NCBI GenBank assembly: GCA_902762495.1
Contig: CACWOL010000033.1
Span: forward strand, 1 to 64,000
Reading direction: 5' to 3'
Source: an uncultured bacterium
Lineage (GTDB): Bacteria; Verrucomicrobiota; Lentisphaeria; Victivallales; UBA1829
Length of the DNA stretch: 64,000 nt
In this document: in pieces, positions 1 through 64,000 of the stretch
Position numbering within the stretch: position 1 is the stretch's first letter
Layout: every line of letters starts with the position of its first letter
Notes under the pieces: generated by a model
Told to the model about the DNA's origin: nothing
The model's database searches: none
What the model saw: the letters and a program-made list of their open reading frames with translations, nothing else
Translations under genes and position numbers: made by a program

Positions 1-4
1 CGTT

Positions 5-71
5 TCTGCAACTCTTTCCTTTTCCTCCGACGAGCTCCAAAGGCCCATTCTCGGAAAAGAAGAGTTGCAGA
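5..71. repeat. 12-bp inverted repeat with about 43-bp spacer
   Basis: TCTGCAACTCTT at 5-16 is perfectly repeated in inverse at 60-71. Nothing coding is apparent in positions 1-99. The arms may be part of a leader or element that begins left of the window, so its role is unknown. Confidence 0.5.
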
Positions 72-99
72 CGTGAACAACAGGATATAACATACAAAA

Positions 100-128
100 G
101 CGCCGGATGAATCAAGTTCATCCGGCGC
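100..128 (-). terminator. Rho-independent terminator of the rubredoxin-like lipoprotein gene
   Basis: A perfect 12-bp stem (100-111 with 117-128) encloses a 5-nt loop. Read on the minus strand it is followed by CTTTTG. It lies 33 nt past the stop codon of the minus-strand gene ending at 162. Confidence 0.8.
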
Positions 129-161
129 GAAAAACAGGGGGAGGGGAGTATAGATCGTTTC

Positions 162-818
162 TTACTCCGAAACCGTAACGAACGTACCTTCCTCGCGGGG
201 CGGGATTTCGCCGTTTTTCAGTTTGATCTGTCTGGCCTTGTCGGAATGGCAGACAGGGCAGTTCTGATCCGGTTCCTCAAGGGTGAGATGGCCGCAGACA
301 GGGCAGAGATAGAAATCAAGTTCAGGCGCTTCCTCTGCATCGGGGTCGATCATCAGTTCGACATCCATGTCGGAAGAGAGGACCTTGTTGGTGATCTCAA
401 GCGCGATCAGGACTTCCCGCAGGGTCTTTTCCGGATCGGCCTTTGCCAGAAGTTCCCGGTATTCGTCCACAGGAGCGAGGACAATCGTCCTCGGATTCAT
501 TTCAATGGGGAAGGAGACGGTGGAGACCCGGTCCCATTTATACTTTTTCAGCAGGATGTTGATGATCGTTTCATGCCGGTCGACAAGAACCTGCTGGGAG
601 TTCGCGAGGGCGAGAAGGATATCCCTGTCCTTGGATTCCTCCGCCGCAGACCTGCACCGTTCGACGCATGCGGCGAGTTCCGCCTGCGTTTTCTGCATGA
701 GTCGGAACGTGTCCTGGCTGACAGTACGTTTATTCTCCTTCTTTCCGCAGGAGCAGAGGCAGAGAACCGCACAGCAGACGATGAACAGGGTTGTTGCGAG
801 AGATGTGTGTTTTTTCAT
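162..818 (-). CDS. lipoprotein with C-terminal rubredoxin-like four-cysteine zinc/iron knuckle
   Basis: A 218-residue predicted lipoprotein. A short hydrophobic signal ends in a lipobox, LCSC, with the lipidated Cys near residue 24. The middle (about 30-165) is predicted helical and polar. The C-terminus carries CPVCG (172-176) and CPVC (187-190), the two-knuckle motif of rubredoxin/rubrerythrin metal sites. The start at 818 is preferred to an upstream ATG because GGAG lies about 10 nt before it and the signal peptide begins there. It is monocistronic, with its own promoter at 895-922 and terminator at 100-128. The family is not recognised beyond the metal knuckle. A periplasmic or outer-membrane-attached redox or zinc protein is an inference. 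Confidence 0.75.
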   Translation of the reverse strand: MKKHTSLATTLFIVCCAVLCLCSCGKKENKRTVSQDTFRLMQKTQAELAACVERCRSAAEESKDRDILLALANSQQVLVDRHETIINILLKKYKWDRVSTVSFPIEMNPRTIVLAPVDEYRELLAKADPEKTLREVLIALEITNKVLSSDMDVELMIDPDAEEAPELDFYLCPVCGHLTLEEPDQNCPVCHSDKARQIKLKNGEIPPREEGTFVTVSE

Positions 819-894
819 AGAATATGAACTCCAAAAAACGAAGATATTGTCTGAATCGGCGGGAAAGAAAATCTCTCTTTTGCCAACAATAATA

Positions 895-922
895 AAGATA
901 CATCGTTTTCCCGAAAAGTCAA
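895..922 (-). promoter_or_regulatory. promoter of the rubredoxin-tailed lipoprotein gene
   Basis: On the minus strand, TTGACT (917-922), a 16-bp spacer and TATCTT (895-900), about 75 nt upstream of the start codon at 818. Confidence 0.6.
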
Positions 923-994
923 CTGAAAACAAGTGTTTTTTAAGACATTTCTTCCTTTTTTGTTTGTACAGGAACGATTGCTCGTGCTTTTCGT

Positions 995-1023
995 TTGAAA
1001 ATGTGCTTGCGGCATGCTATATT
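995..1023 (+). promoter_or_regulatory. promoter of the GH5 gene
   Basis: TTGAAA (995-1000), a 17-bp spacer and TATATT (1018-1023). The -10 is preceded by TGC, giving an extended -10. The inferred start of transcription is about 55 nt before the ATG at 1084. Confidence 0.65.
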
Positions 1024-1083
1024 AGGCACGAATCAACAGTCCGTCCATTCCCCCGAAACAACATCTCCAGAAAGGCGGTCCCC

Positions 1084-2166
1084 ATGTCCTTCCCATCCGC
1101 AAAAAGCAGCATCTTTTTCCTGTTTGTCCTTTGCCTGTCCGTATGGCTTCTGTCGTGTGTTTCCTCGAAAAATGATATGTCGGAAGGCATCGCGTTCGTG
1201 TCCGGCATGGGGTACGGCTGGAACCTCGGCAATACGTTCGATTCCCTGCCGAACGGAGGTCAGCGCGGCGGACTGGAAACGGAAACCTCCTGGGGGAATC
1301 CGCATACCACGCGCAAACTAATCAAATACATCAAGGAGCAGGGGTTCGACACGATCCGCATCCCGGTGACCTGGGGCCCGCACATGGGGGACGCGCCGGA
1401 ATACACGATCGATCCGGCGTGGATGTCGCGCGTGGCGGAGGTCGTGGACTGGGCTCTGGCGGAAAAGATGTACGTGATCATCAACCTGCACCACGAAAAA
1501 TCCTGGCTGGAAAAGGCGTCGAAGGACTACGAGGGGGCCATGACGCAGTTCCGCGCAGCCTGGCGTCAGATCGCCGCTCGTTTCCGCGAACGCACCGACC
1601 ACCTGATCTTCGAGTCGATGAACGAGATCGATTTCATGGACCTGCCGATCGAGGAGAACGGCGCATTGGTGAACCGCGTGAACGGCGAGTTCGTGAAGCT
1701 GATCCGCGCGTCCGGCGGGGCGAACCGGAACCGCTGGCTCCTGCTGCCCGGGATCGGCGCCGACCTTGAAAAAGCGTGCGATCATCTGGTGCTCCCCGAC
1801 GATCCGCGCTGCATCGTGTCCGTGCATTACTACCTGCCGCCGCAGTTCGCCATTGCGACGCCCGGCACGAGCTGGGGCTACCAGTACAGCTGGGGGACCG
1901 ACGAAGACCACAAGACGATGGAAGCCAACTTCGCGAAGCTGAAGGAACTGTATCTGGACAAGGGCATCCCGGTCATCATCGGCGAGTACGGCTGCCTGCT
2001 GCGGAACAAGGACCGCGCGAGCCGCGTCGATTATTTCCGTTCCATCGTGCGCCTGTCGCGCGGAAACGGCATCTGTCCGGTCTTCTGGGACAACGGCGAG
2101 GAACTCGACCGCCGGGCGTACGTCTGGCGTCAGGAGGGCGTCCTGCCCGCCCTGACCGGGAATTGA
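1084..2166 (+). CDS. GH5-family endoglucanase/mannanase-type glycoside hydrolase, lipoprotein
   Basis: A 360-residue retaining beta-glycanase of family GH5. The signal peptide ends in LLSC (Cys about 25), predicting a lipid-anchored, cell-surface or periplasmic enzyme. GYGWNLGNTFD (about 43-53) is the usual N-terminal GH5 strand. HHE (about 136-138) follows. ESMNE places the acid/base Glu at about 181, and IIGEYG places the nucleophile Glu at about 301. A WDNG motif comes near the end. The ORF is open far upstream, but the ATG at 1084 follows an AGAAAGG ribosome site and begins the signal sequence. The GNAT gene starts 4 nt after its stop, so the two are probably co-transcribed. The substrate (cellulose, glucomannan or xyloglucan) cannot be told from sequence alone. 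Confidence 0.88.
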   Translation: MSFPSAKSSIFFLFVLCLSVWLLSCVSSKNDMSEGIAFVSGMGYGWNLGNTFDSLPNGGQRGGLETETSWGNPHTTRKLIKYIKEQGFDTIRIPVTWGPHMGDAPEYTIDPAWMSRVAEVVDWALAEKMYVIINLHHEKSWLEKASKDYEGAMTQFRAAWRQIAARFRERTDHLIFESMNEIDFMDLPIEENGALVNRVNGEFVKLIRASGGANRNRWLLLPGIGADLEKACDHLVLPDDPRCIVSVHYYLPPQFAIATPGTSWGYQYSWGTDEDHKTMEANFAKLKELYLDKGIPVIIGEYGCLLRNKDRASRVDYFRSIVRLSRGNGICPVFWDNGEELDRRAYVWRQEGVLPALTGN

Positions 2167-2170
2167 GCGC

Positions 2171-2671
2171 ATGAACATGAGAATCGTCCCTGCCGATTTC
2201 GGGCGCCACGCCCCGTACATGCTGGCGCTGCTGAACGACGCCGTCCTGCACACGACCTGGGTGTACGACTGCGAAGCGCACCCGGAATCGTACATGCGGG
2301 AGTATTTCGACGAACATGCGGCGGGGCATTATCCGATCCTTGCCGCGGAGTCCGACGACGGTGCATTTTTGGGGTTCGCTTCCTGCGGCCCGTACCGGCA
2401 TCATCAGGGGTATCGGTACGCGGCGGAACATTCCGTCTACGTCGAACCCTCCGCACGCCGTATGGGCATCGGGTCGGCGCTGCTGGCGCGGCTGGAGGAT
2501 GAATGCCGGAAGACCGGCATCCACACGCTCGTCGGGGTGATCGACTCCGGGAATCTGCCGAGCATCGAACTGCACCGGAAATGCGGCTACGAGTACGCGG
2601 GAACCGTGCGCGAAGCGGGACGGAAATTCGACCGCTGGCTTACCATCGCGTATTACCAGAAAATACTGTGA
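2171..2671 (+). CDS. GNAT N-acetyltransferase, phosphinothricin-acetyltransferase-like
   Basis: A 166-residue single-domain GNAT enzyme expected to transfer acetyl from acetyl-CoA to a small amine. The acetyl-CoA pyrophosphate loop is visible as RRMGIGSA (about residues 96-103). The preceding HSVYVEP strand and the C-terminal GKFDRWL-type ending (here RKFDRWL) resemble the Pat/Bar subgroup, which acetylates phosphinothricin, methionine sulfone or related amino acids. It lies 4 nt after the GH5 stop. A second in-frame Met two codons later is an equally possible start. It converges on trpF, with a short GC hairpin between the two genes (CTGAGC/GCTCAG near 2675-2694) but no T-run. Confidence 0.8.
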   Translation: MNMRIVPADFGRHAPYMLALLNDAVLHTTWVYDCEAHPESYMREYFDEHAAGHYPILAAESDDGAFLGFASCGPYRHHQGYRYAAEHSVYVEPSARRMGIGSALLARLEDECRKTGIHTLVGVIDSGNLPSIELHRKCGYEYAGTVREAGRKFDRWLTIAYYQKIL

Positions 2672-2689
2672 CCTGAGCTGAGAAGAGGC

Positions 2690-3349
2690 TCAGATGTCCA
2701 TCAGGCGGGCCGCCTTCACGAACGCGCGGCAGAGCGCGGCGCTTTCCGTGCGGTCCGCGGGCGTCTTGACCCCGGTGTTCACATCCACGGCGTAAGGCCG
2801 GACACGCTCGATGGCGCGCACGACGTTGACGGGCGTGAGTCCGCCCGCGAGGATGACCGGGAGCGGGGATTCCTGCACGAACCGGGCGGCGCGGCTCCAG
2901 TTTCCGATCAGTCCCGTCCCGCCGACCTGTCCGGTTTTCGGGTTGAGCGTGTCGATCAGGAACGCGTTGACGAACGGCATGAAGTCGGCGTATTCAAAGA
3001 AGGTGTCCTGCGGCTCGGGATGGACTGCGCGTACGAGCTTGGCGCATGGGGGCAGGGCGTCGCGGATCGCGGAGACTTCCTCCGGGGTGGATTCCCCGTG
3101 GAGCTGGATGTTGTGGATCGCCGCGGCGTCGGCGAGGTCGAGGATCTCCTCCGGCTTGGACAAGTGCGTGACCAGCCACGGCTGGACGAACGGCGGCAGG
3201 GAGCGGGCGAGACGCCGCGCGGTGCATGCGAGGATGAAATCGGGCGAGGGATGGACCTGCCCGACGAGGAATCCGACGGCGTCCGGCGAGGCGGACAGCG
3301 CCGCCTTCAAATCCGGTTCGTTCCTGATGCCGCAGATCTTGATCCTCAT
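2690..3349 (-). CDS. trpF: phosphoribosylanthranilate isomerase
   Basis: A 219-residue TIM-barrel enzyme converting N-(5-phosphoribosyl)anthranilate to the enol carboxyphenylamino-deoxyribulose phosphate in tryptophan synthesis. It opens with the family signature KICGI, with the general-base Cys at residue 6. The general-acid Asp is in LIDT (133), followed by the phosphate-binding TGQVGGTG (139-146). LAGGL (about 168-172) and VDVNTGV (about 188-194) complete the sugar-phosphate site; the more usual form is VDVSSGV. No other trp gene lies nearby, so it is a stand-alone copy. coaX starts its stop codon 11 nt upstream, giving a trpF/coaX pair read in the same direction. Confidence 0.88.
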   Translation of the reverse strand: MRIKICGIRNEPDLKAALSASPDAVGFLVGQVHPSPDFILACTARRLARSLPPFVQPWLVTHLSKPEEILDLADAAAIHNIQLHGESTPEEVSAIRDALPPCAKLVRAVHPEPQDTFFEYADFMPFVNAFLIDTLNPKTGQVGGTGLIGNWSRAARFVQESPLPVILAGGLTPVNVVRAIERVRPYAVDVNTGVKTPADRTESAALCRAFVKAARLMDI

Positions 3350-3359
3350 AGGACTTTTT

Positions 3360-4058
3360 TCAGCTGAAAAGCAGTTCGACCCCGCGCAGCGTGAAGTCGT
3401 CCCCGCCGTCCTTCATCCCGGCGAGTTCCGGCGCACGCAGGAAAAACGCGCGGTCGCCGCCGCACGCATAAACGGAGGGCCGGCATCCGAGGAGTTTTTC
3501 CAGACGCGCGAGGCATCCCGCCACGGCGTCGATCGCCGCGGCGTCGGTCCCCATGCGGATGGCGTCGGCGGTGTTCGCGCCTGGGCCGGACGGCAATTCG
3601 TCCGCGAGATCGATGAACGGGAGTTTCGAGGTGTAGAGATTGAGGGCTCGGCGTGCGAGGGTGCGTCCGGGGAAGATCGCGCCGCCGAGGAAGCGTTTCT
3701 GCGCGTCGACGACCTCCGCGGTGATGCAGGTGCCGAAATCAAGCGAAACCGCCGGGAGAACGGCCTTTGCGGCCAGGCAAACGGCATTCGCGACGCGGTC
3801 CTGTCCGAGCGTCGACGCATCGACAAAGGAGAAATCCACGAATTTCGAGGCTGCCTCCGGCGTTGCCAGTCGAACGCCGCGCGCCCGAAGCGCATCCGTT
3901 TTCTCCGATACGACGCACGCGGCGAATCCTTCCGCACCGTCCGGGAGCGAAGCCGGATCGAAGTCCGCCGTCGGGACGGAGCAAATCGTGCGCCCTCCGT
4001 CCGGTTCGACCGAGAGAATCTGCGTGTGTGTATTTCCGATGTTCAGAAAGCAGCGCAT
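3360..4058 (-). CDS. coaX: type III pantothenate kinase
   Basis: A 232-residue ASKHA-fold kinase that phosphorylates pantothenate, the first step of coenzyme A synthesis. The family motifs are present in order: an N-terminal phosphate loop NIGNTHT (6-12), TLGQDR (83-88) with the catalytic Asp 87, DFGT (108-111), and GGAIFPG (125-131). The first loop normally reads DxGNT, and here the leading Asp is Asn 6, a visible departure from consensus. It lies downstream of the pilC terminator and upstream of trpF on the same strand. Confidence 0.88.
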   Translation of the reverse strand: MRCFLNIGNTHTQILSVEPDGGRTICSVPTADFDPASLPDGAEGFAACVVSEKTDALRARGVRLATPEAASKFVDFSFVDASTLGQDRVANAVCLAAKAVLPAVSLDFGTCITAEVVDAQKRFLGGAIFPGRTLARRALNLYTSKLPFIDLADELPSGPGANTADAIRMGTDAAAIDAVAGCLARLEKLLGCRPSVYACGGDRAFFLRAPELAGMKDGGDDFTLRGVELLFS

Positions 4059-4080
4059 TTGCGCGTACCTCCGGAAAAGA

Positions 4081-4105
4081 AAAAAGGTCCCGCCTGAGCG
4101 GGACC
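4081..4105 (-). terminator. terminator closing the pil operon
   Basis: GGTCCCGC (4086-4093) pairs perfectly with GCGGGACC (4098-4105). On the minus strand the stem runs into a run of six T interrupted by one C. It sits between the pilC stop (4120) and the coaX start (4058). Confidence 0.88.
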
Positions 4106-4119
4106 GTGTTCGAGGCGGA

Positions 4120-5382
4120 TCAGCCGCCGCCGAGCGTCTGGATGATGGTGATCAGCGGGCTGAACAGAGCGATAACGATACCGCCGACGATGACGGCCAG
4201 GAAGACGATCATCAACGGTTCGATCATGGACGTCAGGGCGCTGACGGCGTTGTCGACTTCTTCGTCGTAGGTGTCGGCGATCTTTTCGAGCATGTCGGGG
4301 AGTTTGCCTGTTTCCTCGCCGACCTCGATCATACTGATGACCATGTCGGGGAAGATCTTGGTGGCCTGAAGCGGGGGCGCCATCGGTTCGCCTTCCTTCA
4401 CGGCGTCGTGGACCTGCTGGACGGCCTTGGAGACGAGCTCGTTGCCGGCGGTGTCGCGGACGATCTGGAGGGCGTTCAGGACGGGGACGCCGGAGCCCAT
4501 GAGGGTGCCGAGCGTACGGGAGAACTTGGAGATGGCGTTACGGGAGATGAGCAGGCCGATGATGGGGGCGTTGTAGATGCCCTTGTCGAAGTAGAACCGC
4601 CCTTTCTCCGTCTTGAGGATGAACTTCATGGCGATGATGAGGACGACCACGATGACGATGGCGACGATGATGTTGTTCTGCAACCAGCGGCTGATGCCCA
4701 TGACGAACTGGGTGATCGCGGGCAGCTGTGCGCCGTCAAGCATTTCCGAGAACATGACCTCGAATTTCGGGACGATGAAGATCATGAGGAAGATGGTGAT
4801 GCCGATGGCGATGGTAAGCACGATGGCCGGGTAGACCATGGCGGATTTGACCTTGCCGGCGATCTTGGCGGCTTTTTCGCGGAAGCCTGCCAGACGGGTG
4901 AGGATCAGTTCGAGCTTACCTGCGGCCTCGCCTGCGCGGATCATGTTCAGGTAGAGTTTGTCGAACGATTTCGGGTGCTGGGCGAGCGCTTCGGAGAAGG
5001 TGGAACCGCCTTCGACGGAGTAGGCGACCTTGCCGAGGATGGTTTTCACGGCGGGGTTTTTCGCCTGTCTTTCGAGCGTCTTGAGCGAGCGGATCAGAGG
5101 GAGGCCGGCGTCGAGCAGGATGGCGAGCTGACGCGTGAAGACGGTCAGGTCCTTGCCCTTCATGACCACGGGGCCGAGGTTGAGGTTCAGGCCTTTCGAG
5201 GCGGTCGGGCCTTTGGCCTTTTCCTTTTTTGCCTTGGCCGCCTTGGCGAGCGGCTTGATGGAGGTGGGGAACATCCCCTGTTCCTTCAGGAACGATGCGA
5301 CGGCTTCTTCGCTTGCGGCTTCGTGCTGTCCCTTCTGTTCCTTACCGGATGCGTCCATCGCGGTGTATTGGAAGATCGGCAT
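4120..5382 (-). CDS. pilC: type IV pilus / type II secretion inner-membrane platform protein PilC/GspF
   Basis: A 420-residue polytopic platform protein that couples the cytoplasmic ATPases to pilin assembly. Two GspF repeats are visible. The first has RQLAILLDAGLPL (about 85-97) and the second repeats the pattern with SRTLGTLMGSGVPVL. Three strongly hydrophobic segments match the family: about 185-205, 230-250 and 385-410. An N-terminal cytosolic arm starting MPIFQYTAMD is typical. GGAG precedes the start. It is the last gene of a four-gene unit with pilT and two PilB-like ATPases. No pilin, prepilin peptidase or secretin gene is in the window, so type IV pilus and type II secretion cannot be separated by context; pilT favours a pilus. 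Confidence 0.92.
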   Translation of the reverse strand: MPIFQYTAMDASGKEQKGQHEAASEEAVASFLKEQGMFPTSIKPLAKAAKAKKEKAKGPTASKGLNLNLGPVVMKGKDLTVFTRQLAILLDAGLPLIRSLKTLERQAKNPAVKTILGKVAYSVEGGSTFSEALAQHPKSFDKLYLNMIRAGEAAGKLELILTRLAGFREKAAKIAGKVKSAMVYPAIVLTIAIGITIFLMIFIVPKFEVMFSEMLDGAQLPAITQFVMGISRWLQNNIIVAIVIVVVLIIAMKFILKTEKGRFYFDKGIYNAPIIGLLISRNAISKFSRTLGTLMGSGVPVLNALQIVRDTAGNELVSKAVQQVHDAVKEGEPMAPPLQATKIFPDMVISMIEVGEETGKLPDMLEKIADTYDEEVDNAVSALTSMIEPLMIVFLAVIVGGIVIALFSPLITIIQTLGGG

Positions 5383-5426
5383 TTTGAGAACTCCAAATTA
5401 TGTGAATGATAAAACGAAAACCAGAA

Positions 5427-6494
5427 TCAGATGTTGGTGCCTGCGAGGGTCTGGACGATGCCTTCGGGGTCCTGCGCCTTCGTGATGACTTCGCCGTAGG
5501 AGACCATGCCCTTCCTGTAGAGGTCTACGAGGTGGGAGTCGAGGGTGTTCATGCCGTACTTCGCGCCGGTCTGGATGTCCGACGTGATACGGAAGGTCTT
5601 GCCGTCGCGGATCAGTGCCTGGATGGAAGGCGTGGTGATCATGATCTCGAACGCGGCGACGCGTCCGGGCTTGTCGATGCGGGGCAGAAGCACCTGGGAG
5701 ATGACGCCGACGAGACCGGCGGCGAGCTGTGTGCGGATCTGCGGCTGCTGGTTGGTCGGGAAGGCGTCGACGATACGGTCGACGGTGGGGGCCGCGCCGG
5801 TGGTGTGCAGGGTGCCGAAAACCAGGTGGCCGGTTTCGGCGGCGGTCACGGCCGCTTCGATGGTGACCAGGTCGCGCAATTCGCCGACGAGGATGATGTC
5901 GGGGTCCTGACGGAGGGCGCGGCGGAGGGCTTCGGAGAAGCTCGGGACGTCCGCGCCGACTTCACGCTGGATCACCACGCTCTTCTTGTGGTGGTGGTAG
6001 AATTCGATGGGGTCCTCGACCGTGATGATGTGCACGGCGCGCTCTTCGTTGATGACGTTGATCATCGAGGCGAGCGTGGTGGACTTGCCGGAACCGGTCG
6101 GGCCGGTCACGAGGATCATGCCGCGGGGACGGTAGAGCAGGTCCTTGATGCTCGGCGGGAGGCCGATCTTGTCAAGCGGCATCATCTCGTTCGGGATCTG
6201 GCGCAGCACGGCGCCGATGCAGCCTTTCTGCTTGAACGCGCTGACGCGGAAACGCGCACGGTCGCCGAACGCGAAACCGAAGTCGGAGCCGCCGTCTTCG
6301 GCGAGCTGCTGGAGATGGCGCGGGGAGGCGATCGATTTGACCAGCGCTTCCGTATCTTCCGGCGTAAGCACCGGGAGGTCGAGCTGGGTCATTTCACCGT
6401 GGAGGCGGATCACGGGCGCGACGCCGACCTCGAGGTGCAAGTCGCTGCATCCTTCGGTGACGACGAGATCCAGTAATTCATCCATTTCAACCAT
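5427..6494 (-). CDS. pilT: twitching-motility retraction ATPase PilT
   Basis: A 355-residue hexameric AAA-like ATPase of the PilT/VirB11 family, which depolymerises type IV pili. It starts with the PilT N-terminal fold, including SDLHLEVG (about 17-24). The Walker [10 protein letters not shown] (131-139) follows, then an Asp-box ITVEDPIE, Walker [12 protein letters not shown], and a His-box FGTLHTT. The length fits PilT (about 345-370) and not PilB. It is flanked upstream by pilB (20 nt) and downstream by pilC (44 nt) in one operon. Presence of a retraction ATPase is the best local evidence that the operon builds a retractable pilus. Confidence 0.93.
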
Positions 6495-6514
6495 GTTGAG
6501 GGCCCTTTATGCTG

Positions 6515-8194
6515 TTAGGTGTATTTGAGAACTTCTTCCATCGTGGTCTCGCCGTTCAGGATGGCGCGGACGCCGTCTTCGCGCATGGTGGTCATGCCGA
6601 GTTCGCGCGCTTTGTCGCGGATGACGACGGCGGGCGCGGAGTCCAGAATCAGCGAGGAAATCTTGCTGCTCATACAGAGGAGTTCGGTAATGGCTTTGCG
6701 TCCCTTGTACCCGGTGTTGTTGCAGGTGGGGCAGCCTTTGCCGTAGTAGAATTTGTTGTCGCCGATGTCCTTCCGCTGGAGTCCGAGGAGCTTCAGGTCG
6801 TCGTCGGTGGGGACGAACGCCGTGCGGCAGTGCGGGCAGATGCGGCGGAGGAGTCGCTGGCCGAGGATGGCGATCAGCGAGGCTGTGATAAGGAAGGGCT
6901 GGACGCCCATATCGATCAGACGGGTCACGGCGCCGGCGGCGTCGTTGGTGTGGAGCGTGGTGAAGACCAAGTGTCCCGTGAGGGACGCCTGGACGGCCAT
7001 TTCGGCGGTCTCGATATCGCGCGTTTCACCGAGCATGATGATGTCGGGGTCCTGACGGAGGAAGGCGCGGAGGGCTCGTCCGAACGTCATGCCGACCGCG
7101 TCGTTGATCGGGAGCTGGACGATGCCTTCGAGGTCGTATTCGACAGGGTCTTCGGCCGTGAGGATCTTGTCTTCCACCTTGTTGATCTCCTTCAGTGCGG
7201 AGTACAGCGTGGTCGTCTTGCCGGAACCGGTCGGCCCGGTGATGATGAAGATGCCATTCGGCATGGCGATGATCTCGCGGATCTTCTTGAGCGTTTCTTC
7301 GTTGATGCCGAGGACGTCGAGGTCGAGGTTGACGACGGAGCGGTCGAGCACACGGAGCACCACGGATTCGCCGTGGGAGGTCGGGAGCGTGGACACACGC
7401 AGGTCGATGGGACGTCCGGCGATCTTGAGCTGAATACGGCCGTCCTGCGGCTTGCGGCGCTCGGAAATGTTCAAGCCGGAGAGGATCTTCACGCGGCTGA
7501 TGACCGGGATGGCGAGGCTGCGCGGCGGCGGGGACATTTCGTAGAGCGCGCCGTCGATACGGTAGCGGATCTTGAATTCGTGCTCGAACGGCTCGAAGTG
7601 AATGTCCGACGCCTTGTCGCGGATGGCCTGGTAGAGGACGGCGTCCACGAACTTGATGATCGGGGCCTTGTTCGCGTCTTCCTCGGCGTTGGCGTAAGCG
7701 TAGTCGGAGCCTTCGGCGGCGTCCATCTCGGACAGCAGGTCGTGCACGCTGTTGATGTCGACGGGATAATACTTGTCGATGAACTTGTCGATCTGCTTTT
7801 CCTCTGCGAGGACGATCATCACGTCCTTGCCGAGCACGAACCGCATTTCGTCGGCGATCTGGTAGTTCAGCGGATTGCGCACTGCGAGCGTCACGGTGGA
7901 TTCGTCCGCGTCGATCGGGACGACGCCGAGCATGCGGACATTGTCCGCGTCGATGAGGTCGATGACCTCCTTCGGGACCTCGAGCACGGAGAGGTCGACG
8001 ACGGTCGTGCCGAGGCTTTCCGCGATGTAGTTGAGGATCTCGTTTTCGGTCAGGATCTGGAAGTCGATCAGGATTTGCTGAAGCGGTTTCCCCGTGCGTT
8101 CGAACTCCTCTTCGGCTTCCTTCATGTTCTGGGCGGAACATGCGTTCGCGTTCAGGAGGATGTCTTTCAGTGTTTGATTTTCAGAGTCAAGCAT
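6515..8194 (-). CDS. pilB: PilB/GspE-type extension ATPase (second copy)
   Basis: A 559-residue assembly ATPase. An N-terminal MshEN/GspE_N region (about 1-150) is followed by a catalytic C-terminal half with Walker A GPTGSGKTT, an Asp-box TAEDPVEY, Walker B PDIIMLGETRD, and a His-box TTLHTNDA. A tetracysteine zinc motif (CPHC and CPTC) and GYKGR follow. The start at 8194 has only a weak GGAT ribosome site. It sits 27 nt after the paralogous ATPase ending at 8222. The two share the same domain order and motifs but clearly differ in sequence, so they look like an old tandem duplication and not a recent one. Confidence 0.92.
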   Translation of the reverse strand: MLDSENQTLKDILLNANACSAQNMKEAEEEFERTGKPLQQILIDFQILTENEILNYIAESLGTTVVDLSVLEVPKEVIDLIDADNVRMLGVVPIDADESTVTLAVRNPLNYQIADEMRFVLGKDVMIVLAEEKQIDKFIDKYYPVDINSVHDLLSEMDAAEGSDYAYANAEEDANKAPIIKFVDAVLYQAIRDKASDIHFEPFEHEFKIRYRIDGALYEMSPPPRSLAIPVISRVKILSGLNISERRKPQDGRIQLKIAGRPIDLRVSTLPTSHGESVVLRVLDRSVVNLDLDVLGINEETLKKIREIIAMPNGIFIITGPTGSGKTTTLYSALKEINKVEDKILTAEDPVEYDLEGIVQLPINDAVGMTFGRALRAFLRQDPDIIMLGETRDIETAEMAVQASLTGHLVFTTLHTNDAAGAVTRLIDMGVQPFLITASLIAILGQRLLRRICPHCRTAFVPTDDDLKLLGLQRKDIGDNKFYYGKGCPTCNNTGYKGRKAITELLCMSSKISSLILDSAPAVVIRDKARELGMTTMREDGVRAILNGETTMEEVLKYT

Positions 8195-8221
8195 GATATA
8201 AGATCCGTGTGGTTGATTGCG

Positions 8222-9949
8222 TTATTCTTCATCGCCGACGGTGACCGCGAGGACTTCGGACACCGTGGTGGTTCCCGCGGCGGCCTTGCGGAGGCCGTCT
8301 TCGCGCAGGGTTCTCATACCGCTCTGACGTGCCGCGGCGCGGAGTTTGTCGGAGCTTTCCTTGTTGTAGATGAGGTACTGCATATCCTCGGTGATGAGGA
8401 AGATTTCGTAGATTCCCATACGTCCCTTGTACCCGGTGCCGCCGCAGGTTGGGCAGCCGCGTCCGTGGACGAGGTTCGCGGAGTCGAGGTAGTCCTTGTC
8501 GAGGTGGAGGAGCCGGATTTCGTCCGGGGATGGCTTGTAGGGCTCCATGCAGTTCTTGCAGACGCGGCGGACGAGTCGCTGCGCCATGATGGCGCGGACG
8601 GAGGACGCCACGAGGAATGGCTTTACGCCCATATCGATCAGACGGGTCACGGAGCTCGGTGCGTCGTTGGTGTGCAGCGTACTGAACACCAAGTGACCGG
8701 TGAGGGATGCGTTGATGGCGATGTCGGCGGTTTCCAAGTCGCGGATTTCACCGACCATGATGATGTTGGGTGCCTGACGGAGCATGGCTCGAAGCGCGTT
8801 TGAGAACGTCATCTGAACGATCGGGTTCACCTGGACCTGGTTGATGCCGCTGAGCTGGTATTCGACAGGGTCCTCCACCGTGATGATCTTGCGGTTCGGC
8901 TTGTTGATGGTGTTCAGGAACGCGTAAAGGCTGGTGGTCTTGCCGGAACCGGTCGGGCCCGTGACGAGGAAGATTCCGTCAGGCATGGAGATGATGCGGT
9001 CGATCTTTTCCTGGTCGTCGGTGTAGAAGCCGAGTTTCGGGATGTCGAGCTGGATGCTGGACTTGTCGAGAATACGCATGACGATGGATTCGCCGTGCGT
9101 GGTGGGGATGGTGGACACACGGAGGTCGAGCCCGACACCGGAGACCTCGATCTGGATACGGCCGTCCTGCGGCACGCGCTTTTCAGAAATGTCCATCTTG
9201 GACATGATCTTGATACGGCTGATGATGTTCGTCTGGAGGTATTTTGGCGGACTTTCCATTTCGCGGAGCGCGCCGTCGATGCGGTAGCGGATGCGGAATT
9301 TCTTTTCCATCGGCTCAAGGTGAATATCGGATGCGCGGAGCTTGAAGGCGTTGTAGATGAGGAGCGAGACGAGCTTGATGATCGGGGCGTCGTCCTCGGG
9401 ATTGCTGTTCGCGGCCTTCATGGCCTCCTTCGTGGCTTCGTCCTCGTCCGTCTGCACGACTTCGAGCTTGGACGTGTCGACGCTGCCGACGTAGGAATCC
9501 ACGGTCCCCTCAAGTCCGCCGTAGCTGGCTTCCAGGATCTTCTGGATCTGCTTGATCGGGGCGATGACGGCCTCCACGTCGCGCTTCAGGATATAGCGGA
9601 GCGTGTCGACGGTCTCCATGTCGGTCGGATCGGCCATGGCGACCGTGAGAATGTCGTCGTGAAGCATGACCGGGACGACCTGGTACTGCCGGGCGGTTTC
9701 CGCCGGAAGCGCCGCCAGGACTTCATCGGGGATGATGAAGGCGGACAGGTCGATGGTCTCAAGCCCGTACTGCTGGGCGAGCATGTTGATGATCTCCTGC
9801 TCGTCGACGTAGCGCAGGGACTTCAGCGCGTCAATGATATCGAGTTCGCCGTCCGAGTCGGCGACTTTTTTCCAGCCTTCGTCGACCTGCTCCTTGGTAA
9901 CGAATCCGTTCTCCTGGAGCAGCTCCAATACATAATCACTGTCAAGCAC
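8222..9949 (-). CDS. pilB: PilB/GspE-type extension ATPase (first copy)
   Basis: A 575-residue paralogue of the downstream ATPase. The N-terminal MshEN-like domain includes PDEVLAALPAETARQYQVVPV (shown to about residue 100). Walker A GPTGSGKTT, Asp-box TVEDPVEY, Walker B PNIIMVGEIRD and His-box STLHTNDA follow, then zinc cysteines CKNC and CPTC with GYKGR. The start codon is GTG at 9949, supported by GAGG seven bases upstream. It heads the operon and has a good promoter at 9991-10019. Walker B carries PNIIM, where the Asp that precedes the strand in the other copy is Asn. Its division of labour with the second ATPase is unknown. Confidence 0.92.
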   Translation of the reverse strand: MLDSDYVLELLQENGFVTKEQVDEGWKKVADSDGELDIIDALKSLRYVDEQEIINMLAQQYGLETIDLSAFIIPDEVLAALPAETARQYQVVPVMLHDDILTVAMADPTDMETVDTLRYILKRDVEAVIAPIKQIQKILEASYGGLEGTVDSYVGSVDTSKLEVVQTDEDEATKEAMKAANSNPEDDAPIIKLVSLLIYNAFKLRASDIHLEPMEKKFRIRYRIDGALREMESPPKYLQTNIISRIKIMSKMDISEKRVPQDGRIQIEVSGVGLDLRVSTIPTTHGESIVMRILDKSSIQLDIPKLGFYTDDQEKIDRIISMPDGIFLVTGPTGSGKTTSLYAFLNTINKPNRKIITVEDPVEYQLSGINQVQVNPIVQMTFSNALRAMLRQAPNIIMVGEIRDLETADIAINASLTGHLVFSTLHTNDAPSSVTRLIDMGVKPFLVASSVRAIMAQRLVRRVCKNCMEPYKPSPDEIRLLHLDKDYLDSANLVHGRGCPTCGGTGYKGRMGIYEIFLITEDMQYLIYNKESSDKLRAAARQSGMRTLREDGLRKAAAGTTTVSEVLAVTVGDEE

Positions 9950-9990
9950 GTTTAAACCTCGTTTGGTTGGAAGAAAAAAAATATTGCTAA

Positions 9991-10019
9991 AAAATACGGC
10001 ATGATTGCCGATTTTTCAA
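9991..10019 (-). promoter_or_regulatory. promoter of the pil ATPase operon
   Basis: Minus-strand TTGAAA (10014-10019), a 17-bp spacer and TATTTT (9991-9996), about 42 nt before the GTG start at 9949. Confidence 0.6.
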
Positions 10020-10080
10020 GTCGAAAAGTGCTTTTTTTCAGTTTTATTGAAGAAAAAACGGATTTTTCCGCTTTTTGCTC

Positions 10081-10109
10081 TTTAAAATCGCCATCGGACG
10101 TGATATATT
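10081..10109 (+). promoter_or_regulatory. promoter of the metallophosphoesterase/GT9 unit
   Basis: TTTAAA (10081-10086), a 17-bp spacer and TATATT (10104-10109) with an extended TGA before the -10. It is divergent from the pil operon promoter about 60 bp away. Confidence 0.55.
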
Positions 10110-10157
10110 CAATGAAATGTTTTTTTGACTCCTCAAACCATCCAAGGCTGACATGCG

Positions 10158-10970
10158 ATGAAATATGCGATCCTGAGCGACATCCACGCGAACCTCGAAG
10201 CGCTGGAGACCGTGCTTGCCCGCTGCCGCGAACTCGCGGTGGACTCCTATCTCTCCCTCGGCGACATCGTCGGCTACAACGCCAGTCCGCACGAATGCCT
10301 GGAGATCATGCGGTCGCTTCCCGTCGTGGCGTTCGTCAAGGGCAACCACGACGAATACGCCTCGAACGGCGACACGGTCATGGCAGGATTCAATCCCCAC
10401 GCAAAGAGCGCGGTCCTGTGGACGCAGAACATGCTTTCGGATGATGAACACATGTTCCTCGCCGGCCTGCCGTACAAGATGCAGGTGCGCGGGACGCCGT
10501 TCACCGCCGTCCACGCGTCGCTGGACAGCCCGTCGGAATGGGGCTACATCTTCGACATCCACCAGGCGATGGACAATTTCTCCTACCAGTACACGCAACT
10601 CTGTTTCTGCGGACATTCCCACGTGCCGATCGCGTACTGCAAGAAAATGCTCGCCCGGCCCGGCGAACTTCCCGTCGACGAGCTGAAGCTCTGGGCGGTC
10701 AAGCCCGACGAAGAAGGCATGATGTTCCGGTCCGACGAGGCCGACGAGATCGTCCTGCCGATCCAGCCCGGATGCAAGTACCTGATCAACGTCGGCAGCG
10801 TGGGACAGCCCCGCAACCGCGACCCGCGCGCGACGTTCGCGGTTTACGACACCGAGGCGCGTACGCTTACGCGGTACCGTCTGCCGTACGACATCGCCGG
10901 GACGCAGGAAAAGATCCGCGCCGCCGGCCTCCCGGAATGTCTGTCCACCCGGCTCGAACACGGGATGTGA
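10158..10970 (+). CDS. calcineurin-like metallophosphoesterase (YfcE/MJ0936-like)
   Basis: A 270-residue dinuclear-metal phosphoesterase. The five metal motifs are in order: SDIH (Asp 8, His 10), GDIVGY (Asp 36), GNHDE (62-66), a His in VHASL (about 119), and GHSHVP (about 154-159). It has no signal peptide, so it should act in the cytoplasm on a phosphodiester or phosphomonoester such as a nucleotide. It is the first gene of a three-gene unit with a GT9 glycosyltransferase (50 nt downstream) and a secreted unknown. The substrate is not predictable from these motifs. Confidence 0.83.
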   Translation: MKYAILSDIHANLEALETVLARCRELAVDSYLSLGDIVGYNASPHECLEIMRSLPVVAFVKGNHDEYASNGDTVMAGFNPHAKSAVLWTQNMLSDDEHMFLAGLPYKMQVRGTPFTAVHASLDSPSEWGYIFDIHQAMDNFSYQYTQLCFCGHSHVPIAYCKKMLARPGELPVDELKLWAVKPDEEGMMFRSDEADEIVLPIQPGCKYLINVGSVGQPRNRDPRATFAVYDTEARTLTRYRLPYDIAGTQEKIRAAGLPECLSTRLEHGM

Positions 10971-11020
10971 CCGGACGGACGCCGTCCGCCATTTCGACCG
11001 CGGAGGGGACGCCAAGCACC

Positions 11021-12064
11021 ATGAAGCGTTATCTGATCGTAAAGCCAAGCAGTCTGGGGGATATCCTGCACGCGATGCCTGCCGTCTCGGCGCTCGCGAA
11101 AGCCTGTCCGGATGTTTCCGTCGACTGGGTCGTGAAGCCCGCGTTTGCCGATCTGCCTCCGTATCTCCCGTGCGTCCGCCGCGTGATCCCGTTTCGCGAC
11201 GGCAGACTCCGCAAACCGCTCCAGTTTCTGCCGGAATTCATCCGTCTGTGCTCTGATCTCCGGCGCGAACCCTACGACGCTGTGATCGACTTGCAGGGGC
11301 TGGTCCGGAGCGCCGTCATCGGGCGTCTCACCGGGTGCGAACTCCGCTGTGGTCCGGCGACGCCGCGTGAACGTCCCGCTTCCAAATTCTACACGCGCCA
11401 CCTGAAGGGGCACGAACAGCCCGGCCACGCCGTGGAGGTCAACAACGCCCTGATAAAGGATTTTCTCGGTCGGGAAGACTTGGATTTCAGTCTGAACCTG
11501 CCTGTGAATGAACAAAGCGTCAGACGTGCCCGCGAGGTCGTGGCCGCCGCGTTCGGCGGGACCGTGCCGGAACGTTTCGCCATCGTCGCGCCGGGCGCGC
11601 GCTGGGCCACGAAAAAATGGCCCGCGAATTTCTTCCTGTCCGTGATCACCTCGCTCGCACGGCTCGACCCGGGATTGAAATTCCTGCTTGCCGGGACGCG
11701 CGACGAGGCTGAGGACGCGAATGAGATATTGGCAAAAAGCCAAGGGCTTCCCGTCGCCTCGATCTGCGGGAAAACGAGCGTGGGCGAACTGCTGGAGACG
11801 GTGCGCCTGTCTTCGCTGATGATCTGCAACGACAGCGGTCCGATGCACATCGCCGCGGCGCTCGGGGTGCCCGTTGTCGCGATGTTCGGACCGACCGATC
11901 CCGCCCTGACCGGGCCGTATTGCGATAAAAAATCGGTGTTTGTTCCGGAAATCGCTTGCAATCGCTGTTTTTTGCGCTACTGTAAAGATTCACGATGTCA
12001 CGCATCCATTGATCCGGAGGCGGTCGCGGAGGCGTCTTTCAAACTTCTTATAGAAAGGAACTGA
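11021..12064 (+). CDS. glycosyltransferase family 9 (heptosyltransferase-like)
   Basis: A 347-residue GT-B enzyme resembling the heptosyltransferases that extend lipopolysaccharide inner core. Evidence includes the N-terminal VKPSSLGDILHAMPA (8-22), a mid-protein PGARWATKKWP that holds the conserved phosphate contacts, and the C-terminal nucleotide-sugar site NDSGPMHIAAALG followed by FGPTDP. The start at 11021 is chosen because a strong GGAGGGG lies about 12-18 nt upstream and the family signature begins at once; the frame is open further upstream, overlapping the preceding gene. Four cysteines close to the C-terminus (ACNRC, FLRYC, SRC) could bind metal. With lpxD in the window it fits LPS core assembly, but the acceptor is unknown. 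Confidence 0.85.
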   Translation: MKRYLIVKPSSLGDILHAMPAVSALAKACPDVSVDWVVKPAFADLPPYLPCVRRVIPFRDGRLRKPLQFLPEFIRLCSDLRREPYDAVIDLQGLVRSAVIGRLTGCELRCGPATPRERPASKFYTRHLKGHEQPGHAVEVNNALIKDFLGREDLDFSLNLPVNEQSVRRAREVVAAAFGGTVPERFAIVAPGARWATKKWPANFFLSVITSLARLDPGLKFLLAGTRDEAEDANEILAKSQGLPVASICGKTSVGELLETVRLSSLMICNDSGPMHIAAALGVPVVAMFGPTDPALTGPYCDKKSVFVPEIACNRCFLRYCKDSRCHASIDPEAVAEASFKLLIERN

Positions 12065-12067
12065 ACC

Positions 12068-13150
12068 ATGTTTTTCAAGCTGCGCCATGTTTTCACGGCG
12101 GTCCTTGTTCTGTTTTTGATCCCGGTGTGCGTCCGTGCGCAGGTGGCGATCGTCGTCAAGCCGGTCCAGGTCAATTATCTCCAATATGAATCCGTGTTCG
12201 TGCGCGTCGCCATGCGCAACCTTTCCGCGCATCCGCTGGCGTTCGGCGAAAACCTCGGCCTCAAGGGCAATCTCCAGTTCGAAATCCGGCGTTCCGACCG
12301 CAACGATCCGACCTTCGTCCGCACGCCGAAGGACGCCCCTCTGCCCGATATGACCGGCGTGATCCTGCCGCCCGGCGGCGAGAAATCCTACATGTTCAAT
12401 CTCAGCAAGCACTACGACCTGCGTTCCACGGGCCGCTATACCGTGAAGGCTGTGCTGCGCCATCCGCAGATGGCGACGCCGTACCAGTCCAAGGAGGCGC
12501 ATTTCAACATCGTGCGCGGCAATGTGATCTGGTCGCGCACGGTCGGTCTGCCGCTGCTCGACGATGCCCCGGAAGAGGCCGTGGTCAACGAGGACGGCAC
12601 GAAGGAAGAGAAACATCGCATGATCAAGACGCGCGAATACCGCATCCTGAGCTATTTTACGGGGTCGTCCAACATCTACTGCCTCACGCTCGAAGACAAG
12701 GACAACGTCTACATGATCCGCCATATCGGCTACGACCTGGGGCCCGATCTCCGTCCGAAATGCGAGATCGACTTCCTCTCCCGCCTCAGCGTCCTGCTGC
12801 CCGCCAGCACCAAGGTTTACGCCTATTACCAGTACAACACCGACGGCAAGCTCGAAAATCGCCAGATTCTCATGAAGACCGACCGTCCGCCCCGCCTCGT
12901 GCTCGACAAGGACACCGGCATCGTGAAGGTCGTCGGCGGCCGCGAAGCCCGCAAGGACGTCGACTACGAGGAGATCAGCGACATCCAGTTCCTGGAGGAT
13001 ATGCGCGACCCGAAGGGGACGATGCTGCTCGACGAACCGCTCGACAAAGACGCCATCCGCGGCCCCGAATCCCTCGGCGCGAAGGAAGCGGCGGAGAAGG
13101 CCGGCGAACGCAGCGGCGACAATCAGAAATCCCTGCTCGAAGGGTTCTGA
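12068..13150 (+). CDS. secreted protein of unknown function
   Basis: A 360-residue exported protein starting 3 nt after the GT9 stop. A signal peptide (about 1-24, ending VCVRA) is followed by a predicted beta-rich first half, including LPPGGEKSYMFNL, which looks like an immunoglobulin-like or DUF-type strand set. The second half is more charged and ends in an Ala/Lys/Glu-rich tail. No catalytic motif was recognised and there are no membrane segments after the signal. Its position at the end of the metallophosphoesterase/GT9 unit, followed by a terminator, suggests an envelope role. Confidence 0.75.
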   Translation: MFFKLRHVFTAVLVLFLIPVCVRAQVAIVVKPVQVNYLQYESVFVRVAMRNLSAHPLAFGENLGLKGNLQFEIRRSDRNDPTFVRTPKDAPLPDMTGVILPPGGEKSYMFNLSKHYDLRSTGRYTVKAVLRHPQMATPYQSKEAHFNIVRGNVIWSRTVGLPLLDDAPEEAVVNEDGTKEEKHRMIKTREYRILSYFTGSSNIYCLTLEDKDNVYMIRHIGYDLGPDLRPKCEIDFLSRLSVLLPASTKVYAYYQYNTDGKLENRQILMKTDRPPRLVLDKDTGIVKVVGGREARKDVDYEEISDIQFLEDMRDPKGTMLLDEPLDKDAIRGPESLGAKEAAEKAGERSGDNQKSLLEGF

Positions 13151-13175
13151 AGCCTTCGCATCATCGTTTCGCAAC

Positions 13176-13207
13176 GCGGCACGGGTTCCGGCCTGTGCCG
13201 CTTTTTT
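13176..13207 (+). terminator. terminator of the GT9 operon
   Basis: GCGGCAC (13176-13182) pairs with GTGCCGC (13195-13201), followed by six T. It begins 25 nt past the stop codon of the secreted unknown. Confidence 0.88.
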
Positions 13208-13303
13208 CTGCCCGCGGCGCCCGTTCTCCCCTTGTCTCCGTGTGATTTTGTTCAAAGAAAGCATGAATTCTTGCAAAAAGTATATGGGAAAACGCCCGGG
13301 ATG

Positions 13304-13312
13304 TGCTATCTT
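13304..13312 (+). promoter_or_regulatory. extended -10 element upstream of the GH39-type gene
   Basis: TGC-TATCTT resembles the extended -10 boxes seen elsewhere in this window. No convincing -35 sits 16-17 bp upstream (the nearest is TGGGAA at 13285). The start codon is about 75 nt downstream. Confidence 0.4.
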
Positions 13313-13386
13313 ATTTTCATCAAATCTGTAAACCGTGTTCTCAACCTATGCTCCGGTACGCCGGGGCGAATCAACAGGAGAAAACC

Positions 13387-15084
13387 ATGAGTCCGAGCAA
13401 GAAGACCTCAGCCAAAACGAAAACCGCCGCGAAAAAGTCCGCGCCCGCCGCGAAAAAATCCGAAGCGAAAAAGACCGTCGCGAAGAAAGCGCCCGCGAAG
13501 AAAACCGCCGCGAAAAAGGCGGCTTCCGAAGTCTATCCGGGCGAGACCGCGCCGGAACGCGTCATCAAGGCCGATTTGAAGGTCGTGAAGGGCGAACGGT
13601 CCGACATCTGGCGCGACTGCGTCGGGGCAGGGCGCATCGGCGAAGGCCTGCGCGACACCTGGCGCAAACAGCTCGCGAAATGCAAAAAGGAACTCGGATT
13701 CCGGTATCTGCGCGCGCACGGGCTTTTCCACGACGAGATGCGCGTGTACAGCGAGGACAAGGCAGGCAATCCCGTGTACAACTTCATGTACATCGACGAT
13801 GTGTTCGATTTCCTGCTTTCCATCGGTGTCAGGCCGTTCGTCGAACTCAGTTTCATGCCCGAAAAACTCGCCTCCGGCAAGACCACGATCTTCTGGTGGA
13901 AGGCCAACGTGACCCCGCCGAAGAAGCATGAACGCTGGGCCGACCTCATCCGCGCGACCGTCCAGCACTGGACCGAACGCTACGGCGAGGACGAAGTGAA
14001 GACGTGGCGGTTCGAGGTGTGGAACGAGCCGGATCTGGACGTGTTCTGGGATCCCGGCAGGAAGACCACCATGCTCGACGCCTACCTCGAACTCTACAAA
14101 TACACGGCGCGGGCGGTCAAGTCCGTGAACAAGACGTATCCGGTCGGCGGTCCCTCCGGCGCCGGACTCGACTTCATCGCGCCGCTCGTGAAATACTGCC
14201 GCAAGAACCGCCTGCCGCTGGATTTCATCTCGTTCCACCAGTACGGATTCGACCCGGAGAATCCGGCCCTGCCGAAGATCGACCGGTTCGGCGGCAACTA
14301 CATCTACCTCATGAAGAACCTCCGGCACGTGGCCGACTGCTTCAACAGGAAGCTGGAGGACATCCGCAGGAACCTCCGCTGCGACGTCCCCGTCTACATC
14401 ACCGAATGGCACGCGTCGCCGTCTCCGGTCGACCCCGTGCACGATTCGTATTTCGCAGCGCCGTTCATCCTGGAACAGCTCCGCAACACGGAAAAGATGG
14501 CATGCATGAGCCTGTGGACGTTCACGGACATCTTCGAGGAATGCGGACCTGCGCCGCGTCCGTTCCACGGCGGATTCGGCCTTATGACGTTCCAGAGCAT
14601 TCCGAAGGCCGCCTACCGCGCGTACCAGTGCCTGGCGGCGCTCGGCCCGACGGAGCTCGTTTCCAGCGACGCGTCGTCGTATGTCTGCAAGGACGCGAAG
14701 GGCGGCGTGCAGGCGCTCTTCTGGGACCTCAGCCACCCCACGCAGGGCGGCAGGATCAGCAACCAGGACACGTTCTTCGATCCGCATCCGGCGAAAGATA
14801 AAGGCCATGCGCTGTTCAGTATCACCGGGCTCAAAGCCGGTGAATACGACCTGCGCGTGACCCGCATCGGCTACCATGCCGGCGACGCGTATTCCGCGTG
14901 GCTGGAGGAGGACGGCGCGAAGACGGACATCAGCCGCGAGGAGATCGCGCGTCTGATGCGCGTTTCCCAGCTCCGCCCGATGTACCGCGCGCAGGTCACG
15001 GTCATGAAGGGCGAGGAATTCCAGCTCGGCCTGGACATGAAGCAGAACGACGTCTATTTCGTGGAACTGGTCCCCTTGAAGTAA
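13387..15084 (+). CDS. GH39-like glycoside hydrolase (beta-xylosidase type) with Lys/Ala-rich N-terminal tail
   Basis: A 565-residue retaining glycosidase of the GH39/clan-A type. The catalytic acid/base is in VWNEPD (Glu 214) and the nucleophile in YITEWH (Glu 340). HQYGFD (about 284-289) is a further conserved barrel strand. A beta-sandwich-like C-terminal third follows, after about residue 440. Residues 1-48 are an almost pure Lys/Ala tail of AKK-type repeats like eukaryotic histone H1 or bacterial Hc1, and no hydrophobic signal peptide is present. The start is fixed by GGAG 8 nt upstream of the ATG at 13387. It is probably monocistronic. A 47-bp palindromic repeat begins at the base after its stop codon. 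Confidence 0.82.
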   Translation: MSPSKKTSAKTKTAAKKSAPAAKKSEAKKTVAKKAPAKKTAAKKAASEVYPGETAPERVIKADLKVVKGERSDIWRDCVGAGRIGEGLRDTWRKQLAKCKKELGFRYLRAHGLFHDEMRVYSEDKAGNPVYNFMYIDDVFDFLLSIGVRPFVELSFMPEKLASGKTTIFWWKANVTPPKKHERWADLIRATVQHWTERYGEDEVKTWRFEVWNEPDLDVFWDPGRKTTMLDAYLELYKYTARAVKSVNKTYPVGGPSGAGLDFIAPLVKYCRKNRLPLDFISFHQYGFDPENPALPKIDRFGGNYIYLMKNLRHVADCFNRKLEDIRRNLRCDVPVYITEWHASPSPVDPVHDSYFAAPFILEQLRNTEKMACMSLWTFTDIFEECGPAPRPFHGGFGLMTFQSIPKAAYRAYQCLAALGPTELVSSDASSYVCKDAKGGVQALFWDLSHPTQGGRISNQDTFFDPHPAKDKGHALFSITGLKAGEYDLRVTRIGYHAGDAYSAWLEEDGAKTDISREEIARLMRVSQLRPMYRAQVTVMKGEEFQLGLDMKQNDVYFVELVPLK

Positions 15085-15131
15085 GGAAGACAAGTCCTCC
15101 GCTGAGGCAGTGCCGGGCTTCGCTCCGGCAC
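15085..15131. repeat. triple-palindrome repeat, copy A
   Basis: One of three 47-bp copies (others at 29244-29290 and 45060-45106). It comprises three adjoining palindromes: GGAAGACAAGTCCTCC, a degenerate middle one, and a 22-nt GC hairpin with arms GTGCCGG and CCGGCAC. It starts on the base immediately after the TAA of the GH39-type gene. Confidence 0.85.
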
Positions 15132-15150
15132 GAGGCTTATCCAAAAAAGA

Positions 15151-15183
15151 ATCCCGTGCCGTTCATCGCGGTACGGGATTTTT
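15151..15183. terminator. bidirectional terminator between convergent genes
   Basis: ATCCCGTGCCG (15151-15161) pairs with CGGTACGGGAT (15169-15179) with one wobble. The plus side has TTTTT and the minus side TTCTTTTTT. It serves the GH39-type gene and the thioredoxin-fold gene ending at 15209. Confidence 0.85.
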
Positions 15184-15208
15184 GTATCTGCTGTTTGGAT
15201 GGAGAAGC

Positions 15209-16060
15209 TTATTTCTTTTTCACTTCTTCAGCCGCGTCTTTCGCTTTTTCTGCTGTATCTTTCGCATCTTCGGCTGCATCTTCGAGGGCTTCCTTGAGCT
15301 CCTCGACAATTTCTTTCGCCTCTTCGGCTTCCATGGCTTCTTCCTTGGCTTCTTCAGCCTGATATGTCTTCAGCCACTCCTGGAAATCGCCCTCGGGATT
15401 GAGCGGGATGCGGAGAACGCCGTTTTCATCGGGGATATTGGTTTCCGCGGGATTGGTGTCCTGTACTTTTTCCGCGGGCTTTTTGTCCGGTTTTTTCGCG
15501 GCGGAGGTCTTCGCGGGTTTCTTCGTTTCGGCTTTTGCCTCGGCCTTCTTTTCCTCCTGTTTCGGCGGCGTGTACTTCTTTACGAATCCGTCGAGATATT
15601 CGGTGTAGCGTTTCGGCGGATCGAAGTCCATGATCTCGTTCATTTTCCGGCGGTGCTTCTCCATGCTGCCGTCGTTTTTGACGAAATCGATATAGATCTT
15701 TCCGTTGGCGTCCAGCAGGAGCGCGGTCGGCAGGATGGAGATGCCGTATTCCGTGCGGAGCGCCTTGTTCTGCTGGGAGAGGCTCTTCGGCTGAAGATGG
15801 ATCGCCACGGGGAAATCGACCTTCATGAGCACGAGCTTCTTGTCGGCGTAGTCCTGGAATTTCCTCTGGCTGAAGATCGTCCGGTCGAGGCTGCGGTCGG
15901 GCGCGGCGTCCGAGTTCGTGAAAAGAATATAGATCGGGCGTTTCGTTTTCAGCGATTCGGCTTTGGCTTTGTTGAAATCTGTGAACCATTCGCCTGCGGA
16001 AAGGGCAGGGGCGAGCAGGGCTGTCGTGAGGAAGCAGCAAAGGGCGAATAAGAATCTCAT
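15209..16060 (-). CDS. exported thioredoxin-fold protein lacking the CxxC redox pair, with charged Ala/Lys/Glu C-terminus
   Basis: A 283-residue protein with a cleavable signal peptide (about 1-22, ending ALSA). It has a thioredoxin-like domain (about 25-135) including the cis-proline loop ISILPTALLLD. Where thioredoxins carry CxxC, this protein reads NSDAAPD, so it should not be a thiol oxidoreductase. A Lys/Ala/Pro-rich linker (about 175-215) follows, then a strongly charged, helix-forming C-terminal stretch (about 235-283) made of EEAK/DAAE-like heptads, probably a coiled coil. The start at 16060 has AAAGGAG upstream and its own promoter at 16114-16141. Related Thioredoxin_7 proteins are common in PVC bacteria; a chaperone or adaptor role is inference. 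Confidence 0.78.
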   Translation of the reverse strand: MRFLFALCCFLTTALLAPALSAGEWFTDFNKAKAESLKTKRPIYILFTNSDAAPDRSLDRTIFSQRKFQDYADKKLVLMKVDFPVAIHLQPKSLSQQNKALRTEYGISILPTALLLDANGKIYIDFVKNDGSMEKHRRKMNEIMDFDPPKRYTEYLDGFVKKYTPPKQEEKKAEAKAETKKPAKTSAAKKPDKKPAEKVQDTNPAETNIPDENGVLRIPLNPEGDFQEWLKTYQAEEAKEEAMEAEEAKEIVEELKEALEDAAEDAKDTAEKAKDAAEEVKKK

Positions 16061-16113
16061 AGCATCACTCCTTTCTGTTAGGGTTGTTTGTCGGATTATC
16101 ATATCAGCCATAA

Positions 16114-16141
16114 CTATACCACAAAAACGGAGAAAGTCAAG
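16114..16141 (-). promoter_or_regulatory. promoter of the thioredoxin-fold gene
   Basis: Minus-strand TTGACT (16136-16141), a 16-bp spacer and TATAGT (16114-16119), about 50 nt upstream of the start at 16060. Confidence 0.65.
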
Positions 16142-16168
16142 TCCGGTCGGCTTTTGGACGGTCCCAGT

Positions 16169-19696
<3,528 letters not shown>

Positions 19697-19886
19697 GATG
19701 CCGAGGTTCGCCAGCTCGTTGAAGTACGCCCCGGTCAGGTCCGTACGGATTTCGCTGGCCGTATGCTCCGAGAAAATGAGCAGGATGTTGAAATGCCGTT
19801 TGTCCTGCGCGGAGAGGGGGATCGCCGCGAAGCAGAACAGACGGTTTCCGGCCTCTTTCGGCGAATCGGATGGGACGGAGTTTCAT
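19697..19886 (-). other. probable frameshifted 5' end (signal peptide) of the hybrid histidine kinase
   Basis: The frame of the kinase continues upstream of 19696 as protein-like sequence (for example FNILLIFSEHTASEIRTDL, and before that LFCFAAIPLSAQ) until a stop at 19883-19885, with no ATG, GTG or TTG. In the frame one base away, ATG at 19886 has GAGG upstream and encodes MKLRPIRFAE, a good positively charged n-region. Joining them near the AAAG run at 19855-19858 gives a complete signal peptide. This points to a one-base error or mutation. Confidence 0.6.
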
Positions 19887-20041
19887 ATCGCAATACCTCA
19901 TATTGCAGCGGATGAAATTCAGACTGAACACAGTATGCGGCCGCGAGGGGCAACATTCCGTTTTATACTACCTTAATCTACAACAAAAAGTATAGAATGC
20001 AAGCCGGAAAGGCGGAAAAAGATATTTTTTTTCGTGCCGTC

Positions 20042-20070
20042 TTGCATTTTTCCGCTTCCCGTGGTATAGT
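20042..20070 (+). promoter_or_regulatory. promoter of the CDF transporter gene
   Basis: TTGCAT (20042-20047), a 17-bp spacer and TATAGT (20065-20070) preceded by GTGG. The inferred leader before the ATG at 20172 is about 95 nt. Confidence 0.65.
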
Positions 20071-20115
20071 AGTCAAATCTGCATACTTCAACTCAATCTT
20101 TTTTCCTGCTCAAAA

Positions 20116-20156
20116 GGACGCTGTTTCCCTCCGGCGTCCCGGCGTAGCTCGTCCGG
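20116..20156 (+). promoter_or_regulatory. structured 5' leader of the CDF gene
   Basis: Two possible adjoining hairpins lie between the promoter and the CDF start: GGACGC (20116-20121) with GCGTCC (20134-20139), and CCGG (20139-20142) with CCGG (20153-20156). The arms share a base, so they could be mutually exclusive. No known metal riboswitch consensus was recognised. Confidence 0.3.
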
Positions 20157-20171
20157 ATCAAACGTATCAGT

Positions 20172-21116
20172 ATGAAACAGAATCTGAAGACAATCCGAAC
20201 CGTGCAGTTCGTCACGGTCGTCGGGATGACATTGAACATCGTTCTGTCCATTGCCAAGGCCGCGGGCGGGGTGCTTTTCCACAGTCAGGCTCTGCTCGCC
20301 GACGCCGTGCACAGCTTGTCCGACCTCGTGACCGACCTGGCGGTGATCTTCGGTGTGAAATACTGGTCCGCGCCGCCCGATAGGCAGCATCCGTACGGAC
20401 ACGGCCGCATCGAGACGCTCGTTTCGGCGTTCATCGGTATCGCGCTTGCCGCGGTGGCTGTCGGTCTGGCATGGGACGCCATCGGCACGATCCGTCATGG
20501 TTCGGAGCACGGACCTGCCGGATTCGCGTTCGCGATCGCCGTCTTTTCCATTATCTCCAAAGAAGTGCTGTTCCGCTGGACCAGGGCGAAAGCCCGCCAG
20601 GTGCACTCAAGCGCGATGGAGGCCAACGCCTGGCATCACCGGAGCGACGCCATAAGCTCGATCCCGGCCGCGCTTGCGATCGCGGTCGCTTATTTCTTTC
20701 CGAAACTCCAGTTCATCGACCCCGTCGGCGCCATTCTCGTATCTTTTTTTGTCCTTTATGCCGCCTGGACGATCGTCCGCCCCACGCTGCAGGAGCTCTC
20801 CGAGGCGGGCGTCTCTCAGGAGGACCAGGCGAAGATCTACCGCATGGCAACCTCGCTCCCCGGCATCCTCGGCGCGCATGCGCTCCGAACCCGTAACGCC
20901 GGCGGCGCAATCTGGGCGGACATCCATATCATCGTCGATCCCGATATGACCGTCCGTGAAGGACACGACATCTCGCATCAGGTCCGCGACCTGCTTGTGA
21001 ACTCCGACCTGAACATCGTCGACGTGGTGGTCCACCTGGAGCCGCCGTCCCCGTCGAAGTCCAAATCCGCTCCGGCGAAAAATCCCGATCAGCCCGATCT
21101 GCCGTTCCAATCCTGA
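20172..21116 (+). CDS. cation diffusion facilitator family divalent-metal exporter
   Basis: A 314-residue inner-membrane antiporter expected to export Zn2+, Fe2+, Co2+ or similar in exchange for protons. The membrane domain has the CDF hallmarks: ADAVHSLSDLVTD with the TM2 metal-site acids, HPYGHGRIE after it, and HHRSDA in TM5. A cytoplasmic CTD (about 210-295) ends with HIIVDPDMTVREGHDISHQV, a typical ferredoxin-like metal-sensing fold. It is followed by a Lys/Pro tail. It is monocistronic, with its own promoter and a leader that could be regulatory. Metal preference cannot be fixed by eye. Confidence 0.9.
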   Translation: MKQNLKTIRTVQFVTVVGMTLNIVLSIAKAAGGVLFHSQALLADAVHSLSDLVTDLAVIFGVKYWSAPPDRQHPYGHGRIETLVSAFIGIALAAVAVGLAWDAIGTIRHGSEHGPAGFAFAIAVFSIISKEVLFRWTRAKARQVHSSAMEANAWHHRSDAISSIPAALAIAVAYFFPKLQFIDPVGAILVSFFVLYAAWTIVRPTLQELSEAGVSQEDQAKIYRMATSLPGILGAHALRTRNAGGAIWADIHIIVDPDMTVREGHDISHQVRDLLVNSDLNIVDVVVHLEPPSPSKSKSAPAKNPDQPDLPFQS

Positions 21117-21300
21117 TTTTTCTTTTTTGCGGACCGTGTTTCGCATGAAATCGGTCCGAATGATATTTGCTCTATCTGCCGGGATGATCCCCGGCTGAAG
21201 AATTGACTGATTGATTCGGAAATTGGAAAGGAAAAGAGCGGCAGGACAGTGATACGACAAAAATAATCGTTAGTTTTTAATGGATTTTCCGGAAACCGAT

Positions 21301-21328
21301 TTGAAAAATCGGGAAAAAGATGTAAATT
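21301..21328 (+). promoter_or_regulatory. promoter of the hydrogenase operon
   Basis: TTGAAA (21301-21306), a 16-bp spacer and TAAATT (21323-21328). The predicted start point falls inside the palindrome at 21332-21355. A second TATATT (21330-21335) has no matching -35. Confidence 0.55.
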
Positions 21329-21331
21329 ATA

Positions 21332-21355
21332 TATTCGATAAAAAAATATCGAATA
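21332..21355. promoter_or_regulatory. putative operator of the hydrogenase operon
   Basis: TATTCGATA (21332-21340), six A, then TATCGAATA (21347-21355): a perfect inverted repeat directly after the -10 box. Its place and symmetry suit a dimeric repressor. The cognate regulator is not in the window. Confidence 0.5.
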
Positions 21356-21440
21356 CGGGCGCCGCAGCTCAATCCTGTCCGTTTTCGAGTTGTTTTCAAA
21401 ATCGTCTACCTTTATTCCACTGCATAACTGGAGTCGTTTT

Positions 21441-21689
21441 ATGAAACGCAAAATCGTCATTTGTATGGGAAGCAGCTGCTTTGCCCGCGGCAACGAGGAG
21501 AATCTCCGCGTGATCGAGGATTTTCTGAAGTCGAACAACCTGCAGGCGGACGTGCTGCTTTCCGGCCGCTGCTGCGCGGGTCTCTGCGCGGAAGGGCCGA
21601 ACCTCATCATCGACGAAACGACTTACAGCCATGTGAGCAAAGAAGCCCTGATCGACATTCTGAACCGCGAGTTTCTTGCGAATAAATAA
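21441..21689 (+). CDS. thioredoxin-like [2Fe-2S] ferredoxin of the hydrogenase operon
   Basis: An 82-residue protein with the NuoE/HydC C-terminal fold. Ligand cysteines are in CMGSSC (8 and 13) and GRCCAGLC (44/45 and 49), giving a C-x4-C plus C-x3-C pattern for one [2Fe-2S] cluster. The start at 21441 is chosen because the protein signature begins at once; the ORF is open further upstream. It is the first gene of the operon and is followed after 15 nt by the sensory hydrogenase. A small 2Fe-2S protein in the same place is known in the Thermotoga maritima hydrogenase locus, as I recall. It probably relays electrons to or from the sensor; this is inference. Confidence 0.82.
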   Translation: MKRKIVICMGSSCFARGNEENLRVIEDFLKSNNLQADVLLSGRCCAGLCAEGPNLIIDETTYSHVSKEALIDILNREFLANK

Positions 21690-21704
21690 CCAGAGGACAG
21701 AGCC

Positions 21705-23444
21705 ATGAACCAGGGATATCCGGTTTTTACCGCCGACGCCGAGTGCCAGGACTGCTTCAAATGCGTCCGGCGCTGCCCCGTGAAAGCGATCAAGGTCGAA
21801 GACGGCCACGCGTCCGTCATGCCGGAACTCTGCATCGCATGCGGCGGCTGCGTGGAAGTCTGCCCCGTTCACGCGAAGAAGATCCGCGACGACATGACGC
21901 GCGCCCGTCAGCTCATCCTCGGCCCCGATCCCGTCTACGTTTCGCTGGCTCCGTCCTGGGTGAGCGAGTTCAAGGGGCTCCCCGCGAAGAACATGATTGC
22001 CTCGCTGAAGAAGCTCGGATTCGCCGGAGTCGGCGAGACCGCGATCGGCGCGCAGGCGGTTTCCGACGCGCTTGCGCTGGAACTGAAGGATTTCAAGAGC
22101 GGGCTGAAGATTTCGTCCGCATGCCCCGTGGTCGACGATTTCATCTGCAAATATATGCCCGAGTTCGCGCCGTGCATCACGAAGGTGCTGTCGCCCGCGC
22201 TGACGCACGCCAAGCTCCTGAAGAAGGAATTCGGGGAGAACGCGAAGGTGGTGTTCATCGGCCCGTGCATAGCGAAGAAGAACGAATCCGACCGCCACGG
22301 CGACCTGATCTCGCTCGCGATGCTGTTCTCGCGCCTGCGCCAATGGTTCCGCAGCATGCAGATCGACCCGTGGCGCGTGGAAACGACCGACGCGGACGTC
22401 TTCGTGCCGCAGGTCGCACGCGAGGGCACGCTGTACCCGATCGAGGGCGGCATGAACGACACGATCAAACTGCATCCGGGCTGCGGCCATGTGAAATACG
22501 TCGCGGTGACCGGGCTTGACAGCCTCCGCCTCACGCTCGAGGGGCTTCATCCGCGCGACATCCGCGAACCGGTTTTCCTGGAAACGCTCGCCTGCCAGGG
22601 CGGCTGCGTCCACGGACCGGGCACGGAACACGGCGCGCCGGGCCTCATGGAACGCCTCCGCATCCTCCGCATGGCGGACGTGCCGGAGACGGTCGCCGAC
22701 CGCGAACCGGACGTGGCGCTGGACCTGGACTACAAGGAAGCGCCTGCGGCGGGGAAGGACGTCTCTCTGCATGAGATCCGTCAGGCGCTGCTCCGCGTGG
22801 GCAAGAAGAACAAGGAAGACGAACTGAACTGCGGCGGCTGCGGATACAACACCTGCCTCAATTTCGCCAAGGCGCTGATCGCGGGCAAGGCCGAGCCGAA
22901 CATGTGCGTCTCCTACATGCGCAAGCTCGCCCAGAAGAAATCCAACGCCATCCTGCGTTGCATCCCCGCGGCGGTCGTGATCGTGGATCAGAGCCTCACG
23001 CTCATCGAGTCCAACCACAGGTTCGCCGAACTCTGCGGCGAATCGGCGCTCGACGTTTGGAACGTGCTGCCCGGTATGGCCGGCGCCGCGCTCGACACCT
23101 TCATCAGCTTCTCCGACCTCTTCCGCGAGGTCCTGACCACGAAAAACGAGCTGTCGCGCGACACGATCCACGTGAACGGGCGGCTCATAAGCCTGTACAT
23201 CTTCAACATCGACCCCGGACAGGTCGTCGGCGCGATGATGTTCGACGTGACGCGCACGGAATTCCGCCGCGAGGAGATCGCCGCACAGGCGCGTGAAGTC
23301 ATCCGCAAGAATCTGGCGACGGTGCAGGATATCGCGTGCAAGCTCGGCGAACACATGGCCGACACGGAGATCCTGCTGCGGTCCATCGCGGAAAACTACG
23401 CGGATTCGCCGACCGACGACGAGTTCCAGAAGAAATACAAATGA
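21705..23444 (+). CDS. hydS: sensory-type [FeFe]-hydrogenase with 4Fe-4S and PAS-like domains
   Basis: A 579-residue soluble protein. Two 4Fe-4S motifs (Cys 14-24 and 43-53) lead to an H-cluster domain. L1 is SSACP (137-141), L2 GPCIAKK (Cys 188) and L3 ACQGGC (Cys 297 and 301). Catalytic enzymes have TSCCP in L1; here the proton-transfer Cys is Ala 139, the usual mark of group C sensory hydrogenases. A second cysteine cluster, CGGCGYNTC (376-384) plus Cys 401, is followed by a PAS-like domain (about 415-520) and a helical C-terminus. It overlaps or abuts the SpoIIE phosphatase gene. An H2- or redox-dependent signal passed to that phosphatase is the likely role. Confidence 0.88.
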   Translation: MNQGYPVFTADAECQDCFKCVRRCPVKAIKVEDGHASVMPELCIACGGCVEVCPVHAKKIRDDMTRARQLILGPDPVYVSLAPSWVSEFKGLPAKNMIASLKKLGFAGVGETAIGAQAVSDALALELKDFKSGLKISSACPVVDDFICKYMPEFAPCITKVLSPALTHAKLLKKEFGENAKVVFIGPCIAKKNESDRHGDLISLAMLFSRLRQWFRSMQIDPWRVETTDADVFVPQVAREGTLYPIEGGMNDTIKLHPGCGHVKYVAVTGLDSLRLTLEGLHPRDIREPVFLETLACQGGCVHGPGTEHGAPGLMERLRILRMADVPETVADREPDVALDLDYKEAPAAGKDVSLHEIRQALLRVGKKNKEDELNCGGCGYNTCLNFAKALIAGKAEPNMCVSYMRKLAQKKSNAILRCIPAAVVIVDQSLTLIESNHRFAELCGESALDVWNVLPGMAGAALDTFISFSDLFREVLTTKNELSRDTIHVNGRLISLYIFNIDPGQVVGAMMFDVTRTEFRREEIAAQAREVIRKNLATVQDIACKLGEHMADTEILLRSIAENYADSPTDDEFQKKYK

Positions 23445-23461
23445 CCCCAGGTGACTGGACG

Positions 23462-24646
23462 ATGAGCGAACCTTTCTTCATAGACCTCGGATTCAGCCAG
23501 TGCCGCAAGCACGGCGAGGACATCTGCGGCGACGCCTTCAAGTTCATCAAGAACATGGAGGATTCGCGCGTGGTGGCCGTGCTGTCGGACGGTCTGGGCA
23601 GCGGCGTGAAGGCGAACATCCTCGCCTCCATGACCGCGACGATGGCGCTGAAGTTCGCCAATGAGCTGACCGGCCCCCGCGGTATCCTGCACGCCGCCGA
23701 GATCATGATGGACGCCCTCCCGATCTGCCAGGTCCGAAAGATTAGCTACGCCACGTTCACGATCCTGAACGCCTGGCCGGACGGGAACGTCCGCATCATC
23801 GAGATGGGCAATCCGGCGTTCGTGCTGCTCCGGAACGACAAGGTTGTCGAAGTGCCGTACGAAGAGCTGAACCCGTCCAAGTACGACAACCGCAGCATGA
23901 AGGTGTACCACTTCAAGGTCGATATGTGGGACCGCATCGTCTTCTTCTCCGACGGCGTCACGCAGGCCGCGATCGGTTCGGACGAGCTTCCGCTCGGCTG
24001 GCGCGAAAGCGGCGTGTCCGAATATCTCGTGGACTATCTGAGCAACAGCCTGGACGTGTCCTCCTATGAAGTCGCGGAGCACGTGATCTCCGAGGCGATC
24101 AGCAAGGAGCCGCACAACATCAACAAAGACGACATGACCTGCGCCGCGCTGTATTTCCGGAATCCGCGCGAGATGCTGCTTTTCACCGGGCCTCCGTACG
24201 ATTCCGCCCGCGACGCCGAATGCGCGTCGTTCCTGAAGAATTTCGTCGGAGACAAGGCGATCTGCGGCGGAACCAGCGCGGAGATCGTGTCGCGCGAGCT
24301 CGGCCGCGAACTGAAGATGGACCTGACGAGCATTTCCCCGGACATGCCCCCGATGTCCACCATGGACGGCGTCAACCTCGTGACGGAGGGCATCTTCACG
24401 CTCTCGAAGGCCGCAAGCTACCTGGAGGAGGTCGACGGCGGACGCCACAACGATCCCGCCGGTCTCCTGACCCGCCTGATGCTCCGCAACGACGTGATCA
24501 CGTTCCTGGTCGGGACGCGCATCAACGAGGCGCATCAGGACCCGAATCTGCCGCACGACCTGGAGCTGCGCCGGAACATCGTGCAGCGGCTGGCCCACAC
24601 ACTCGAAAACCATTATTTGAAAAAAGTCGTCATCAAATACGTTTGA
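23462..24646 (+). CDS. SpoIIE/RsbU-type PP2C serine phosphatase
   Basis: A 394-residue PPM-family phosphatase expected to dephosphorylate a serine, classically on an anti-sigma-factor antagonist. Metal-binding motifs are visible: GDAF (about 22-25), LSDGLGSG (about 41-48), FFSDGVTQ (about 161-168) and NKDDMT (about 221-226). A roughly 160-residue C-terminal region lies beyond the phosphatase core. The start at 23462 is preferred because AGGTGA stands 7 nt upstream; ATG 23441 overlaps the hydS stop as ATGA and would add seven residues. No STAS or anti-sigma gene is in the window, so the target is unknown. Placement between hydS and hydC indicates control of the hydrogenase operon. Confidence 0.85.
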   Translation: MSEPFFIDLGFSQCRKHGEDICGDAFKFIKNMEDSRVVAVLSDGLGSGVKANILASMTATMALKFANELTGPRGILHAAEIMMDALPICQVRKISYATFTILNAWPDGNVRIIEMGNPAFVLLRNDKVVEVPYEELNPSKYDNRSMKVYHFKVDMWDRIVFFSDGVTQAAIGSDELPLGWRESGVSEYLVDYLSNSLDVSSYEVAEHVISEAISKEPHNINKDDMTCAALYFRNPREMLLFTGPPYDSARDAECASFLKNFVGDKAICGGTSAEIVSRELGRELKMDLTSISPDMPPMSTMDGVNLVTEGIFTLSKAASYLEEVDGGRHNDPAGLLTRLMLRNDVITFLVGTRINEAHQDPNLPHDLELRRNIVQRLAHTLENHYLKKVVIKYV

Positions 24647-24698
24647 ACGATCAACATAAATAAACCCCAATACCCACATCAACCCCATGGAGAAACCT

Positions 24699-25226
24699 AT
24701 GCAGGAAACCCTGGAAAAGACTCGTGCGATGGTGCACCACCTCGCGGCGGTCAACGAGATTCTCGAAAAGAACGGGAACGACCCCTCCCGGCTCATCCCG
24801 ATCCTTCAGGAGGTGCAGGAAGTCTACAAGTACCTTTCGAAGGACGTCATCAGCTATGTGGCCACGTCGCTTGACGTGCCCGTGGCGCATGTGTACGGCG
24901 TTGCCACGTTCTACGCCCACTTCTCCCTGAATCCCAAGGGAAAACACATCTTCCGCCTCTGCGACGGCACCGCCTGCCACGTGAAGAAGTCCATGGGACT
25001 GCTCGAGGCAATCTACAAGAAGCTCGGCCTCAGCGATGAGAAGCGCACCACCGATGACCTCCTCTTCACCGTCGAGATCGTGAACTGCCTCGGCGCCTGC
25101 GGCCTCGCCCCCGTGATCGTCATCGACGGCGAAGTCCACGGCCAGGCCACCCCGGAACAGGTCGAGAAGATCATCGACGAGATCACGGCCGCCGAAGCCG
25201 CCGCCGCGGAATCCGAAAACAAGTAA
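24699..25226 (+). CDS. hydC: NAD(P)-linked [FeFe]-hydrogenase subunit gamma (NuoE-like)
   Basis: A 175-residue thioredoxin-fold [2Fe-2S] subunit. Ligands are CDGTAC (88 and 93) and CLGAC (130 and 134), and the helical N-terminal bundle (1-75) matches NuoE. The ATG at 24699 is preferred to the one at 24687 because the GGAG inside the earlier ATGGAG is ideally spaced for it. It is followed by hydB after 18 nt. The subunit passes electrons between the FMN site of HydB and the 2Fe-2S sites in the trimeric, possibly electron-bifurcating, complex. Codons here and in hydB/hydA end overwhelmingly in C, more than in the upstream genes, suggesting high expression. Confidence 0.92.
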   Translation: MQETLEKTRAMVHHLAAVNEILEKNGNDPSRLIPILQEVQEVYKYLSKDVISYVATSLDVPVAHVYGVATFYAHFSLNPKGKHIFRLCDGTACHVKKSMGLLEAIYKKLGLSDEKRTTDDLLFTVEIVNCLGACGLAPVIVIDGEVHGQATPEQVEKIIDEITAAEAAAAESENK

Positions 25227-25244
25227 CGAAGGGAATCACATACG

Positions 25245-27155
25245 ATGAGCACCGAAATCAAAACGCCGAATCTGGAAGAGATCGCCGCGAACTACAAAAA
25301 AGTCGTCGCCAAGCTCAAACGCCGCATCATCATCTGCGGCGGTACCGGATGCATCGCCAACGGTTCCATGAAGGTCCGCGACGCCATCTGCGCCGAGCTC
25401 GAAAAAGCCGGCGAACACATCGAAGTCGTCCTCGACCGCCACGACTGCTCCAAGAACGAGGGCGTCACTTACTTCTCCAAGTCCGGCTGCCAGGGATTCT
25501 GCCAGATGGGCCCGATCCTCCGCATCGAACCCGAAGGGATCTTCTACTGCCACGTGAAGCCCGAAGACGCGGCCGAGATCGTCCATGTGACGCTGATCGG
25601 CGGCGAGATCATCGACCGCCTGGTCTACGTCGACCCCGTCAGCGGCAAAGCCTGCCGCCATGAGGACGAGATCGCGTTCTACGCCCGTCAGACCCGTGTC
25701 GTGCTGGCCAACTACATGATCGAGCCGGACGACGTCGAAGAATACATCGCCCGCGAAGGATACGTCGGCGCGCGCAAGGCCATCACCGAGATGACCCCGG
25801 AACAGGTCTGCCAGACCATGATCGACGCCGGTCTCCGCGGCCGCGGCGGCGGCGGTTTCCCCACCGGCCTCAAATGGAAATTCACGCTCGCTTCCCAGAA
25901 CGACAAGAAATACGTCATCTGCAACGGCGACGAAGGCGACCCCGGCGCGTTCATGGACCGCTCCGTCATGGAAGGCAATCCCCACGCCGTGCTGGAAGGC
26001 ATGATGATCGCGGGCCGCGCGATCGGAGCCGACGAAGGCGTCGTGTACGTCCGCGCCGAATATCCGCTGGCCGTCGAACGCATCCGCAAGGCCATCGCCG
26101 ACGCGGAAGCCTACGGCCTGCTCGGCAAGAACCTTTTCGGCACCAATTTCAGCTTCACGATCCGCGTGATGGAAGGCGCCGGCGCCTTCGTCTGCGGCGA
26201 AGAGACCGCCCTGATCGCCTCCGTGGAAGGCAAGCGCGGCATGCCGATGCCGAAGCCGCCGTTCCCGGCGCAGAAGGGCCTCTACGGCAAGCCGACCGTG
26301 ATCAACAACGTGGAAACGCTCGCCTCCGTGGCGTACATCATCCGCAACGGCGCGGAGAAGTACCGCGAAGTCGGCCCGCAGAACTCCCCCGGCACGAAGA
26401 CGTTCGCCCTCACCGGCCACGTCGCGAACACCGGCCTCATCGAAGTCCCGTTCGGCACCACGCTCCGCGAGATCGTGTACAACATCGGCGGCGGCGTGAC
26501 GGACAACACCGGCAAGGTGACCGGCGAAGACTTCAAGTCCGTGCAGATCGGCGGCCCCTCCGGCGGCTGCCTGGTCCCCGACCTCCTCGACCTTCCGCTT
26601 GATTTCGACTCCCTGAAGAGTGCGGGCGCGATGGTCGGCTCCGGCGGACTCGTGGTCATGAACAAGCAGACCTGCATGGTCCGCATCGCGCGGTTCTTCA
26701 TGCAGTTCACGCAGAACGAATCCTGCGGCAAGTGCGTGCCGTGCCGTGAAGGCACGAAGCAGATGCTCGCGCTGCTCGACGACATCATCGAAGGCCGCGC
26801 CACGGCTGAAACGCTCGACCTCCTCGAGAAGACCGCGAAAGCCGTCCAGCTCGGCTCCCTCTGCGGCCTCGGCAAGACCGCCCCGAACCCGGTCCTCTCC
26901 ACCCTGCGCTATTTCCGCAAGGAGTACGAAGACCACGTGTTCAAAAAGATCTGCCCGACCGGCGAATGCAAGGCGCTCGCCCGTCCCGAGATCGACCCCG
27001 CGTTGTGCAAAGGCTGCACGGCCTGTGCCCGCAAGTGTCCCGTCGGCGCGATCACCGGCAAGGTGAAGACCGCTCACAGCATCGACCCCGAAAAATGCAT
27101 CAAGTGCGGCGCGTGCAAGGCCGCGTGCAAGTTCGGCGCAGTCAAGGGAATCTGA
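25245..27155 (+). CDS. hydB: NAD(P)-linked [FeFe]-hydrogenase subunit beta (NuoF-like, FMN/NADH)
   Basis: A 636-residue flavoprotein. An N-terminal 2Fe-2S module has Cys 31, 36, 82 and 86. The NuoF core has GRGGGGFPTGLKW (NADH/FMN loop), GDEGDPGAFMDR and NNVETLAS. The cluster site is ESCGKCVPCREG. A C-terminal 2x[4Fe-4S] ferredoxin domain has CKGCTACARKCP and CIKCGACKAAC. This fusion of N-terminal 2Fe-2S, NuoF and bacterial ferredoxin is characteristic of HydB of Thermotoga-type and clostridial bifurcating hydrogenases. It would oxidise or reduce NAD(H) and exchange electrons with ferredoxin. GAAGGGA precedes the start. Confidence 0.94.
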   Translation: MSTEIKTPNLEEIAANYKKVVAKLKRRIIICGGTGCIANGSMKVRDAICAELEKAGEHIEVVLDRHDCSKNEGVTYFSKSGCQGFCQMGPILRIEPEGIFYCHVKPEDAAEIVHVTLIGGEIIDRLVYVDPVSGKACRHEDEIAFYARQTRVVLANYMIEPDDVEEYIAREGYVGARKAITEMTPEQVCQTMIDAGLRGRGGGGFPTGLKWKFTLASQNDKKYVICNGDEGDPGAFMDRSVMEGNPHAVLEGMMIAGRAIGADEGVVYVRAEYPLAVERIRKAIADAEAYGLLGKNLFGTNFSFTIRVMEGAGAFVCGEETALIASVEGKRGMPMPKPPFPAQKGLYGKPTVINNVETLASVAYIIRNGAEKYREVGPQNSPGTKTFALTGHVANTGLIEVPFGTTLREIVYNIGGGVTDNTGKVTGEDFKSVQIGGPSGGCLVPDLLDLPLDFDSLKSAGAMVGSGGLVVMNKQTCMVRIARFFMQFTQNESCGKCVPCREGTKQMLALLDDIIEGRATAETLDLLEKTAKAVQLGSLCGLGKTAPNPVLSTLRYFRKEYEDHVFKKICPTGECKALARPEIDPALCKGCTACARKCPVGAITGKVKTAHSIDPEKCIKCGACKAACKFGAVKGI

Positions 27156-27176
27156 AAACTATAAGGATCATTCATC

Positions 27177-29243
27177 ATGGCCGACAACGTCAAAACGCTT
27201 ACCGTGAACGGACGCGAAGTCACGTTCACGAACGAACGCAACCTCCTCGAAGTCATCCGCAAAGCCGGGATCGAGATCCCGACCTTCTGCTACCACTCTG
27301 AACTGAGCATCTACGGCGCATGCCGCCTCTGCCTCGTCCTCGTCGAAGGCAAGGGCATCATGGCGTCCTGCTCCACCGCCCCCGCGCCCGGCATGGTCGT
27401 CCACACGGACACCAAGGAAATCCGCGACATGCGCAAAATCAGCGTGGAGCTTCTGCTCGCCAACCACAACCGCGAATGCCCGACCTGCGCCCGCAACGAG
27501 AACTGCACCCTGCAGCGCATCGCCTACCAGCTCGGCGTCCAGGACATCCGCTTCAAATCCGTGAAGAAGGACGATCCGATCGACTTCTCCTCCCCGTCAC
27601 TCGTCCGCGACCCGAACAAGTGCGTGCTCTGCGGCGACTGCGTACGCGTCTGCTCCGAAATCCAGGGCATCGGCGCGATCGACTTCTCGAACCGCGGTTC
27701 CAACGCCCGCGTGGCTCCGGCCTTCGGCGCTTCCCTCGGCACCGTCGAGTGCGTGAACTGCGGCCAGTGCGCCGCCGTCTGCCCCACCGGCGCGATCGTT
27801 CCGAAGCAGGACCGCAACCGCGTGTGGGACGCCCTGTACGATCCCACCAAGACCGTCGTGGTCCAGATCGCTCCGGCCGTCCGCGTGGCGCTGGGCGAAT
27901 ACTTCGGCGCGAAGCCGGGCGAGAACGTGGCCGGCAAGCTCGTCGCCGCCCTGAAGCTCATGGGCTTCAAGCACGTCTACGACACCAGCTTCTCCGCCGA
28001 CATGACCATCTTCGAGGAAGCGACCGAGCTCATCGACCGCATCGCCCACGGCGGCACGCTCCCGATGTTCACCAGCTGCTGCCCCGCCTGGGTCAAGTTC
28101 GCAGAGATCTACTTCCCTGAAATGATTCCGCACATCTCCAGCTGCCGTTCCCCGCAGGCCATGTTCGGCTCCATCGCCAAGAAGGTCCTGCCCGAACAGC
28201 TCGGCTGCAAGCGCGAAGACCTCGTGGTCGTTTCCATCATGCCCTGCACAGCGAAGAAGTTCGAAGCCCAGCTGCCGAAGTTCAACGTCGACGGCAAGCA
28301 GGAAGTCGATATCGTCGTGACCACCAGCGAAGTCCAGCGCATGATCAACTCCATGGGCATCAAGCTCAACGAGCTCCAGCCCGAAGCATTCGACATGCCC
28401 ATGGGATTCGCGACCGGCGGCGGCGTCATCTTCGGCGCGTCCGGCGGCGTCATGGAAGCCGCGCTCCGCTATGCGGTCGAAAAGCTCGACGGCAAGCCGC
28501 TCGCCAGCGTCGACTTCAAGGCCGTCCGCGGCATGAACACCCTCAAGGAAGCCACCGTGACCGCGGCAGGCAAGGAAATCCACGTGGCGGTCGTCCACGG
28601 CCTCGCCAACGCCAAGCGCCTCATCAATGACGTCCGTTCCGGCAAGGCCCACTACGACTTCGTCGAAGTCATGGCGTGCCCCGGCGGCTGCATCTCCGGC
28701 GGCGGCCAGCCCGTCGGCGTCACCGACGCGATCCGCGTCCAGCGCCAGCAGGGCCTCTACGCGGCCGACAAGTCCCAGCAGGTCCAGAAGTGCCAGGACA
28801 ACTTCCTGGTCGACCAGTGCTACAAGGACCACATCGGCGGCAAGCCCGGCTCCCCCGAAGCGCACCACCTGCTGCACACGGTCTACCAGAACCGCAGCCA
28901 AATCTTCGACGCGAAGATTCCGATCATGCGCGGCACCGCTCAGAACCGCTTCATGATCACCGTCACGATCTGCGCCAAGCAGGACAACTGCCCCGGCCAG
29001 CTCCTGATCGGCATGATCTCTGAATACGTCCGAAACAAGAACTACACGGACAAGGTCGACATGGACGCCGCGTTCTCGTCCCGTCCCGAACAGGACGGCA
29101 CGATCTGCGTGACCATCGGCGACGAAGTCGTCGAGCGCACCAAGTTCAGAAACGCCCTGAACACGCTGGAACAGCTCCAGAACCAGGCCGCGTTCGAGAC
29201 GATCAAGAAGAAGATCGACGAGAGCGTCGCCAAGCTCGGCTGA
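27177..29243 (+). CDS. hydA: [FeFe]-hydrogenase catalytic subunit alpha
   Basis: A 688-residue H2-activating subunit. N-terminal 2Fe-2S (Cys 38, 49, 52, 65) is followed by a His-Cys3 4Fe-4S site (His 97, Cys 101, 104, 110) and two 4Fe-4S motifs (about 149-159 and 192-202). The H-cluster is TSCCPAW (299-305, with the proton-transfer Cys 301), MPCTAKK (Cys 357) and MACPGGC (Cys 501 and 505). All catalytic cysteines are present. The usual end is near residue 570 (HHLLHT); about 115 extra residues follow with Cys 599, 605 and 644 and a helical tail. It is the last gene of the operon. A triple-palindrome repeat abuts the stop and a terminator follows. Confidence 0.95.
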   Translation: MADNVKTLTVNGREVTFTNERNLLEVIRKAGIEIPTFCYHSELSIYGACRLCLVLVEGKGIMASCSTAPAPGMVVHTDTKEIRDMRKISVELLLANHNRECPTCARNENCTLQRIAYQLGVQDIRFKSVKKDDPIDFSSPSLVRDPNKCVLCGDCVRVCSEIQGIGAIDFSNRGSNARVAPAFGASLGTVECVNCGQCAAVCPTGAIVPKQDRNRVWDALYDPTKTVVVQIAPAVRVALGEYFGAKPGENVAGKLVAALKLMGFKHVYDTSFSADMTIFEEATELIDRIAHGGTLPMFTSCCPAWVKFAEIYFPEMIPHISSCRSPQAMFGSIAKKVLPEQLGCKREDLVVVSIMPCTAKKFEAQLPKFNVDGKQEVDIVVTTSEVQRMINSMGIKLNELQPEAFDMPMGFATGGGVIFGASGGVMEAALRYAVEKLDGKPLASVDFKAVRGMNTLKEATVTAAGKEIHVAVVHGLANAKRLINDVRSGKAHYDFVEVMACPGGCISGGGQPVGVTDAIRVQRQQGLYAADKSQQVQKCQDNFLVDQCYKDHIGGKPGSPEAHHLLHTVYQNRSQIFDAKIPIMRGTAQNRFMITVTICAKQDNCPGQLLIGMISEYVRNKNYTDKVDMDAAFSSRPEQDGTICVTIGDEVVERTKFRNALNTLEQLQNQAAFETIKKKIDESVAKLG

Positions 29244-29290
29244 GGAGGACAAGTCCTCCACTGCAGCAGTGCCCGGCTCCGCTCGGGCAC
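29244..29290. repeat. triple-palindrome repeat, copy B
   Basis: A 47-bp copy starting at the base after the hydA TGA. The first palindrome GGAGGACAAGTCCTCC and the middle ACTGCAGCAGT are identical to copy C. In the third hairpin the arms read GTGCCCG and CGGGCAC, where copies A and C have GTGCCGG and CCGGCAC, so both sides of one base pair changed together. Confidence 0.88.
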
Positions 29291-29304
29291 AAGTGAAATC
29301 CTTT

Positions 29305-29338
29305 TCCTCCGCTCTTTTACAGGGGCGGAGGAATTTTT
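29305..29338 (+). terminator. terminator of the hydrogenase operon
   Basis: TCCTCCGC (29305-29312) pairs with GCGGAGGA (29325-29332), followed by ATTTTT. It lies 62 nt beyond the hydA stop, after repeat copy B. Confidence 0.88.
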
Positions 29339-29348
29339 CATTTTTTTG

Positions 29349-29376
29349 TTGTATTTCTCGGAGAGTGTGCTATATT
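29349..29376 (+). promoter_or_regulatory. promoter of the ftsB-like/tsaC unit
   Basis: TTGTAT (29349-29354), a 16-bp spacer and TATATT (29371-29376) with TGC in front of the -10. The leader to the ATG at 29400 is short, about 17 nt. Confidence 0.6.
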
Positions 29377-29399
29377 AGTGTATTATCGAGGTTATACAG

Positions 29400-29675
29400 A
29401 TGGGAAAACTCCTAACAGCCGTTATTTATGTCCTGTTGGTGTTGGTGCTGATCGTATCCGGCATCCTTGTGTTGCCCGCGTACCGGAAGTACAAGAACAC
29501 GAAGCAGGAAGTGGTGAGCCTTCAGGCCGATCTGGATCGCGTGAAGGCGGAATACCTCACGCTCCAGCAGGAAGTCCATGACCTCCAGCACAATGCCTCC
29601 GCCATCGAGAAAGTCGCCCGCGAGCAGTACCATCTGTCCCGCGAGGGCGAAGTGATCTACATCTATTCCGAGTAA
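29400..29675 (+). CDS. ftsB: FtsB/DivIC-type septum formation initiator
   Basis: A 91-residue bitopic membrane protein. One N-terminal span (about 5-27) is followed by a heptad-patterned coiled coil (about 30-70). The ending AREQYHLSREGEVIYIY is the conserved FtsB/DivIC tail, where the usual form is ARE-x-GxxxPGE. In the divisome FtsB pairs with FtsL and FtsQ to recruit the septal synthase. It is followed by tsaC 6 nt later, so the two are transcribed together. Single-copy small members of this family are easily confused with other coiled-coil proteins, but the tail motif supports the call. Confidence 0.82.
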   Translation: MGKLLTAVIYVLLVLVLIVSGILVLPAYRKYKNTKQEVVSLQADLDRVKAEYLTLQQEVHDLQHNASAIEKVAREQYHLSREGEVIYIYSE

Positions 29676-29681
29676 TCCCCA

Positions 29682-30278
29682 ATGGAGCGTATCCCCTGTG
29701 CCGACGCGTCCGCCGTCGCGGTTTTCTGCGATGTCCTGCGGCGCGACGACGGTGTCCTGCTTGTTCCGACCGAAACCGTTTACGGACTGGTCTGCGATGC
29801 GTCGCATGAAGCCGCCCGTGCAAAGATATACGAAATGAAGCGGCGTCCCGTGTCCAAGCTTCTTACCCTCTTTTTCCCCTCGCGCGAGGCGGCTGAGACG
29901 GCGTTTCCCGCCATGCCGGAGACCGCGAAACGGTTCGCGGCGGCGTTCTGCCCCGGCCCCGTGACCCTGATCGTGCCGGACGGCGGCGCGTTCACCGGAT
30001 TCCGCATTCCCGATCACCCCGCGCTGCTGAACCTTCTGGCGGCGTACGGGAGACCTTTGGCTTCGACCAGCGCGAATCTTTCCGGTCAGCCTCCGGCGCA
30101 TACGGTTGACGAGGCGCTGGCGTCGCTTGCGATCCCCCCCGACTGTATTCTGGACGGCGGCCCGATCCCGCCGGATTCCGCGGCATCGACCGTGATCAAG
30201 GTCGAACGCGACGGTGCGTGGAGCATCCTGCGTCCGGGGCCGGTGTCGGAAGACATGCTCCGGGCGGTGCTGAAGTAA
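29682..30278 (+). CDS. tsaC: L-threonylcarbamoyladenylate synthase (YrdC/Sua5 domain)
   Basis: A 198-residue single YrdC-domain enzyme that makes threonylcarbamoyl-AMP from threonine, bicarbonate and ATP for the t6A37 tRNA modification. Signatures include LLVPTETVYGLVCDA (about 25-39) with the KRRP motif (about 53-56). A nucleotide pocket, PLASTSANLSG (about 125-135), follows. No Sua5 extension is present, so it is the short TsaC form. It is 6 nt after the ftsB-like gene. The window's last gene looks like tcdA, which cyclises t6A to ct6A, so two steps of the same tRNA pathway are in the window though unlinked. Confidence 0.9.
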   Translation: MERIPCADASAVAVFCDVLRRDDGVLLVPTETVYGLVCDASHEAARAKIYEMKRRPVSKLLTLFFPSREAAETAFPAMPETAKRFAAAFCPGPVTLIVPDGGAFTGFRIPDHPALLNLLAAYGRPLASTSANLSGQPPAHTVDEALASLAIPPDCILDGGPIPPDSAASTVIKVERDGAWSILRPGPVSEDMLRAVLK

Positions 30279-30320
30279 AGCACCGGGACGTTTCCGCTCC
30301 TCGCATGTCGAGCGGAAAAC

Positions 30321-30348
30321 TTGCATTTTCTGGAAAATGTGATATCTT
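30321..30348 (+). promoter_or_regulatory. promoter of the fabD-fabG unit
   Basis: TTGCAT (30321-30326), a 16-bp spacer and TATCTT (30343-30348), about 75 nt before the TTG start of fabD. Confidence 0.6.
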
Positions 30349-30422
30349 ATTATGCCTGCTTTTTTTGCCGGAATTATTAGAGAATTCCGGTTACGGGCGT
30401 CATCCATGAAAGGACAACGACA

Positions 30423-31334
30423 TTGAAAACAGCGTTTTTATTCTCGGGGCAGGGCGCTCAGGCCGTCGGCATGGGCAAGGACCTGTACGAAGTTTCGCCT
30501 GCGGCAAAGGCGGTTTTTGACCGCGCGGATGCCGTGCTCGGACGCAGCCTCTCCAAACTTTGCTTTGAAGGCCCGGAATCCGACCTGACCGCGACGGCGA
30601 ACTGCCAGCCCGCGATCTATACCACCAGCATGGCCTGTCTGGCCGCCTGGCTGGAAAAGAACCCCGGCGAGGAAGCCGTGGCCGCGGGCGGACTGAGCCT
30701 CGGCGAATACGCGGCGTTCGCGTCCGCCGGGACGTTCACGTTCGAGGACGGCCTGAAACTCGTGGCGAAGCGCGCCGCCCTGATGGACGCGGCATGTCAT
30801 GAAGCCGAGGGCGGCATGGCCGCCATCATCGGAGGCGATCCCGCCGTGATCGCGGAGGTCTGCGCGGAATGCGGCATCGACGTGGCGAACTACAATTCGC
30901 CCGGACAGATCGTCATCAGCGGCGTGAAGGACCAGGTGTTGAAGGCGTGCGGGATTCTGAAGGAACGCGGCGTCAAGCGCGCTCTGCCGCTGAACGTGGC
31001 GGGAGCGTTCCACAGCCGCATGATGGCTTCCGCGGGCGCGACTCTGGCGCCGGTGCTGGACGCCACTCCGATGAACGCGCCGAAATTCCCCGTGCTCCAG
31101 AATTTTACGGGCGAACCCGAATCCGACCCGGCGAAAATCCGCGCGAACCTGGTTTCCCAGGTCGCCGGCAGCGTCCGCTGGGACACCTGTGTGCGCGTGA
31201 TGGCCGAACGGTTCGGCGCGGAACGTTTCGTGGAATTCGGCCCGGGCACGGTCCTGACCGGTCTCGTGCGGAAGATCCTGCCGGGCGCTGCCCTGCACAA
31301 CGTCTCCGGCGCGGACGGACTGGCGAACGACTGA
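30423..31334 (+). CDS. fabD: malonyl-CoA:ACP transacylase
   Basis: A 303-residue acyltransferase loading malonyl onto acyl carrier protein for fatty acid synthesis. Motifs are FSGQGAQ (7-13), the nucleophile elbow GLSLGEY with Ser 92, and FHSRMM with catalytic His 197. The elbow is usually GHSLGE; Leu replaces His here, a variant I associate with some PVC bacteria. The start codon is TTG, supported by AAAGGA 10 nt upstream; the ATG within that stretch (30406) is in another frame and stops at once. fabG follows 60 nt later, then acpP and fabF. Confidence 0.93.
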   Translation: MKTAFLFSGQGAQAVGMGKDLYEVSPAAKAVFDRADAVLGRSLSKLCFEGPESDLTATANCQPAIYTTSMACLAAWLEKNPGEEAVAAGGLSLGEYAAFASAGTFTFEDGLKLVAKRAALMDAACHEAEGGMAAIIGGDPAVIAEVCAECGIDVANYNSPGQIVISGVKDQVLKACGILKERGVKRALPLNVAGAFHSRMMASAGATLAPVLDATPMNAPKFPVLQNFTGEPESDPAKIRANLVSQVAGSVRWDTCVRVMAERFGAERFVEFGPGTVLTGLVRKILPGAALHNVSGADGLAND

Positions 31335-31394
31335 ACTTTTTTCTGAAAACAAACACAACCCATACATACTGAAACTCGAAACAGGAGAAACACA

Positions 31395-32138
31395 ATGAGT
31401 CAACTCGAAAACAGAGTGGCGCTGGTGACCGGCGGAGCCCGCGGCATCGGACGCGCGATCTGCGAACGTCTGGCGAAAGATGGCGCGAAGCTCGCCATCG
31501 TGGACATCATGCAGGAAACGGCGGACAAGACCGTGGCGGAATTCCGCGCGCAGGGCATCGACGCCATCGCCATCGCGGCGAACGTCGCGAAATATGAAGA
31601 CGCCGAAGCGTCGATCAAGACGGTCATGGACAAGTACGGCCGCCTCGACATCCTCGTGAACTGCGCCGGCATCACCAAGGACAACCTGCTCATGCGCATG
31701 AGCGAGTCCGACTGGGACGCCGTGATCGCCGTCAACCTGAAGGGCACCTACAACTTCATCAAGGCGGCCATCCGCCCCATGATGAAGGCCCGCTACGGCA
31801 AGATCGTGAACATCTCCAGCGTGGTCGGCCGTGCCGGAAATGCCGGACAGGTCAACTACTCCGCCTCCAAAGCCGGCGTCATCGGCGTCACGAAGTCCGT
31901 GGCGAAGGAACTCGGCAGCCGCAACATCATGGTGAACGCGGTCGCCCCCGGCTACATCATGACCGACATGACCGAAAATCTCCCGGACGAAGCCAAGAAG
32001 TTCTTCCTGGAACTGATCCCGCTGAAGCGCGGCGGCAAGCCCCAGGACGTCGCCAACGTCGTGGCGTTCCTCTGCGGCCCGGATTCCGACTACGTGACCG
32101 GCCAGGTGATCAACTGCTGCGGCGGCTTCCTGATGTAA
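31395..32138 (+). CDS. fabG: 3-oxoacyl-ACP reductase
   Basis: A 247-residue short-chain dehydrogenase/reductase that reduces beta-ketoacyl-ACP with NADPH. It has TGGARGIGR (cofactor glycine loop, 12-20), NCAGI (89-93), catalytic Ser 142 in NISSVVG, and YSASK with Tyr 155 and Lys 159. MNAVAPGYIMTDM-type sequence (here VNAVAPGYIMTDM) follows. Length and motifs are canonical. GGAG precedes the start. Its place between fabD and acpP makes the fatty-acid role far more likely than another SDR function. Confidence 0.95.
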   Translation: MSQLENRVALVTGGARGIGRAICERLAKDGAKLAIVDIMQETADKTVAEFRAQGIDAIAIAANVAKYEDAEASIKTVMDKYGRLDILVNCAGITKDNLLMRMSESDWDAVIAVNLKGTYNFIKAAIRPMMKARYGKIVNISSVVGRAGNAGQVNYSASKAGVIGVTKSVAKELGSRNIMVNAVAPGYIMTDMTENLPDEAKKFFLELIPLKRGGKPQDVANVVAFLCGPDSDYVTGQVINCCGGFLM

Positions 32139-32206
32139 GATTTTGCATCGGAACCGGAAAAACGGTATGATAAGGCTATAAAAACACAAAAAAGCATGCA
32201 AAGGAT

Positions 32207-32234
32207 TTGCAAAAACGCAAAAACGGTGTATATT
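32207..32234 (+). promoter_or_regulatory. promoter of acpP
   Basis: TTGCAA (32207-32212), a 16-bp spacer and TATATT (32229-32234) with TG before the -10. It would let acpP be transcribed separately from fabDG, in line with its high demand. Confidence 0.65.
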
Positions 32235-32296
32235 ATAGTCTATACACGTTATTAAAACGAAAACCACCCCTTCTCACCAATACGAAAGGATTTAAC

Positions 32297-32548
32297 ATGT
32301 CCGCTGAAATCGCAACCAAAGTTAAAGAGCTCGTCGTGAAGCAGCTCGCAGTCGCCGAAGACCAGGTCACCGAAGACGCCCGTTTCGTCGAAGACCTGAA
32401 CGCCGACTCCCTCGACATCGTGGAAATGATCATGGCTCTCGAAGAAGAATTCAACTCCGAGATTCCGGACGAAGACGCCGAAAATCTGAAGACCGTCGGC
32501 GATGCGATCAAGTACATCGAAAGCAAGATGGCTGCTGCCAAGGAATAA
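32297..32548 (+). CDS. acpP: acyl carrier protein
   Basis: An 83-residue acidic four-helix carrier. The phosphopantetheine attachment site is Ser 38 in [11 protein letters not shown]. The sequence is highly acidic (for example [14 protein letters not shown]), as expected. The start at 32297 follows GAAAGGA; the open frame continues upstream but is not protein-like. It sits between fabG and fabF with its own promoter and terminator, giving a short abundant transcript. Confidence 0.97.
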
Positions 32549-32567
32549 TTTCCTTCTTTTGCTTCCC

Positions 32568-32599
32568 GGGGTCATTCGTCTTGAGTGACCCCTTTTTTT
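32568..32599 (+). terminator. terminator after acpP
   Basis: GGGGTCA (32568-32574) pairs with TGACCCC (32586-32592), followed by seven T. It lies between acpP and fabF and would attenuate transcription into fabF. Confidence 0.85.
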
Positions 32600-32633
32600 C
32601 TTTTTCTACATAAGCGACCGGAGATAAGATACC

Positions 32634-33899
<1,266 letters not shown>

Positions 33900-33963
33900 C
33901 CGGACCTGACAACGTTTTCTATTTGACATTTTAACTTACATAAATCTTTTTCGGAGGTTCCTT

Positions 33964-34908
33964 ATGAAATCGCTCTCGTTTGCCGTTTCGTTCGCCGCTA
34001 TGTTCGCTCTCGTCTCCTGCGCCTCCAACGTGCCGCCGCCGGAGGACGAAAAAGCCGAAGCCTGGACCCCCGGAATCCAGTCCTCCTATCCCGACTGGCA
34101 GCCGCCGGAGGAAATGCCGGACGGAAATCCCGCCTACGCGGAAGCGTTCGGGGAACCGCGTCCCGTCGAGAGCGAGGAGACTGTCGTGGTCGTCGTGGCC
34201 GAAGAAACCGCGGAAACTGCTCCCGTGAAGAAAGTGGATGAAACGCCGGAAGCCGCCAGGCCGCGGGAACAGCAGCCGCAGCCGGTCGAAGTCAAGCCCG
34301 CCGGACCCGCGAAGTTCATGCGTGTCGACGTGTTCCCGGCCGAAGCCGGAGTCGACGGCGTGTATGCGGTCAACGGCGAACGCGTGAACACCGAAGCTCT
34401 GAAGGATGCGCTCAACGAAGCAGGCAAGGCGAACAAGGACATCGCCGTGATCGTGTACGGCCGTACGGATTCCAAGGTCGCCGACCTGAACGCCGTCGTG
34501 GACTACTGCAAGGAAGCCGGCATCACCAAGCTCAACGTGATGACCAACGACGATATCATGGAGCAGCGCAAGGCCGAAGTCCGTGCCCAGAAGGGCATCA
34601 AGGATGAGCCCGCCAAAGACGCGAAGAAGGATGCAGCGAAACCCGAAGAAGTCCTGCCTTTGGAACGCTATCGCACAAAAACTGTTGTTGATTCCGGGAA
34701 GCCTTCCACCGAGTACATCGTGAAGGACGGCGACTCCCTCTCCGTGATCGCGAAGGCGCTCTACCATGACGGCACCGCGTGGGAGATCATCTTCGACGCA
34801 AACAAGGAAACCCTGAATGGAAAGCCGAATTTCCTGAAGCCCGGCATGAAACTTGTCATCCCCGCCGTGAAAGAGGAAACAGTTCTGCTTCCTGCCTCTT
34901 CGAAGTAA
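33964..34908 (+). CDS. LysM-domain lipoprotein
   Basis: A 314-residue predicted lipoprotein with a lipobox ALVSC (Cys about 19). A Pro/Glu-rich linker (about 22-115) follows, then a middle alpha/beta region (about 117-195) with VIVYGRTDSKV, resembling an ExbD/TolR-like small periplasmic domain. The C-terminal LysM module (about 250-300) reads YIVKDGDSLSVIAKALY ... PGMKLVIP and should bind peptidoglycan. GGAGG precedes the start. phoH starts 12 nt after its stop, so it may be co-transcribed with the phoH-pgpH-ybeY group. TTGACA at 33917 may be a -35, but no good -10 follows. Confidence 0.82.
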   Translation: MKSLSFAVSFAAMFALVSCASNVPPPEDEKAEAWTPGIQSSYPDWQPPEEMPDGNPAYAEAFGEPRPVESEETVVVVVAEETAETAPVKKVDETPEAARPREQQPQPVEVKPAGPAKFMRVDVFPAEAGVDGVYAVNGERVNTEALKDALNEAGKANKDIAVIVYGRTDSKVADLNAVVDYCKEAGITKLNVMTNDDIMEQRKAEVRAQKGIKDEPAKDAKKDAAKPEEVLPLERYRTKTVVDSGKPSTEYIVKDGDSLSVIAKALYHDGTAWEIIFDANKETLNGKPNFLKPGMKLVIPAVKEETVLLPASSK

Positions 34909-34920
34909 GTTTTACGCTCC

Positions 34921-35919
34921 ATGCAATCCGCGGAACAAGATCCTGACAATGCTTCCCCCGACAGTAAAAACGGAGGGGGACGCGTCTATTTCGACAGTCC
35001 TGGCGCGCTGGAATCGGCGTTCGCCGGGAATCTGACCGGAAATCTCGCCGCGGCGGAATACGGCCTCGGCGTGAAGTTCGCCTCGCGCGAATCCTGGGCG
35101 ATGTCCGTGGAGGACACCCCCGACAAACGCGGCGACGGATTCTTGCGCGAACTCCGCCGTCTTCAGAAGGAACGCGGCCGCTGCCTGGACCAGTCCGAAT
35201 TCGACTTGGCGCTGGATGCCTGGCGCGAGGGCCGCGAACAGGACCTCGGCACGTATTTTGCCGAACGCGTCACGGTCGGACCCGGCAAAAAGGACGTTTC
35301 CGCGCGTTCTCCAAACCAGCTGGCGTATCTGCGCGCGATCCGGAGCAAGGACCTGGTGTTCGGCGTCGGGCCCGCGGGCACAGGCAAGACTTATCTTGCC
35401 ATGGCGATGGCCGTCTCCCTGCTCGTCGCGGGGAAATACAACCGCATTATCCTGACGCGTCCCGCGGTCGAGGCCGGGGAAAACCTCGGATTCCTGCCCG
35501 GCACGCTTCAGGAGAAGATCAACCCGTATCTGCGGCCGCTGCACGACGCGCTCCACGAGATGATGGACTATGCCGCCGCCGAGGAACTGATGTCGCGCGG
35601 CGTGATCGAGGTCGCGCCGCTGGCTTTCATGCGCGGACGCACCCTGAACCATGCGTTCGTGATCCTGGACGAGGCGCAGAACGCCTCCAACGAACAGATG
35701 TTCATGTTCCTGACCCGCCTCGGATTCCACTCGAAGTGCGTGGTCTGCGGCGACCCGTCGCAGGCGGACATCCCGCACGGCCAGTCCGGTCTGCCTCATG
35801 CGCTGGACTGCCTGTCCGGCATCGACGGCGTACAGATTTGCCGGTTCGATACGCGCGACGTGGTGCGGCATCCGCTGGTGGAAAAGATCATCCGCGCCTA
35901 TGAGATGAGCGGGAAATGA
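34921..35919 (+). CDS. phoH: PhoH-family ATPase
   Basis: A 332-residue P-loop NTPase related to RNA helicase domains, linked to RNA metabolism. Walker A GPAGTGKTY (150-158), LTRPAVEAGE, LGFLPGTLQEK, and Walker B FVILDEAQN are all visible and canonical. A roughly 110-residue N-terminal region contains a predicted jag/KH-like part. No clear ribosome site precedes the ATG. In many bacteria phoH is followed by the HD-type membrane phosphodiesterase pgpH, ybeY and a CorC/CNNM gene, exactly as here. This supports a role in rRNA maturation or quality control with YbeY. Confidence 0.92.
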   Translation: MQSAEQDPDNASPDSKNGGGRVYFDSPGALESAFAGNLTGNLAAAEYGLGVKFASRESWAMSVEDTPDKRGDGFLRELRRLQKERGRCLDQSEFDLALDAWREGREQDLGTYFAERVTVGPGKKDVSARSPNQLAYLRAIRSKDLVFGVGPAGTGKTYLAMAMAVSLLVAGKYNRIILTRPAVEAGENLGFLPGTLQEKINPYLRPLHDALHEMMDYAAAEELMSRGVIEVAPLAFMRGRTLNHAFVILDEAQNASNEQMFMFLTRLGFHSKCVVCGDPSQADIPHGQSGLPHALDCLSGIDGVQICRFDTRDVVRHPLVEKIIRAYEMSGK

Positions 35920-35935
35920 GGAAAGGCAAGAAGCA

Positions 35936-38290
35936 ATGACTGAAGATAAGAAAAAGGCGAAAGACTTTTTTGAACGGATCGGCGCGTGGCTGCAGCGTTC
36001 GCTGATCGTGTCCCTGCTGATGATTCTGATGGTGTTCGGCGCGGGCGTGGCGCTGCTCTGGATCCCGAGCCAGAGCGATCTGCCGTCCATCGAAAAAGGT
36101 TCGCAGGCCGCGCAGGACATCGAAGCCGTCTGCGATTTCTCCTACCAGAACAAAAAAGAGGCGACGCGCGTCTTCCAGACGTTCGCGCTGGAGTTCCCGC
36201 GGTATTTCAGGTTCGATCCCGAGCGCTCGGGACGGATCATAAAAGGCTATGAAGCCCTGATGCAGGAGATCCTGCGCCGGAACGCCGCCGAAGAGGAACG
36301 CAAGGTTTATACGGTGCCGGAAAATGCCGAACCGGAAACGGCGGAAATGGTTTCGTTCGTGCAGGAACTCCCGCCGCTTCTGTATTTCTTCCTCCGTCAG
36401 ATGGCGCTCGACGACATTCGGAAGACCAAGGCCGCCGCGCAGGTGGAGGAGATCGTGCTCGGCGGCATCGTGACCGCGGACGAACGGAACAGGGCGCAGC
36501 CGTTTACCGGAAAGCTTTCCGAGGGCGAGGGCGCCAGGACGGTCAACGCGCAGATGAACGCGAAGATACTGGATTCCGATTCGCGGGAAGTCGGCCCGTT
36601 CAAGCTCAGCGACCTGCCGACGCCGGAGATCGCCGCGGCGCAGACCGTGAATTCCCTGCTTAACACGGTGTCCTACGACCAGCGCGTCCCGTACGAGGAA
36701 CCGCTCCTGCGGTTTTTCCGGGTGCTGTACGCGGACGGAAACCTGACCTACGACGCGGAGCTGACCCAGCAGCGTCTGGAAGAGGATTTCTCCGAGATGC
36801 CGAAAGACGTACGCGAGCCCGAAATCTTCCACAAGAAAGGCACGATCCTGATCCACAAGAACGAGACGCTGAACGAGGACCAGGCGGAGATGTACAAGGC
36901 GTACCAGATCCGCTACAGCGAGTACCTGCGCGAACAGCGCACCTGGAACAACCTTTTCCAGAAAATGATGCTCGTGGCGCTCCTGATCGTGCTTTCCTGC
37001 ATTTACATCGTGCGCGTCCACCCCGAGCTCGTCGGCAACAACCGTTCGGTATGGCTGATCGGCTTCGTGGTGATCATTTCCCTGCTGTGCAACCGGCTGT
37101 TCATGGAGCAGTACAACGATTTCGCGCTGGGCAAGGGGTATCCGGTCGTGCCGCTGTATCTGGCGATACCGCTGGCGCTGCCCGCGCTCGTGATCGCCGC
37201 GATCTACAGCGGGCGCTCCGCCGTGTTCGCCGGGCTGTTCGTGGCGGGCGTGTCCGCCGTGGCGCTGGACTTCTCGTTCCCGGCGTTCGCCTCGGGCCTG
37301 TTCGTGTGCGCGGTCGGCACCGTCTGCGTGCGGCAGGTCTACGACTACAAGAAATTCTTCACGCGGTCGTTCTTCTCCTGCGCGGTCACGATGTGCCTGG
37401 CGTCGCTGATCTTCCAGCAGAATCCCGACTTCCTGACGAGCGTCCGCATGCACGACTGGAACCGCCTCGGATTCAGCCTCGCCGTGCCGCTGACCGCCGG
37501 ACTGCTGACCGCCATGGCGGCCTCCGCTCTGATCATCGCGCTGGAGACCGTGCTGGACGTGACGAGCAACATGTCGTATCTCTCGCTGACCGACCGGAAC
37601 CATCCGCTGCTGAAGAAGCTCCAGATGGAGGCGCCCGGCACGTATCACCACTGCGAGCGCGTGGCGCTGCTCGCCGAGGAGGCGGCGAACCGCGTGGGCG
37701 GCGTCTCCCTGAAGGCGCAGGCGTATGCGCTGTTCCACGACGTCGGGAAACTCGCTTCGCCGGAGATGTTCACGGAGAACTCCAACGGCAAAGATATGTA
37801 CAAGGACCTGAGCCCGGCGGAGAGTGCGGAGATCATCTGCTGCCACGTGGAATTCGGCGTGCAGCTGGCGAAGAAATACAAGCTGAAAACCCCGATCCGC
37901 CGCGCCATCGAGTGCCATCATGGCAACGACTTCATTTCGTTCTTCTACGAGAAGGAAAAGGAGCGCACCGGAAAGACTCCGCCCGAAGCGCCGTTCCGTT
38001 ACCCCGGCCCTCTGCCGGAAGAGAAGGAATGCGTGATCCTGATGCTGGCGGACTGCTGCGAGGCGGCCGTCTGCTCGCTCTCCGATCCGACCGAGGAAAA
38101 CGTGCGTGCCCTGGTGGAAAAGATTTTCAACGGCAAGCTCCAGCGCAAACAGCTGGACGCCGCCCGCATCACGCTGGAACAGCTCTCTCAGATCCGCGAA
38201 TCGTTCCTGAAGACCTTCAAATCCATGAACCATACGCGTGTCTCCTACTCACGGGCGAAGACGGAACCGTCGGGGGAGAAGAAAATATGA
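35936..38290 (+). CDS. pgpH: 7TM-HD membrane phosphodiesterase (PgpH/YqfF family)
   Basis: A 784-residue 7TMR-HD protein. The order is an N-terminal span (about 20-42), a long extracellular 7TM-HD domain (about 50-340), seven clustered spans (about 345-545), then a cytoplasmic HD domain with YHHCERVALLAEE and FHDVGK (about 610 onwards). Conserved His residues in HHGNDF complete the metal site. The best-known function is hydrolysis of cyclic di-AMP. No diadenylate cyclase gene is in the window to confirm this here. The 3' end overlaps ybeY by ATGA, giving translational coupling. Confidence 0.9.
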   Translation: MTEDKKKAKDFFERIGAWLQRSLIVSLLMILMVFGAGVALLWIPSQSDLPSIEKGSQAAQDIEAVCDFSYQNKKEATRVFQTFALEFPRYFRFDPERSGRIIKGYEALMQEILRRNAAEEERKVYTVPENAEPETAEMVSFVQELPPLLYFFLRQMALDDIRKTKAAAQVEEIVLGGIVTADERNRAQPFTGKLSEGEGARTVNAQMNAKILDSDSREVGPFKLSDLPTPEIAAAQTVNSLLNTVSYDQRVPYEEPLLRFFRVLYADGNLTYDAELTQQRLEEDFSEMPKDVREPEIFHKKGTILIHKNETLNEDQAEMYKAYQIRYSEYLREQRTWNNLFQKMMLVALLIVLSCIYIVRVHPELVGNNRSVWLIGFVVIISLLCNRLFMEQYNDFALGKGYPVVPLYLAIPLALPALVIAAIYSGRSAVFAGLFVAGVSAVALDFSFPAFASGLFVCAVGTVCVRQVYDYKKFFTRSFFSCAVTMCLASLIFQQNPDFLTSVRMHDWNRLGFSLAVPLTAGLLTAMAASALIIALETVLDVTSNMSYLSLTDRNHPLLKKLQMEAPGTYHHCERVALLAEEAANRVGGVSLKAQAYALFHDVGKLASPEMFTENSNGKDMYKDLSPAESAEIICCHVEFGVQLAKKYKLKTPIRRAIECHHGNDFISFFYEKEKERTGKTPPEAPFRYPGPLPEEKECVILMLADCCEAAVCSLSDPTEENVRALVEKIFNGKLQRKQLDAARITLEQLSQIRESFLKTFKSMNHTRVSYSRAKTEPSGEKKI

Positions 38291-38808
38291 AAGCCGTTAC
38301 CATCTGGCGCGCGGGCAAATGTTTTCCCGCGCCGTCCCGTGCGCGGCTCCGCAGGATGACCGCCGCCGCGGCCGAGCTCGCCGGACTTCACGATGTCCCC
38401 GGCGGCGTCTGCGTGTCGTTCCTGTCCCCGGCGGGCATCGAACGCGTGAACGAGGATTTCCTGGGGCATCACGGGCCGACGGATGTGATCAGCTTCGATT
38501 ACCGCGCGGAGGACGATCCCGGATTCGATGCGGAAACGGACGCGTCCGGTGTTTCGGACGACGCCGATCCATCCATCGAACTGATCGTGTGTCCCGCCGT
38601 GGCCTATGAACAGGCCGTGAAACGCGGGCTGCCGTATGCCGAGGAAGTGGCGCTGTACGTGGCGCACGGACTGCTCCACGCCGCCGGATACGACGACCTG
38701 AATCCGAAGGCGAAACGCGTGATGCGGCGCGCCGAGAAGCGCGTGATGGCCGGGCTTCGCAAGGCGGGACTGATCCCGCCGATGGAATACAAGGACTCTG
38801 TCGAATGA
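38287..38808 (+). CDS. ybeY: endoribonuclease YbeY
   Basis: A 173-residue UPF0054-family metalloprotein needed for 16S rRNA 3'-end maturation and ribosome quality control. The metal site is HGLLHAAGYDD (127-137). The consensus is HGxLHLxGYDH, so the third ligand, normally His, is Asp 137 here. GPTDVISF (63-70) is the other signature and is intact. An insert of about 20 acidic residues (about 75-96) follows it. It overlaps pgpH by 4 nt upstream and the CNNM gene by 4 nt downstream (ATGA at both), so three genes are translationally coupled. Confidence 0.88.
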   Translation: MKAVTIWRAGKCFPAPSRARLRRMTAAAAELAGLHDVPGGVCVSFLSPAGIERVNEDFLGHHGPTDVISFDYRAEDDPGFDAETDASGVSDDADPSIELIVCPAVAYEQAVKRGLPYAEEVALYVAHGLLHAAGYDDLNPKAKRVMRRAEKRVMAGLRKAGLIPPMEYKDSVE

Positions 38809-40085
38809 ACCTGGTGCTCTTTATTTTCTGCTCCATCCTGTACCTGTGGATCACAGCCGCGTTCGAGGCGTTCTCCTCGCTGACCGGCGGCCGCATCCTG
38901 AAAGTGGCCGAACGCGACCGCAAGTTCGCGGAACAGCTGGAAGAATGGCACGACCGGGAGGAATCCCTGCGCGCGCTGCTGAAGCTGATCCTGTGCGTGC
39001 TGGCGGCGTTCGCGGGCGTGCTTGCGATGGAATGGACCGGCTCCATCGCGCCGGAATTCGCGCACCGCTGGGGCTGGCTGGTCATCATGGGCGCGGTCAC
39101 GATCCTGACCGTGATCTCCGAGCTTGCCGCCCGTCTGGTGATCCTGCGATTCGACCTGGCCGTTCTGAAATTCACGATCCCGATCGTTGCGAGCAAGTTT
39201 TTCCATCCGCTCGCCGCGTTGATCGAAAAAGTGACGACCGCAGGCGACGACTGGCGCCGCGCGGACGCCCCGGACGAAATGGCATCCGCCGAAGACGAGA
39301 TCATGAACCTGGTGGACGGCCCGGACGACGATGAGGACGACAGCCTGGAGGAAGAGGAAAAGCAGATGATCCGCGGCATCCTGGAGCTCGGCGAGATGAA
39401 GGTGCGCGAGATCATGACGCCGCGCGTGGACCTGGAGGCGATCCCGGCCTCCGCGAGCATTGTCGACGCCAAAAAGCTTTTCGTCAAATCCGGCCACAGC
39501 CGCATCCCCGTGTACGGTGCGAACCTGGACGACGTGAAGGGCATCTTGTACGCGAAGGACTTCATCGACGAACACAGCCTGGAGGGAAAGACGCTGACCG
39601 AGCTGGCGCGTCCGCCGATCTTCATCCCGGAGACCAAGGAAGTGTCCGACCTGCTCCGCCAGATCAAGCGCACGAGCAACCATTTCGCCGTCATCATCGA
39701 CGAATACGGCGGGACTTCGGGCGTCGTTACGTTCGAGGACATCATCGAGGAGATCGTGGGCGAGATCCACGACGAATACGATACCGCCGACGATTTCGAG
39801 GATCCGCCCGAACATCTGCCGGACGGTTCCGTGATCCTGGACGCACGCACGCTCGTGGACGACGTGAACACCGAGGCGGGGATCGTGATCGAGGATTCCG
39901 AGGAGGCCGACACCATCGGCGGCTATATTTGCGCCCGGCTGGGACGCATCCCGCGCGTGAGGGAGGTCTACGAGGAACCGGGCGTATTCCGGGCCACGAT
40001 CCTTGTGGCGGATTCGCGCACGATCCGCAAACTGCAACTTGAACCGATTCAGGAAAAAGAGGGGGAAACCGGCGATGCCGACTAA
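38805..40085 (+). CDS. CNNM/CorC-family membrane protein with CBS pair and transporter-associated domain
   Basis: A 426-residue protein with a DUF21-type membrane domain (about 1-140, with several hydrophobic spans). An acidic linker follows, then the CBS pair (about 200-330) introduced by EIMTPRVDLEAI. DEYGGTSGVVTFEDIIEEI is the second CBS signature, and a C-terminal CorC_HlyC domain (about 345-420) includes TIGGYICARLGRIP. The family is tied to Mg2+/Co2+ efflux and membrane integrity. The start overlaps ybeY; the 3' end overlaps the DUF502 gene by 11 nt. Confidence 0.88.
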   Translation: MNLVLFIFCSILYLWITAAFEAFSSLTGGRILKVAERDRKFAEQLEEWHDREESLRALLKLILCVLAAFAGVLAMEWTGSIAPEFAHRWGWLVIMGAVTILTVISELAARLVILRFDLAVLKFTIPIVASKFFHPLAALIEKVTTAGDDWRRADAPDEMASAEDEIMNLVDGPDDDEDDSLEEEEKQMIRGILELGEMKVREIMTPRVDLEAIPASASIVDAKKLFVKSGHSRIPVYGANLDDVKGILYAKDFIDEHSLEGKTLTELARPPIFIPETKEVSDLLRQIKRTSNHFAVIIDEYGGTSGVVTFEDIIEEIVGEIHDEYDTADDFEDPPEHLPDGSVILDARTLVDDVNTEAGIVIEDSEEADTIGGYICARLGRIPRVREVYEEPGVFRATILVADSRTIRKLQLEPIQEKEGETGDAD

Positions 40086-40776
40086 ATCTGAACCGAAAAA
40101 GAAACATTTCCAGTTCTTCCGCAACATGATCGTGACCGGCCTTCTCGTGGCGGTCCCGATCGTACTGTCGCTCTGGGTGGCGTGGTATCTGTACTCCCGC
40201 CTTACGGGCTGGGGGCTCACGCTCGCCGATTCCATGGAGCTGATGTCCGAACTGCCGCCCATCTGGCGCACGCAGATCATCCGCGTTCTGGCGCTGATCA
40301 TCGTGCTGGCCGTGCTGTTCTTCCTGGGCGTGCTCACGAAGATCACCCTCGGCCGCAAGGTCATCGAAAAGGCGCAGGCGCTGCTCCTGAAACTCCCGCT
40401 CGTCAACTTCATCTATTCGACCTGCAAGCAGATCGGCGACACGATCATGTCGTCGAAATCGGGCAACATGTTCCAGCAGGTCGTCCTGTTCGAATACCCC
40501 CGCAAGGGCTGCTGGGCGATCGGATTCATGACCAATGAAAACACGCCCGAAAACAGCGAGGCGGCGCGCCGTCTCGGCAAGGGCGACCTGATCAGCGTCT
40601 TCATGCCGACCACGCCGAACCCGACAAGCGGATTCCTGATGCTGATTCCGCGCGAGGAGTGCATCATGCTCGACATGAGCGTGTCCGACGCCATGCGCCT
40701 GATCGTGAGCTGCGGTGCGATCCTGCCCGGCTCCGAAAACGAAGAATCCGGGGAAGAATCCGGCGATGTGGGGTGA
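40075..40776 (+). CDS. DUF502-family inner-membrane protein
   Basis: A 233-residue protein with two hydrophobic spans (about 17-42 and 66-91) followed by a soluble domain. Recognisable family features are FRNMIVTGLLVAVPIVLS, then PLVNFIYSTCKQI, VVLFEYPRKGCWAIGF (about 140-155) and FMPTTPNPTSGFLMLIP (about 184-200). No enzymatic function is known for the family. The ATG at 40075 lies inside the end of the CNNM gene. xseA starts inside its own last codons (11-nt overlap), so CNNM, DUF502 and xseA are tightly coupled. Confidence 0.88.
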   Translation: MPTKSEPKKKHFQFFRNMIVTGLLVAVPIVLSLWVAWYLYSRLTGWGLTLADSMELMSELPPIWRTQIIRVLALIIVLAVLFFLGVLTKITLGRKVIEKAQALLLKLPLVNFIYSTCKQIGDTIMSSKSGNMFQQVVLFEYPRKGCWAIGFMTNENTPENSEAARRLGKGDLISVFMPTTPNPTSGFLMLIPREECIMLDMSVSDAMRLIVSCGAILPGSENEESGEESGDVG

Positions 40777-41939
40777 ACCGGAACAATCGTCCGGCTTTGC
40801 CGGAGAGGAACGCCCCTGGACCGTTACCGAGCTGAACGACGCAGTCCGTACGATCCTCGAAGGCTCGTTCCGCCCGTTCTGGCTGACCGGCGAGGTCGGC
40901 TCGTACAATCCGTACCGCTCGGGGCACGTTTACCTGACACTGAAGGATGCGGCGTCGCAGGTGCGCGCGGTGTTTTTTTTTTTTTTTTTTTTTTGCCTGG
41001 ACCTCTTTGAAGGAAAAATTAGCCGAGGAAGGGCTTTTCGCCCCCGAACACAAGAAACCCGTCCCGTTCCTCCCGCGGCGCATCGGCATCATCAGTTCGC
41101 CCATGGGCGCGGCCGTGAAGGACTTCATGAAGATCGCCCTCGCGCGGTTCCCCAACCTCGAAATCCGCCTCTGTCCCGCCCCCGTGCAGGGCAAGGGCGC
41201 GGCGGAGAAACTTGCGCGCGCGGTCCGGTTCTTCAACCGGGCGGGCGGCGTGGACGTGATCGTGCTGACCCGAGGCGGCGGTTCGATGGAGGACCTGTGG
41301 CCGTTCAACGAGGAGGTGCTGGCACGCGCGATCTACGCCTCGAAGATACCCGTGGTGAGCGCGGTCGGGCACGAGATCGACTTCACGATTTCGGATTTCG
41401 TCGCCGACATGCGCGCGCCGACGCCGAGCGGGGCTGCGGAACAGCTGATCCCTGAGAAACGCGTGCTGCTCGACTCGCTGGACGACCTGAAAGCGAGGAT
41501 GAATACCGCCGCGGCGTACGCCGTGGAACGGTCCGCCGGACGCCTCGCGCACGTGATGGGCTCGAAGGTGTTCCGCGACTCCATGCGCCTGGCGCTGGAA
41601 CGCATGCAGCGCGTGGACATGCTCATGCAGAGTGCGTCCGCCGCGCTGCTGCGCCGTGCCGACGCCGCGACGCACCGCCTGGAACGCGTCCGCGCCGAGT
41701 TTGACGCCTACGACCCGTTCCGGATCCTGAAACGCGGCTACGTCTATCTGGCGGAACCCGGCACGGGGCGTCAGATCACGGGCGTCGGCGGGCTTCAAAC
41801 GGGGCAGCGCGTGCGCGCGATCCTGGCGGACGGCGCCGCCGATCTGGATGTCCGGAGCGTCCGCGAGGCCGAAATGGGCAAAAACGGCCGCCTCGACCTG
41901 CTGCCGCTCATTACGGCGAAACCCGAAGCGGCGAATTAG
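40766..41939 (+). pseudogene. xseA: exodeoxyribonuclease VII large subunit, interrupted by a poly-T tract
   Basis: The large subunit of the ssDNA-degrading exonuclease VII. The first part (40766-40972) encodes the N-terminal OB fold start with WTVTELNDAVRTILEGSF and LTGEVGSYNPYRSGHVYLTLKD. A run of 22 T follows, after which homology resumes in another frame with LKEKLAEEGLFAPEHKKPVPFLPRRIGIISSP and continues to the stop at 41939, including VIVLTRGGGSMEDLWPFN and VVSAVGHEIDFTISDFVADMRAPTPS. Compared with family members, about 50-60 residues of the OB fold are missing where the T-run stands. The gene is either broken or wrongly assembled. No xseB is adjacent. Confidence 0.85.
40973..40994. repeat. 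22-base homopolymer T tract inside xseA
   Basis: Twenty-two consecutive T in an otherwise GC-rich gene, replacing the expected codons for the second half of the OB fold. No other homopolymer in the window approaches this length. Confidence 0.95.
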
Positions 41940-41965
41940 ATGAACCAACGGGAAAGGAGCGTCTT

Positions 41966-42877
41966 ATGAACTTTTCTTTCAGAATGAAACCGGCTGTGCT
42001 GATGACCGCCGCGGCCGCGGCGTTGAGCATTGTCGCCGCGCTGGACCTGTCCGGTGCGCAGATATCGAAGGACGCCGAAAAGGACCTGATCCGTGTGGCG
42101 ACCTACAACGTGCGCGGACCGAACGACCGTGCGCCGAACTCGTGGCGGGACCGCCTGCCGCGCATGGTGAAGACCATCCGCGACAACCAGTTCGAGATCA
42201 TCGGCACGCAGGAGACGCTCTCCGGCCCGATCAAGGACCTGGCGGAAGCGCTCAAATTCAATTATTTCGGCGTCGGCCGCGACAAGCACAAGGGCGACGA
42301 GCACAACGCCGTCTTCTACGATCCGGAACGCTTCGAGGTGATTTCGCAGGAGACGTTCTGGCTCTCCGACGAACCCGCGACGCCTGGCTCCTCCGCCTGG
42401 GATTCCTCGCTGCCGCGCATCTGCACGTGGGGGCTTCTGCGGGACCGCCGGACCAACAAACGCTTCGTCATCGCGAATACGCACCTGGACCACCAGAGCG
42501 CGATGGCGCGTATCCAGGGCGTGAACGTGATCCTCACGCGCCTCGCGCCCATGATCGAACGATACCCGTTCATCCTGACCGGCGACTTCAACTCCACCGC
42601 CGACGACATGCCCGCGCGGCGTGTGCTCGGCGTGCTGCGGGATTCGCGCACCGTATCCGAGACCGACCATTACGGCGCGGGCGATGAGACGTTCCACGAT
42701 TTCCACGTGAACCGCAAGGACCGCAGCCACCGGAAACCGATCGACTTCATCTTCGTGAACAACCGCGTGCGCGTCCTTTCCCACGGCACGGTCAACGACT
42801 TCCGCAACGGCCTCGCGTCGTCCGACCACTTCCCGGTCACCGCCGAGATCGTCCTCCTCGACGAGCCGGAGAAGTGA
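41966..42877 (+). CDS. exported endonuclease/exonuclease/phosphatase-family protein
   Basis: A 303-residue EEP-fold phosphodiesterase with a signal peptide (about 1-31). All fold motifs appear: ATYNVRG (about 45-51), GTQE (about 81-84), NTHLDHQS (about 172-179), TGDFNST (about 211-217), and SDHFPV (about 290-295). Secreted members cleave nucleic acids, sphingomyelin or phosphoinositides; this one resembles the small EEP proteins seen in gut anaerobes. AAAGGAG precedes the start. It lies 26 nt past the xseA stop on the same strand. Confidence 0.85.
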   Translation: MNFSFRMKPAVLMTAAAAALSIVAALDLSGAQISKDAEKDLIRVATYNVRGPNDRAPNSWRDRLPRMVKTIRDNQFEIIGTQETLSGPIKDLAEALKFNYFGVGRDKHKGDEHNAVFYDPERFEVISQETFWLSDEPATPGSSAWDSSLPRICTWGLLRDRRTNKRFVIANTHLDHQSAMARIQGVNVILTRLAPMIERYPFILTGDFNSTADDMPARRVLGVLRDSRTVSETDHYGAGDETFHDFHVNRKDRSHRKPIDFIFVNNRVRVLSHGTVNDFRNGLASSDHFPVTAEIVLLDEPEK

Positions 42878-42920
42878 AGCGTCGTGACAGATAACAGGTA
42901 GGGATAGAAGTTAAAGCAAG

Positions 42921-43961
42921 TCAGTCTCCAAAGGGTAGGTCCAATGTCGTTTCGTTTATTTCTTTCCAAACGGTTCCACTAAGACTGGTTCCCCCTATTA
43001 CGCATGCTGCTTCCGAAATAGAATCAAACACCTCATCTGAGAGCAAAACGAGATTGTTGTCTACACCGTTTTTTTCTAAGTTCACACGACGTTTATGATA
43101 ACTTGGTTTCTTTTTTAGGCTTTCTTTTATACCGAAAGCAAGTTTTGAACCGGCTTTTACAACAAACTTTTCGCCTAAATAAAAACCATATGCATCAGCT
43201 TTGCGTGAATTCATATGCAGCATTTTTTTATCATGGATGTTTGTTCCTCTTTTCCGCTTGACATTTATGTGCAAATCTTCAGATGTGATGTCATGCTTTT
43301 TCCTGTTCTTTTTGGGGCGTTCTTCTGAGTTTTCTGAAGGGGAGAGCATTTCTTTTTTGCTATCTTTCTTTTTGATTTCAAAGATATCACATCCAGCTTG
43401 ACAAGATAATATGTCAAAGGCGTCATCTATGTATGAAGCAAGTTTTTCCTCAACGTTAGCCTTTTTCCTTTCATCGGGTTCTGAGGGGCGTTGCTTATTC
43501 TCCATGCTATATTGCCCGGCTTCATTTGCCTTTGTATAAAAAAGCCACTCTAAATAGCTTATTTCATTTTCTGATAAAAGATCTTCATTCTTGCTGGTCA
43601 GGGCAAACCCGATATCCCATTTGATAGAGTCTTTTTTACGTTTATGTTTGTCTAGCATTCGACGTATTAATCCTTTGCCGTTGCTTCGGCAATCGGCTTT
43701 TCCGATATACGCACTGTGATTTTCTGAATTGATCAGAATATAGGTCCCAGCCATCTTTAGCTCATCTTGGTAGCTTTCGAATCGTTTTCCTGTGTATCCC
43801 TGTTCAAAAGCTTTGCGTTTTGAATCCAAAACATGTGCATGCGCATATGGAATACGATAGAGGATAACGTGATTCGGAGGTGATACGGTTGCTGCGCGCA
43901 TACATCTATTTTGGGTTCCGCAAAAGAAGTTTACTTTCAAGCCCAAATCTTTTGATAACAT
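42921..43961 (-). CDS. GIY-YIG nuclease-like protein with DUF4357-type C-terminus, AT-rich and probably acquired
   Basis: A 346-residue protein. A GIY-YIG-like fold is suggested by TYILINSENHSAYIGKA (73-89), followed by Lys/Arg-rich RRMLDKHKRKK and an acidic Glu in NEISYLEW (about 132-139), a possible metal ligand. A charged middle links to a C-terminal half with VLLSDEVFDSISEAACVIGG and SGTVWKEI, the DUF4357 pattern. Base composition is far more AT-rich than all neighbours and codon use differs, with many AAA, TTT and GAT. It has its own strong promoter and a GAGG ribosome site. Such genes often accompany restriction or defence islands, but no methylase or other defence gene is next to it. 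Confidence 0.68.
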   Translation of the reverse strand: MLSKDLGLKVNFFCGTQNRCMRAATVSPPNHVILYRIPYAHAHVLDSKRKAFEQGYTGKRFESYQDELKMAGTYILINSENHSAYIGKADCRSNGKGLIRRMLDKHKRKKDSIKWDIGFALTSKNEDLLSENEISYLEWLFYTKANEAGQYSMENKQRPSEPDERKKANVEEKLASYIDDAFDILSCQAGCDIFEIKKKDSKKEMLSPSENSEERPKKNRKKHDITSEDLHINVKRKRGTNIHDKKMLHMNSRKADAYGFYLGEKFVVKAGSKLAFGIKESLKKKPSYHKRRVNLEKNGVDNNLVLLSDEVFDSISEAACVIGGTSLSGTVWKEINETTLDLPFGD

Positions 43962-44006
43962 AAGAGTTTCCTCGCAAAAAAGTCATTTGTTTTTTATTTG
44001 TTCAAT

Positions 44007-44034
44007 AATATAATACCAACATTAAAGATGTCAA
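44007..44034 (-). promoter_or_regulatory. promoter of the GIY-YIG/DUF4357 gene
   Basis: Minus-strand TTGACA (44029-44034), a 16-bp spacer and TATATT (44007-44012), about 45 nt before the start at 43961. It is the only perfect TTGACA with a close-to-consensus -10 in this part of the window. Confidence 0.65.
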
Positions 44035-44096
44035 GAGCACATGTCATTTATGCAAAAAGATATTATCCGCTTTTTTCCATAACCCATAATCAAGGG

Positions 44097-46601
44097 TTAC
44101 TGGGGCGGGCGCTTGATGCTGGAGCGGGAGGGGGGCTCGGTGCGCGGGTCCTCCGGCCAGTTGTGCTTCGGGTAGCGGCCGCGCATGTCTTTCCGCACGA
44201 GGAAATACGAGCCGTCCCAGAACTCGTCCAGGTTCCGCGTGATCTGCACGGTCCGCATGGCGGGCGAGAGCAGGTCGAACACGAGCGGGACGCGTCCGCC
44301 GGCGATCTTCGGCGAATGCGCGAGGCCGAAGACTTCCTGAAGCTTCACGCGCACCATCGGCGCGGCCGGGTCGGAATAGTCGATGGCGATGTGCGAGCCG
44401 CTCGGGACCTCGAAACGTTCGGGCGCGAGCGAGTTCAGCGTGGACTGGGCTTTCGGCGGGAGCATGGCGGCGAAGATGGAACGGTAATCCAGGTCCGCGA
44501 GCCTGTCGAGGCGGCTGACGCCGTCGAGGTGCGGCGTGAGCCAGTCTTCGAGCGTGTCGAGCAGGTACTGTTCCGAGCAGTCGGGAAAGCCCTCGCAGCC
44601 GTGCACGTGCAGGAACTGGATTCGGCGGAGGAATTTGAGCTGGGCGGGGGAGAGTCCGAGCGAGGCGAACCCGCGTTTGCGGATGGCGGCGATCAGGAGG
44701 GATGCAGTGTCGTCGCCGGGACGCAGATTCGACGGCCTGCGTTCGATTGTCAGCGAACCGACGGCTTTCACATTGAACACGCGCACGCACAGCGCATCGT
44801 CGTCCCAGACCGTTTCTCGGCGCGTGCGGAAGAGGTCCGGCAGGGAGGATTCGAGTGCATTGATGTCGAGCGGGAGCGCGAGGCGGATCGTGGGTTGCCC
44901 GGAGAGTCCGCCGGAATCCGCCACGGCGAGGTATTCCGAATCGCGGAGCGGGTCGTGCGCGCCGAGCCTGGCGGTCATGCCGTTGGAGAGCAGGTATTCG
45001 GGGCGGTCGCAGCCGGAACGCCGCCGCGCGATACGGTCTGGGTATGCCGCCGCAAGGACGGAGGACAAGTCCTCCACTGCAGCAGTGCCGGGCTTCGCTC
45101 CGGCACGATGGGGTAAAACGGCTTCGAGCTGGGAGACGGCCTTACGGATTCGGTCAAGCGTTTGGCGGTCCGCCGGTGCGGTTGAAGCATTGTCGAGCGC
45201 GGCGAGGCGTTCGGCGAGGTCGGCGGTCTGTGGATTGACGAGCGGGTCGCGGTCGGACAGGATCGCGGCGATCTGAAGTGCTTCGCGGCGAAGTCCGTGC
45301 GAGTCGGCGAAGAGGATGGCGTTCGCGAGGCGCGGATGCACGGGCAGGCGGTGCAGGAGCTTGCCGTGCGGCGTGATCTGGCCGGTTTTCGGTGAAATCG
45401 CGCCGAGTTCGGTCAGCAAATTGAACGCATAGTCGAGCTTGACTTCGGGCGGCGGCGTCATCCAGGGCAGGGCGGCGGCCTTTTCGCGAACAACGCCCCA
45501 TTGCGCCAGTTCCAGCGCGAGCTCGGTGAGGTCGGCGTGCTCGATCTCCGGCGGGGCGAAATCCGGCATGGCGTTCTGTTCGTATTCGTGCCAGAGACGG
45601 ATGCAGACGCCCGGCGCGGTGCGTCCGGCGCGCCCGCGGCGCTGTTCGGCGGACGCCTTCGAGATTCTGACCGTGCGGAGCTGGTCCATGCCGGACGCGG
45701 GGGAGAAGAACGGCATGCGGGCGAGGCCGGAGTCGACCACGATGCGGATGCCGGGGATCGTGATGCTGGTCTCTGCGACCGGGGTGGCGAGGATGATGCG
45801 GCGGCGGTCCGAGGGCGCGAACACGCGGTCCTGTTCGGCGGCGGAGAGTGATCCGTAGAGCGGGAGGACTTCGCAGTCGTGGCGCATGGAGGCGAGTTCG
45901 GCGGCGGTGCGGCGGATTTCCGCCTCGCCGGGGAGAAAAATGAGCGCGTCGCCTTCGTGATCGCGCATTGCATCCAGCACGACCGAGGCGGCATGCGGTT
46001 CGACCGGTGCGCCGGGTTTCAGCGGCGCATAGCTCACTTTGACCTCGAAACATCGTCCCGAGGCGTTGACGACCTCGGTATTCTGTCCGAGCAGCCCGGC
46101 GGCGGAATCCGCGTCGAGCGTGGCGGACATGAGCGCGATGCGGAGGTCGTCGCGGAGAATGGAACGGGCATCAAGCGTGAGGGCGAGCGCGAGATCGGCG
46201 TGGATGCTGCGTTCGTGGAATTCGTCGAAGATCACGGCGGAAACGCCCTCCAGCGACGGGTCGCGCTGGAGCATGCGCGTGAGCAGAGCCTCGGTCACGA
46301 CCTCGATGCGCGTGTCCGCCGAAACGAGTGTTTCGAAGCGCGTGCGGTAGCCGACAGTCTTCCCCGGCGGTTCGTTCAATAAGGATGCCATGCGCCGGGC
46401 CGCGGCGCGCGTGGCGATGCGGCGGGGTTCCAGCATGACGATCTTCCCCGTCGGCAGCACGCCCGGTTCGAGCAGGGCCAGCGGCACGACGGTGCTTTTG
46501 CCCGCGCCGGGTTCCGCCGTGATGACCAGCGGACGGCAGGCGTGCGCGGCATCCGCGATCTGCGGCAGGACGGCGTCGACGGGGAGACCGGAGCGGATCA
46601 T
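44097..46601 (-). CDS. hrpB: ATP-dependent helicase HrpB with an in-frame repeat insertion
   Basis: An 834-residue DEAH-box helicase. Walker A is EPGAGKST, the Walker B variant FDEFHER, and motif III SATLD. QRRGRAGRTAPG is motif VI, and HrpB C-terminal domains follow, ending in WPEDPRTEPPSR-like sequence. The start at 46601 overlaps the sirtuin stop as ATGA. An open frame continues upstream but is only the sirtuin antiframe. At 45060-45106 a 47-bp palindromic repeat inserts about 16 residues (RAGAKPGTAAVEDLSS) just before the conserved AYPDRIARR block, without breaking the frame. The cellular role of HrpB is not well established. Confidence 0.9.
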   Translation of the reverse strand: MIRSGLPVDAVLPQIADAAHACRPLVITAEPGAGKSTVVPLALLEPGVLPTGKIVMLEPRRIATRAAARRMASLLNEPPGKTVGYRTRFETLVSADTRIEVVTEALLTRMLQRDPSLEGVSAVIFDEFHERSIHADLALALTLDARSILRDDLRIALMSATLDADSAAGLLGQNTEVVNASGRCFEVKVSYAPLKPGAPVEPHAASVVLDAMRDHEGDALIFLPGEAEIRRTAAELASMRHDCEVLPLYGSLSAAEQDRVFAPSDRRRIILATPVAETSITIPGIRIVVDSGLARMPFFSPASGMDQLRTVRISKASAEQRRGRAGRTAPGVCIRLWHEYEQNAMPDFAPPEIEHADLTELALELAQWGVVREKAAALPWMTPPPEVKLDYAFNLLTELGAISPKTGQITPHGKLLHRLPVHPRLANAILFADSHGLRREALQIAAILSDRDPLVNPQTADLAERLAALDNASTAPADRQTLDRIRKAVSQLEAVLPHRAGAKPGTAAVEDLSSVLAAAYPDRIARRRSGCDRPEYLLSNGMTARLGAHDPLRDSEYLAVADSGGLSGQPTIRLALPLDINALESSLPDLFRTRRETVWDDDALCVRVFNVKAVGSLTIERRPSNLRPGDDTASLLIAAIRKRGFASLGLSPAQLKFLRRIQFLHVHGCEGFPDCSEQYLLDTLEDWLTPHLDGVSRLDRLADLDYRSIFAAMLPPKAQSTLNSLAPERFEVPSGSHIAIDYSDPAAPMVRVKLQEVFGLAHSPKIAGGRVPLVFDLLSPAMRTVQITRNLDEFWDGSYFLVRKDMRGRYPKHNWPEDPRTEPPSRSSIKRPPQ
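45060..45106. repeat. triple-palindrome repeat, copy C, inside hrpB
   Basis: A 47-bp copy identical to copy B in its first two palindromes and to copy A in its third. It is intact and translated from the minus strand as part of HrpB. Unlike copies A and B it is not at a gene end. Confidence 0.9.
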
Positions 46602-47353
46602 TCTGCGAGGCGCTTCTTGATTTCTTCGAGGAGGCGCGGCATGATCTCGCCCGCCTTGCCCCGGATGTAGATGTCGGTGATGTGTCCGGTGAACGCGGAT
46701 TCCTCCGGGTTGACCTCGATCACGATCGCGCCGCGGCGTTTCGCCGTGTGCGGCACCATGCAGGCGGGCATGACCTCGCCGGTGGTCCCGCTCACGAGGC
46801 ACACGCTGCACGATTCGGCGTCCGCGAACGACTGGTCCATGGCGTGCTCCGGGATGCCTTCGCCGAAGAAGACGATGTCCGGCTTCAGCAGGGCGGCGCA
46901 CTTCGGGCAGGACGGCGGATTCCCGGCGAGGAGGTCACGCGTCGGCGGCCCGGCGAACGAGCACCGCGTGCAGCGGAGGCGTCCGAGCGTGCCGTGGAAT
47001 TCGATCACGTTCTTCGAGCCTGCCGCCTGGTGGAGGTTGTCGATGTTCTGCGTGACGAGCGAGAATGCGACGCCCATCTTTTCGAGCTCGGCAAACGCGA
47101 GGTGGGCGGCGTTCGGGGCGCATTTGCCCCAGAGGTCGTAGAAGATGGAGCGGATGCGTTCCCACGATTCCACGGGGTGCCGCATGAAGTGGTCGATCTC
47201 GAAGAAATCCGGGTTCACCTTGTTCCACAGGCCGCCCGCGCCGCGGAACGGCGGGATGCCGCTTTCGACCGAAACACCGGCCCCGGTGAAGATGAGAAGG
47301 TTCTTTTTTTCGGCGATGATGTCCGCCGCGGACTGGATGGGATCGGGATTCAT
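46598..47353 (-). CDS. cobB: NAD-dependent protein deacylase (sirtuin)
   Basis: A 251-residue sirtuin removing acyl groups from lysines with NAD+. It has FTGAGVSVESGIPPFRG (about 22-38), TQNIDNLHQ (about 101-109), the catalytic His in EFHGTLG (about 119), and a zinc site with C-x2-C (RCTRC, then CPKC). VSGTTGEVMPA and EVNPEESAFT close the NAD fold. GGAG is about 12 nt upstream. It is cotranscribed with hrpB (4-nt overlap). The promoter faces that of skp and the two overlap. Confidence 0.9.
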   Translation of the reverse strand: MNPDPIQSAADIIAEKKNLLIFTGAGVSVESGIPPFRGAGGLWNKVNPDFFEIDHFMRHPVESWERIRSIFYDLWGKCAPNAAHLAFAELEKMGVAFSLVTQNIDNLHQAAGSKNVIEFHGTLGRLRCTRCSFAGPPTRDLLAGNPPSCPKCAALLKPDIVFFGEGIPEHAMDQSFADAESCSVCLVSGTTGEVMPACMVPHTAKRRGAIVIEVNPEESAFTGHITDIYIRGKAGEIMPRLLEEIKKRLAE

Positions 47354-47388
47354 AGGGCGAAAACTCCAAAAAATTGAAAAAAAACCGA

Positions 47389-47416
47389 TTTAAAATACGT
47401 GTTGAGTTTGTATATT
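47389..47416 (+). promoter_or_regulatory. promoter of skp
   Basis: TTTAAA (47389-47394), a 16-bp spacer and TATATT (47411-47416) with TG in front of the -10. It is face-to-face with the sirtuin promoter. Confidence 0.5.
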
Positions 47417-47420
47417 TCAA
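47392..47420 (-). promoter_or_regulatory. promoter of the sirtuin/hrpB unit
   Basis: Minus-strand TTGAAA (47415-47420), a 17-bp spacer and TATTTT (47392-47397), about 38 nt before the start at 47353. It overlaps the oppositely directed skp promoter almost base for base. Confidence 0.55.
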
Positions 47421-47471
47421 GACACGCTCTATTTTTAAAGAGAACTTTTTTCCCGAAAGGAGAACGAAACC

Positions 47472-48083
47472 ATGAAACGAATCCTTGCCGCATTGGTGCT
47501 GGCGCTGACCCTGACAACCGCCGGGGCGCATGCCGCCGAGCTGAAGATAGCCGTAATCGACATGCAGAAGACATTCCGGGAATACGAGAAGACCAAGACC
47601 ATCGAAATCAAGCTCAACCAGCAGATGGAGGTCTTCAAGGAGTATTCCACCCAGCTGAACCAGCAGTACCAGAACCTCCGCAAGCAGTACGAATCCGCCC
47701 GCGACGACTCGCAGAACATCGCGCTCTCCGCCGCCGAACGCGAGAACAAGCGCCAGAAAGCGCAGCAGCTGTACGAGTCTCTGAAGCTGAAGGAGCAGGA
47801 GATGAACAGCTACAAGGAAAGCCGCAAGACCCAGATCAGCGACATGTATACCAAACTGCGCGACGAGGTGGTCGAAGAAATCCGCAAGGCCGTCCACAAC
47901 AAGGCCGTGATCGAAGGCTATACCATCGTGTTCGACCAGTCCGGCGGATCCCTGGACGACATCGGGTTCGTGATCTACGCCCAGCCCGGGCTCGACATCA
48001 CCGACGACATCATCCAGGACCTGAACCGCGGCTACCGCAAGAACGCGAACGACCCCGCCGGAGCCGCCGCGTCCGACAAGTGA
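47472..48083 (+). CDS. skp: periplasmic OmpH/Skp-family chaperone
   Basis: A 203-residue protein with a signal peptide (about 1-22, ending AHA). The body is almost wholly helical and charged with heptad spacing (about 45-150), as in the Skp tentacles. The start motif IAVIDMQKTFREYEKTK is typical of OmpH. The end GLDITDDIIQDLNRGYRK resembles Skp tails. Skp holds unfolded outer-membrane proteins in the periplasm. The next gene, lpxD, is the classical neighbour in Gram-negatives, which strongly supports the call. No bamA precedes it here. Confidence 0.9.
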   Translation: MKRILAALVLALTLTTAGAHAAELKIAVIDMQKTFREYEKTKTIEIKLNQQMEVFKEYSTQLNQQYQNLRKQYESARDDSQNIALSAAERENKRQKAQQLYESLKLKEQEMNSYKESRKTQISDMYTKLRDEVVEEIRKAVHNKAVIEGYTIVFDQSGGSLDDIGFVIYAQPGLDITDDIIQDLNRGYRKNANDPAGAAASDK

Positions 48084-48169
48084 ACCGAACGCAATCTGAT
48101 TTGACTTAACGCGCATTCAACGTGAACTGAACTGAAACATCCAACTCACCGAACAGGAGTTTTTCCGAA

Positions 48170-49228
48170 ATGAACAAAGAGTACAAGGCATCCGAACTTG
48201 CAGAACTCGTCCGCGGCACGGTCGTGGGCAATCCCGACACCGTGGTCAACGCGGTCAATTCCCTGAAACTGGCGGAACGCAACGAAGTGTCGTTCCTGAA
48301 CAACGCGAAATATCTGAAGGCGCAGCGCGAGAGCCACGCGGGCATCGTGCTGGTCCCGAACGATTGGAAATACGAGCCGCCCGAGGGGCAGACCAACATC
48401 CACTGCGAAGACCCGGACAAGGCATTCACCAAGCTCTGCACGATCTTCGCGCCGGAACCGCTCGACTACCCCGTCGGCGTCCACCCGACCGCGTTCGTCC
48501 ACCCGACCGCGAAGCTCGCCGAGGGCGTCCATGTGGGCCCGAACGCCGTCATCATGGAGGGCGCGGAGATCGGCAAGAACACGAAGATCTGCGCCTGCGC
48601 CTACATCGGCCAGGAGGTGAAGGTCGGCGAGAACACCACGATCTACCCCGGCGTATGCATCATGCACCGCTGCGTCATCGGCAACCGCGTGATCATCCAC
48701 GGCAACGCCGTGATCGGCGCGGACGGATTCGGCTACAACGCCACGTTCCGCGGGCTCGTGAAGGTGCCGCAGAACGGCATCGTGCGGATCGACGACGACG
48801 TGGAGATCGGCGCGTGCTCGACCATCGACCGCGCCCGCTTCGGCATGACGTGGGTCAAGAAGGGCGTGAAGATCGACAACCAGGTCTTCGTGGCGCACAA
48901 CGTGATCGTGGGCGAATCCTCCGTGCTGATCGGGCAGTCCGGCGTGGCGGGCAGCGCCGAGCTCGGACGCGGCGTGGTGCTTCAGGCGCGCGCGGGCGTG
49001 AACGGCCACATCACCATGGGCGACGGCTCCAAGGTGCTCGGCTGCTCCGCCGCCCAGAAGAGCACGGCCCCCGGCGACACCGTGTTCGGCGTGCCTGGCG
49101 AAAGCCAGGAGGCGTACCTCGAACGCTTCGCCCTGCCGATCCGCGTCCGCAAGCTCATGGGCCGCATCGAAAAGCTTGAGGCGAAGATCGCCGAGCTCGA
49201 AGGCAAGGACGCCGGAGGCGCGAAATGA
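48170..49228 (+). CDS. lpxD: UDP-3-O-acylglucosamine N-acyltransferase
   Basis: A 352-residue trimeric left-handed beta-helix enzyme adding the N-linked acyl chain in lipid A synthesis, using acyl-ACP. The N-terminal uridine-binding domain (about 1-110) carries LKLAERNEVSFLNNAKY. The hexapeptide-repeat helix then runs to about 325, with the catalytic His region at IIHGNAVIGADGFGY (about 181-195). A C-terminal helix with LMGRIEKLEAKIAELE closes the trimer. GGAG precedes the start. It overlaps nadA by 4 nt. Confidence 0.94.
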   Translation: MNKEYKASELAELVRGTVVGNPDTVVNAVNSLKLAERNEVSFLNNAKYLKAQRESHAGIVLVPNDWKYEPPEGQTNIHCEDPDKAFTKLCTIFAPEPLDYPVGVHPTAFVHPTAKLAEGVHVGPNAVIMEGAEIGKNTKICACAYIGQEVKVGENTTIYPGVCIMHRCVIGNRVIIHGNAVIGADGFGYNATFRGLVKVPQNGIVRIDDDVEIGACSTIDRARFGMTWVKKGVKIDNQVFVAHNVIVGESSVLIGQSGVAGSAELGRGVVLQARAGVNGHITMGDGSKVLGCSAAQKSTAPGDTVFGVPGESQEAYLERFALPIRVRKLMGRIEKLEAKIAELEGKDAGGAK

Positions 49229-50139
49229 AACGCGATCCCGCCGAGCTGCAGAAAGAGATACTGAAGCTCAAGGAGCAGACCGGGGCGACCATCCTCGCGC
49301 ACAACTATGTGGACGGTGCGATCCAGGACATCGCGGATTTCTGTGGCGACTCGCTGGAACTCAGCGTGAAGGCGAAAAAATACAAGGCTGATCTCATCGT
49401 CTTCTGCGGCGTCCGCTTCATGGCGGAGACCGCGAAGATTCTCTCGCCCGATTCCCGCGTGATCCTGCCCAATTCCACCGCGGGCTGTCCCATGGCGGAC
49501 ATGGCGCAGGTCGACGAGGTCCGCAAGTACCGCAAGGAGCACCCCGACGAGGTGTTGGTGGCGTATGTGAACAGCACCGCCGCCGTGAAGGCTCAGGTCG
49601 ACTGGTGCTGCACCTCCGGCAACGTGGAACGTGTGCTGAACGCGATCCCGGCGGACGCGAAGATCATGTTCCTGCCGGACCGCAACCTCGGCGCGAACAT
49701 GACCGCCAAGCTCGGCCGCCCGATGTCCCTGTGGAGCGGCTGCTGCCCTGTGCACGACCGCATCACGCTGGAGAGCATCCGCGAGGCGCGCGCGGCGCAT
49801 CCCGGCGCCGAGGTGCTGGTGCACCCCGAATGCCGTCCGATGATCATTGAGGCCGCCGACGCCGCGCTCAGCACGGGCGGCATGCTCCGCCACGTGTCCG
49901 AATCCCTTTTCAAGGAGTTCATCATCGGCACCGAGCTCGGCATCATCCACCGCATGATGCGCGAGAACCCGGACAAGGTGTTCCATCCGCTCCTGCCGCA
50001 GGTCGTCTGCCCGGATATGAAGAAGATCACGCTCGAAAACGTGCTTGCCGCGCTTCAGGGGAAATGCGAGGAGATCGTGCTCGACCCAGAGATCATGGAC
50101 GCCGCGCTCGTCCCCATCGAACGCATGCTCGCGCTGTAA
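49225..50139 (+). CDS. nadA: quinolinate synthase A
   Basis: A 304-residue [4Fe-4S] enzyme condensing iminoaspartate and dihydroxyacetone phosphate to quinolinate for NAD synthesis. Typical features are ILAHNYVDGAIQDIADFCGDS (about 23-43), FCGVRFMAETAKIL, and NSTAGCPMADM. Cluster Cys candidates lie near SGCCPVHDRI, HPEC and VVCPDM. The start overlaps the lpxD stop by 4 nt (ATGA). No nadB or nadC is in the window, and pairing with lpxD is unusual. Confidence 0.93.
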   Translation: MKRDPAELQKEILKLKEQTGATILAHNYVDGAIQDIADFCGDSLELSVKAKKYKADLIVFCGVRFMAETAKILSPDSRVILPNSTAGCPMADMAQVDEVRKYRKEHPDEVLVAYVNSTAAVKAQVDWCCTSGNVERVLNAIPADAKIMFLPDRNLGANMTAKLGRPMSLWSGCCPVHDRITLESIREARAAHPGAEVLVHPECRPMIIEAADAALSTGGMLRHVSESLFKEFIIGTELGIIHRMMRENPDKVFHPLLPQVVCPDMKKITLENVLAALQGKCEEIVLDPEIMDAALVPIERMLAL

Positions 50140-50223
50140 TAAACGTCCGCGCGGAAATCGCGCGAATTGAATCCGAACCGTGAACGTGAGACAGAGGCGG
50201 GAGATTGCCGGAAAGGTTTGACA

Positions 50224-50664
50224 ATGAAAAGCACTGTCCTCAAAAAACGAAAACAATCCGCCTGCCTGTTGTTCTGCTGCCTTGTCGCGGTCATTTTTCT
50301 CACCGGCTGCATGGATGCCATGGATATGCTCCTGTTTACCACAGGGACGGGATTCAAGCCGCTTCCTGATGTGGATTATGTCGGGATGACAAAGCGGGAA
50401 GTCTATGACAAGCTGGTCGAACTGGACGAACCGTACATATCCATTCGCGGAACTCCTCAGGAGGGGGAGGAAGTTTATCTGCATTCCGCCGGATCATACT
50501 TCCATTCATGGGAGGATCTCGTGTCCGATTCTCTGTTTTATGACCGGAAACAATGGCGCGTCAATAACCGGGGCGGAAGCGGCTGGTTCAGCAGAGAATA
50601 TATTCTGACATTCGAAGACGAGAGAGTCATATCCCAGGAAACCCGCCGTCTTCCGTTTAAGTAA
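50224..50664 (+). CDS. small lipoprotein of unknown function
   Basis: A 146-residue predicted lipoprotein. The signal (about 1-30) ends in FLTGC, with the lipidated Cys about 30. The mature part has VDYVGMTKREVYDKL (about 51-65), similar to PASTA- or BamE-like helix starts, then mixed beta-strand sequence. No motif allows a function. The start at 50224 is preferred to an upstream in-frame codon because GGAAAGG lies about 8 nt before it and the signal peptide starts there. It stands alone between nadA and the GH43 gene. Confidence 0.7.
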   Translation: MKSTVLKKRKQSACLLFCCLVAVIFLTGCMDAMDMLLFTTGTGFKPLPDVDYVGMTKREVYDKLVELDEPYISIRGTPQEGEEVYLHSAGSYFHSWEDLVSDSLFYDRKQWRVNNRGGSGWFSREYILTFEDERVISQETRRLPFK

Positions 50665-50710
50665 GGGCTGTGCCGGATATAAATCAACTTCCAAAACAGG
50701 AGTCCCGACT

Positions 50711-52342
50711 ATGAAGTATTGCAGAATCCTTGCCCTTGCCGCCGCAGTCGCGGCTTGTTTCGCTTCCGCTGCTTTCGCGCAGGAAAACGCCGCCGCCGGG
50801 CAGAACCCGGACGCGAAGACGGAACCGAAAACGCATGGCTACCGGAACCCCGTTCTGCCGGGATTCTACCCCGACCCGAGCGTGTGCCGGGTGGGCGACG
50901 ATTACTACATGGTGAACAGCTCGTTCTGCTACTTCCCCGGCGTGCCGGTCCATCACAGCAAGGACATGATCCACTGGGAGCAGATCGGCCACTGCATCAC
51001 GCGTCCCGCGCAGACGCGCCTGCAGAACATCGGCGTGTGGAACGGCATCTACGCGCCGACGATCCGCCACCACGACGGCACGTTCTACATGGTCACGACG
51101 AACGTGTCCGACCGGGGGAATTTCTACGTGACGGCGAAGGACCCGGCGGGCGAATGGTCCGACCCGATCTGGGTGCGCGAGGGCGGCATCGACCCGGACC
51201 TCTTCTTCGACGACGACGAAAAGACGTATCTCCTGACGGCGCAGGGCGCGGGCGAAATCCATCTGGCGGAAATCGACCTGAAGACCGGGCGTCTGCTCTC
51301 CCGCAGCGAGATTATCTGGCGGGGCACCGGCGGACGCTGCGCCGAGGGTCCGCACATGTACAAAAAGGACGGCTGGTACTACCTCATGATCGCCGAGGGC
51401 GGGACCGAATACGGACACTGCGAGACCATCGCGCGCAGCCGCAACCTGCGCGGCCCGTTCGAGGGTGGCCCCGCGAACCCGATCCTGTCCCATGCACTGG
51501 CACGGGGCTACCAGAATCCCATTCAGGGCACCGGGCACGCCGACCTTATCCAGGCGCACGACGGCTCGTGGTGGCTGGTATGCCTCGGATTCCGCGTGCT
51601 CGGCGGGTTCTACCATGTGACCGGCCGCGAAACGTTCCTCGCGCCCGTGAAATGGGACGAAAACGGCTGGCCGGTCGTGAACGGAAACGGCGCGATCTCG
51701 CTCGAGATGAACGTGCCGACGCTGCCGCAGGTACCCGTGGCGAAGAAACTCGTCCGCACGGACTTCGACACGTCGAAACTCGGGCTGGAATGGAATTACA
51801 ACTGCGCCCCGCGAACCGGGAATTATTCCCTGACCGAACGCCCCGGCTGGTTGCGCCTGAAAGCCAGTCCGGTCTCCATCGACAACTCCAATTCGCCCAC
51901 ATGGCTGGGCCGCCGCCAGCAGCAGGTCGACTTCGAGTCCACAGCGAAACTGGACGCCGCCGGCCTGAACGACGGCGACGAGGCGGGACTTACCGTCTAC
52001 ATGTGCACTAGCTCGCATTACGACGTGGCGGTGCGGAAACGCGACGGCAGGCTCTTCCTGGTCCTGCGGTACAAACTGAACCGGCTGGACCACACGGAAA
52101 AGGAGATCGCGCTCGAGTCGCCCGTGGTGTACCTGCGGACGACGGGCAATAAGGACGTGTATTCCTTCGCCTGGTCCGCCGACGGTTCGTCCTTCAGCAA
52201 GCTCGGCGAAATGGATGCGAGTTACCTCAGCAGCGAGACGGCGGGCGGTTTCACCGGCGTTTACCTCGCGCTGTATGCCCAGTCCCGGTCGAATGCTAGC
52301 GGCGGCTATGCCGACTTCGACTGGTTCGAATACAAGGACTGA
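50711..52342 (+). CDS. exported GH43-family beta-xylosidase/arabinofuranosidase
   Basis: A 543-residue inverting glycosidase with a signal peptide (about 1-23, ending AFA). The five-bladed GH43 propeller (about 40-340) shows the catalytic base Asp 55 in FYPDPS, the pKa-modulating Asp in GGIDPDLFF (about 158-166), and the acid Glu 212 in CAEGPHMY. A C-terminal beta-sandwich (about 345-540), as in two-domain GH43 xylosidases, ends in ADFDWFEY. GGAG precedes the start. It may act with the GH39-type enzyme 36 kb away on xylo-oligosaccharides, though no transporter or polysaccharide locus is next to it. Confidence 0.92.
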   Translation: MKYCRILALAAAVAACFASAAFAQENAAAGQNPDAKTEPKTHGYRNPVLPGFYPDPSVCRVGDDYYMVNSSFCYFPGVPVHHSKDMIHWEQIGHCITRPAQTRLQNIGVWNGIYAPTIRHHDGTFYMVTTNVSDRGNFYVTAKDPAGEWSDPIWVREGGIDPDLFFDDDEKTYLLTAQGAGEIHLAEIDLKTGRLLSRSEIIWRGTGGRCAEGPHMYKKDGWYYLMIAEGGTEYGHCETIARSRNLRGPFEGGPANPILSHALARGYQNPIQGTGHADLIQAHDGSWWLVCLGFRVLGGFYHVTGRETFLAPVKWDENGWPVVNGNGAISLEMNVPTLPQVPVAKKLVRTDFDTSKLGLEWNYNCAPRTGNYSLTERPGWLRLKASPVSIDNSNSPTWLGRRQQQVDFESTAKLDAAGLNDGDEAGLTVYMCTSSHYDVAVRKRDGRLFLVLRYKLNRLDHTEKEIALESPVVYLRTTGNKDVYSFAWSADGSSFSKLGEMDASYLSSETAGGFTGVYLALYAQSRSNASGGYADFDWFEYKD

Positions 52343-52373
52343 GGATAAGCCCTGATCGCGGAGGTTCTGTTTT

Positions 52374-52925
52374 ATGAAACCGCATCCGGTCGACCGCCGT
52401 GTGGTCAGGTTATGGCTGCTGAGGGAGATTTGTCTCTTTCTGTCCGGCAGAATATCAAGCGACAAATTCGACCAGGACGTCCTCCTGGGCGGAACCAAAT
52501 CGGAACTGATCGCGAACGATCCCACCTGCTATGATGTCGCTTACTGGTTCTGGTTTTTCTACGACGACTACAAGGATCAGCTGTGGCCGGAACTCTTCGA
52601 CGTCGGCAAAGAGGAAAACCGGGAAACGGTCAGGATCATCGGGGATATCCTCATCCTGCTGACGAGCAAGTTCGAATTCGCCGGAAAGAAAGACGGCTGC
52701 CTGAAGAGTCTCTTCGGAGCGTTTTTCCGCCTGCTGTTCTTCTGGTGCTATTGGTTACGGAAGCGGCCGGCGCCGAGGCCGTCTTATCCATTCCTTTCCG
52801 AATCGGACCGTGACACTGCGAGGGAACAGTTCCTCCTGCATCGGGAGGAATATGTTCCGAGGCTCATCCCGCAATCCCTGTACGACGTCTATATCGCGCC
52901 ATACATAGTGGCCGTTGTCAAGTGA
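52374..52925 (+). CDS. hypothetical protein
   Basis: A 183-residue protein starting 31 nt after the GH43 stop. It has many aromatic residues (for example YWFWFFYDDY, about 57-66) and one hydrophobic segment (about 108-125), with no signal peptide. No family was recognised. The last 8 nt overlap the tail of the convergent serine hydrolase gene. It may be co-transcribed with GH43. Confidence 0.62.
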   Translation: MKPHPVDRRVVRLWLLREICLFLSGRISSDKFDQDVLLGGTKSELIANDPTCYDVAYWFWFFYDDYKDQLWPELFDVGKEENRETVRIIGDILILLTSKFEFAGKKDGCLKSLFGAFFRLLFFWCYWLRKRPAPRPSYPFLSESDRDTAREQFLLHREEYVPRLIPQSLYDVYIAPYIVAVVK

Positions 52926-54090
52926 GGGCGAAGTACGCGGCGTTGCGGAGGCGGTGGAAGATGTGGGAATTGTCCTGCGGGGACTGGTTCTGCGCCATGA
53001 AGAGGACGGCGATCTGATTCTTGAGGTCGAGCGAGAAGTTCGTCTCCAGCCAGCCGCCCCAGCCGAACGAGCCGACGGCGTCTGTGGTGGAGGAGCACCC
53101 GCCGAAGGTTTTCATGAAGAGGAAATTGCCGTAGTTCTGAGCGGGGAGGTCCTGCCAGGTGAACGTGCGCGCCTGGTGCGGCGTGAGCTGGGGGGAGATG
53201 AGGTAGTCGAACCCGGCGGCGGAGAGGAATTTGTGTCCGTTGTATTTGCCGCGGTTCATGAGCATCTTCACGAACTCGGCGTAGTCGCCGATGGTGGAGA
53301 CGAGGCCCGCGCCGCCGGACTCGAACGCGGTGTCCTCGCGGTAGGCGTTCAGCCCGAGGTGCCAGTCGGTGTAGCCGAAGGGTTTGCGCGTGTGGTCGCG
53401 GTGGTCGTAGGCGGTGGCGAGGCGGGCGCGCTTGTCGGCGGGGACGATGAATCCGGTGTCCTTCATGCCGAGCGGGCCGAAGATCTCGTCCTGGAGGTAT
53501 TGCCCGAAGCGTTTCCCGGCGGCGATCTCGATGACCGCGCCCATCACGTCGGCGGAGTAGCCGTACGCCCAGCGGTCGCCGGGTTTGAACGCGAGGCGGC
53601 AGCCGCCGAGCTTGTTCGCAAACTCGACCGTGGAGAGCTGGACGCCCTGCTTGCGGAGGTCCTCCATCTCGCGCACGACTAGCGCGACGTCCGGCGAGCA
53701 GTCGGGATAGAGCAGCCCGGAGGTCATGTTCAGGAGGTCGGCGACGTACATCGGGCGGTCGCTGACGACCGCGAGGCCCTGTCCGAACTCGGTGTCGTAG
53801 CGCTGGTTCGCGAATCCCGGCAGGAAGCGCGCGACCATGGCGCGGGGCGACAGCACGCCGCGGTCGATGTTCATGACGGCGGCGGTCCCGGTGATCGGCT
53901 TCGACTGCGAATAGATGCGGAAGATGGTGTCGCGGGCGATCTTCCTGCCGGATTCGACGTCGGCGTAGCCGCATTCCGTGTAGTAGATCTCCTCGCCCTT
54001 GTGGATGACCATGACGGACGCGCCGGCGTATTCGCCGCGGTCGACGGATTCGTTGAGCAGACCGGAGAGGCGGTTGAGTTCGGGATTCAT
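52918..54090 (-). CDS. beta-lactamase-family (class C-like) serine hydrolase
   Basis: A 390-residue DD-peptidase-fold hydrolase. The SxxK motif is SQSK (61-64), with the Tyr of YGYS (about 174-177) as the YxS/N motif. HTF-type third-box residues are less clear. The protein starts without a signal peptide, so it is more likely an esterase or cytosolic peptidase of family S12/EstB than a secreted beta-lactamase. It is the last gene of a minus-strand group, 59 nt after the acyl-ACP thioesterase. Its tail overlaps the convergent hypothetical gene by 8 nt. Confidence 0.84.
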   Translation of the reverse strand: MNPELNRLSGLLNESVDRGEYAGASVMVIHKGEEIYYTECGYADVESGRKIARDTIFRIYSQSKPITGTAAVMNIDRGVLSPRAMVARFLPGFANQRYDTEFGQGLAVVSDRPMYVADLLNMTSGLLYPDCSPDVALVVREMEDLRKQGVQLSTVEFANKLGGCRLAFKPGDRWAYGYSADVMGAVIEIAAGKRFGQYLQDEIFGPLGMKDTGFIVPADKRARLATAYDHRDHTRKPFGYTDWHLGLNAYREDTAFESGGAGLVSTIGDYAEFVKMLMNRGKYNGHKFLSAAGFDYLISPQLTPHQARTFTWQDLPAQNYGNFLFMKTFGGCSSTTDAVGSFGWGGWLETNFSLDLKNQIAVLFMAQNQSPQDNSHIFHRLRNAAYFALT

Positions 54091-54149
54091 GCTGTGTCTC
54101 TTGTGGAATATGGGAAAATGAATTGTTTGATTCTGAACGTGGGCTGAGG

Positions 54150-54983
54150 TTACTTTTCGGCAATTTCCATGGGGGCGAACGTGCCGTCGCAGGCGAAGAC
54201 GTTCTTGCCGTCCGGGGTGTGGCCGACCGCGCGGAAGTTGGAACCGTCGTGTTCGCCGGTGGTGACGATGGATTCGCCGAGGCGGAGTGCGAAGTTGAAG
54301 TTGACGCGGATGGAGTTCACGCGGACGGGATAGCCGAGTTTCGCGGCGAGCCAGTCCTGCGCGAACATCGGGTAATGCGCGTTGTTCACGTGGTTGTTGT
54401 AGTCGATCTTGGACTGGCCGATGTCGGTGCGGACGGGATCGGAGCCGGGCGCGGGGTCGAGCTTGCCCCAGTCCTCGAAGAAGATGGGCTTGTCGGGGTT
54501 CGAGGGGAACGTGCCGGTGACGTCGTCGGGGCAGACGGGGCGGAGGTTGGCGAGCTTCAGCATGAGCCAGTAGCTGCTGGCTGTGGCGATGCGCTGCCCG
54601 GTGGCGGGATCGGTCAGCTCGAACTGGCGCATGGCGAAGAGGCGGTGGACGCCGCTGGGCCAGGTCTTCAGGCGCACGGAGTCAGCGCGCGGGGGCAGGG
54701 CGTCGAACTTGATCATGAGGCGGGAGAGGACCCAGGTGATGCCGAGGCGGCGCAGGTCGTGGATGCCGACGCCGAGGATTTCGGCGTGCGCGCCCGCGAT
54801 GTCCTGCATCAGGTCGAACGCCGCGCCGAGGCGCAGGCGGCCGTCCGGGCCGATGGCGTGGAGCTGGGTGGGGTATTCACGGGTGATGCTGGCGGGCTTG
54901 CCGTCGAAATACGGGTTGCCGTTGTGGATCACGTCGGCGGAGTTTTCAGGCGTATTGAGAGAGCCGGGTGCGGTTGAACTCAT
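54150..54983 (-). CDS. acyl-ACP thioesterase
   Basis: A 277-residue double-hotdog enzyme (PF01643 type) releasing free fatty acids from acyl-ACP. ITREYPTQLHAI starts the first hotdog; GVGIHDLRRLGITWVLSRLMIKF is typical, and DYNNHVNNAHYPMF (about 191-204) carries the conserved Asn-His pair of the catalytic site in the second hotdog. AAAGGAAA lies about 10 nt upstream. The start overlaps the DUF302 gene stop by 4 nt. It belongs with DUF302, SrkA and an RdgC-like gene in one directon, away from the fab genes at 30-34 kb. Confidence 0.88.
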   Translation of the reverse strand: MSSTAPGSLNTPENSADVIHNGNPYFDGKPASITREYPTQLHAIGPDGRLRLGAAFDLMQDIAGAHAEILGVGIHDLRRLGITWVLSRLMIKFDALPPRADSVRLKTWPSGVHRLFAMRQFELTDPATGQRIATASSYWLMLKLANLRPVCPDDVTGTFPSNPDKPIFFEDWGKLDPAPGSDPVRTDIGQSKIDYNNHVNNAHYPMFAQDWLAAKLGYPVRVNSIRVNFNFALRLGESIVTTGEHDGSNFRAVGHTPDGKNVFACDGTFAPMEIAEK

Positions 54984-55549
54984 GGTTCGGTTTCCTTTCG
55001 TTGAGCTTTTTCTTTGCGGATGCCGTCGGCGAGGAGCGAGATCAGCGCCTCCTGTTCCGGGGCGATGCCGGACCGCAGGACTTTGCGCGCGTTCCCGCCG
55101 TAAATCATGCCGAGGAGCGAGGTGTTCAGTCGTGACACAACGGCGTGTCCGGTGCCGGGATCATTGGTGATGCTGACCGTGCAGGGGACGAGGGCGGGCA
55201 GGACGAGGCCGCGGTCCGGGTCGTCCATGAGGCCGCGCGCGTAGGTGCGGTTGCAGAGTTTCCAGTTGTAGAGGGCGCGTCCGTCCGAGGGCAGGGGCAG
55301 GGAGCATGCCTCGCGCGAGGATTTCCAGCCGGATTCCGCGGGCACGGCGTTCTCGAACGCGTCGTCGAAATCGTCGGCGGTGATGCCGGGGAATTCGTAG
55401 GAGACGATGAGGTTATGGCGGAGATAGAGGAATCCGGCGCAGAACATGGCGGCGGCTCCGGCGATCGCGCCGAGGAGGAACGCCGCGAGCACGGGATTCT
55501 TTTTGCAGAAGCATTTCTGAGCTGGTTTCTGTTCGGTCAGCGATTCCAT
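54980..55549 (-). CDS. DUF302-family membrane-anchored protein
   Basis: A 189-residue protein. One N-terminal span (about 20-45) follows a short Cys-containing cytoplasmic head (KCFCKK). The rest (about 50-175) resembles the DUF302 fold, with LCNRTYARGL, LVLPALVPCTVSI and AVVSRLNT in the expected order. No enzyme activity is known. The start at 55549 lies inside the srkA 3' end (13-nt overlap), and its stop overlaps the thioesterase start as ATGA, so the three proteins are translationally coupled. Confidence 0.72.
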   Translation of the reverse strand: MESLTEQKPAQKCFCKKNPVLAAFLLGAIAGAAAMFCAGFLYLRHNLIVSYEFPGITADDFDDAFENAVPAESGWKSSREACSLPLPSDGRALYNWKLCNRTYARGLMDDPDRGLVLPALVPCTVSITNDPGTGHAVVSRLNTSLLGMIYGGNARKVLRSGIAPEQEALISLLADGIRKEKAQRKETEP

Positions 55550-56562
55550 GAATAGTCCTTTCCATCCAGCGCGCGCCGGATGTTTTCGAGCTGAATGCGG
55601 AAGTCGGCGGTTTCGCGGCGCCAGAACTCGCGCGTGCCCCAGTCGGGGTACTGCCTGCGGAATCCGGCGTCGCCGGACTGCACGGCGCACCAGGAGAGGA
55701 AGTGCATCATGCGCATGGCGCGGAGGGGTTCGACGAGGCGGAGCGAGGCGCGGTCGAACGGACGGAAGACCTCGTAGGCGGCGAGGATCACGTCGAGCTC
55801 GCGTTTGGATTCGGAGAGCGTGCCGGGGAGCAGCAGCCAGAGGTCCTGCACGGGCGGCCCGGCGACCATGTCGTCGAAGTCGATCGCCATGAGCCCGGTG
55901 CCGGGACGGTCGAGCACGTTCGCGCGGTGGAAGTCGCCGTGAATGCGGATCATGGCATCGTCCGGCGGATAGACCGCCTCCGCCAGGTCGAGGATGGCGT
56001 CGCAGAGGTCGATCAATTCCTGTTCGCACGAGGGATCGACCGCGCCGGATTCGAAGATGCGGCGCATGGCGGCCTCGGCGAAGCTCGCGGGCGTCATGCG
56101 AAGCCGGTGAGGAGCGGAGCGGCGTTCGCCGCAGGCGTGGATGCGTCCGAGCAGGGACCCGACGCGTTCGAGTGTTTCGTCCTGTTCGAGTTCGACCTCG
56201 CGGCCCCTCATGCGCGGGAAAATGGCGAAGAACACGCCGTCGAGCTCGCCGAGCGTGGAGTCCGTTTCGAGCTCGTAGGGCGGCACGACGGGTATCTCCT
56301 CGCCGTCGCAGTCCCACAGGAACTCGTGTTCCTCCAGGATCGCCTCGCGCGTCCAGCGTCCGGGGCGGTAGAACTTGACCACGAGGCGTTCGCCCGTGGC
56401 GGCCTCGATCTCGTACACGCGGTTGATGTAGCTGGGCAGGGCGGAGGCAAGCCCGGTCAGGCGGCACGCGAGGGCGTCCTCCAGCGCGGGCAGAAAATAC
56501 TCCGGCGTGATGCGGTCGAACGCGGCCGCACCGGATGATTCTCTGCCCCGCGGATGGTTCAT
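55537..56562 (-). CDS. srkA: stress-response serine/threonine kinase SrkA (YihE) family
   Basis: A 341-residue APH-fold kinase. It has INRVYEIEAATGERLVVKFYRP (about 46-67) with the ATP Lys, IHGDFHRANVL (about 212-222) as the catalytic loop with Asp, and AIDFDDM (about 231-237) as the metal motif. HGDFHRANVL and the preceding RYPP-like sequence fit YihE/SrkA better than aminoglycoside kinases. SrkA in E. coli protects cells from stress and lies beside dsbA; here the neighbours are RdgC-like and a DUF302/thioesterase pair. Confidence 0.84.
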   Translation of the reverse strand: MNHPRGRESSGAAAFDRITPEYFLPALEDALACRLTGLASALPSYINRVYEIEAATGERLVVKFYRPGRWTREAILEEHEFLWDCDGEEIPVVPPYELETDSTLGELDGVFFAIFPRMRGREVELEQDETLERVGSLLGRIHACGERRSAPHRLRMTPASFAEAAMRRIFESGAVDPSCEQELIDLCDAILDLAEAVYPPDDAMIRIHGDFHRANVLDRPGTGLMAIDFDDMVAGPPVQDLWLLLPGTLSESKRELDVILAAYEVFRPFDRASLRLVEPLRAMRMMHFLSWCAVQSGDAGFRRQYPDWGTREFWRRETADFRIQLENIRRALDGKDYSWNR

Positions 56563-56581
56563 GGGAGGCCCCGTTTTTTGT

Positions 56582-57718
56582 TCAGAGGGATTCGCGGTCG
56601 GCGACCCACTGGCGCATCGCCTTTTCGGTGGCGATGTTCTTTCCGTTCATGACGGCCGCGGCGAATTTCTTGAAATAGGCGTTGAAGACGGTGTGGAGGA
56701 TGTTCAGGTTGGAAACGCGTTCCTCGAAGGCGGATTCGCGTTCCATCTCCTCGCCGGTCGGGAGCTTCACGGAGCCGAACGTGAAGGCGTCGGCGTCGAA
56801 CGTGAACGACCACTTGTCGACCTCGGCGTCGCCGCCCTCGCGGGCGAAGGAGACGCGCGCCTTGCGGAGCTTCTTGCCGCTGGAAAGAGCGGCCTTTGCT
56901 TCGCCGGAGGCAAGCGGATTGCCGCGTTTGATGACACTTTCGCCGGATCCGGCGAGGTCGGGGTCCTTCGTTTTTCCGGGGGAATACGCGAGCGTGAGCG
57001 GACCTTCGATCACGAGCACGAAATCGCCGAGGTCGCCGACGGAGCAGCGGCCGCCGTTGACTTCAGATTCGTACCAAAGCCAGGTCAGGAAATCGCGTCC
57101 GGGCTGTGGTTCGTCCATGCCGGATGCGAGGTTGGTGAGCGTGAGCGGGGACAGGTCGGTCTCGTTCTTCTTCAGGAGCGTCACCATGAGCTCGTCGACG
57201 GAGATCGGCACGGGCTCGACGTCCAGGCCGAGCGCGCGGGTGAATTCCTGCACGAAAACGTCGAACTTCGCGAGGGAGGCCGCGCCGAAATACAGCACGT
57301 TCGCGGCGGTGTCGACCACGAACGGCACGGCGGAGATCGTGGGCACCATCTTCGGCATCAGGGATTCGATCGCCGCCTCCTTGATCATCTTCTTCTCCTT
57401 GCGCGGGACAAACTGACAGTCGTTCGCCTTTGTGTAGGCGAGTTCGTCGCGGCGGCAGACGGCGTTCAGGAGCTGGGACGGGACCTTACGTTCGGTCTTG
57501 CGGAGGTTCAGATAGGGGAATCCACCGCACATGGACGTGTTTTCGTCGATTATGTTCTCAAGGAGGTGACGTCCGCTGACCCAGCCGAGCACAGGCTCGT
57601 CTTTCACGTCGTCGAGCTTTCCTGCGGAATGCTTCGCGAAGAGTTCCAGGTAATTCTCCGGCATCGGGTTGCGGAGCGGGCAGATCATGAGGGAGATGCT
57701 TCCGGTTTCAAAAGACAT
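56582..57718 (-). CDS. rdgC: RdgC-like recombination-associated protein
   Basis: A 378-residue protein resembling RdgC, a ring-shaped DNA-binding protein that modulates RecA, though longer than the E. coli form (about 300). Matching features are GWVSG near residue 45, LLNAVCRRDELAYTKAND, then KKMIKEAAIESLMPKMVP and PFVVDTAANVLYFGAAS, with FVQEFTRALGLDVEPV. A C-terminal part follows. The similarity is pattern-level, so the family call is provisional. The start at 57718 has AAAGGA eight bases upstream and a promoter at 57789-57817. srkA starts 20 nt beyond its stop. Confidence 0.62.
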   Translation of the reverse strand: MSFETGSISLMICPLRNPMPENYLELFAKHSAGKLDDVKDEPVLGWVSGRHLLENIIDENTSMCGGFPYLNLRKTERKVPSQLLNAVCRRDELAYTKANDCQFVPRKEKKMIKEAAIESLMPKMVPTISAVPFVVDTAANVLYFGAASLAKFDVFVQEFTRALGLDVEPVPISVDELMVTLLKKNETDLSPLTLTNLASGMDEPQPGRDFLTWLWYESEVNGGRCSVGDLGDFVLVIEGPLTLAYSPGKTKDPDLAGSGESVIKRGNPLASGEAKAALSSGKKLRKARVSFAREGGDAEVDKWSFTFDADAFTFGSVKLPTGEEMERESAFEERVSNLNILHTVFNAYFKKFAAAVMNGKNIATEKAMRQWVADRESL

Positions 57719-57788
57719 GATGAATCCTTTCAATCTGATCGGCGGGCGTGGAAAACCTCGCCGTGGTGAGTAAAAAAACGAACAAAAT

Positions 57789-57817
57789 ACTGTATCACGG
57801 AATGGCATTTTTCGCAA
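57789..57817 (-). promoter_or_regulatory. promoter of the rdgC-srkA-DUF302-thioesterase unit
   Basis: Minus-strand TTGCGA (57812-57817), a 17-bp spacer and TACAGT (57789-57794) with an extended TGA. About 70 nt upstream of the start at 57718. Confidence 0.55.
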
Positions 57818-57928
57818 GTCCGAACCCGTTTTTATTTCGAAAAAAAAGGGGACGGGGCAATATGGCCGGATCGTCATGCCTGGCTTCCGGACGATCTGAC
57901 AACGTCAATCCCGTTTTAGGGGGAACGG

Positions 57929-59302
57929 TTATTTCGCGCCGTTGGAGAGCATGAACTTGCGGAGTTCGTGTTTGCCTCTGGCGAAGAAAAGCGGGGTCCT
58001 GCCGGATTCTGTCAGTTCGTTGATGTTAAGTCCCTTTGCAAGGAGGTACTTGATGACGTCGATGCTTCCGCCGTTGGCGGCGTAGTGCATGGCCGTCCAT
58101 CCTCGAGCGTCTTTTGCCGTATAGTCCATCTTTTTGCTGACAAGATATTTGATGACGTCCAGATGGTTCTTTCCCGCAGCATAATGCAGGGCAGTGGCTC
58201 CGTAAGCGTCCTTGTCAAGCAGGTCGGCGCCGTGTTCCGCGAGGTATTTGACGCATTCGAGATTGCCGTTTTCCGCAGCAAAATGAAGGACAGCTCTGCT
58301 GTGGATGGTGTCCTGTGCCTTGATGTCCGCACCATGATCGACCAGATACTGGAGAATGGCGATGTCGCCGTTCTGCGCCGCGAAATGAAGCGCGGTCATG
58401 CCGTCGGTATTTGCGGCGTCATTGACATCGCGGGGGAGAAGATCATTCGGGATGTTGTCAAGGTCAAGATTCTCTGTTTCTGTGTTTCTGCTCCCGGAAG
58501 CTGATGAACCGTTGTTTGCCATGGCATCGGCATACCGTTCGCCGCCGTCGTCGACCTCTTCTTCCTCCTCTTCCTCCTCATCCTCATCCTCAAGGGATTC
58601 AGGTGTTTTCAGACCAAGGGCTTTTTTCAGCGCGATGATGTGTTCCTCGTCGGAATCATAATAGAGTTTGTCCTGTCTGCGGCGCTGATCTTTGAGGTTT
58701 TCGACGAGCGCCCAGTTGATGGCTTTGATGCTGGCGCCGTGTTCGACCAGGAACTTGACTTCCTCCACGCCGGAGTACTTTGCCGCAAAATGGAGCGGCG
58801 TTTCTTTCTTTTTCGTAAGCTTGTTGGGATCGGCGCCGAGGTCGAGCAGCGATTTGACAAGATGCTCGTTACCGCTCATGGCGGCATAATGGATCGCGGC
58901 GCGGCCCTCATCGTCGGGGAGGTTGATCTCCGCGCCGCGCTTGATAAGCTCCTCGGCAAACTCCTTCTTTCCCTCACGGCAAACCGCGTGCAGGAGCGTC
59001 ATGCCGTCCGGATGCTTGATCCCGTAGTCGGCATTGCGGTCGAAGAGCCAGATCGCCTCATCGAAGAAACCGTTTGTGGCGAGGTACCATGTAAAAGTAT
59101 CGGGGCAGAAGGTGCAGTCGATTTTATCTCCGGATTCCTTTTCCGCGGCCATGATGCCGCGAAGCTCCTGCATTTCCGCTTCGCCGAACGTTTTGTTTTT
59201 TGCAAGCTTATCGAACTGGTCCTGCGGAGTCGGCTGCGGAGAAGCCGCGAAGAGAACCGAAGCCGTAAAAAGAATACAGGCAGAAAAAAAGGCTTTAAGC
59301 AT
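57929..59302 (-). CDS. exported ankyrin-repeat protein
   Basis: A 457-residue protein with a signal peptide (about 1-20, ending LFAAS). Eight or so ankyrin repeats lie in two blocks (about 80-205 and 290-450), recognisable by GMTALHFAAQNGD, GRAAIHYAAMSGN, GATALHYAAGKNH and similar. The blocks are separated by a very acidic segment (about 225-245) and a Ser/Asn linker. The ATG at 59302 is preferred because GGAG stands eight bases before it; a GTG nine bases upstream is possible. Extracytoplasmic ankyrin proteins usually bind other proteins; the partner is unknown. Confidence 0.85.
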   Translation of the reverse strand: MLKAFFSACILFTASVLFAASPQPTPQDQFDKLAKNKTFGEAEMQELRGIMAAEKESGDKIDCTFCPDTFTWYLATNGFFDEAIWLFDRNADYGIKHPDGMTLLHAVCREGKKEFAEELIKRGAEINLPDDEGRAAIHYAAMSGNEHLVKSLLDLGADPNKLTKKKETPLHFAAKYSGVEEVKFLVEHGASIKAINWALVENLKDQRRRQDKLYYDSDEEHIIALKKALGLKTPESLEDEDEEEEEEEEVDDGGERYADAMANNGSSASGSRNTETENLDLDNIPNDLLPRDVNDAANTDGMTALHFAAQNGDIAILQYLVDHGADIKAQDTIHSRAVLHFAAENGNLECVKYLAEHGADLLDKDAYGATALHYAAGKNHLDVIKYLVSKKMDYTAKDARGWTAMHYAANGGSIDVIKYLLAKGLNINELTESGRTPLFFARGKHELRKFMLSNGAK

Positions 59303-59340
59303 AATCAACACTCCTGTGCGATTTCTAAGAAATATACTAT

Positions 59341-59368
59341 ATTATACATCGTATAAAAAAAAAGTCAA
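59341..59368 (-). promoter_or_regulatory. strong promoter of the ankyrin gene
   Basis: Minus-strand TTGACT (59363-59368), a 16-bp spacer and a perfect TATAAT (59341-59346), about 35 nt before the start. The spacer includes eight consecutive T. Confidence 0.75.
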
Positions 59369-59518
59369 GTGAGAATCGGATAACTTCCGCCGTTTCGTGC
59401 GAAAAATCTTTGGACGAAAGCAAACGCTACGGCCCCGCGAACAAAACATCCGGGCCGCGGAAACGACGCGCGGACGGGGATTCCGCGAATATTTCCCTGA
59501 CTTTTGCGAGGGGCGGCC

Positions 59519-59546
59519 TTGACATTTTGTTTTTTTGCATTAAATT
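59519..59546 (+). promoter_or_regulatory. promoter of the PpiD-like gene operon
   Basis: Consensus TTGACA (59519-59524), a 16-bp spacer and TAAATT (59541-59546), about 50 nt before the ATG at 59599. Confidence 0.6.
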
Positions 59547-59598
59547 AATGTTTTGTATTTTCATCTGAAACAATGCACCAATAGAGGTCACCCAACCC

Positions 59599-61257
59599 AT
59601 GATCATTCAGAAAATGAACAACGTGCTGGTGAAGCACGGAAAAGTTACGTTTGCCATTTTTACCGGAGTCGTCATCGTCTCCTTTGTGTGGTTCTTCACG
59701 CCGGGCGTGGACGGATCGCTTCTGTTCGGCGGTAACGTCGGCATGAACTCCCAGTACGGAGCCGTGCTCGGACACAAGGTCACCTACGGCGACGTGAGCG
59801 ACGCCCGCCAGGTCGTTTCGATGGTCCGCGCAGCCACCTACGGGATGGCGCCGCACCGCGTGCAGTCGCCGGACGAGGACGCCTCGTTCCAGGCCGCTCT
59901 TCTGATCAAGGCCGCCGACGTCATGAACATCCAGGCCGGCGACAAGGAAGTCGCCGAAGTGATCCAGACCCTGCCTGCGTTCCAGGATGCGGACGGCAAG
60001 TTCTCGCAGGAGCTTTATCTCAAGTACAAAAATGAATGTCTCGCGCCCTCCGGACTCGGGTTCTCCGACCTCGAAAATGCGGTCCGCACCCTGATCCGGA
60101 TGCAGAAAGTGCCGATGGTGACGACCTCGAACGTGATCGTGTCCGACGACGAGGCGAAGTCCGGCGTCGAATCCCTTCTTCAGAAGATCACGTACCACAT
60201 GATCACGTTCGACCAGGAGGCGTTCGAGGATCAGGTGAAGCTCGAAGACGCCGAGATCAAGGATTTCTACACGGCCAATCCGGACCTCTTCATGAGCGAG
60301 CCGGAATCCGACGGCCTGCTCGCGTTCGCCGAATACACGGTGAAGAAGAGCGAGGTGTCCGAGGAACAGCTGAAGGATTATTACGAGCTCAGAAAGGGGC
60401 TCTTTGTCAAGGACGACGGCACGGAGAAGACGTTCGACGAGGCGAAGGAGGACATCCGCAAGGAACTTGAGACCACGATCGAGCGTGACGAGGCGGAATC
60501 GAAGATGCGTGCCTTCCACAATGCTTTCCGTGCCGCGATCAAGGCCGACAAGGCGGACGGCAACGATGTGGATCCTCAGAAGCGTTTCCGCGAAGAGGCC
60601 GAAAAGGCCGGCCTGAAGATTTCCGAGGTCAAAAACCTCACGTCCAAGACGTCGGCGGACGAAGATCTTCATATCGACAGCCAGCTCGTCAGTGCCGTCA
60701 CGATCCTGAAGAATGTCGGCTCCGACACGAATGTCCTGATCGGCGAACATGGCGCGTCCAAGTTCCTGCTGACCGCCCGCCGTCCGTCCGTGCTTCAGCC
60801 GTTCGACGATGTGAAGGACGTCGCGCAGAAGCGCCTCACCGCCCAGCGCGAATACGCCCTGGCGGAGGAAGCCGCCTCCCAGCTCGCGCTGAAGGTCATG
60901 GAGCTGAAGGATGCCCCCGCCGAGATCGAAGCGCTCGTGAAGTCCCTGAAAGGCACCTGGCACGCCGAGGACACGAAGACCCGTTACGATATCGAAGCCA
61001 ATCCGTATCTGCCGTGCGTGAACGAAATCCTTACCACCGACGTCGGCAAGCTTTCCTCTCCCGACAGACAGTTCGGATTCCCCACCTTTGTCTTCGTGAC
61101 CGCCCATACGCCCGCCGGGGCGGATGAGATCGCGGAAAAGAAGGAGACGCTCGAACGCGAGCTGAAATACCGCAAACAGGAAGTCGTGAGCCGCGGCATT
61201 CAGAACTGGGTTCTGGATTCTGCCCGGATCACCAACGGCAGACGGTATCAGGAATAA
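59599..61257 (+). CDS. PpiD/SurA-type membrane-anchored periplasmic chaperone
   Basis: A 552-residue protein with one N-terminal signal-anchor (about 17-37) and a large periplasmic part. Residues about 40-270 look like the SurA_N-type chaperone helices, with QVVSMVRAATYG and LPAFQDADGKFSQELYLKYKN, the pattern seen at the start of PpiD and SurA. A parvulin domain with clear catalytic residues is not evident, so it may be an inactive isomerase. The Lys/Glu-rich helical body suggests client binding. GAGG lies about 10 nt upstream. It is first in a group with ispF, RsmB, TatD and TcdA-like genes. Confidence 0.78.
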   Translation: MIIQKMNNVLVKHGKVTFAIFTGVVIVSFVWFFTPGVDGSLLFGGNVGMNSQYGAVLGHKVTYGDVSDARQVVSMVRAATYGMAPHRVQSPDEDASFQAALLIKAADVMNIQAGDKEVAEVIQTLPAFQDADGKFSQELYLKYKNECLAPSGLGFSDLENAVRTLIRMQKVPMVTTSNVIVSDDEAKSGVESLLQKITYHMITFDQEAFEDQVKLEDAEIKDFYTANPDLFMSEPESDGLLAFAEYTVKKSEVSEEQLKDYYELRKGLFVKDDGTEKTFDEAKEDIRKELETTIERDEAESKMRAFHNAFRAAIKADKADGNDVDPQKRFREEAEKAGLKISEVKNLTSKTSADEDLHIDSQLVSAVTILKNVGSDTNVLIGEHGASKFLLTARRPSVLQPFDDVKDVAQKRLTAQREYALAEEAASQLALKVMELKDAPAEIEALVKSLKGTWHAEDTKTRYDIEANPYLPCVNEILTTDVGKLSSPDRQFGFPTFVFVTAHTPAGADEIAEKKETLERELKYRKQEVVSRGIQNWVLDSARITNGRRYQE

Positions 61258-61298
61258 ACCAACCCTTTTTCCGCAGAAGCGAAGGAGACACGGATCCC

Positions 61299-61790
61299 AT
61301 GAAGGACATGCGAATCGGAATCGGCTACGACGTCCACCGTATGGCGCCGGAACGTGATTTGATGCTTTGCACCTGCCATATCCCGAACGAGACCGGCCTC
61401 GACGGCCACAGCGACGCCGACGCCCCGGTCCACGCCCTGATCGACGCCATGCTCGGCGCGCTCGCGCTCGGCGACATCGGACAGCACTACCCGGATGACG
61501 ATCCGCAGTATCTCGGCGCATCCGGGGAATCCCTGCTCCGGAAAACGCTCGCCCTGCCTGAATTCCAGGGGTGGCGGATCGGCAACGCCGACATCACGAT
61601 CATCGCGCAGAAACCGAAGCTCGCCCCGTACGTGCCGAAGATGCGGGAAGCTCTGGCCGCCGTCCTCGGCATCGGCGCCGACCATGTCTCCATCAAGGCG
61701 AAGACCGCCGAGGGGCTGGATTCCGTCGGTCATTGTCAGGCGATCGAGGCGCACGCCGCCGTGATCCTCTTCCCGAAGGACGAAAACTAA
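61299..61790 (+). CDS. ispF: 2-C-methyl-D-erythritol 2,4-cyclodiphosphate synthase
   Basis: A 163-residue trimeric enzyme of the MEP isoprenoid pathway, cyclising CDP-methylerythritol phosphate. Zinc ligands are Asp 11 and His 13 in GYDVH, and His 45 in APVHALID. GLDGHSDADAPVHALIDAMLGALALGDIG is the family signature (shown here by position 33-61 and key residues). KAKTAEGLD (about 133-141) is the C-terminal substrate motif. AGGAG-like sequence precedes the start. It sits 41 nt after the PpiD-like gene. No ispD is beside it. Confidence 0.95.
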   Translation: MKDMRIGIGYDVHRMAPERDLMLCTCHIPNETGLDGHSDADAPVHALIDAMLGALALGDIGQHYPDDDPQYLGASGESLLRKTLALPEFQGWRIGNADITIIAQKPKLAPYVPKMREALAAVLGIGADHVSIKAKTAEGLDSVGHCQAIEAHAAVILFPKDEN

Positions 61791-61814
61791 ATTTAACAGG
61801 AAAGGTCCGCCGTT

Positions 61815-63083
61815 ATGCTGGAAGGATTGGCCGGAAACAAACTGAAGACCCTGGCGACCGCATGTCTGGACGTGACCCGTCTCGTCTGGAAGGACCTTGA
61901 AGAAAAAGGCCTGCCCGCGGATAAATTCCTGTCCGAGTTTTTCCGCCTCAACCACAAATACGGTTCGCGCGACAGGCACGCCATCACGAGCAGCGTTTTC
62001 GCGTTCTTCCGCTGGAAAGGCGTCCTCGAAAAGCTCTTCGACATTGACCGGGAGAACATCCCCGGTCCGGCGCTTTCCGCGGCGCTTGCCGCCGACGATC
62101 CGTCCTGCCCCGTGTTTCCCTTCTGGTGCGACGTGGCGCCGGACGTGCTGGCCGCGATGAATGACCCCTTTGAGCGCATCCGCACCGTCACGAACAGCGA
62201 TATCGAAATGGATGTATATGATCTGGTGCCGGAGTGGATGCCCGACGAAGTGCCGGAGGCAAGCCGTCAGGCGTGGCTTGAGGGCCTCACGTCCCATACC
62301 CCTCTGTGGCTCCGTGCGCAGAACATCACGGCCACCGAGCTGATCCGCCGTCTTGCCACGCAGGATATTCAGGCGGAACGCGGCTCCGAGGTGTTAGTGG
62401 ATGCCGTTCGCGTAAAGACTCCTCATGCGCATCTCGACCAGGTGAAAGGTCTTGCCGGTAATTTCGAGGTGCAGGATTTCTCCTCCCAGTGCATCACATG
62501 GCCCGCGGATCCCCAGCCGAAGGAAAAATGGTGGGACTGCTGCTGCGGCGCGGGGGGCAAGACGCTCCAGCTCGCATCCATGGGCGGAAAAAAAGTTCAT
62601 ATCTTTGCTTCCGATATTCGCCAGGACGTGCTGGCTCAGCTGAAGAAACGCATGCTCGCGGCGAAATTCCGCAATATCGAGATTACGACTCCGCTCGGCG
62701 GCGCGCTCGGCGAATACGACGGCGTACTGGTTGATGCGCCGTGTTCCGCCTCGGGACGCTGGCGCCGGAATCCCGAAATGCGCTGGGTTTTCAAGCAGGA
62801 GGATCTGCCGAAGCTTGCAAAGACGCAGTTCTCGATCCTGGACAAGGCGGCGAATACCGTTCGTCCCGGCGGCAAGCTCATCTACGGTACTTGCTCCGTC
62901 TTCGAAGCAGAGAACATGGGCGTGGTGAAGCGTTTCCTTCAGGCGCGCCCCGATTTTAAGCTCAAGCCGTTCAAGAATCCGCATGACGGCGGCAAAACGG
63001 ACGGTACGCTGACGACTCTGCCCTGCCACGCCGACTGCGACTGCTCCTTCACTGCGCTCTTCGTCCGCAACGGGGGCAAATGA
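61815..63083 (+). CDS. rsmB: RsmB/NSUN-family RNA (cytosine-5) methyltransferase
   Basis: A 422-residue SAM-dependent RNA m5C methyltransferase. The N-terminal NusB-like helical domain (about 1-130) has LSEFFRLNHKYGSRDRHAITSSVFAFF. The catalytic domain has CCCGAGGKTLQLA-type SAM loop (key CGAGGK, about 241-246), DAPCSASG with one catalytic Cys, and LIYGTCSVFEAEN with the nucleophilic TC motif (Cys about 362). Consensus forms are DAPCSGTG and YATCS, so small changes are present. TatD starts inside its last codons (ATGA). The target rRNA base is inferred from family only. Confidence 0.87.
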   Translation: MLEGLAGNKLKTLATACLDVTRLVWKDLEEKGLPADKFLSEFFRLNHKYGSRDRHAITSSVFAFFRWKGVLEKLFDIDRENIPGPALSAALAADDPSCPVFPFWCDVAPDVLAAMNDPFERIRTVTNSDIEMDVYDLVPEWMPDEVPEASRQAWLEGLTSHTPLWLRAQNITATELIRRLATQDIQAERGSEVLVDAVRVKTPHAHLDQVKGLAGNFEVQDFSSQCITWPADPQPKEKWWDCCCGAGGKTLQLASMGGKKVHIFASDIRQDVLAQLKKRMLAAKFRNIEITTPLGGALGEYDGVLVDAPCSASGRWRRNPEMRWVFKQEDLPKLAKTQFSILDKAANTVRPGGKLIYGTCSVFEAENMGVVKRFLQARPDFKLKPFKNPHDGGKTDGTLTTLPCHADCDCSFTALFVRNGGK

Positions 63084-63757
63084 ACGGTACGCCGTTGAAC
63101 GGGCTTTCCGTCCCGGACGCCCACGCGCACGGCGTCCCCGGCGCGGATGAACAAGTGTTCCGCCTGTGGAATATCGGCGATCCCTCCTGCGTCGTTCCCG
63201 AAAACGTCTTTTTTTCCGCGGGGATTCATCCCTGGGACGCCGGGAAGTATGACCTCGCCGCGTTCGCTCCGCTGTTTGATTCGCCGCGCTGTCTGGCCAT
63301 CGGCGAATGCGGCCTCGACCGCGCCTCGGATGCCGCCCTGCCGCTCCAGATAAAGGTCTTCGAGGCGCAGATCGCGGAAGCCGTCCGGCGCGGCAAGCCG
63401 CTGATGATCCACTGCGTGCGGTGTTTCCCCGAACTCCTCCGCCTCAAATCCGCGTTTGCCCCGGATACGCCCGCCTGGGTGATCCACGGGTTCCGCGGGA
63501 CGAAACGCAAGGCATTCGACCTGCTGGACGCTGGCTGCGTGCTGTCGTTCGGCGCCGGACTTCTCCGCGACGCCGGAAACATGGAGTATTTCGCGGAGAT
63601 CCCGCTCGACCGTATTCTGATCGAGACGGACGAATCGCCTGAATTGTTCGACCGGATCCTGGCCGAAGCTGCCGCGATGCACCTGCTGCCGCCGTCCGAA
63701 TTCGCCTCAATCGTCCGCGCCAACTTCGAAAGGATATTCCGCCATGATCCCGTCTGA
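63080..63757 (+). CDS. TatD-family metal-dependent hydrolase
   Basis: A 225-residue TIM-barrel hydrolase, shorter than most TatD proteins (about 260). Metal-site residues are DAHAH (about 13-17), the bridging Glu in IGECGLD (about 74-80), His in MIHCVR (about 112-117) and VIHGFRG (about 133-139), and the final Asp in IETDESP (about 180-186). Family members act on DNA ends or D-aminoacyl substrates. It overlaps the RsmB gene by 4 nt and the TcdA-like gene by 14 nt. Confidence 0.87.
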   Translation: MNGTPLNGLSVPDAHAHGVPGADEQVFRLWNIGDPSCVVPENVFFSAGIHPWDAGKYDLAAFAPLFDSPRCLAIGECGLDRASDAALPLQIKVFEAQIAEAVRRGKPLMIHCVRCFPELLRLKSAFAPDTPAWVIHGFRGTKRKAFDLLDAGCVLSFGAGLLRDAGNMEYFAEIPLDRILIETDESPELFDRILAEAAAMHLLPPSEFASIVRANFERIFRHDPV

Positions 63758-64000
63758 ACTTGATCCCGCCCCGGAATGGCTGGGGCGCATGCTCGCGCTC
63801 GAAACACCCGAAACCGTCGAAACGATCCGGCGTTCGCAGGTGCTGTGCGTCGGCCTCGGCGGGGTAGGGGGGCTCGCCACGGAACTCGTCGCGCGGCTGG
63901 GCGTCGGCGCAATGACGATCGTGGACGGCGACGTGGTGGAACCGACCAACATCAACCGTCAGATCCCTGCACTCGCGAGCACGGTCGGGCAGTCGAAGGC
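63744..64000 (+). CDS. tcdA: TcdA/ThiF/MoeB-family protein, 5' part only
   Basis: The first 85 codons of an E1-like adenylating protein, cut by the window edge. The start at 63744 lies within the TatD 3' end. A Rossmann nucleotide loop is visible: VLCVGLGGVGG (about 32-42), then TIVDGDVVEPTNINRQ (about 56-71), the hallmark of the ThiF/MoeB/TcdA superfamily. TcdA makes cyclic t6A from t6A in tRNA; the short N-terminal lead and the NINRQ motif favour TcdA over MoeB or ThiF, but the missing C-terminus leaves this open. Confidence 0.8.
   Translation, partial: MIPSELDPAPEWLGRMLALETPETVETIRRSQVLCVGLGGVGGLATELVARLGVGAMTIVDGDVVEPTNINRQIPALASTVGQSK

Follow-up and report, generated by a model that had tools for sequence, protein, structure and literature searches.

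A palindromic operator at a hydrogenase promoter of a Victivallales-type bacterium, probably read by a variant Rex with shifted specificity

Rex is an NADH-sensing repressor, and a target set of hydrogenase, gapA and adhE is typical of it. In the accounts drawn on here, Rex operators are said to differ little from one bacterial group to another, apart from an altered consensus in Clostridia. The consensus of the Rex operator (ROP) is given as TTGTGAAN4TTCACAA (PMC3441419, PMC8376106), and the clostridial Rex operator, TTGTTAANNNNTTAACAA, as a lineage-specific departure from it (PMC8457756, citing Ravcheev 2012). The helix arginine of T. maritima Rex contacts G5 and the lysine contacts G7 and A8 (PMC8836258). 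S. agalactiae Rex touches G5 and G7 with its two helix arginines, and its Ala47, which lies three residues before the first of these, makes a water-mediated contact with T6 and C16 (PMC8376106). No Rex site of the TnGATA type in the Victivallales-type group was found in the open-licence literature.

The site considered here lies in a 64-kb window (the whole stretch of DNA that was analysed), and the genome searched along with it amounts to 2.75 Mb in 96 contigs. The promoter elements and genes of the hydrogenase operon at this site are the following.

21301..21306, plus strand: -35-like hexamer TTGAAA, kept in 12 same-genus promoters
21323..21328, plus strand: -10-like hexamer TAAATT, with a 16-bp spacer to the -35; TAAATT in 11 of the 12 promoters, TACATT in one
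21332..21355, no strand: 9-N6-9 palindromic operator TATTCGATA-AAAAAA-TATCGAATA, from its sequence and its recurrence in the same genome
21335..21353, no strand: invariant core TCGATAAAAAAATATCGAA, shared without change by all 12 same-genus hydrogenase promoters
21441..21689, plus strand: first gene of the operon, small thioredoxin-like 2Fe-2S protein (PF01257; ATG at 21441)
21705..23444, plus strand: hydrogenase-like putative H2/redox sensor (Fe_hyd_lg_C, FeS; PAS below cut-off only)
23447..24646, plus strand: SpoIIE/PP2C-type phosphatase (PF07228; start position provisional)
24687..25226, plus strand: HydC/NuoE-like subunit (PF01257)
25245..27155, plus strand: HydB/NuoF-like subunit (PF01512, PF10589)
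27177..29243, plus strand: HydA, [FeFe] hydrogenase catalytic subunit (PF02906)

The perfect palindrome at 21332-21355 was proposed in a first-pass annotation, and its letters and coordinates are exactly those claimed. Its arms are 9 bp long, with no outer pair beyond them, and 85 bases separate it from the ATG that opens the first gene. A transcription start about 7 bp past the -10 would fall within the left arm, and the promoter elements and the position of the dyad just after the -10 agree with the further claim that a bound dimer would be placed to block transcription. HydC, HydB and HydA of the operon make up a three-subunit [FeFe] hydrogenase of the HydABC type; HydA exceeds the TIGR02512 cut-off and narrowly misses that of NF040763, group A6 (762.3 vs 765 bits). 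The proposal that the operon encodes its own H2/redox sensor stands in part: it agrees with the hydrogenase-like and FeS domains at 21705-23444 and with the SpoIIE-type phosphatase next to them, and it is weakened by the PAS matches in the C-terminal part of the sensor gene (22920-23441), all of which lie below the Pfam cut-off (best E 0.0019). Two further inverted repeats may be mentioned, one of 9 bp with a 12-bp loop soon after the end of hydA (29304-29333), which is possibly the operon terminator, and a long perfect one at 100-128 of the window, GCGCCGGATGAA...TTCATCCGGCGC, which resembles a terminator stem.

Perfect 9-bp inverted repeats with spacers of 0 to 12 bp occur eight times in the window, at five separate places. 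The palindrome is therefore not unique as such, and the case for an operator rests on recurrence and conservation. When up to three mismatches are allowed, the 24-mer pattern has a single match in the window and three in the genome, the window site included; 0 of 100 shuffles contained any match, and the reversed pattern gave none in the genome. A chance origin of the palindrome was rejected on these two controls. The G+C content is 60.5% in the window vs 39.5% in the intergenic region.

Of the other two genomic copies, one precedes a second HydC-HydB-HydA operon and one precedes gapA (GAPDH). The A-tract spacer is common to all three copies. The gapA site (L097, G000:C22) is found 131-108 bp before the gapA ATG and, unlike the hydrogenase site, upstream of the -35; in the genus its centre stands some 60 bp ahead of the expected start (counted by eye). 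Related sites bracket the promoter of a full-length adhE, which directly follows rexA (neighbour pair at L306 1686-5165, G000:C2). Each of these two sites has two mismatches to TnGATA-A6-TATCnA, with ATGATA or AAGATA and not TCGATA in the outer half, and one of them is upstream of the -35. The targets are thus of the fermentative, NADH-linked kind seen in Rex regulons (hydrogenase, gap, adhE). With base 4 of the half-site freed in the pattern, the search also picks up sites in front of an ACT/DUF711 gene pair and an HGD-D/BcrAD gene; these TGGATA-type sites (L182 2004-2027 and L183 2000-2023, on G000:C5 and C9) are conserved in several same-genus genomes.

Conservation in orthologous promoters, on which the first-pass annotation had staked its reading, is evident: TCGATA-A6-TATCGA precedes the operon in all 12 same-genus genomes that have a full-length orthologue of the sensor gene, the present one included. 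When aligned, these promoters share an invariant core and differ in the two outer left bases and the final one, and the conserved site is therefore TCGATA-A6-TATCGAA, not the whole 24-mer. Mean identity is 94% over the 24 site bases vs 65% over all windows of the alignment. Among the 313 intergenic windows, 13, the site itself counted, are conserved at least as well as the site, and the eight best-conserved ones start 1-8 bases upstream of it and overlap the -10. Because near-copies, spacer included, lie upstream of the second HydABC operon and gapA, related sites are present at adhE, and the core is kept in relatives, the palindrome is an operator.

The shorter pattern ATTCGATA-N6-TATCGAAT, with up to two mismatches, has two to four matches in 12 of the 13 same-genus genomes (the present one included), not all of them with the A-tract, and no control match. 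The remaining genome, G006, has no match to this pattern and lacks a close sensor-gene orthologue (best match 2.8e-21); TTCGATAAAAAAACATCCAA lies upstream of its own rexB. The gapA site is present in seven of the eight same-genus genomes with a full-length gapA, G006 being without it. Of the 30 gapA loci examined, eight score 9 or more, and in G020, which belongs to another genus, the gapA site is just after the -10. At 17 hydrogenase loci from outside the genus, the 700 bp next to the sensor gene never contained the site; in out-of-genus loci headed by rex, the operon promoter is further up from the sensor gene. The two-mismatch pattern search is near chance outside the genus, where the reversed control matches too. 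A TTTCGATATTCGGATTTCGAAT-like sequence, perhaps a dispersed repeat, recurs on several contigs of G051 and G059.

The genome encodes two Rex proteins, RexA and RexB. Both have the N-terminal winged-helix domain (PF06971) and the C-terminal domain (PF02629) above the Pfam cut-offs, and they score 213.4 and 215.3 bits with the NCBIfam Rex model NF003994 (cut-off 130). The best match of RexB to the solved Rex structures has an E of 2e-34.

G000:C46, locus L005 1704-1006, minus strand: rexB, assigned from its Rex domains

Proteins close to RexB, with identities of up to 100%, are encoded in genomes whose titles read Victivallales, Lentisphaeria or uncultured bacterium, several of which are of rumen origin, and judged from the named relatives the genome appears to be that of a Victivallales-type member of the Lentisphaeria. 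In 12 of the 48 out-of-genus genomes (G013, G014, G022, G034, G036, G038, G041, G043, G045, G050, G052 and G057), a rex gene is the direct 5' neighbour of the sensor-gene orthologue (coordinates read by eye). Because of the target set (two hydrogenases, gap and adhE), this rex adjacency and the sites upstream of rex genes described below, the palindrome is very probably the operator of a variant Rex with shifted specificity, most likely RexB. The same three lines of evidence speak against the earlier hint that no standard regulator would fit the site.

It is unlikely that RexA, and not RexB, regulates the hydrogenase site. RexA belongs to the same Rex clade, and two related sites are found at the neighbouring adhE, but the outer halves of those sites differ from TCGATA as described above, and RexA was found in only four of the 13 same-genus genomes, vs 12 of 13 for the hydrogenase site. 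RexB is likewise present in 12 of the 13. In G005, G007 and G011, which are 92-93% complete, RexB alone was found. The four genomes with rexA (G000, G003, G004 and G009) are also those with a close AdhE, which in G009 is a fragment at a contig end. A division of labour with one flank read by RexA and the other by RexB was set aside as well, as TGGATA-type sites are also present in G005 and G007, two genomes that yielded no RexA.

Crp-type operators, too, conform to the geometry xGxxA-N6-TxxCx. A regulator of the Crp/FNR type or with another helix-turn-helix, whose sites can have the same 6-bp spacing, is nevertheless a very improbable reader of the site: the search, which covered HTH_Crp_2, gave two weak matches in the genome (23.8 and 20.9 bits, cut-off 27), and such a regulator would explain neither the rex adjacency nor the sites that precede rex genes. 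A Crp/FNR regulator was rejected on the ground that no HTH_Crp_2 match exceeds the cut-off. Least credible of all is a role as a DNA or RNA structure, such as a hairpin at the 5' end of the mRNA or a cruciform, which a perfect 9-bp inverted repeat close to the start point might suggest and which was rejected because the copy at gapA and one of the pair at adhE are upstream of -35 boxes, and thus outside those transcripts, and because the spacer, too, is kept as an A-tract in the 12 promoters.

With a variant Rex, most likely RexB, as the reader of the site, the following course of regulation is predicted from the sequences. A Rex dimer without NADH would occupy TCGATA-N6-TATCGA across the start and exclude RNA polymerase from the hydrogenase operon. 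A rise in NADH would release Rex, and the hydrogenase then made would reoxidise the surplus NADH, with release of H2. In the NAD domain, G88, G90, G93 and D114 are invariant in one Rex alignment, G90 only nearly so in the 17-row variant alignment; these residues agree with the predicted NADH-driven release of DNA by RexA and RexB, though this is only suggestive. The common site type would tie the operon to the second HydABC hydrogenase, to gapA and, through the paralogue RexA, to adhE, where the two sites bracketing the promoter would fit repression too. At gapA, activation by Rex is conceivable, because the site is upstream of the -35 and about 60 bp before the expected start. Activation by Rex is treated in the cited account as suggested, not demonstrated (PMC8457756).

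Across the order, the type of site tends to follow the type of Rex. In a tree of 73 Rex rows, a clade of 52 that includes both RexA and RexB has a support of 99/97, and the residue three before the helix arginine gives the same split (read by eye). The rex start positions behind the site calls were set by regular expression. Upstream of the 52 rows of the clade there are nine with a variant site only, two with both types, none with a classical site only, and 41 with none. On the other side of the tree there are 14 classical, five none, one both and one variant, the last two sharing their intergenic region with a divergent variant rex.

For a count of genes, 149 rex rows were dereplicated at 80% identity to 67, comprising 55 variant and 12 other Rex, told apart by the amino acid at the position three before the arginine. 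At L063 and L146 the plus-strand and minus-strand rows bear the same name, and one row of each was merged away. TnGATA-N6-TATCnA sites, called at nine or more of ten positions, are found upstream of 18 of the 55 variant rex genes (0.83 expected from shuffles), and classical sites upstream of seven of the 12 other genes (0.35 expected) and three of the 55 variant ones (1.53 expected); two control half-sites gave no match. The contrast between other and variant Rex in classical sites is significant (p = 9e-5, Fisher test). That in TnGATA sites is 18/55 vs 0/10 (p = 0.05) when the two rows with divergent, shared intergenic regions are set aside, and with these kept (2/12 other Rex) p is 0.49; taken alone, this contrast is weak. 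Moreover, 37 of the 55 variant rex genes, the genome's own rexA and rexB among them, have no TnGATA site upstream. Therefore, the link between site and Rex is a tendency and not a rule.

Strict sites (10/10) at the loci of the named genomes occur in seven of 77 rex-upstream windows, vs seven in about 2313 other 300-bp windows (p = 8e-8). Three of the seven non-rex sites precede an adhE-like gene and one a serC-like gene (by eye). At L268 4460-4477, a perfect TCGATA-A6-TATCGA lies between a variant rex and a divergent serC-like gene (by eye). The notion that the site is an oddity of one genus was dropped, for the same type stands upstream of rex genes in other families.

Another genome of the same family, G030, encodes a variant Rex together with one of the classical type (L062), and a classical site is found at its hydrogenase promoter.

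G030:C46, locus L092 3531-3554: classical Rex site TTGTGAAAATAATCACAA at the hydrogenase promoter

This site lies 341 bp before the sensor gene of G030, and the window site lies 370 bp before its own. TATATTAA, taken as a -10 by eye, precedes the G030 operator, much as a -10-like sequence precedes the window site. A more far-reaching account, which we hold tentatively and judge slightly more doubtful than probable as a whole, is that the Rex subfamily of Victivallales and relatives exchanged TTGTGA for TnGATA by way of the position three residues ahead of the recognition arginine, that sister genomes retain classical Rex, at times in one cell with the variant, that orthologous hydrogenase promoters swapped operators, and that gapA is perhaps activated by the same Rex. 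A Rex subfamily with the middle of the half-site exchanged would be a natural and testable specificity switch in a master NADH sensor. The variant site would also allow Rex regulons to be predicted in H2 producers of the gut and rumen, where a search for TTGTGA would miss them.

The Rex proteins of this genome may be compared with the members of the family of solved structure (T. ethanolicus, Thermus, B. subtilis, S. agalactiae and T. maritima), all of which share both Rex domains with RexA and RexB. The helix arginine and lysine of the family, together with an aspartate, are likewise invariant in the 17-row variant alignment. RexA and RexB differ from the other Rex of the order three residues before the helix arginine, where the variant rows have I, V or M, and not A, S or T (by eye). 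This residue is a candidate for the specificity switch; it is a candidate and not proof, because Thermus Rex has F there, and shared ancestry could be the source of the pattern. In the numbering of S. agalactiae, the change from TTGTGA to TnGATA keeps G5 and A8, which the helix arginine and lysine read, and alters bases 6 and 7.

The window site has the 6-bp spacing and the two-fold symmetry of the Rex operator without the classical sequence TTGTGA-N6-TCACAA. It scores 8/10 on the classical half-site and 10/10 on the variant one, and the departure from the textbook Rex pattern noted at first sight is thus confirmed. It resembles the ROP in the spacing of the dimer, in T, G and A at bases 3, 5 and 8 of the half-site, in its AT-rich centre, in targets of the hydrogenase, gapA and adhE type, and in its position over the start; it differs at bases 6 and 7, which read AT where the ROP has TG, and at base 4, which is either free or C. 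With the clostridial Rex operator it has T at base 7 in common, whereas base 6 is T there and A here.

Follow-up and report, generated by a model that had tools for sequence, protein, structure and literature searches.

The classic case of palindromic repeats that lie in frame within genes is that of the RPEs of Rickettsia (Ogata et al., reviewed in PMC10969869 and PMC3733652), which are about 150 bp long or CGTC-tagged (RPE-4, RPE-6), with nearly half of them located in genes. Intragenic REPs, either single or grouped, were also described in Opitutus terrae, where RNA helicase genes are among the targets, and in Rickettsia and other bacteria (Di Nocera et al. 2013, PMC3733652), and these intragenic copies encode between 20 and 82 residues (PMC3733652). 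REPs are biased towards the 3' ends of genes, and some of them supply the stop codon (PMC3733652). Translation in E. coli can be lowered by REPs that lie no more than 15 nt from the stop codon (PMC12306157).

The element described here was found in a stretch of DNA of 64,000 nucleotides (64 kb, hereafter the window) from a genus of rumen Lentisphaeria. Like the Opitutus REPs, it is a short hairpin repeat of high copy number, located mostly 3' of genes and rarely in divergent spacers, with some copies in frame inside genes, RNA helicases included. Unlike them, it has two dissimilar hairpins per unit, no fixed GTAG tag and no RAYT that could be found, its 5' end is often placed exactly at a stop codon, and its in-frame units form a copy-number series at a single orthologous site. 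It shares with the RPEs the presence of a palindromic repeat in frame in genes, here hrpB and an ArnT-like gene, whose proteins are otherwise intact, and differs from them in its unit of 47-48 nt, in the small proportion of copies within genes (about 4%, 4/102) and in its host.

As in the REPs and BIMEs of E. coli, the hairpins occur in 3' UTRs, are partly clustered and sometimes lie no more than 15 nt from a stop codon, although the second hairpin, the weak tag and the lack of a detected RAYT gene set the present element apart. The MITE-like elements derived from IS200/IS605 also have hairpin ends without long terminal inverted repeats, but for the element studied here no parent with matching ends was found and no target site was established.

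A literature search found no paper that names both a term beginning with "Lentisphaer" and one beginning with "repetitive extragenic palindrom". The element is a new family, even though in-frame REPs as a phenomenon are already known from Opitutus and from the RPEs. The original prediction was right that in-frame elements occur in Rickettsia, but its doubt about any precedent for such a structure stands only for the family itself, given that the intragenic REPs of Opitutus offer a described parallel.

The repeat unit and its family

The copy within hrpB (copy C, 45060-45106, + strand; 77.9 bits, E 3e-27) is composed of GGAGGACAAGTCCTCC-ACTGCAGCA-GTGCCGGGCTTCGCTCCGGCAC, that is, a first hairpin with the structure GGAGGA-CAAG-TCCTCC (45060-45075, +), a nine-base linker, and a second hairpin (45085-45106, +), both hairpins being indicated by the fold and by the covariation of their stems over 18 copies. 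The second hairpin has three matches with up to three mismatches in the 64-kb window, against 0.00 expected, and the three copies of the window have E values of 1e-24 to 3e-27 under model R1, which together rule out chance.

The genome (2.76 Mb in 96 contigs) contains 44 matches at E<=10 by BLAST, and 118 at E<=0.1 when searched with a covariance model made from 18 copies, which gives a family of about 100-118 copies. The stems are paired in 96.7% of the cells, against 86.6% in shuffled sequences, seven pairs have changed on both sides among the 18 copies, and the covariation score reaches 0.284, compared with 0.099 in the shuffles and at most 0.061 when the partners are slid. A short palindromic unit with a high copy number, which is mostly extragenic and lies 3' of genes, is what characterizes REPs in general, and the 47-mer belongs to a genus-specific family of this type.

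The CGTC tag is absent from the consensus of the element and from both of its ends. The second hairpin is preceded by GTAG in 20 of the 56 strong copies and by GCAG in 14, the last G being the first base of the stem. The element has no terminal inverted repeats of the MITE kind, as its ends are two different hairpins, and no family of Rfam 15 matched the window at gathering scores, nor did the copy at 15085 produce any match in a permissive scan. A second class of the first hairpin (CACACGGAGTGTG, ACACCGCAAGCGGTGT) was also observed, joined to the usual second hairpin and forming mixed arrays at gene ends, the site of the copy at 29244 (site A) among them.

The family is widespread in the genus, in which all the genomes compared appear to be drafts. 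About 80 to 160 matches per genome, with no more than 150 candidates scored in each, were obtained in 12 of the 13 genomes, and only G006, whose hrpB is 61% identical, had none. The nearest named genome, the sheep-rumen MAG Lentisphaeria bacterium RGIG6864, is probably the same assembly as G001 and was counted once. Outside the genus, the rest of the order gave no copy at E<=1e-6, out of a total of 137 genomes searched, and a laxer search gave 11 weak matches in G013, a genome of the same family.

Placement at the 3' ends of genes

Genes were called with a home-made caller, whose codon-usage model had been trained on the window together with loci of this genome, and the 55 genes of the window make up 90% of its length. 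Classification was performed on 102 copies of the genome, each with at least 24.8 bits. At a coding density of about 90%, 98 of these copies are intergenic and four lie in genes, so that the search for the 47-mer called for by the original prediction returned a family which is overwhelmingly non-coding. The intergenic copies occupy convergent (40), unidirectional (50) and divergent (1) spacers, with a further seven having one flanking gene uncalled.

The 5' end of the element is tightly associated with the ends of genes. Among the copies of this genome whose 5' end has a gene running towards it, 13 begin at distance 0 from a stop codon, where placement at random within the same spacers predicts 0.66, and 24 lie 0-8 nt from one, where 5.4 would be expected. 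On the 3' side of the element, no stop codon that faces it comes closer than 5 nt.

Two of the flush copies are the remaining ones of the window, which had been taken to be non-coding and are so. The copy at 15085-15131 (+) begins at the base after the TAA of a gene with a glycosyl hydrolase family 39 domain (13348-15084, +), and the copy at 29244-29290 (+) at the base after the TGA of the iron-only hydrogenase large subunit gene (27177-29243, +), and both are polymorphic in the relatives (sites B and A, respectively). Judging from the sequence, terminator-like stems with a T run follow these copies, at 15151-15183 (+) and 29304-29338 (+), and the copy at 15085 is presumed to lie in a 3' UTR, given the stem downstream of it. 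Stems of this kind were found 30-52 nt past the element at five of the 12 sites checked, and, since they lie downstream, these copies are probably part of the transcribed 3' UTR rather than the terminator themselves. An intrinsic terminator was also ruled out for the element as such, as no T run follows its second hairpin.

At six orthologous sites, compared in up to 11 relatives, the element may be present, absent, or swapped for another variant or array. In most of the carriers the array starts flush with the stop codon, TAA or TGA alike, and, at the same site, the stop codon differs between species and different variants of the element start at the same base. The stop-like trinucleotides directly 5' of the strong copies are all true stop codons, and a simple TRA target motif was rejected on these grounds.

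These patterns bear on the idea that the family spread by gene conversion, or is selected as an RNA 3'-end element acting in mRNA stability or translation termination, with the hrpB copies as by-products. The excess of copies at and near the stop codon, the common starting base of different variants in different species, the probable 3' UTR position upstream of terminator-like sites and the effect of nearby REPs on translation in E. coli (PMC12306157) are all in its favour, but close species differ in which copies they have, and many orthologous 3' ends lack the element, so that no single 3'-end copy is essential, and this idea is considered possible, if on balance unlikely.

The exact adjacency of the extragenic copies to the stop codon is the least explained part of the analysis, and the one a specialist would least expect. 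It can be proposed, with considerable doubt, that the element recognises gene ends, or is selected at them, with single-base precision, its 5' hairpin being flush with any stop. If so, the element would be a dispersed and transferable module of translation termination or of 3' ends, from which coding copies such as that of hrpB would be escapes, or, in an alternative form, the flush placement would result from a mechanism of insertion that is directed to the ends of genes.

In-frame copies in hrpB and in a glycosyltransferase gene

The hrpB gene (44097-46601, - strand) encodes an ATP-dependent helicase HrpB of 834 aa plus the stop codon, with DEAD, Helicase_C, HA2_C and HrpB_C domains. Its frame is uninterrupted from 46601 to 44097, with the element on the opposite strand, and the codons at 45060-45107 (-) are read as RAGAKPGTAAVEDLSS, which corresponds to the 16 residues 499-514. 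The E. coli HrpB (PDB 6eud/6heg) aligns with this protein over its whole length (E 1e-160). The palindromic repeat predicted in frame at 45060-45106 is thus confirmed with exact coordinates, and the open frame, the four domains and the full-length alignment are consistent with a gene that remained intact and tolerated the element as protein.

In the AlphaFold2 model (alignment of 33 sequences), the mean pLDDT is 89.8, and residues 500-509 form the sole internal segment below 50. They fall within the stretch encoded by the element and between the helices 479-495 and 512-519. The linker at this site varies in length and sequence across HrpBs, and the block that follows it is conserved in the alignment. 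Given the predicted disorder and the variability of the linker in all HrpBs, the encoded stretch is most likely a neutral, tolerated and disordered spacer.

Two other features of this region can be mentioned. The start codon of hrpB overlaps the stop codon of an upstream SIR2-family gene (ATGA, 46598-46601 of the window), an arrangement that suggests translational coupling. Beside hrpB, at 42921-43961, there is an AT-rich ORF, with a GC of about 0.38 in surroundings of 0.66. Its N-terminus has a GIY-YIG-like motif recognised by eye, it matches a PHROG of unknown function and, weakly, DUF4357, and it was probably acquired.

The site was compared in the 11 genus-mates with a readable hrpB, G012 being left out, as its gene is cut by a contig end. 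One unit is present in the genome of the window (G000) and in G008, whose hrpB is 78-79% identical; two units are found in G002, G005, G007 and G010, three in G003, the closest relative, four in G009, and none in G001, G004, G006 and G011, and the insertion point is always between QLEAALP and AAAYPDRIA. Seven of the genus-mates, G008 included, carry one to four related units at this very position, and the insertion is therefore not recent, contrary to what had been predicted on the condition that homologues lacked these residues, which four of them do. Nor do the relatives all possess the same 16 residues in unrelated codons. The possibility of an assembly or binning artefact of the metagenome-assembled genome may be raised by the draft state of the assemblies, but it is practically negligible, as eight genomes, assembled separately and differing in sequence and copy number, have the insertion at the same point.

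The sites without the element have an unrelated linker of about equal length. The homologues with an empty site have either the same length as the HrpB of the window (G004) or one residue fewer (G011 and G001), which means that the element encodes about 16 residues, as predicted, but does not add them as a net gain. No decayed remnants were detected in the empty linkers of G001, G004 and G011 at E<=10 in unfiltered searches.

The length differences at the hrpB site are multiples of three throughout, and the spacings within the coding arrays are 48 and 96 in hrpB and 99 in the ArnT-like gene, whereas, between adjacent non-coding copies, 19 of the 25 spacings are not divisible by three. In G007, G002, G005 and G010, changes of -7 and +1 bases compensate each other; one unit is thereby shifted to a different frame, in which it reads RAGSEARHSISRGLVL, while the downstream frame is kept and the gene is retained. 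The single unit of G000 looks like a contracted array, its left junction being GCAAGGAC followed by GGAGGACAAG, which we infer may be the trace of a deletion that joined two units in an array similar to that of G009. In the trees of both hrpB and the ArnT-like gene most nodes have less than 80% support, and gains and losses cannot be counted from them.

A second gene, which encodes a PMT/ArnT-like glycosyltransferase (contig C11, 19444-21576, locus L196; orthologues L289-L301), also carries the element in frame, in the same strand and frame as in hrpB. One unit, read as RAVAKQGTASVEDLSS or a close variant, is present in G000, G002, G004, G007, G008, G009 and G010, three tandem units occur in G001, and G003, G005, G006 and G011 have clean empty sites. 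The clearest pair is TTTGCG-CCG-GATGAG in G011 and TTTGCG-48 nt-GATGAG in G002, a net gain of 15 residues without target-site duplication. The encoded peptide is nearly identical across species whose neighbouring DNA is 86-94% identical, which could reflect constraint. In G008, this gene (L295) is 85-91% identical to those of its genus-mates, compared with 78-79% for hrpB (L046), a gap that likely points to gene exchange between species. The structure model of this protein was left out, as it was poor (pLDDT 50 from 10 sequences).

Two weaker in-gene cases were found. A degenerate sense-strand copy, GDRTSTDVMLGFAPIE, with 28.9 bits, lies in a large putative glycosyltransferase at C58:7762 (L278; orthologues L279-L281) and is shared with G002, G004 and G005, and at C42:3564 the element forms a C-terminal extension of a small ORF. 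In the relatives, most of the long open frames with the unit peptide were shadow frames opposite real genes and were dropped after gene calling.

Of the six possible frames, two are free of cysteine, and all four in-gene copies of G000 are read in one or the other of these, a pattern of small numbers seen after the fact. Together with the equal strand and frame of the two strong cases and the nearly unchanged ArnT peptide, this could be taken as a sign of exaptation, in which units of the RAGAKPGTAAVEDLSS type are kept as a useful spacer or binding surface in HrpB and in the glycosyltransferase. Such a role is improbable, given that the number of units varies among close relatives from zero to four in hrpB and from zero to three in the ArnT-like gene, that four genomes read one unit out of frame without losing hrpB, and that the segment is predicted to be disordered, and the use of frames can equally be a matter of survivorship, as the other four frames contain cysteine.

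Spread of the element and its meaning

The search for a mover returned no RAYT in the 13 genomes by PF01797, and the NCBIfam model NF047646, whose cut-off is 80 bits, scored no higher than 33. The four PF01797 hits belong to IS200/IS605 (NF033573 being the best match), which ruled out a RAYT as the mover. No tyrosine transposase was found in the genus apart from the IS200/IS605 TnpA of these Y1_Tnp hits, which four of the 13 genomes carry (L037, L178, L179 and L180); the gene is intact in G012 alone, those of G000, G001 and G004 being fragments or truncated at a contig end.

The element may be envisaged as non-autonomous and of IS200/IS605 type, with its hairpins recognised as single-stranded DNA by an IS200 TnpA acting in trans. 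The two adjacent hairpins of each polar unit, the occurrence of TnpA or its fragments in four genomes, the presence or absence of the element at identical points in relatives, and the view that related tyrosine transposases move REPs (PMC3733652) are compatible with such an origin. It is nevertheless rather unlikely, since eight of the 12 element-rich genomes have no detected TnpA, no copy was seen as the end of a tnpA gene, and no target-site rule was found beyond gene ends.

The explanation considered probable, with good confidence, is that of a REP-type element which spreads through the genome, survives in 3' UTRs and is only rarely kept in frame in linkers, where it changes unit by unit and encodes a neutral, disordered peptide. 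The two-hairpin element of 47-48 nt, presumably mobilised by an enzyme through its hairpin DNA, would reach about 100 sites in each genome, surviving mainly in the 3' UTRs of genes, while almost all the copies that land in genes would be purged. Survival within a gene would need an open frame, a length change in multiples of three and a flexible-linker position in the host protein, all together.

In hrpB, the element would have replaced or overgrown the variable linker between the helix 479-495 and the helix of LAAAYPDRIA. The array would then grow and shrink unit by unit, from zero to four, probably as near-identical units slip or recombine with one another, while purifying selection would act on the HrpB frame alone. 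Against this explanation, no transposase was found to move the element, and the empty sites of hrpB are not a clean pre-insertion state, so that, given their unrelated linkers, it must be assumed either that the element came in and the former linker was lost, or that the element has decayed completely at those sites.

With these results, the known range of intragenic REPs widens to include the Lentisphaeria and genomes in which no RAYT gene was detected. The flush placement at stop codons provides a direct way to test the role of REPs in translation termination. Finally, a natural series of zero, one, two, three and four in-frame hairpin repeats at one site of a widespread helicase gene is available within a single genus, and, together with that of the ArnT-like gene, it allows the conversion of a selfish or regulatory repeat into protein, the neutrality of the residues and the frame-keeping of length to be tested.
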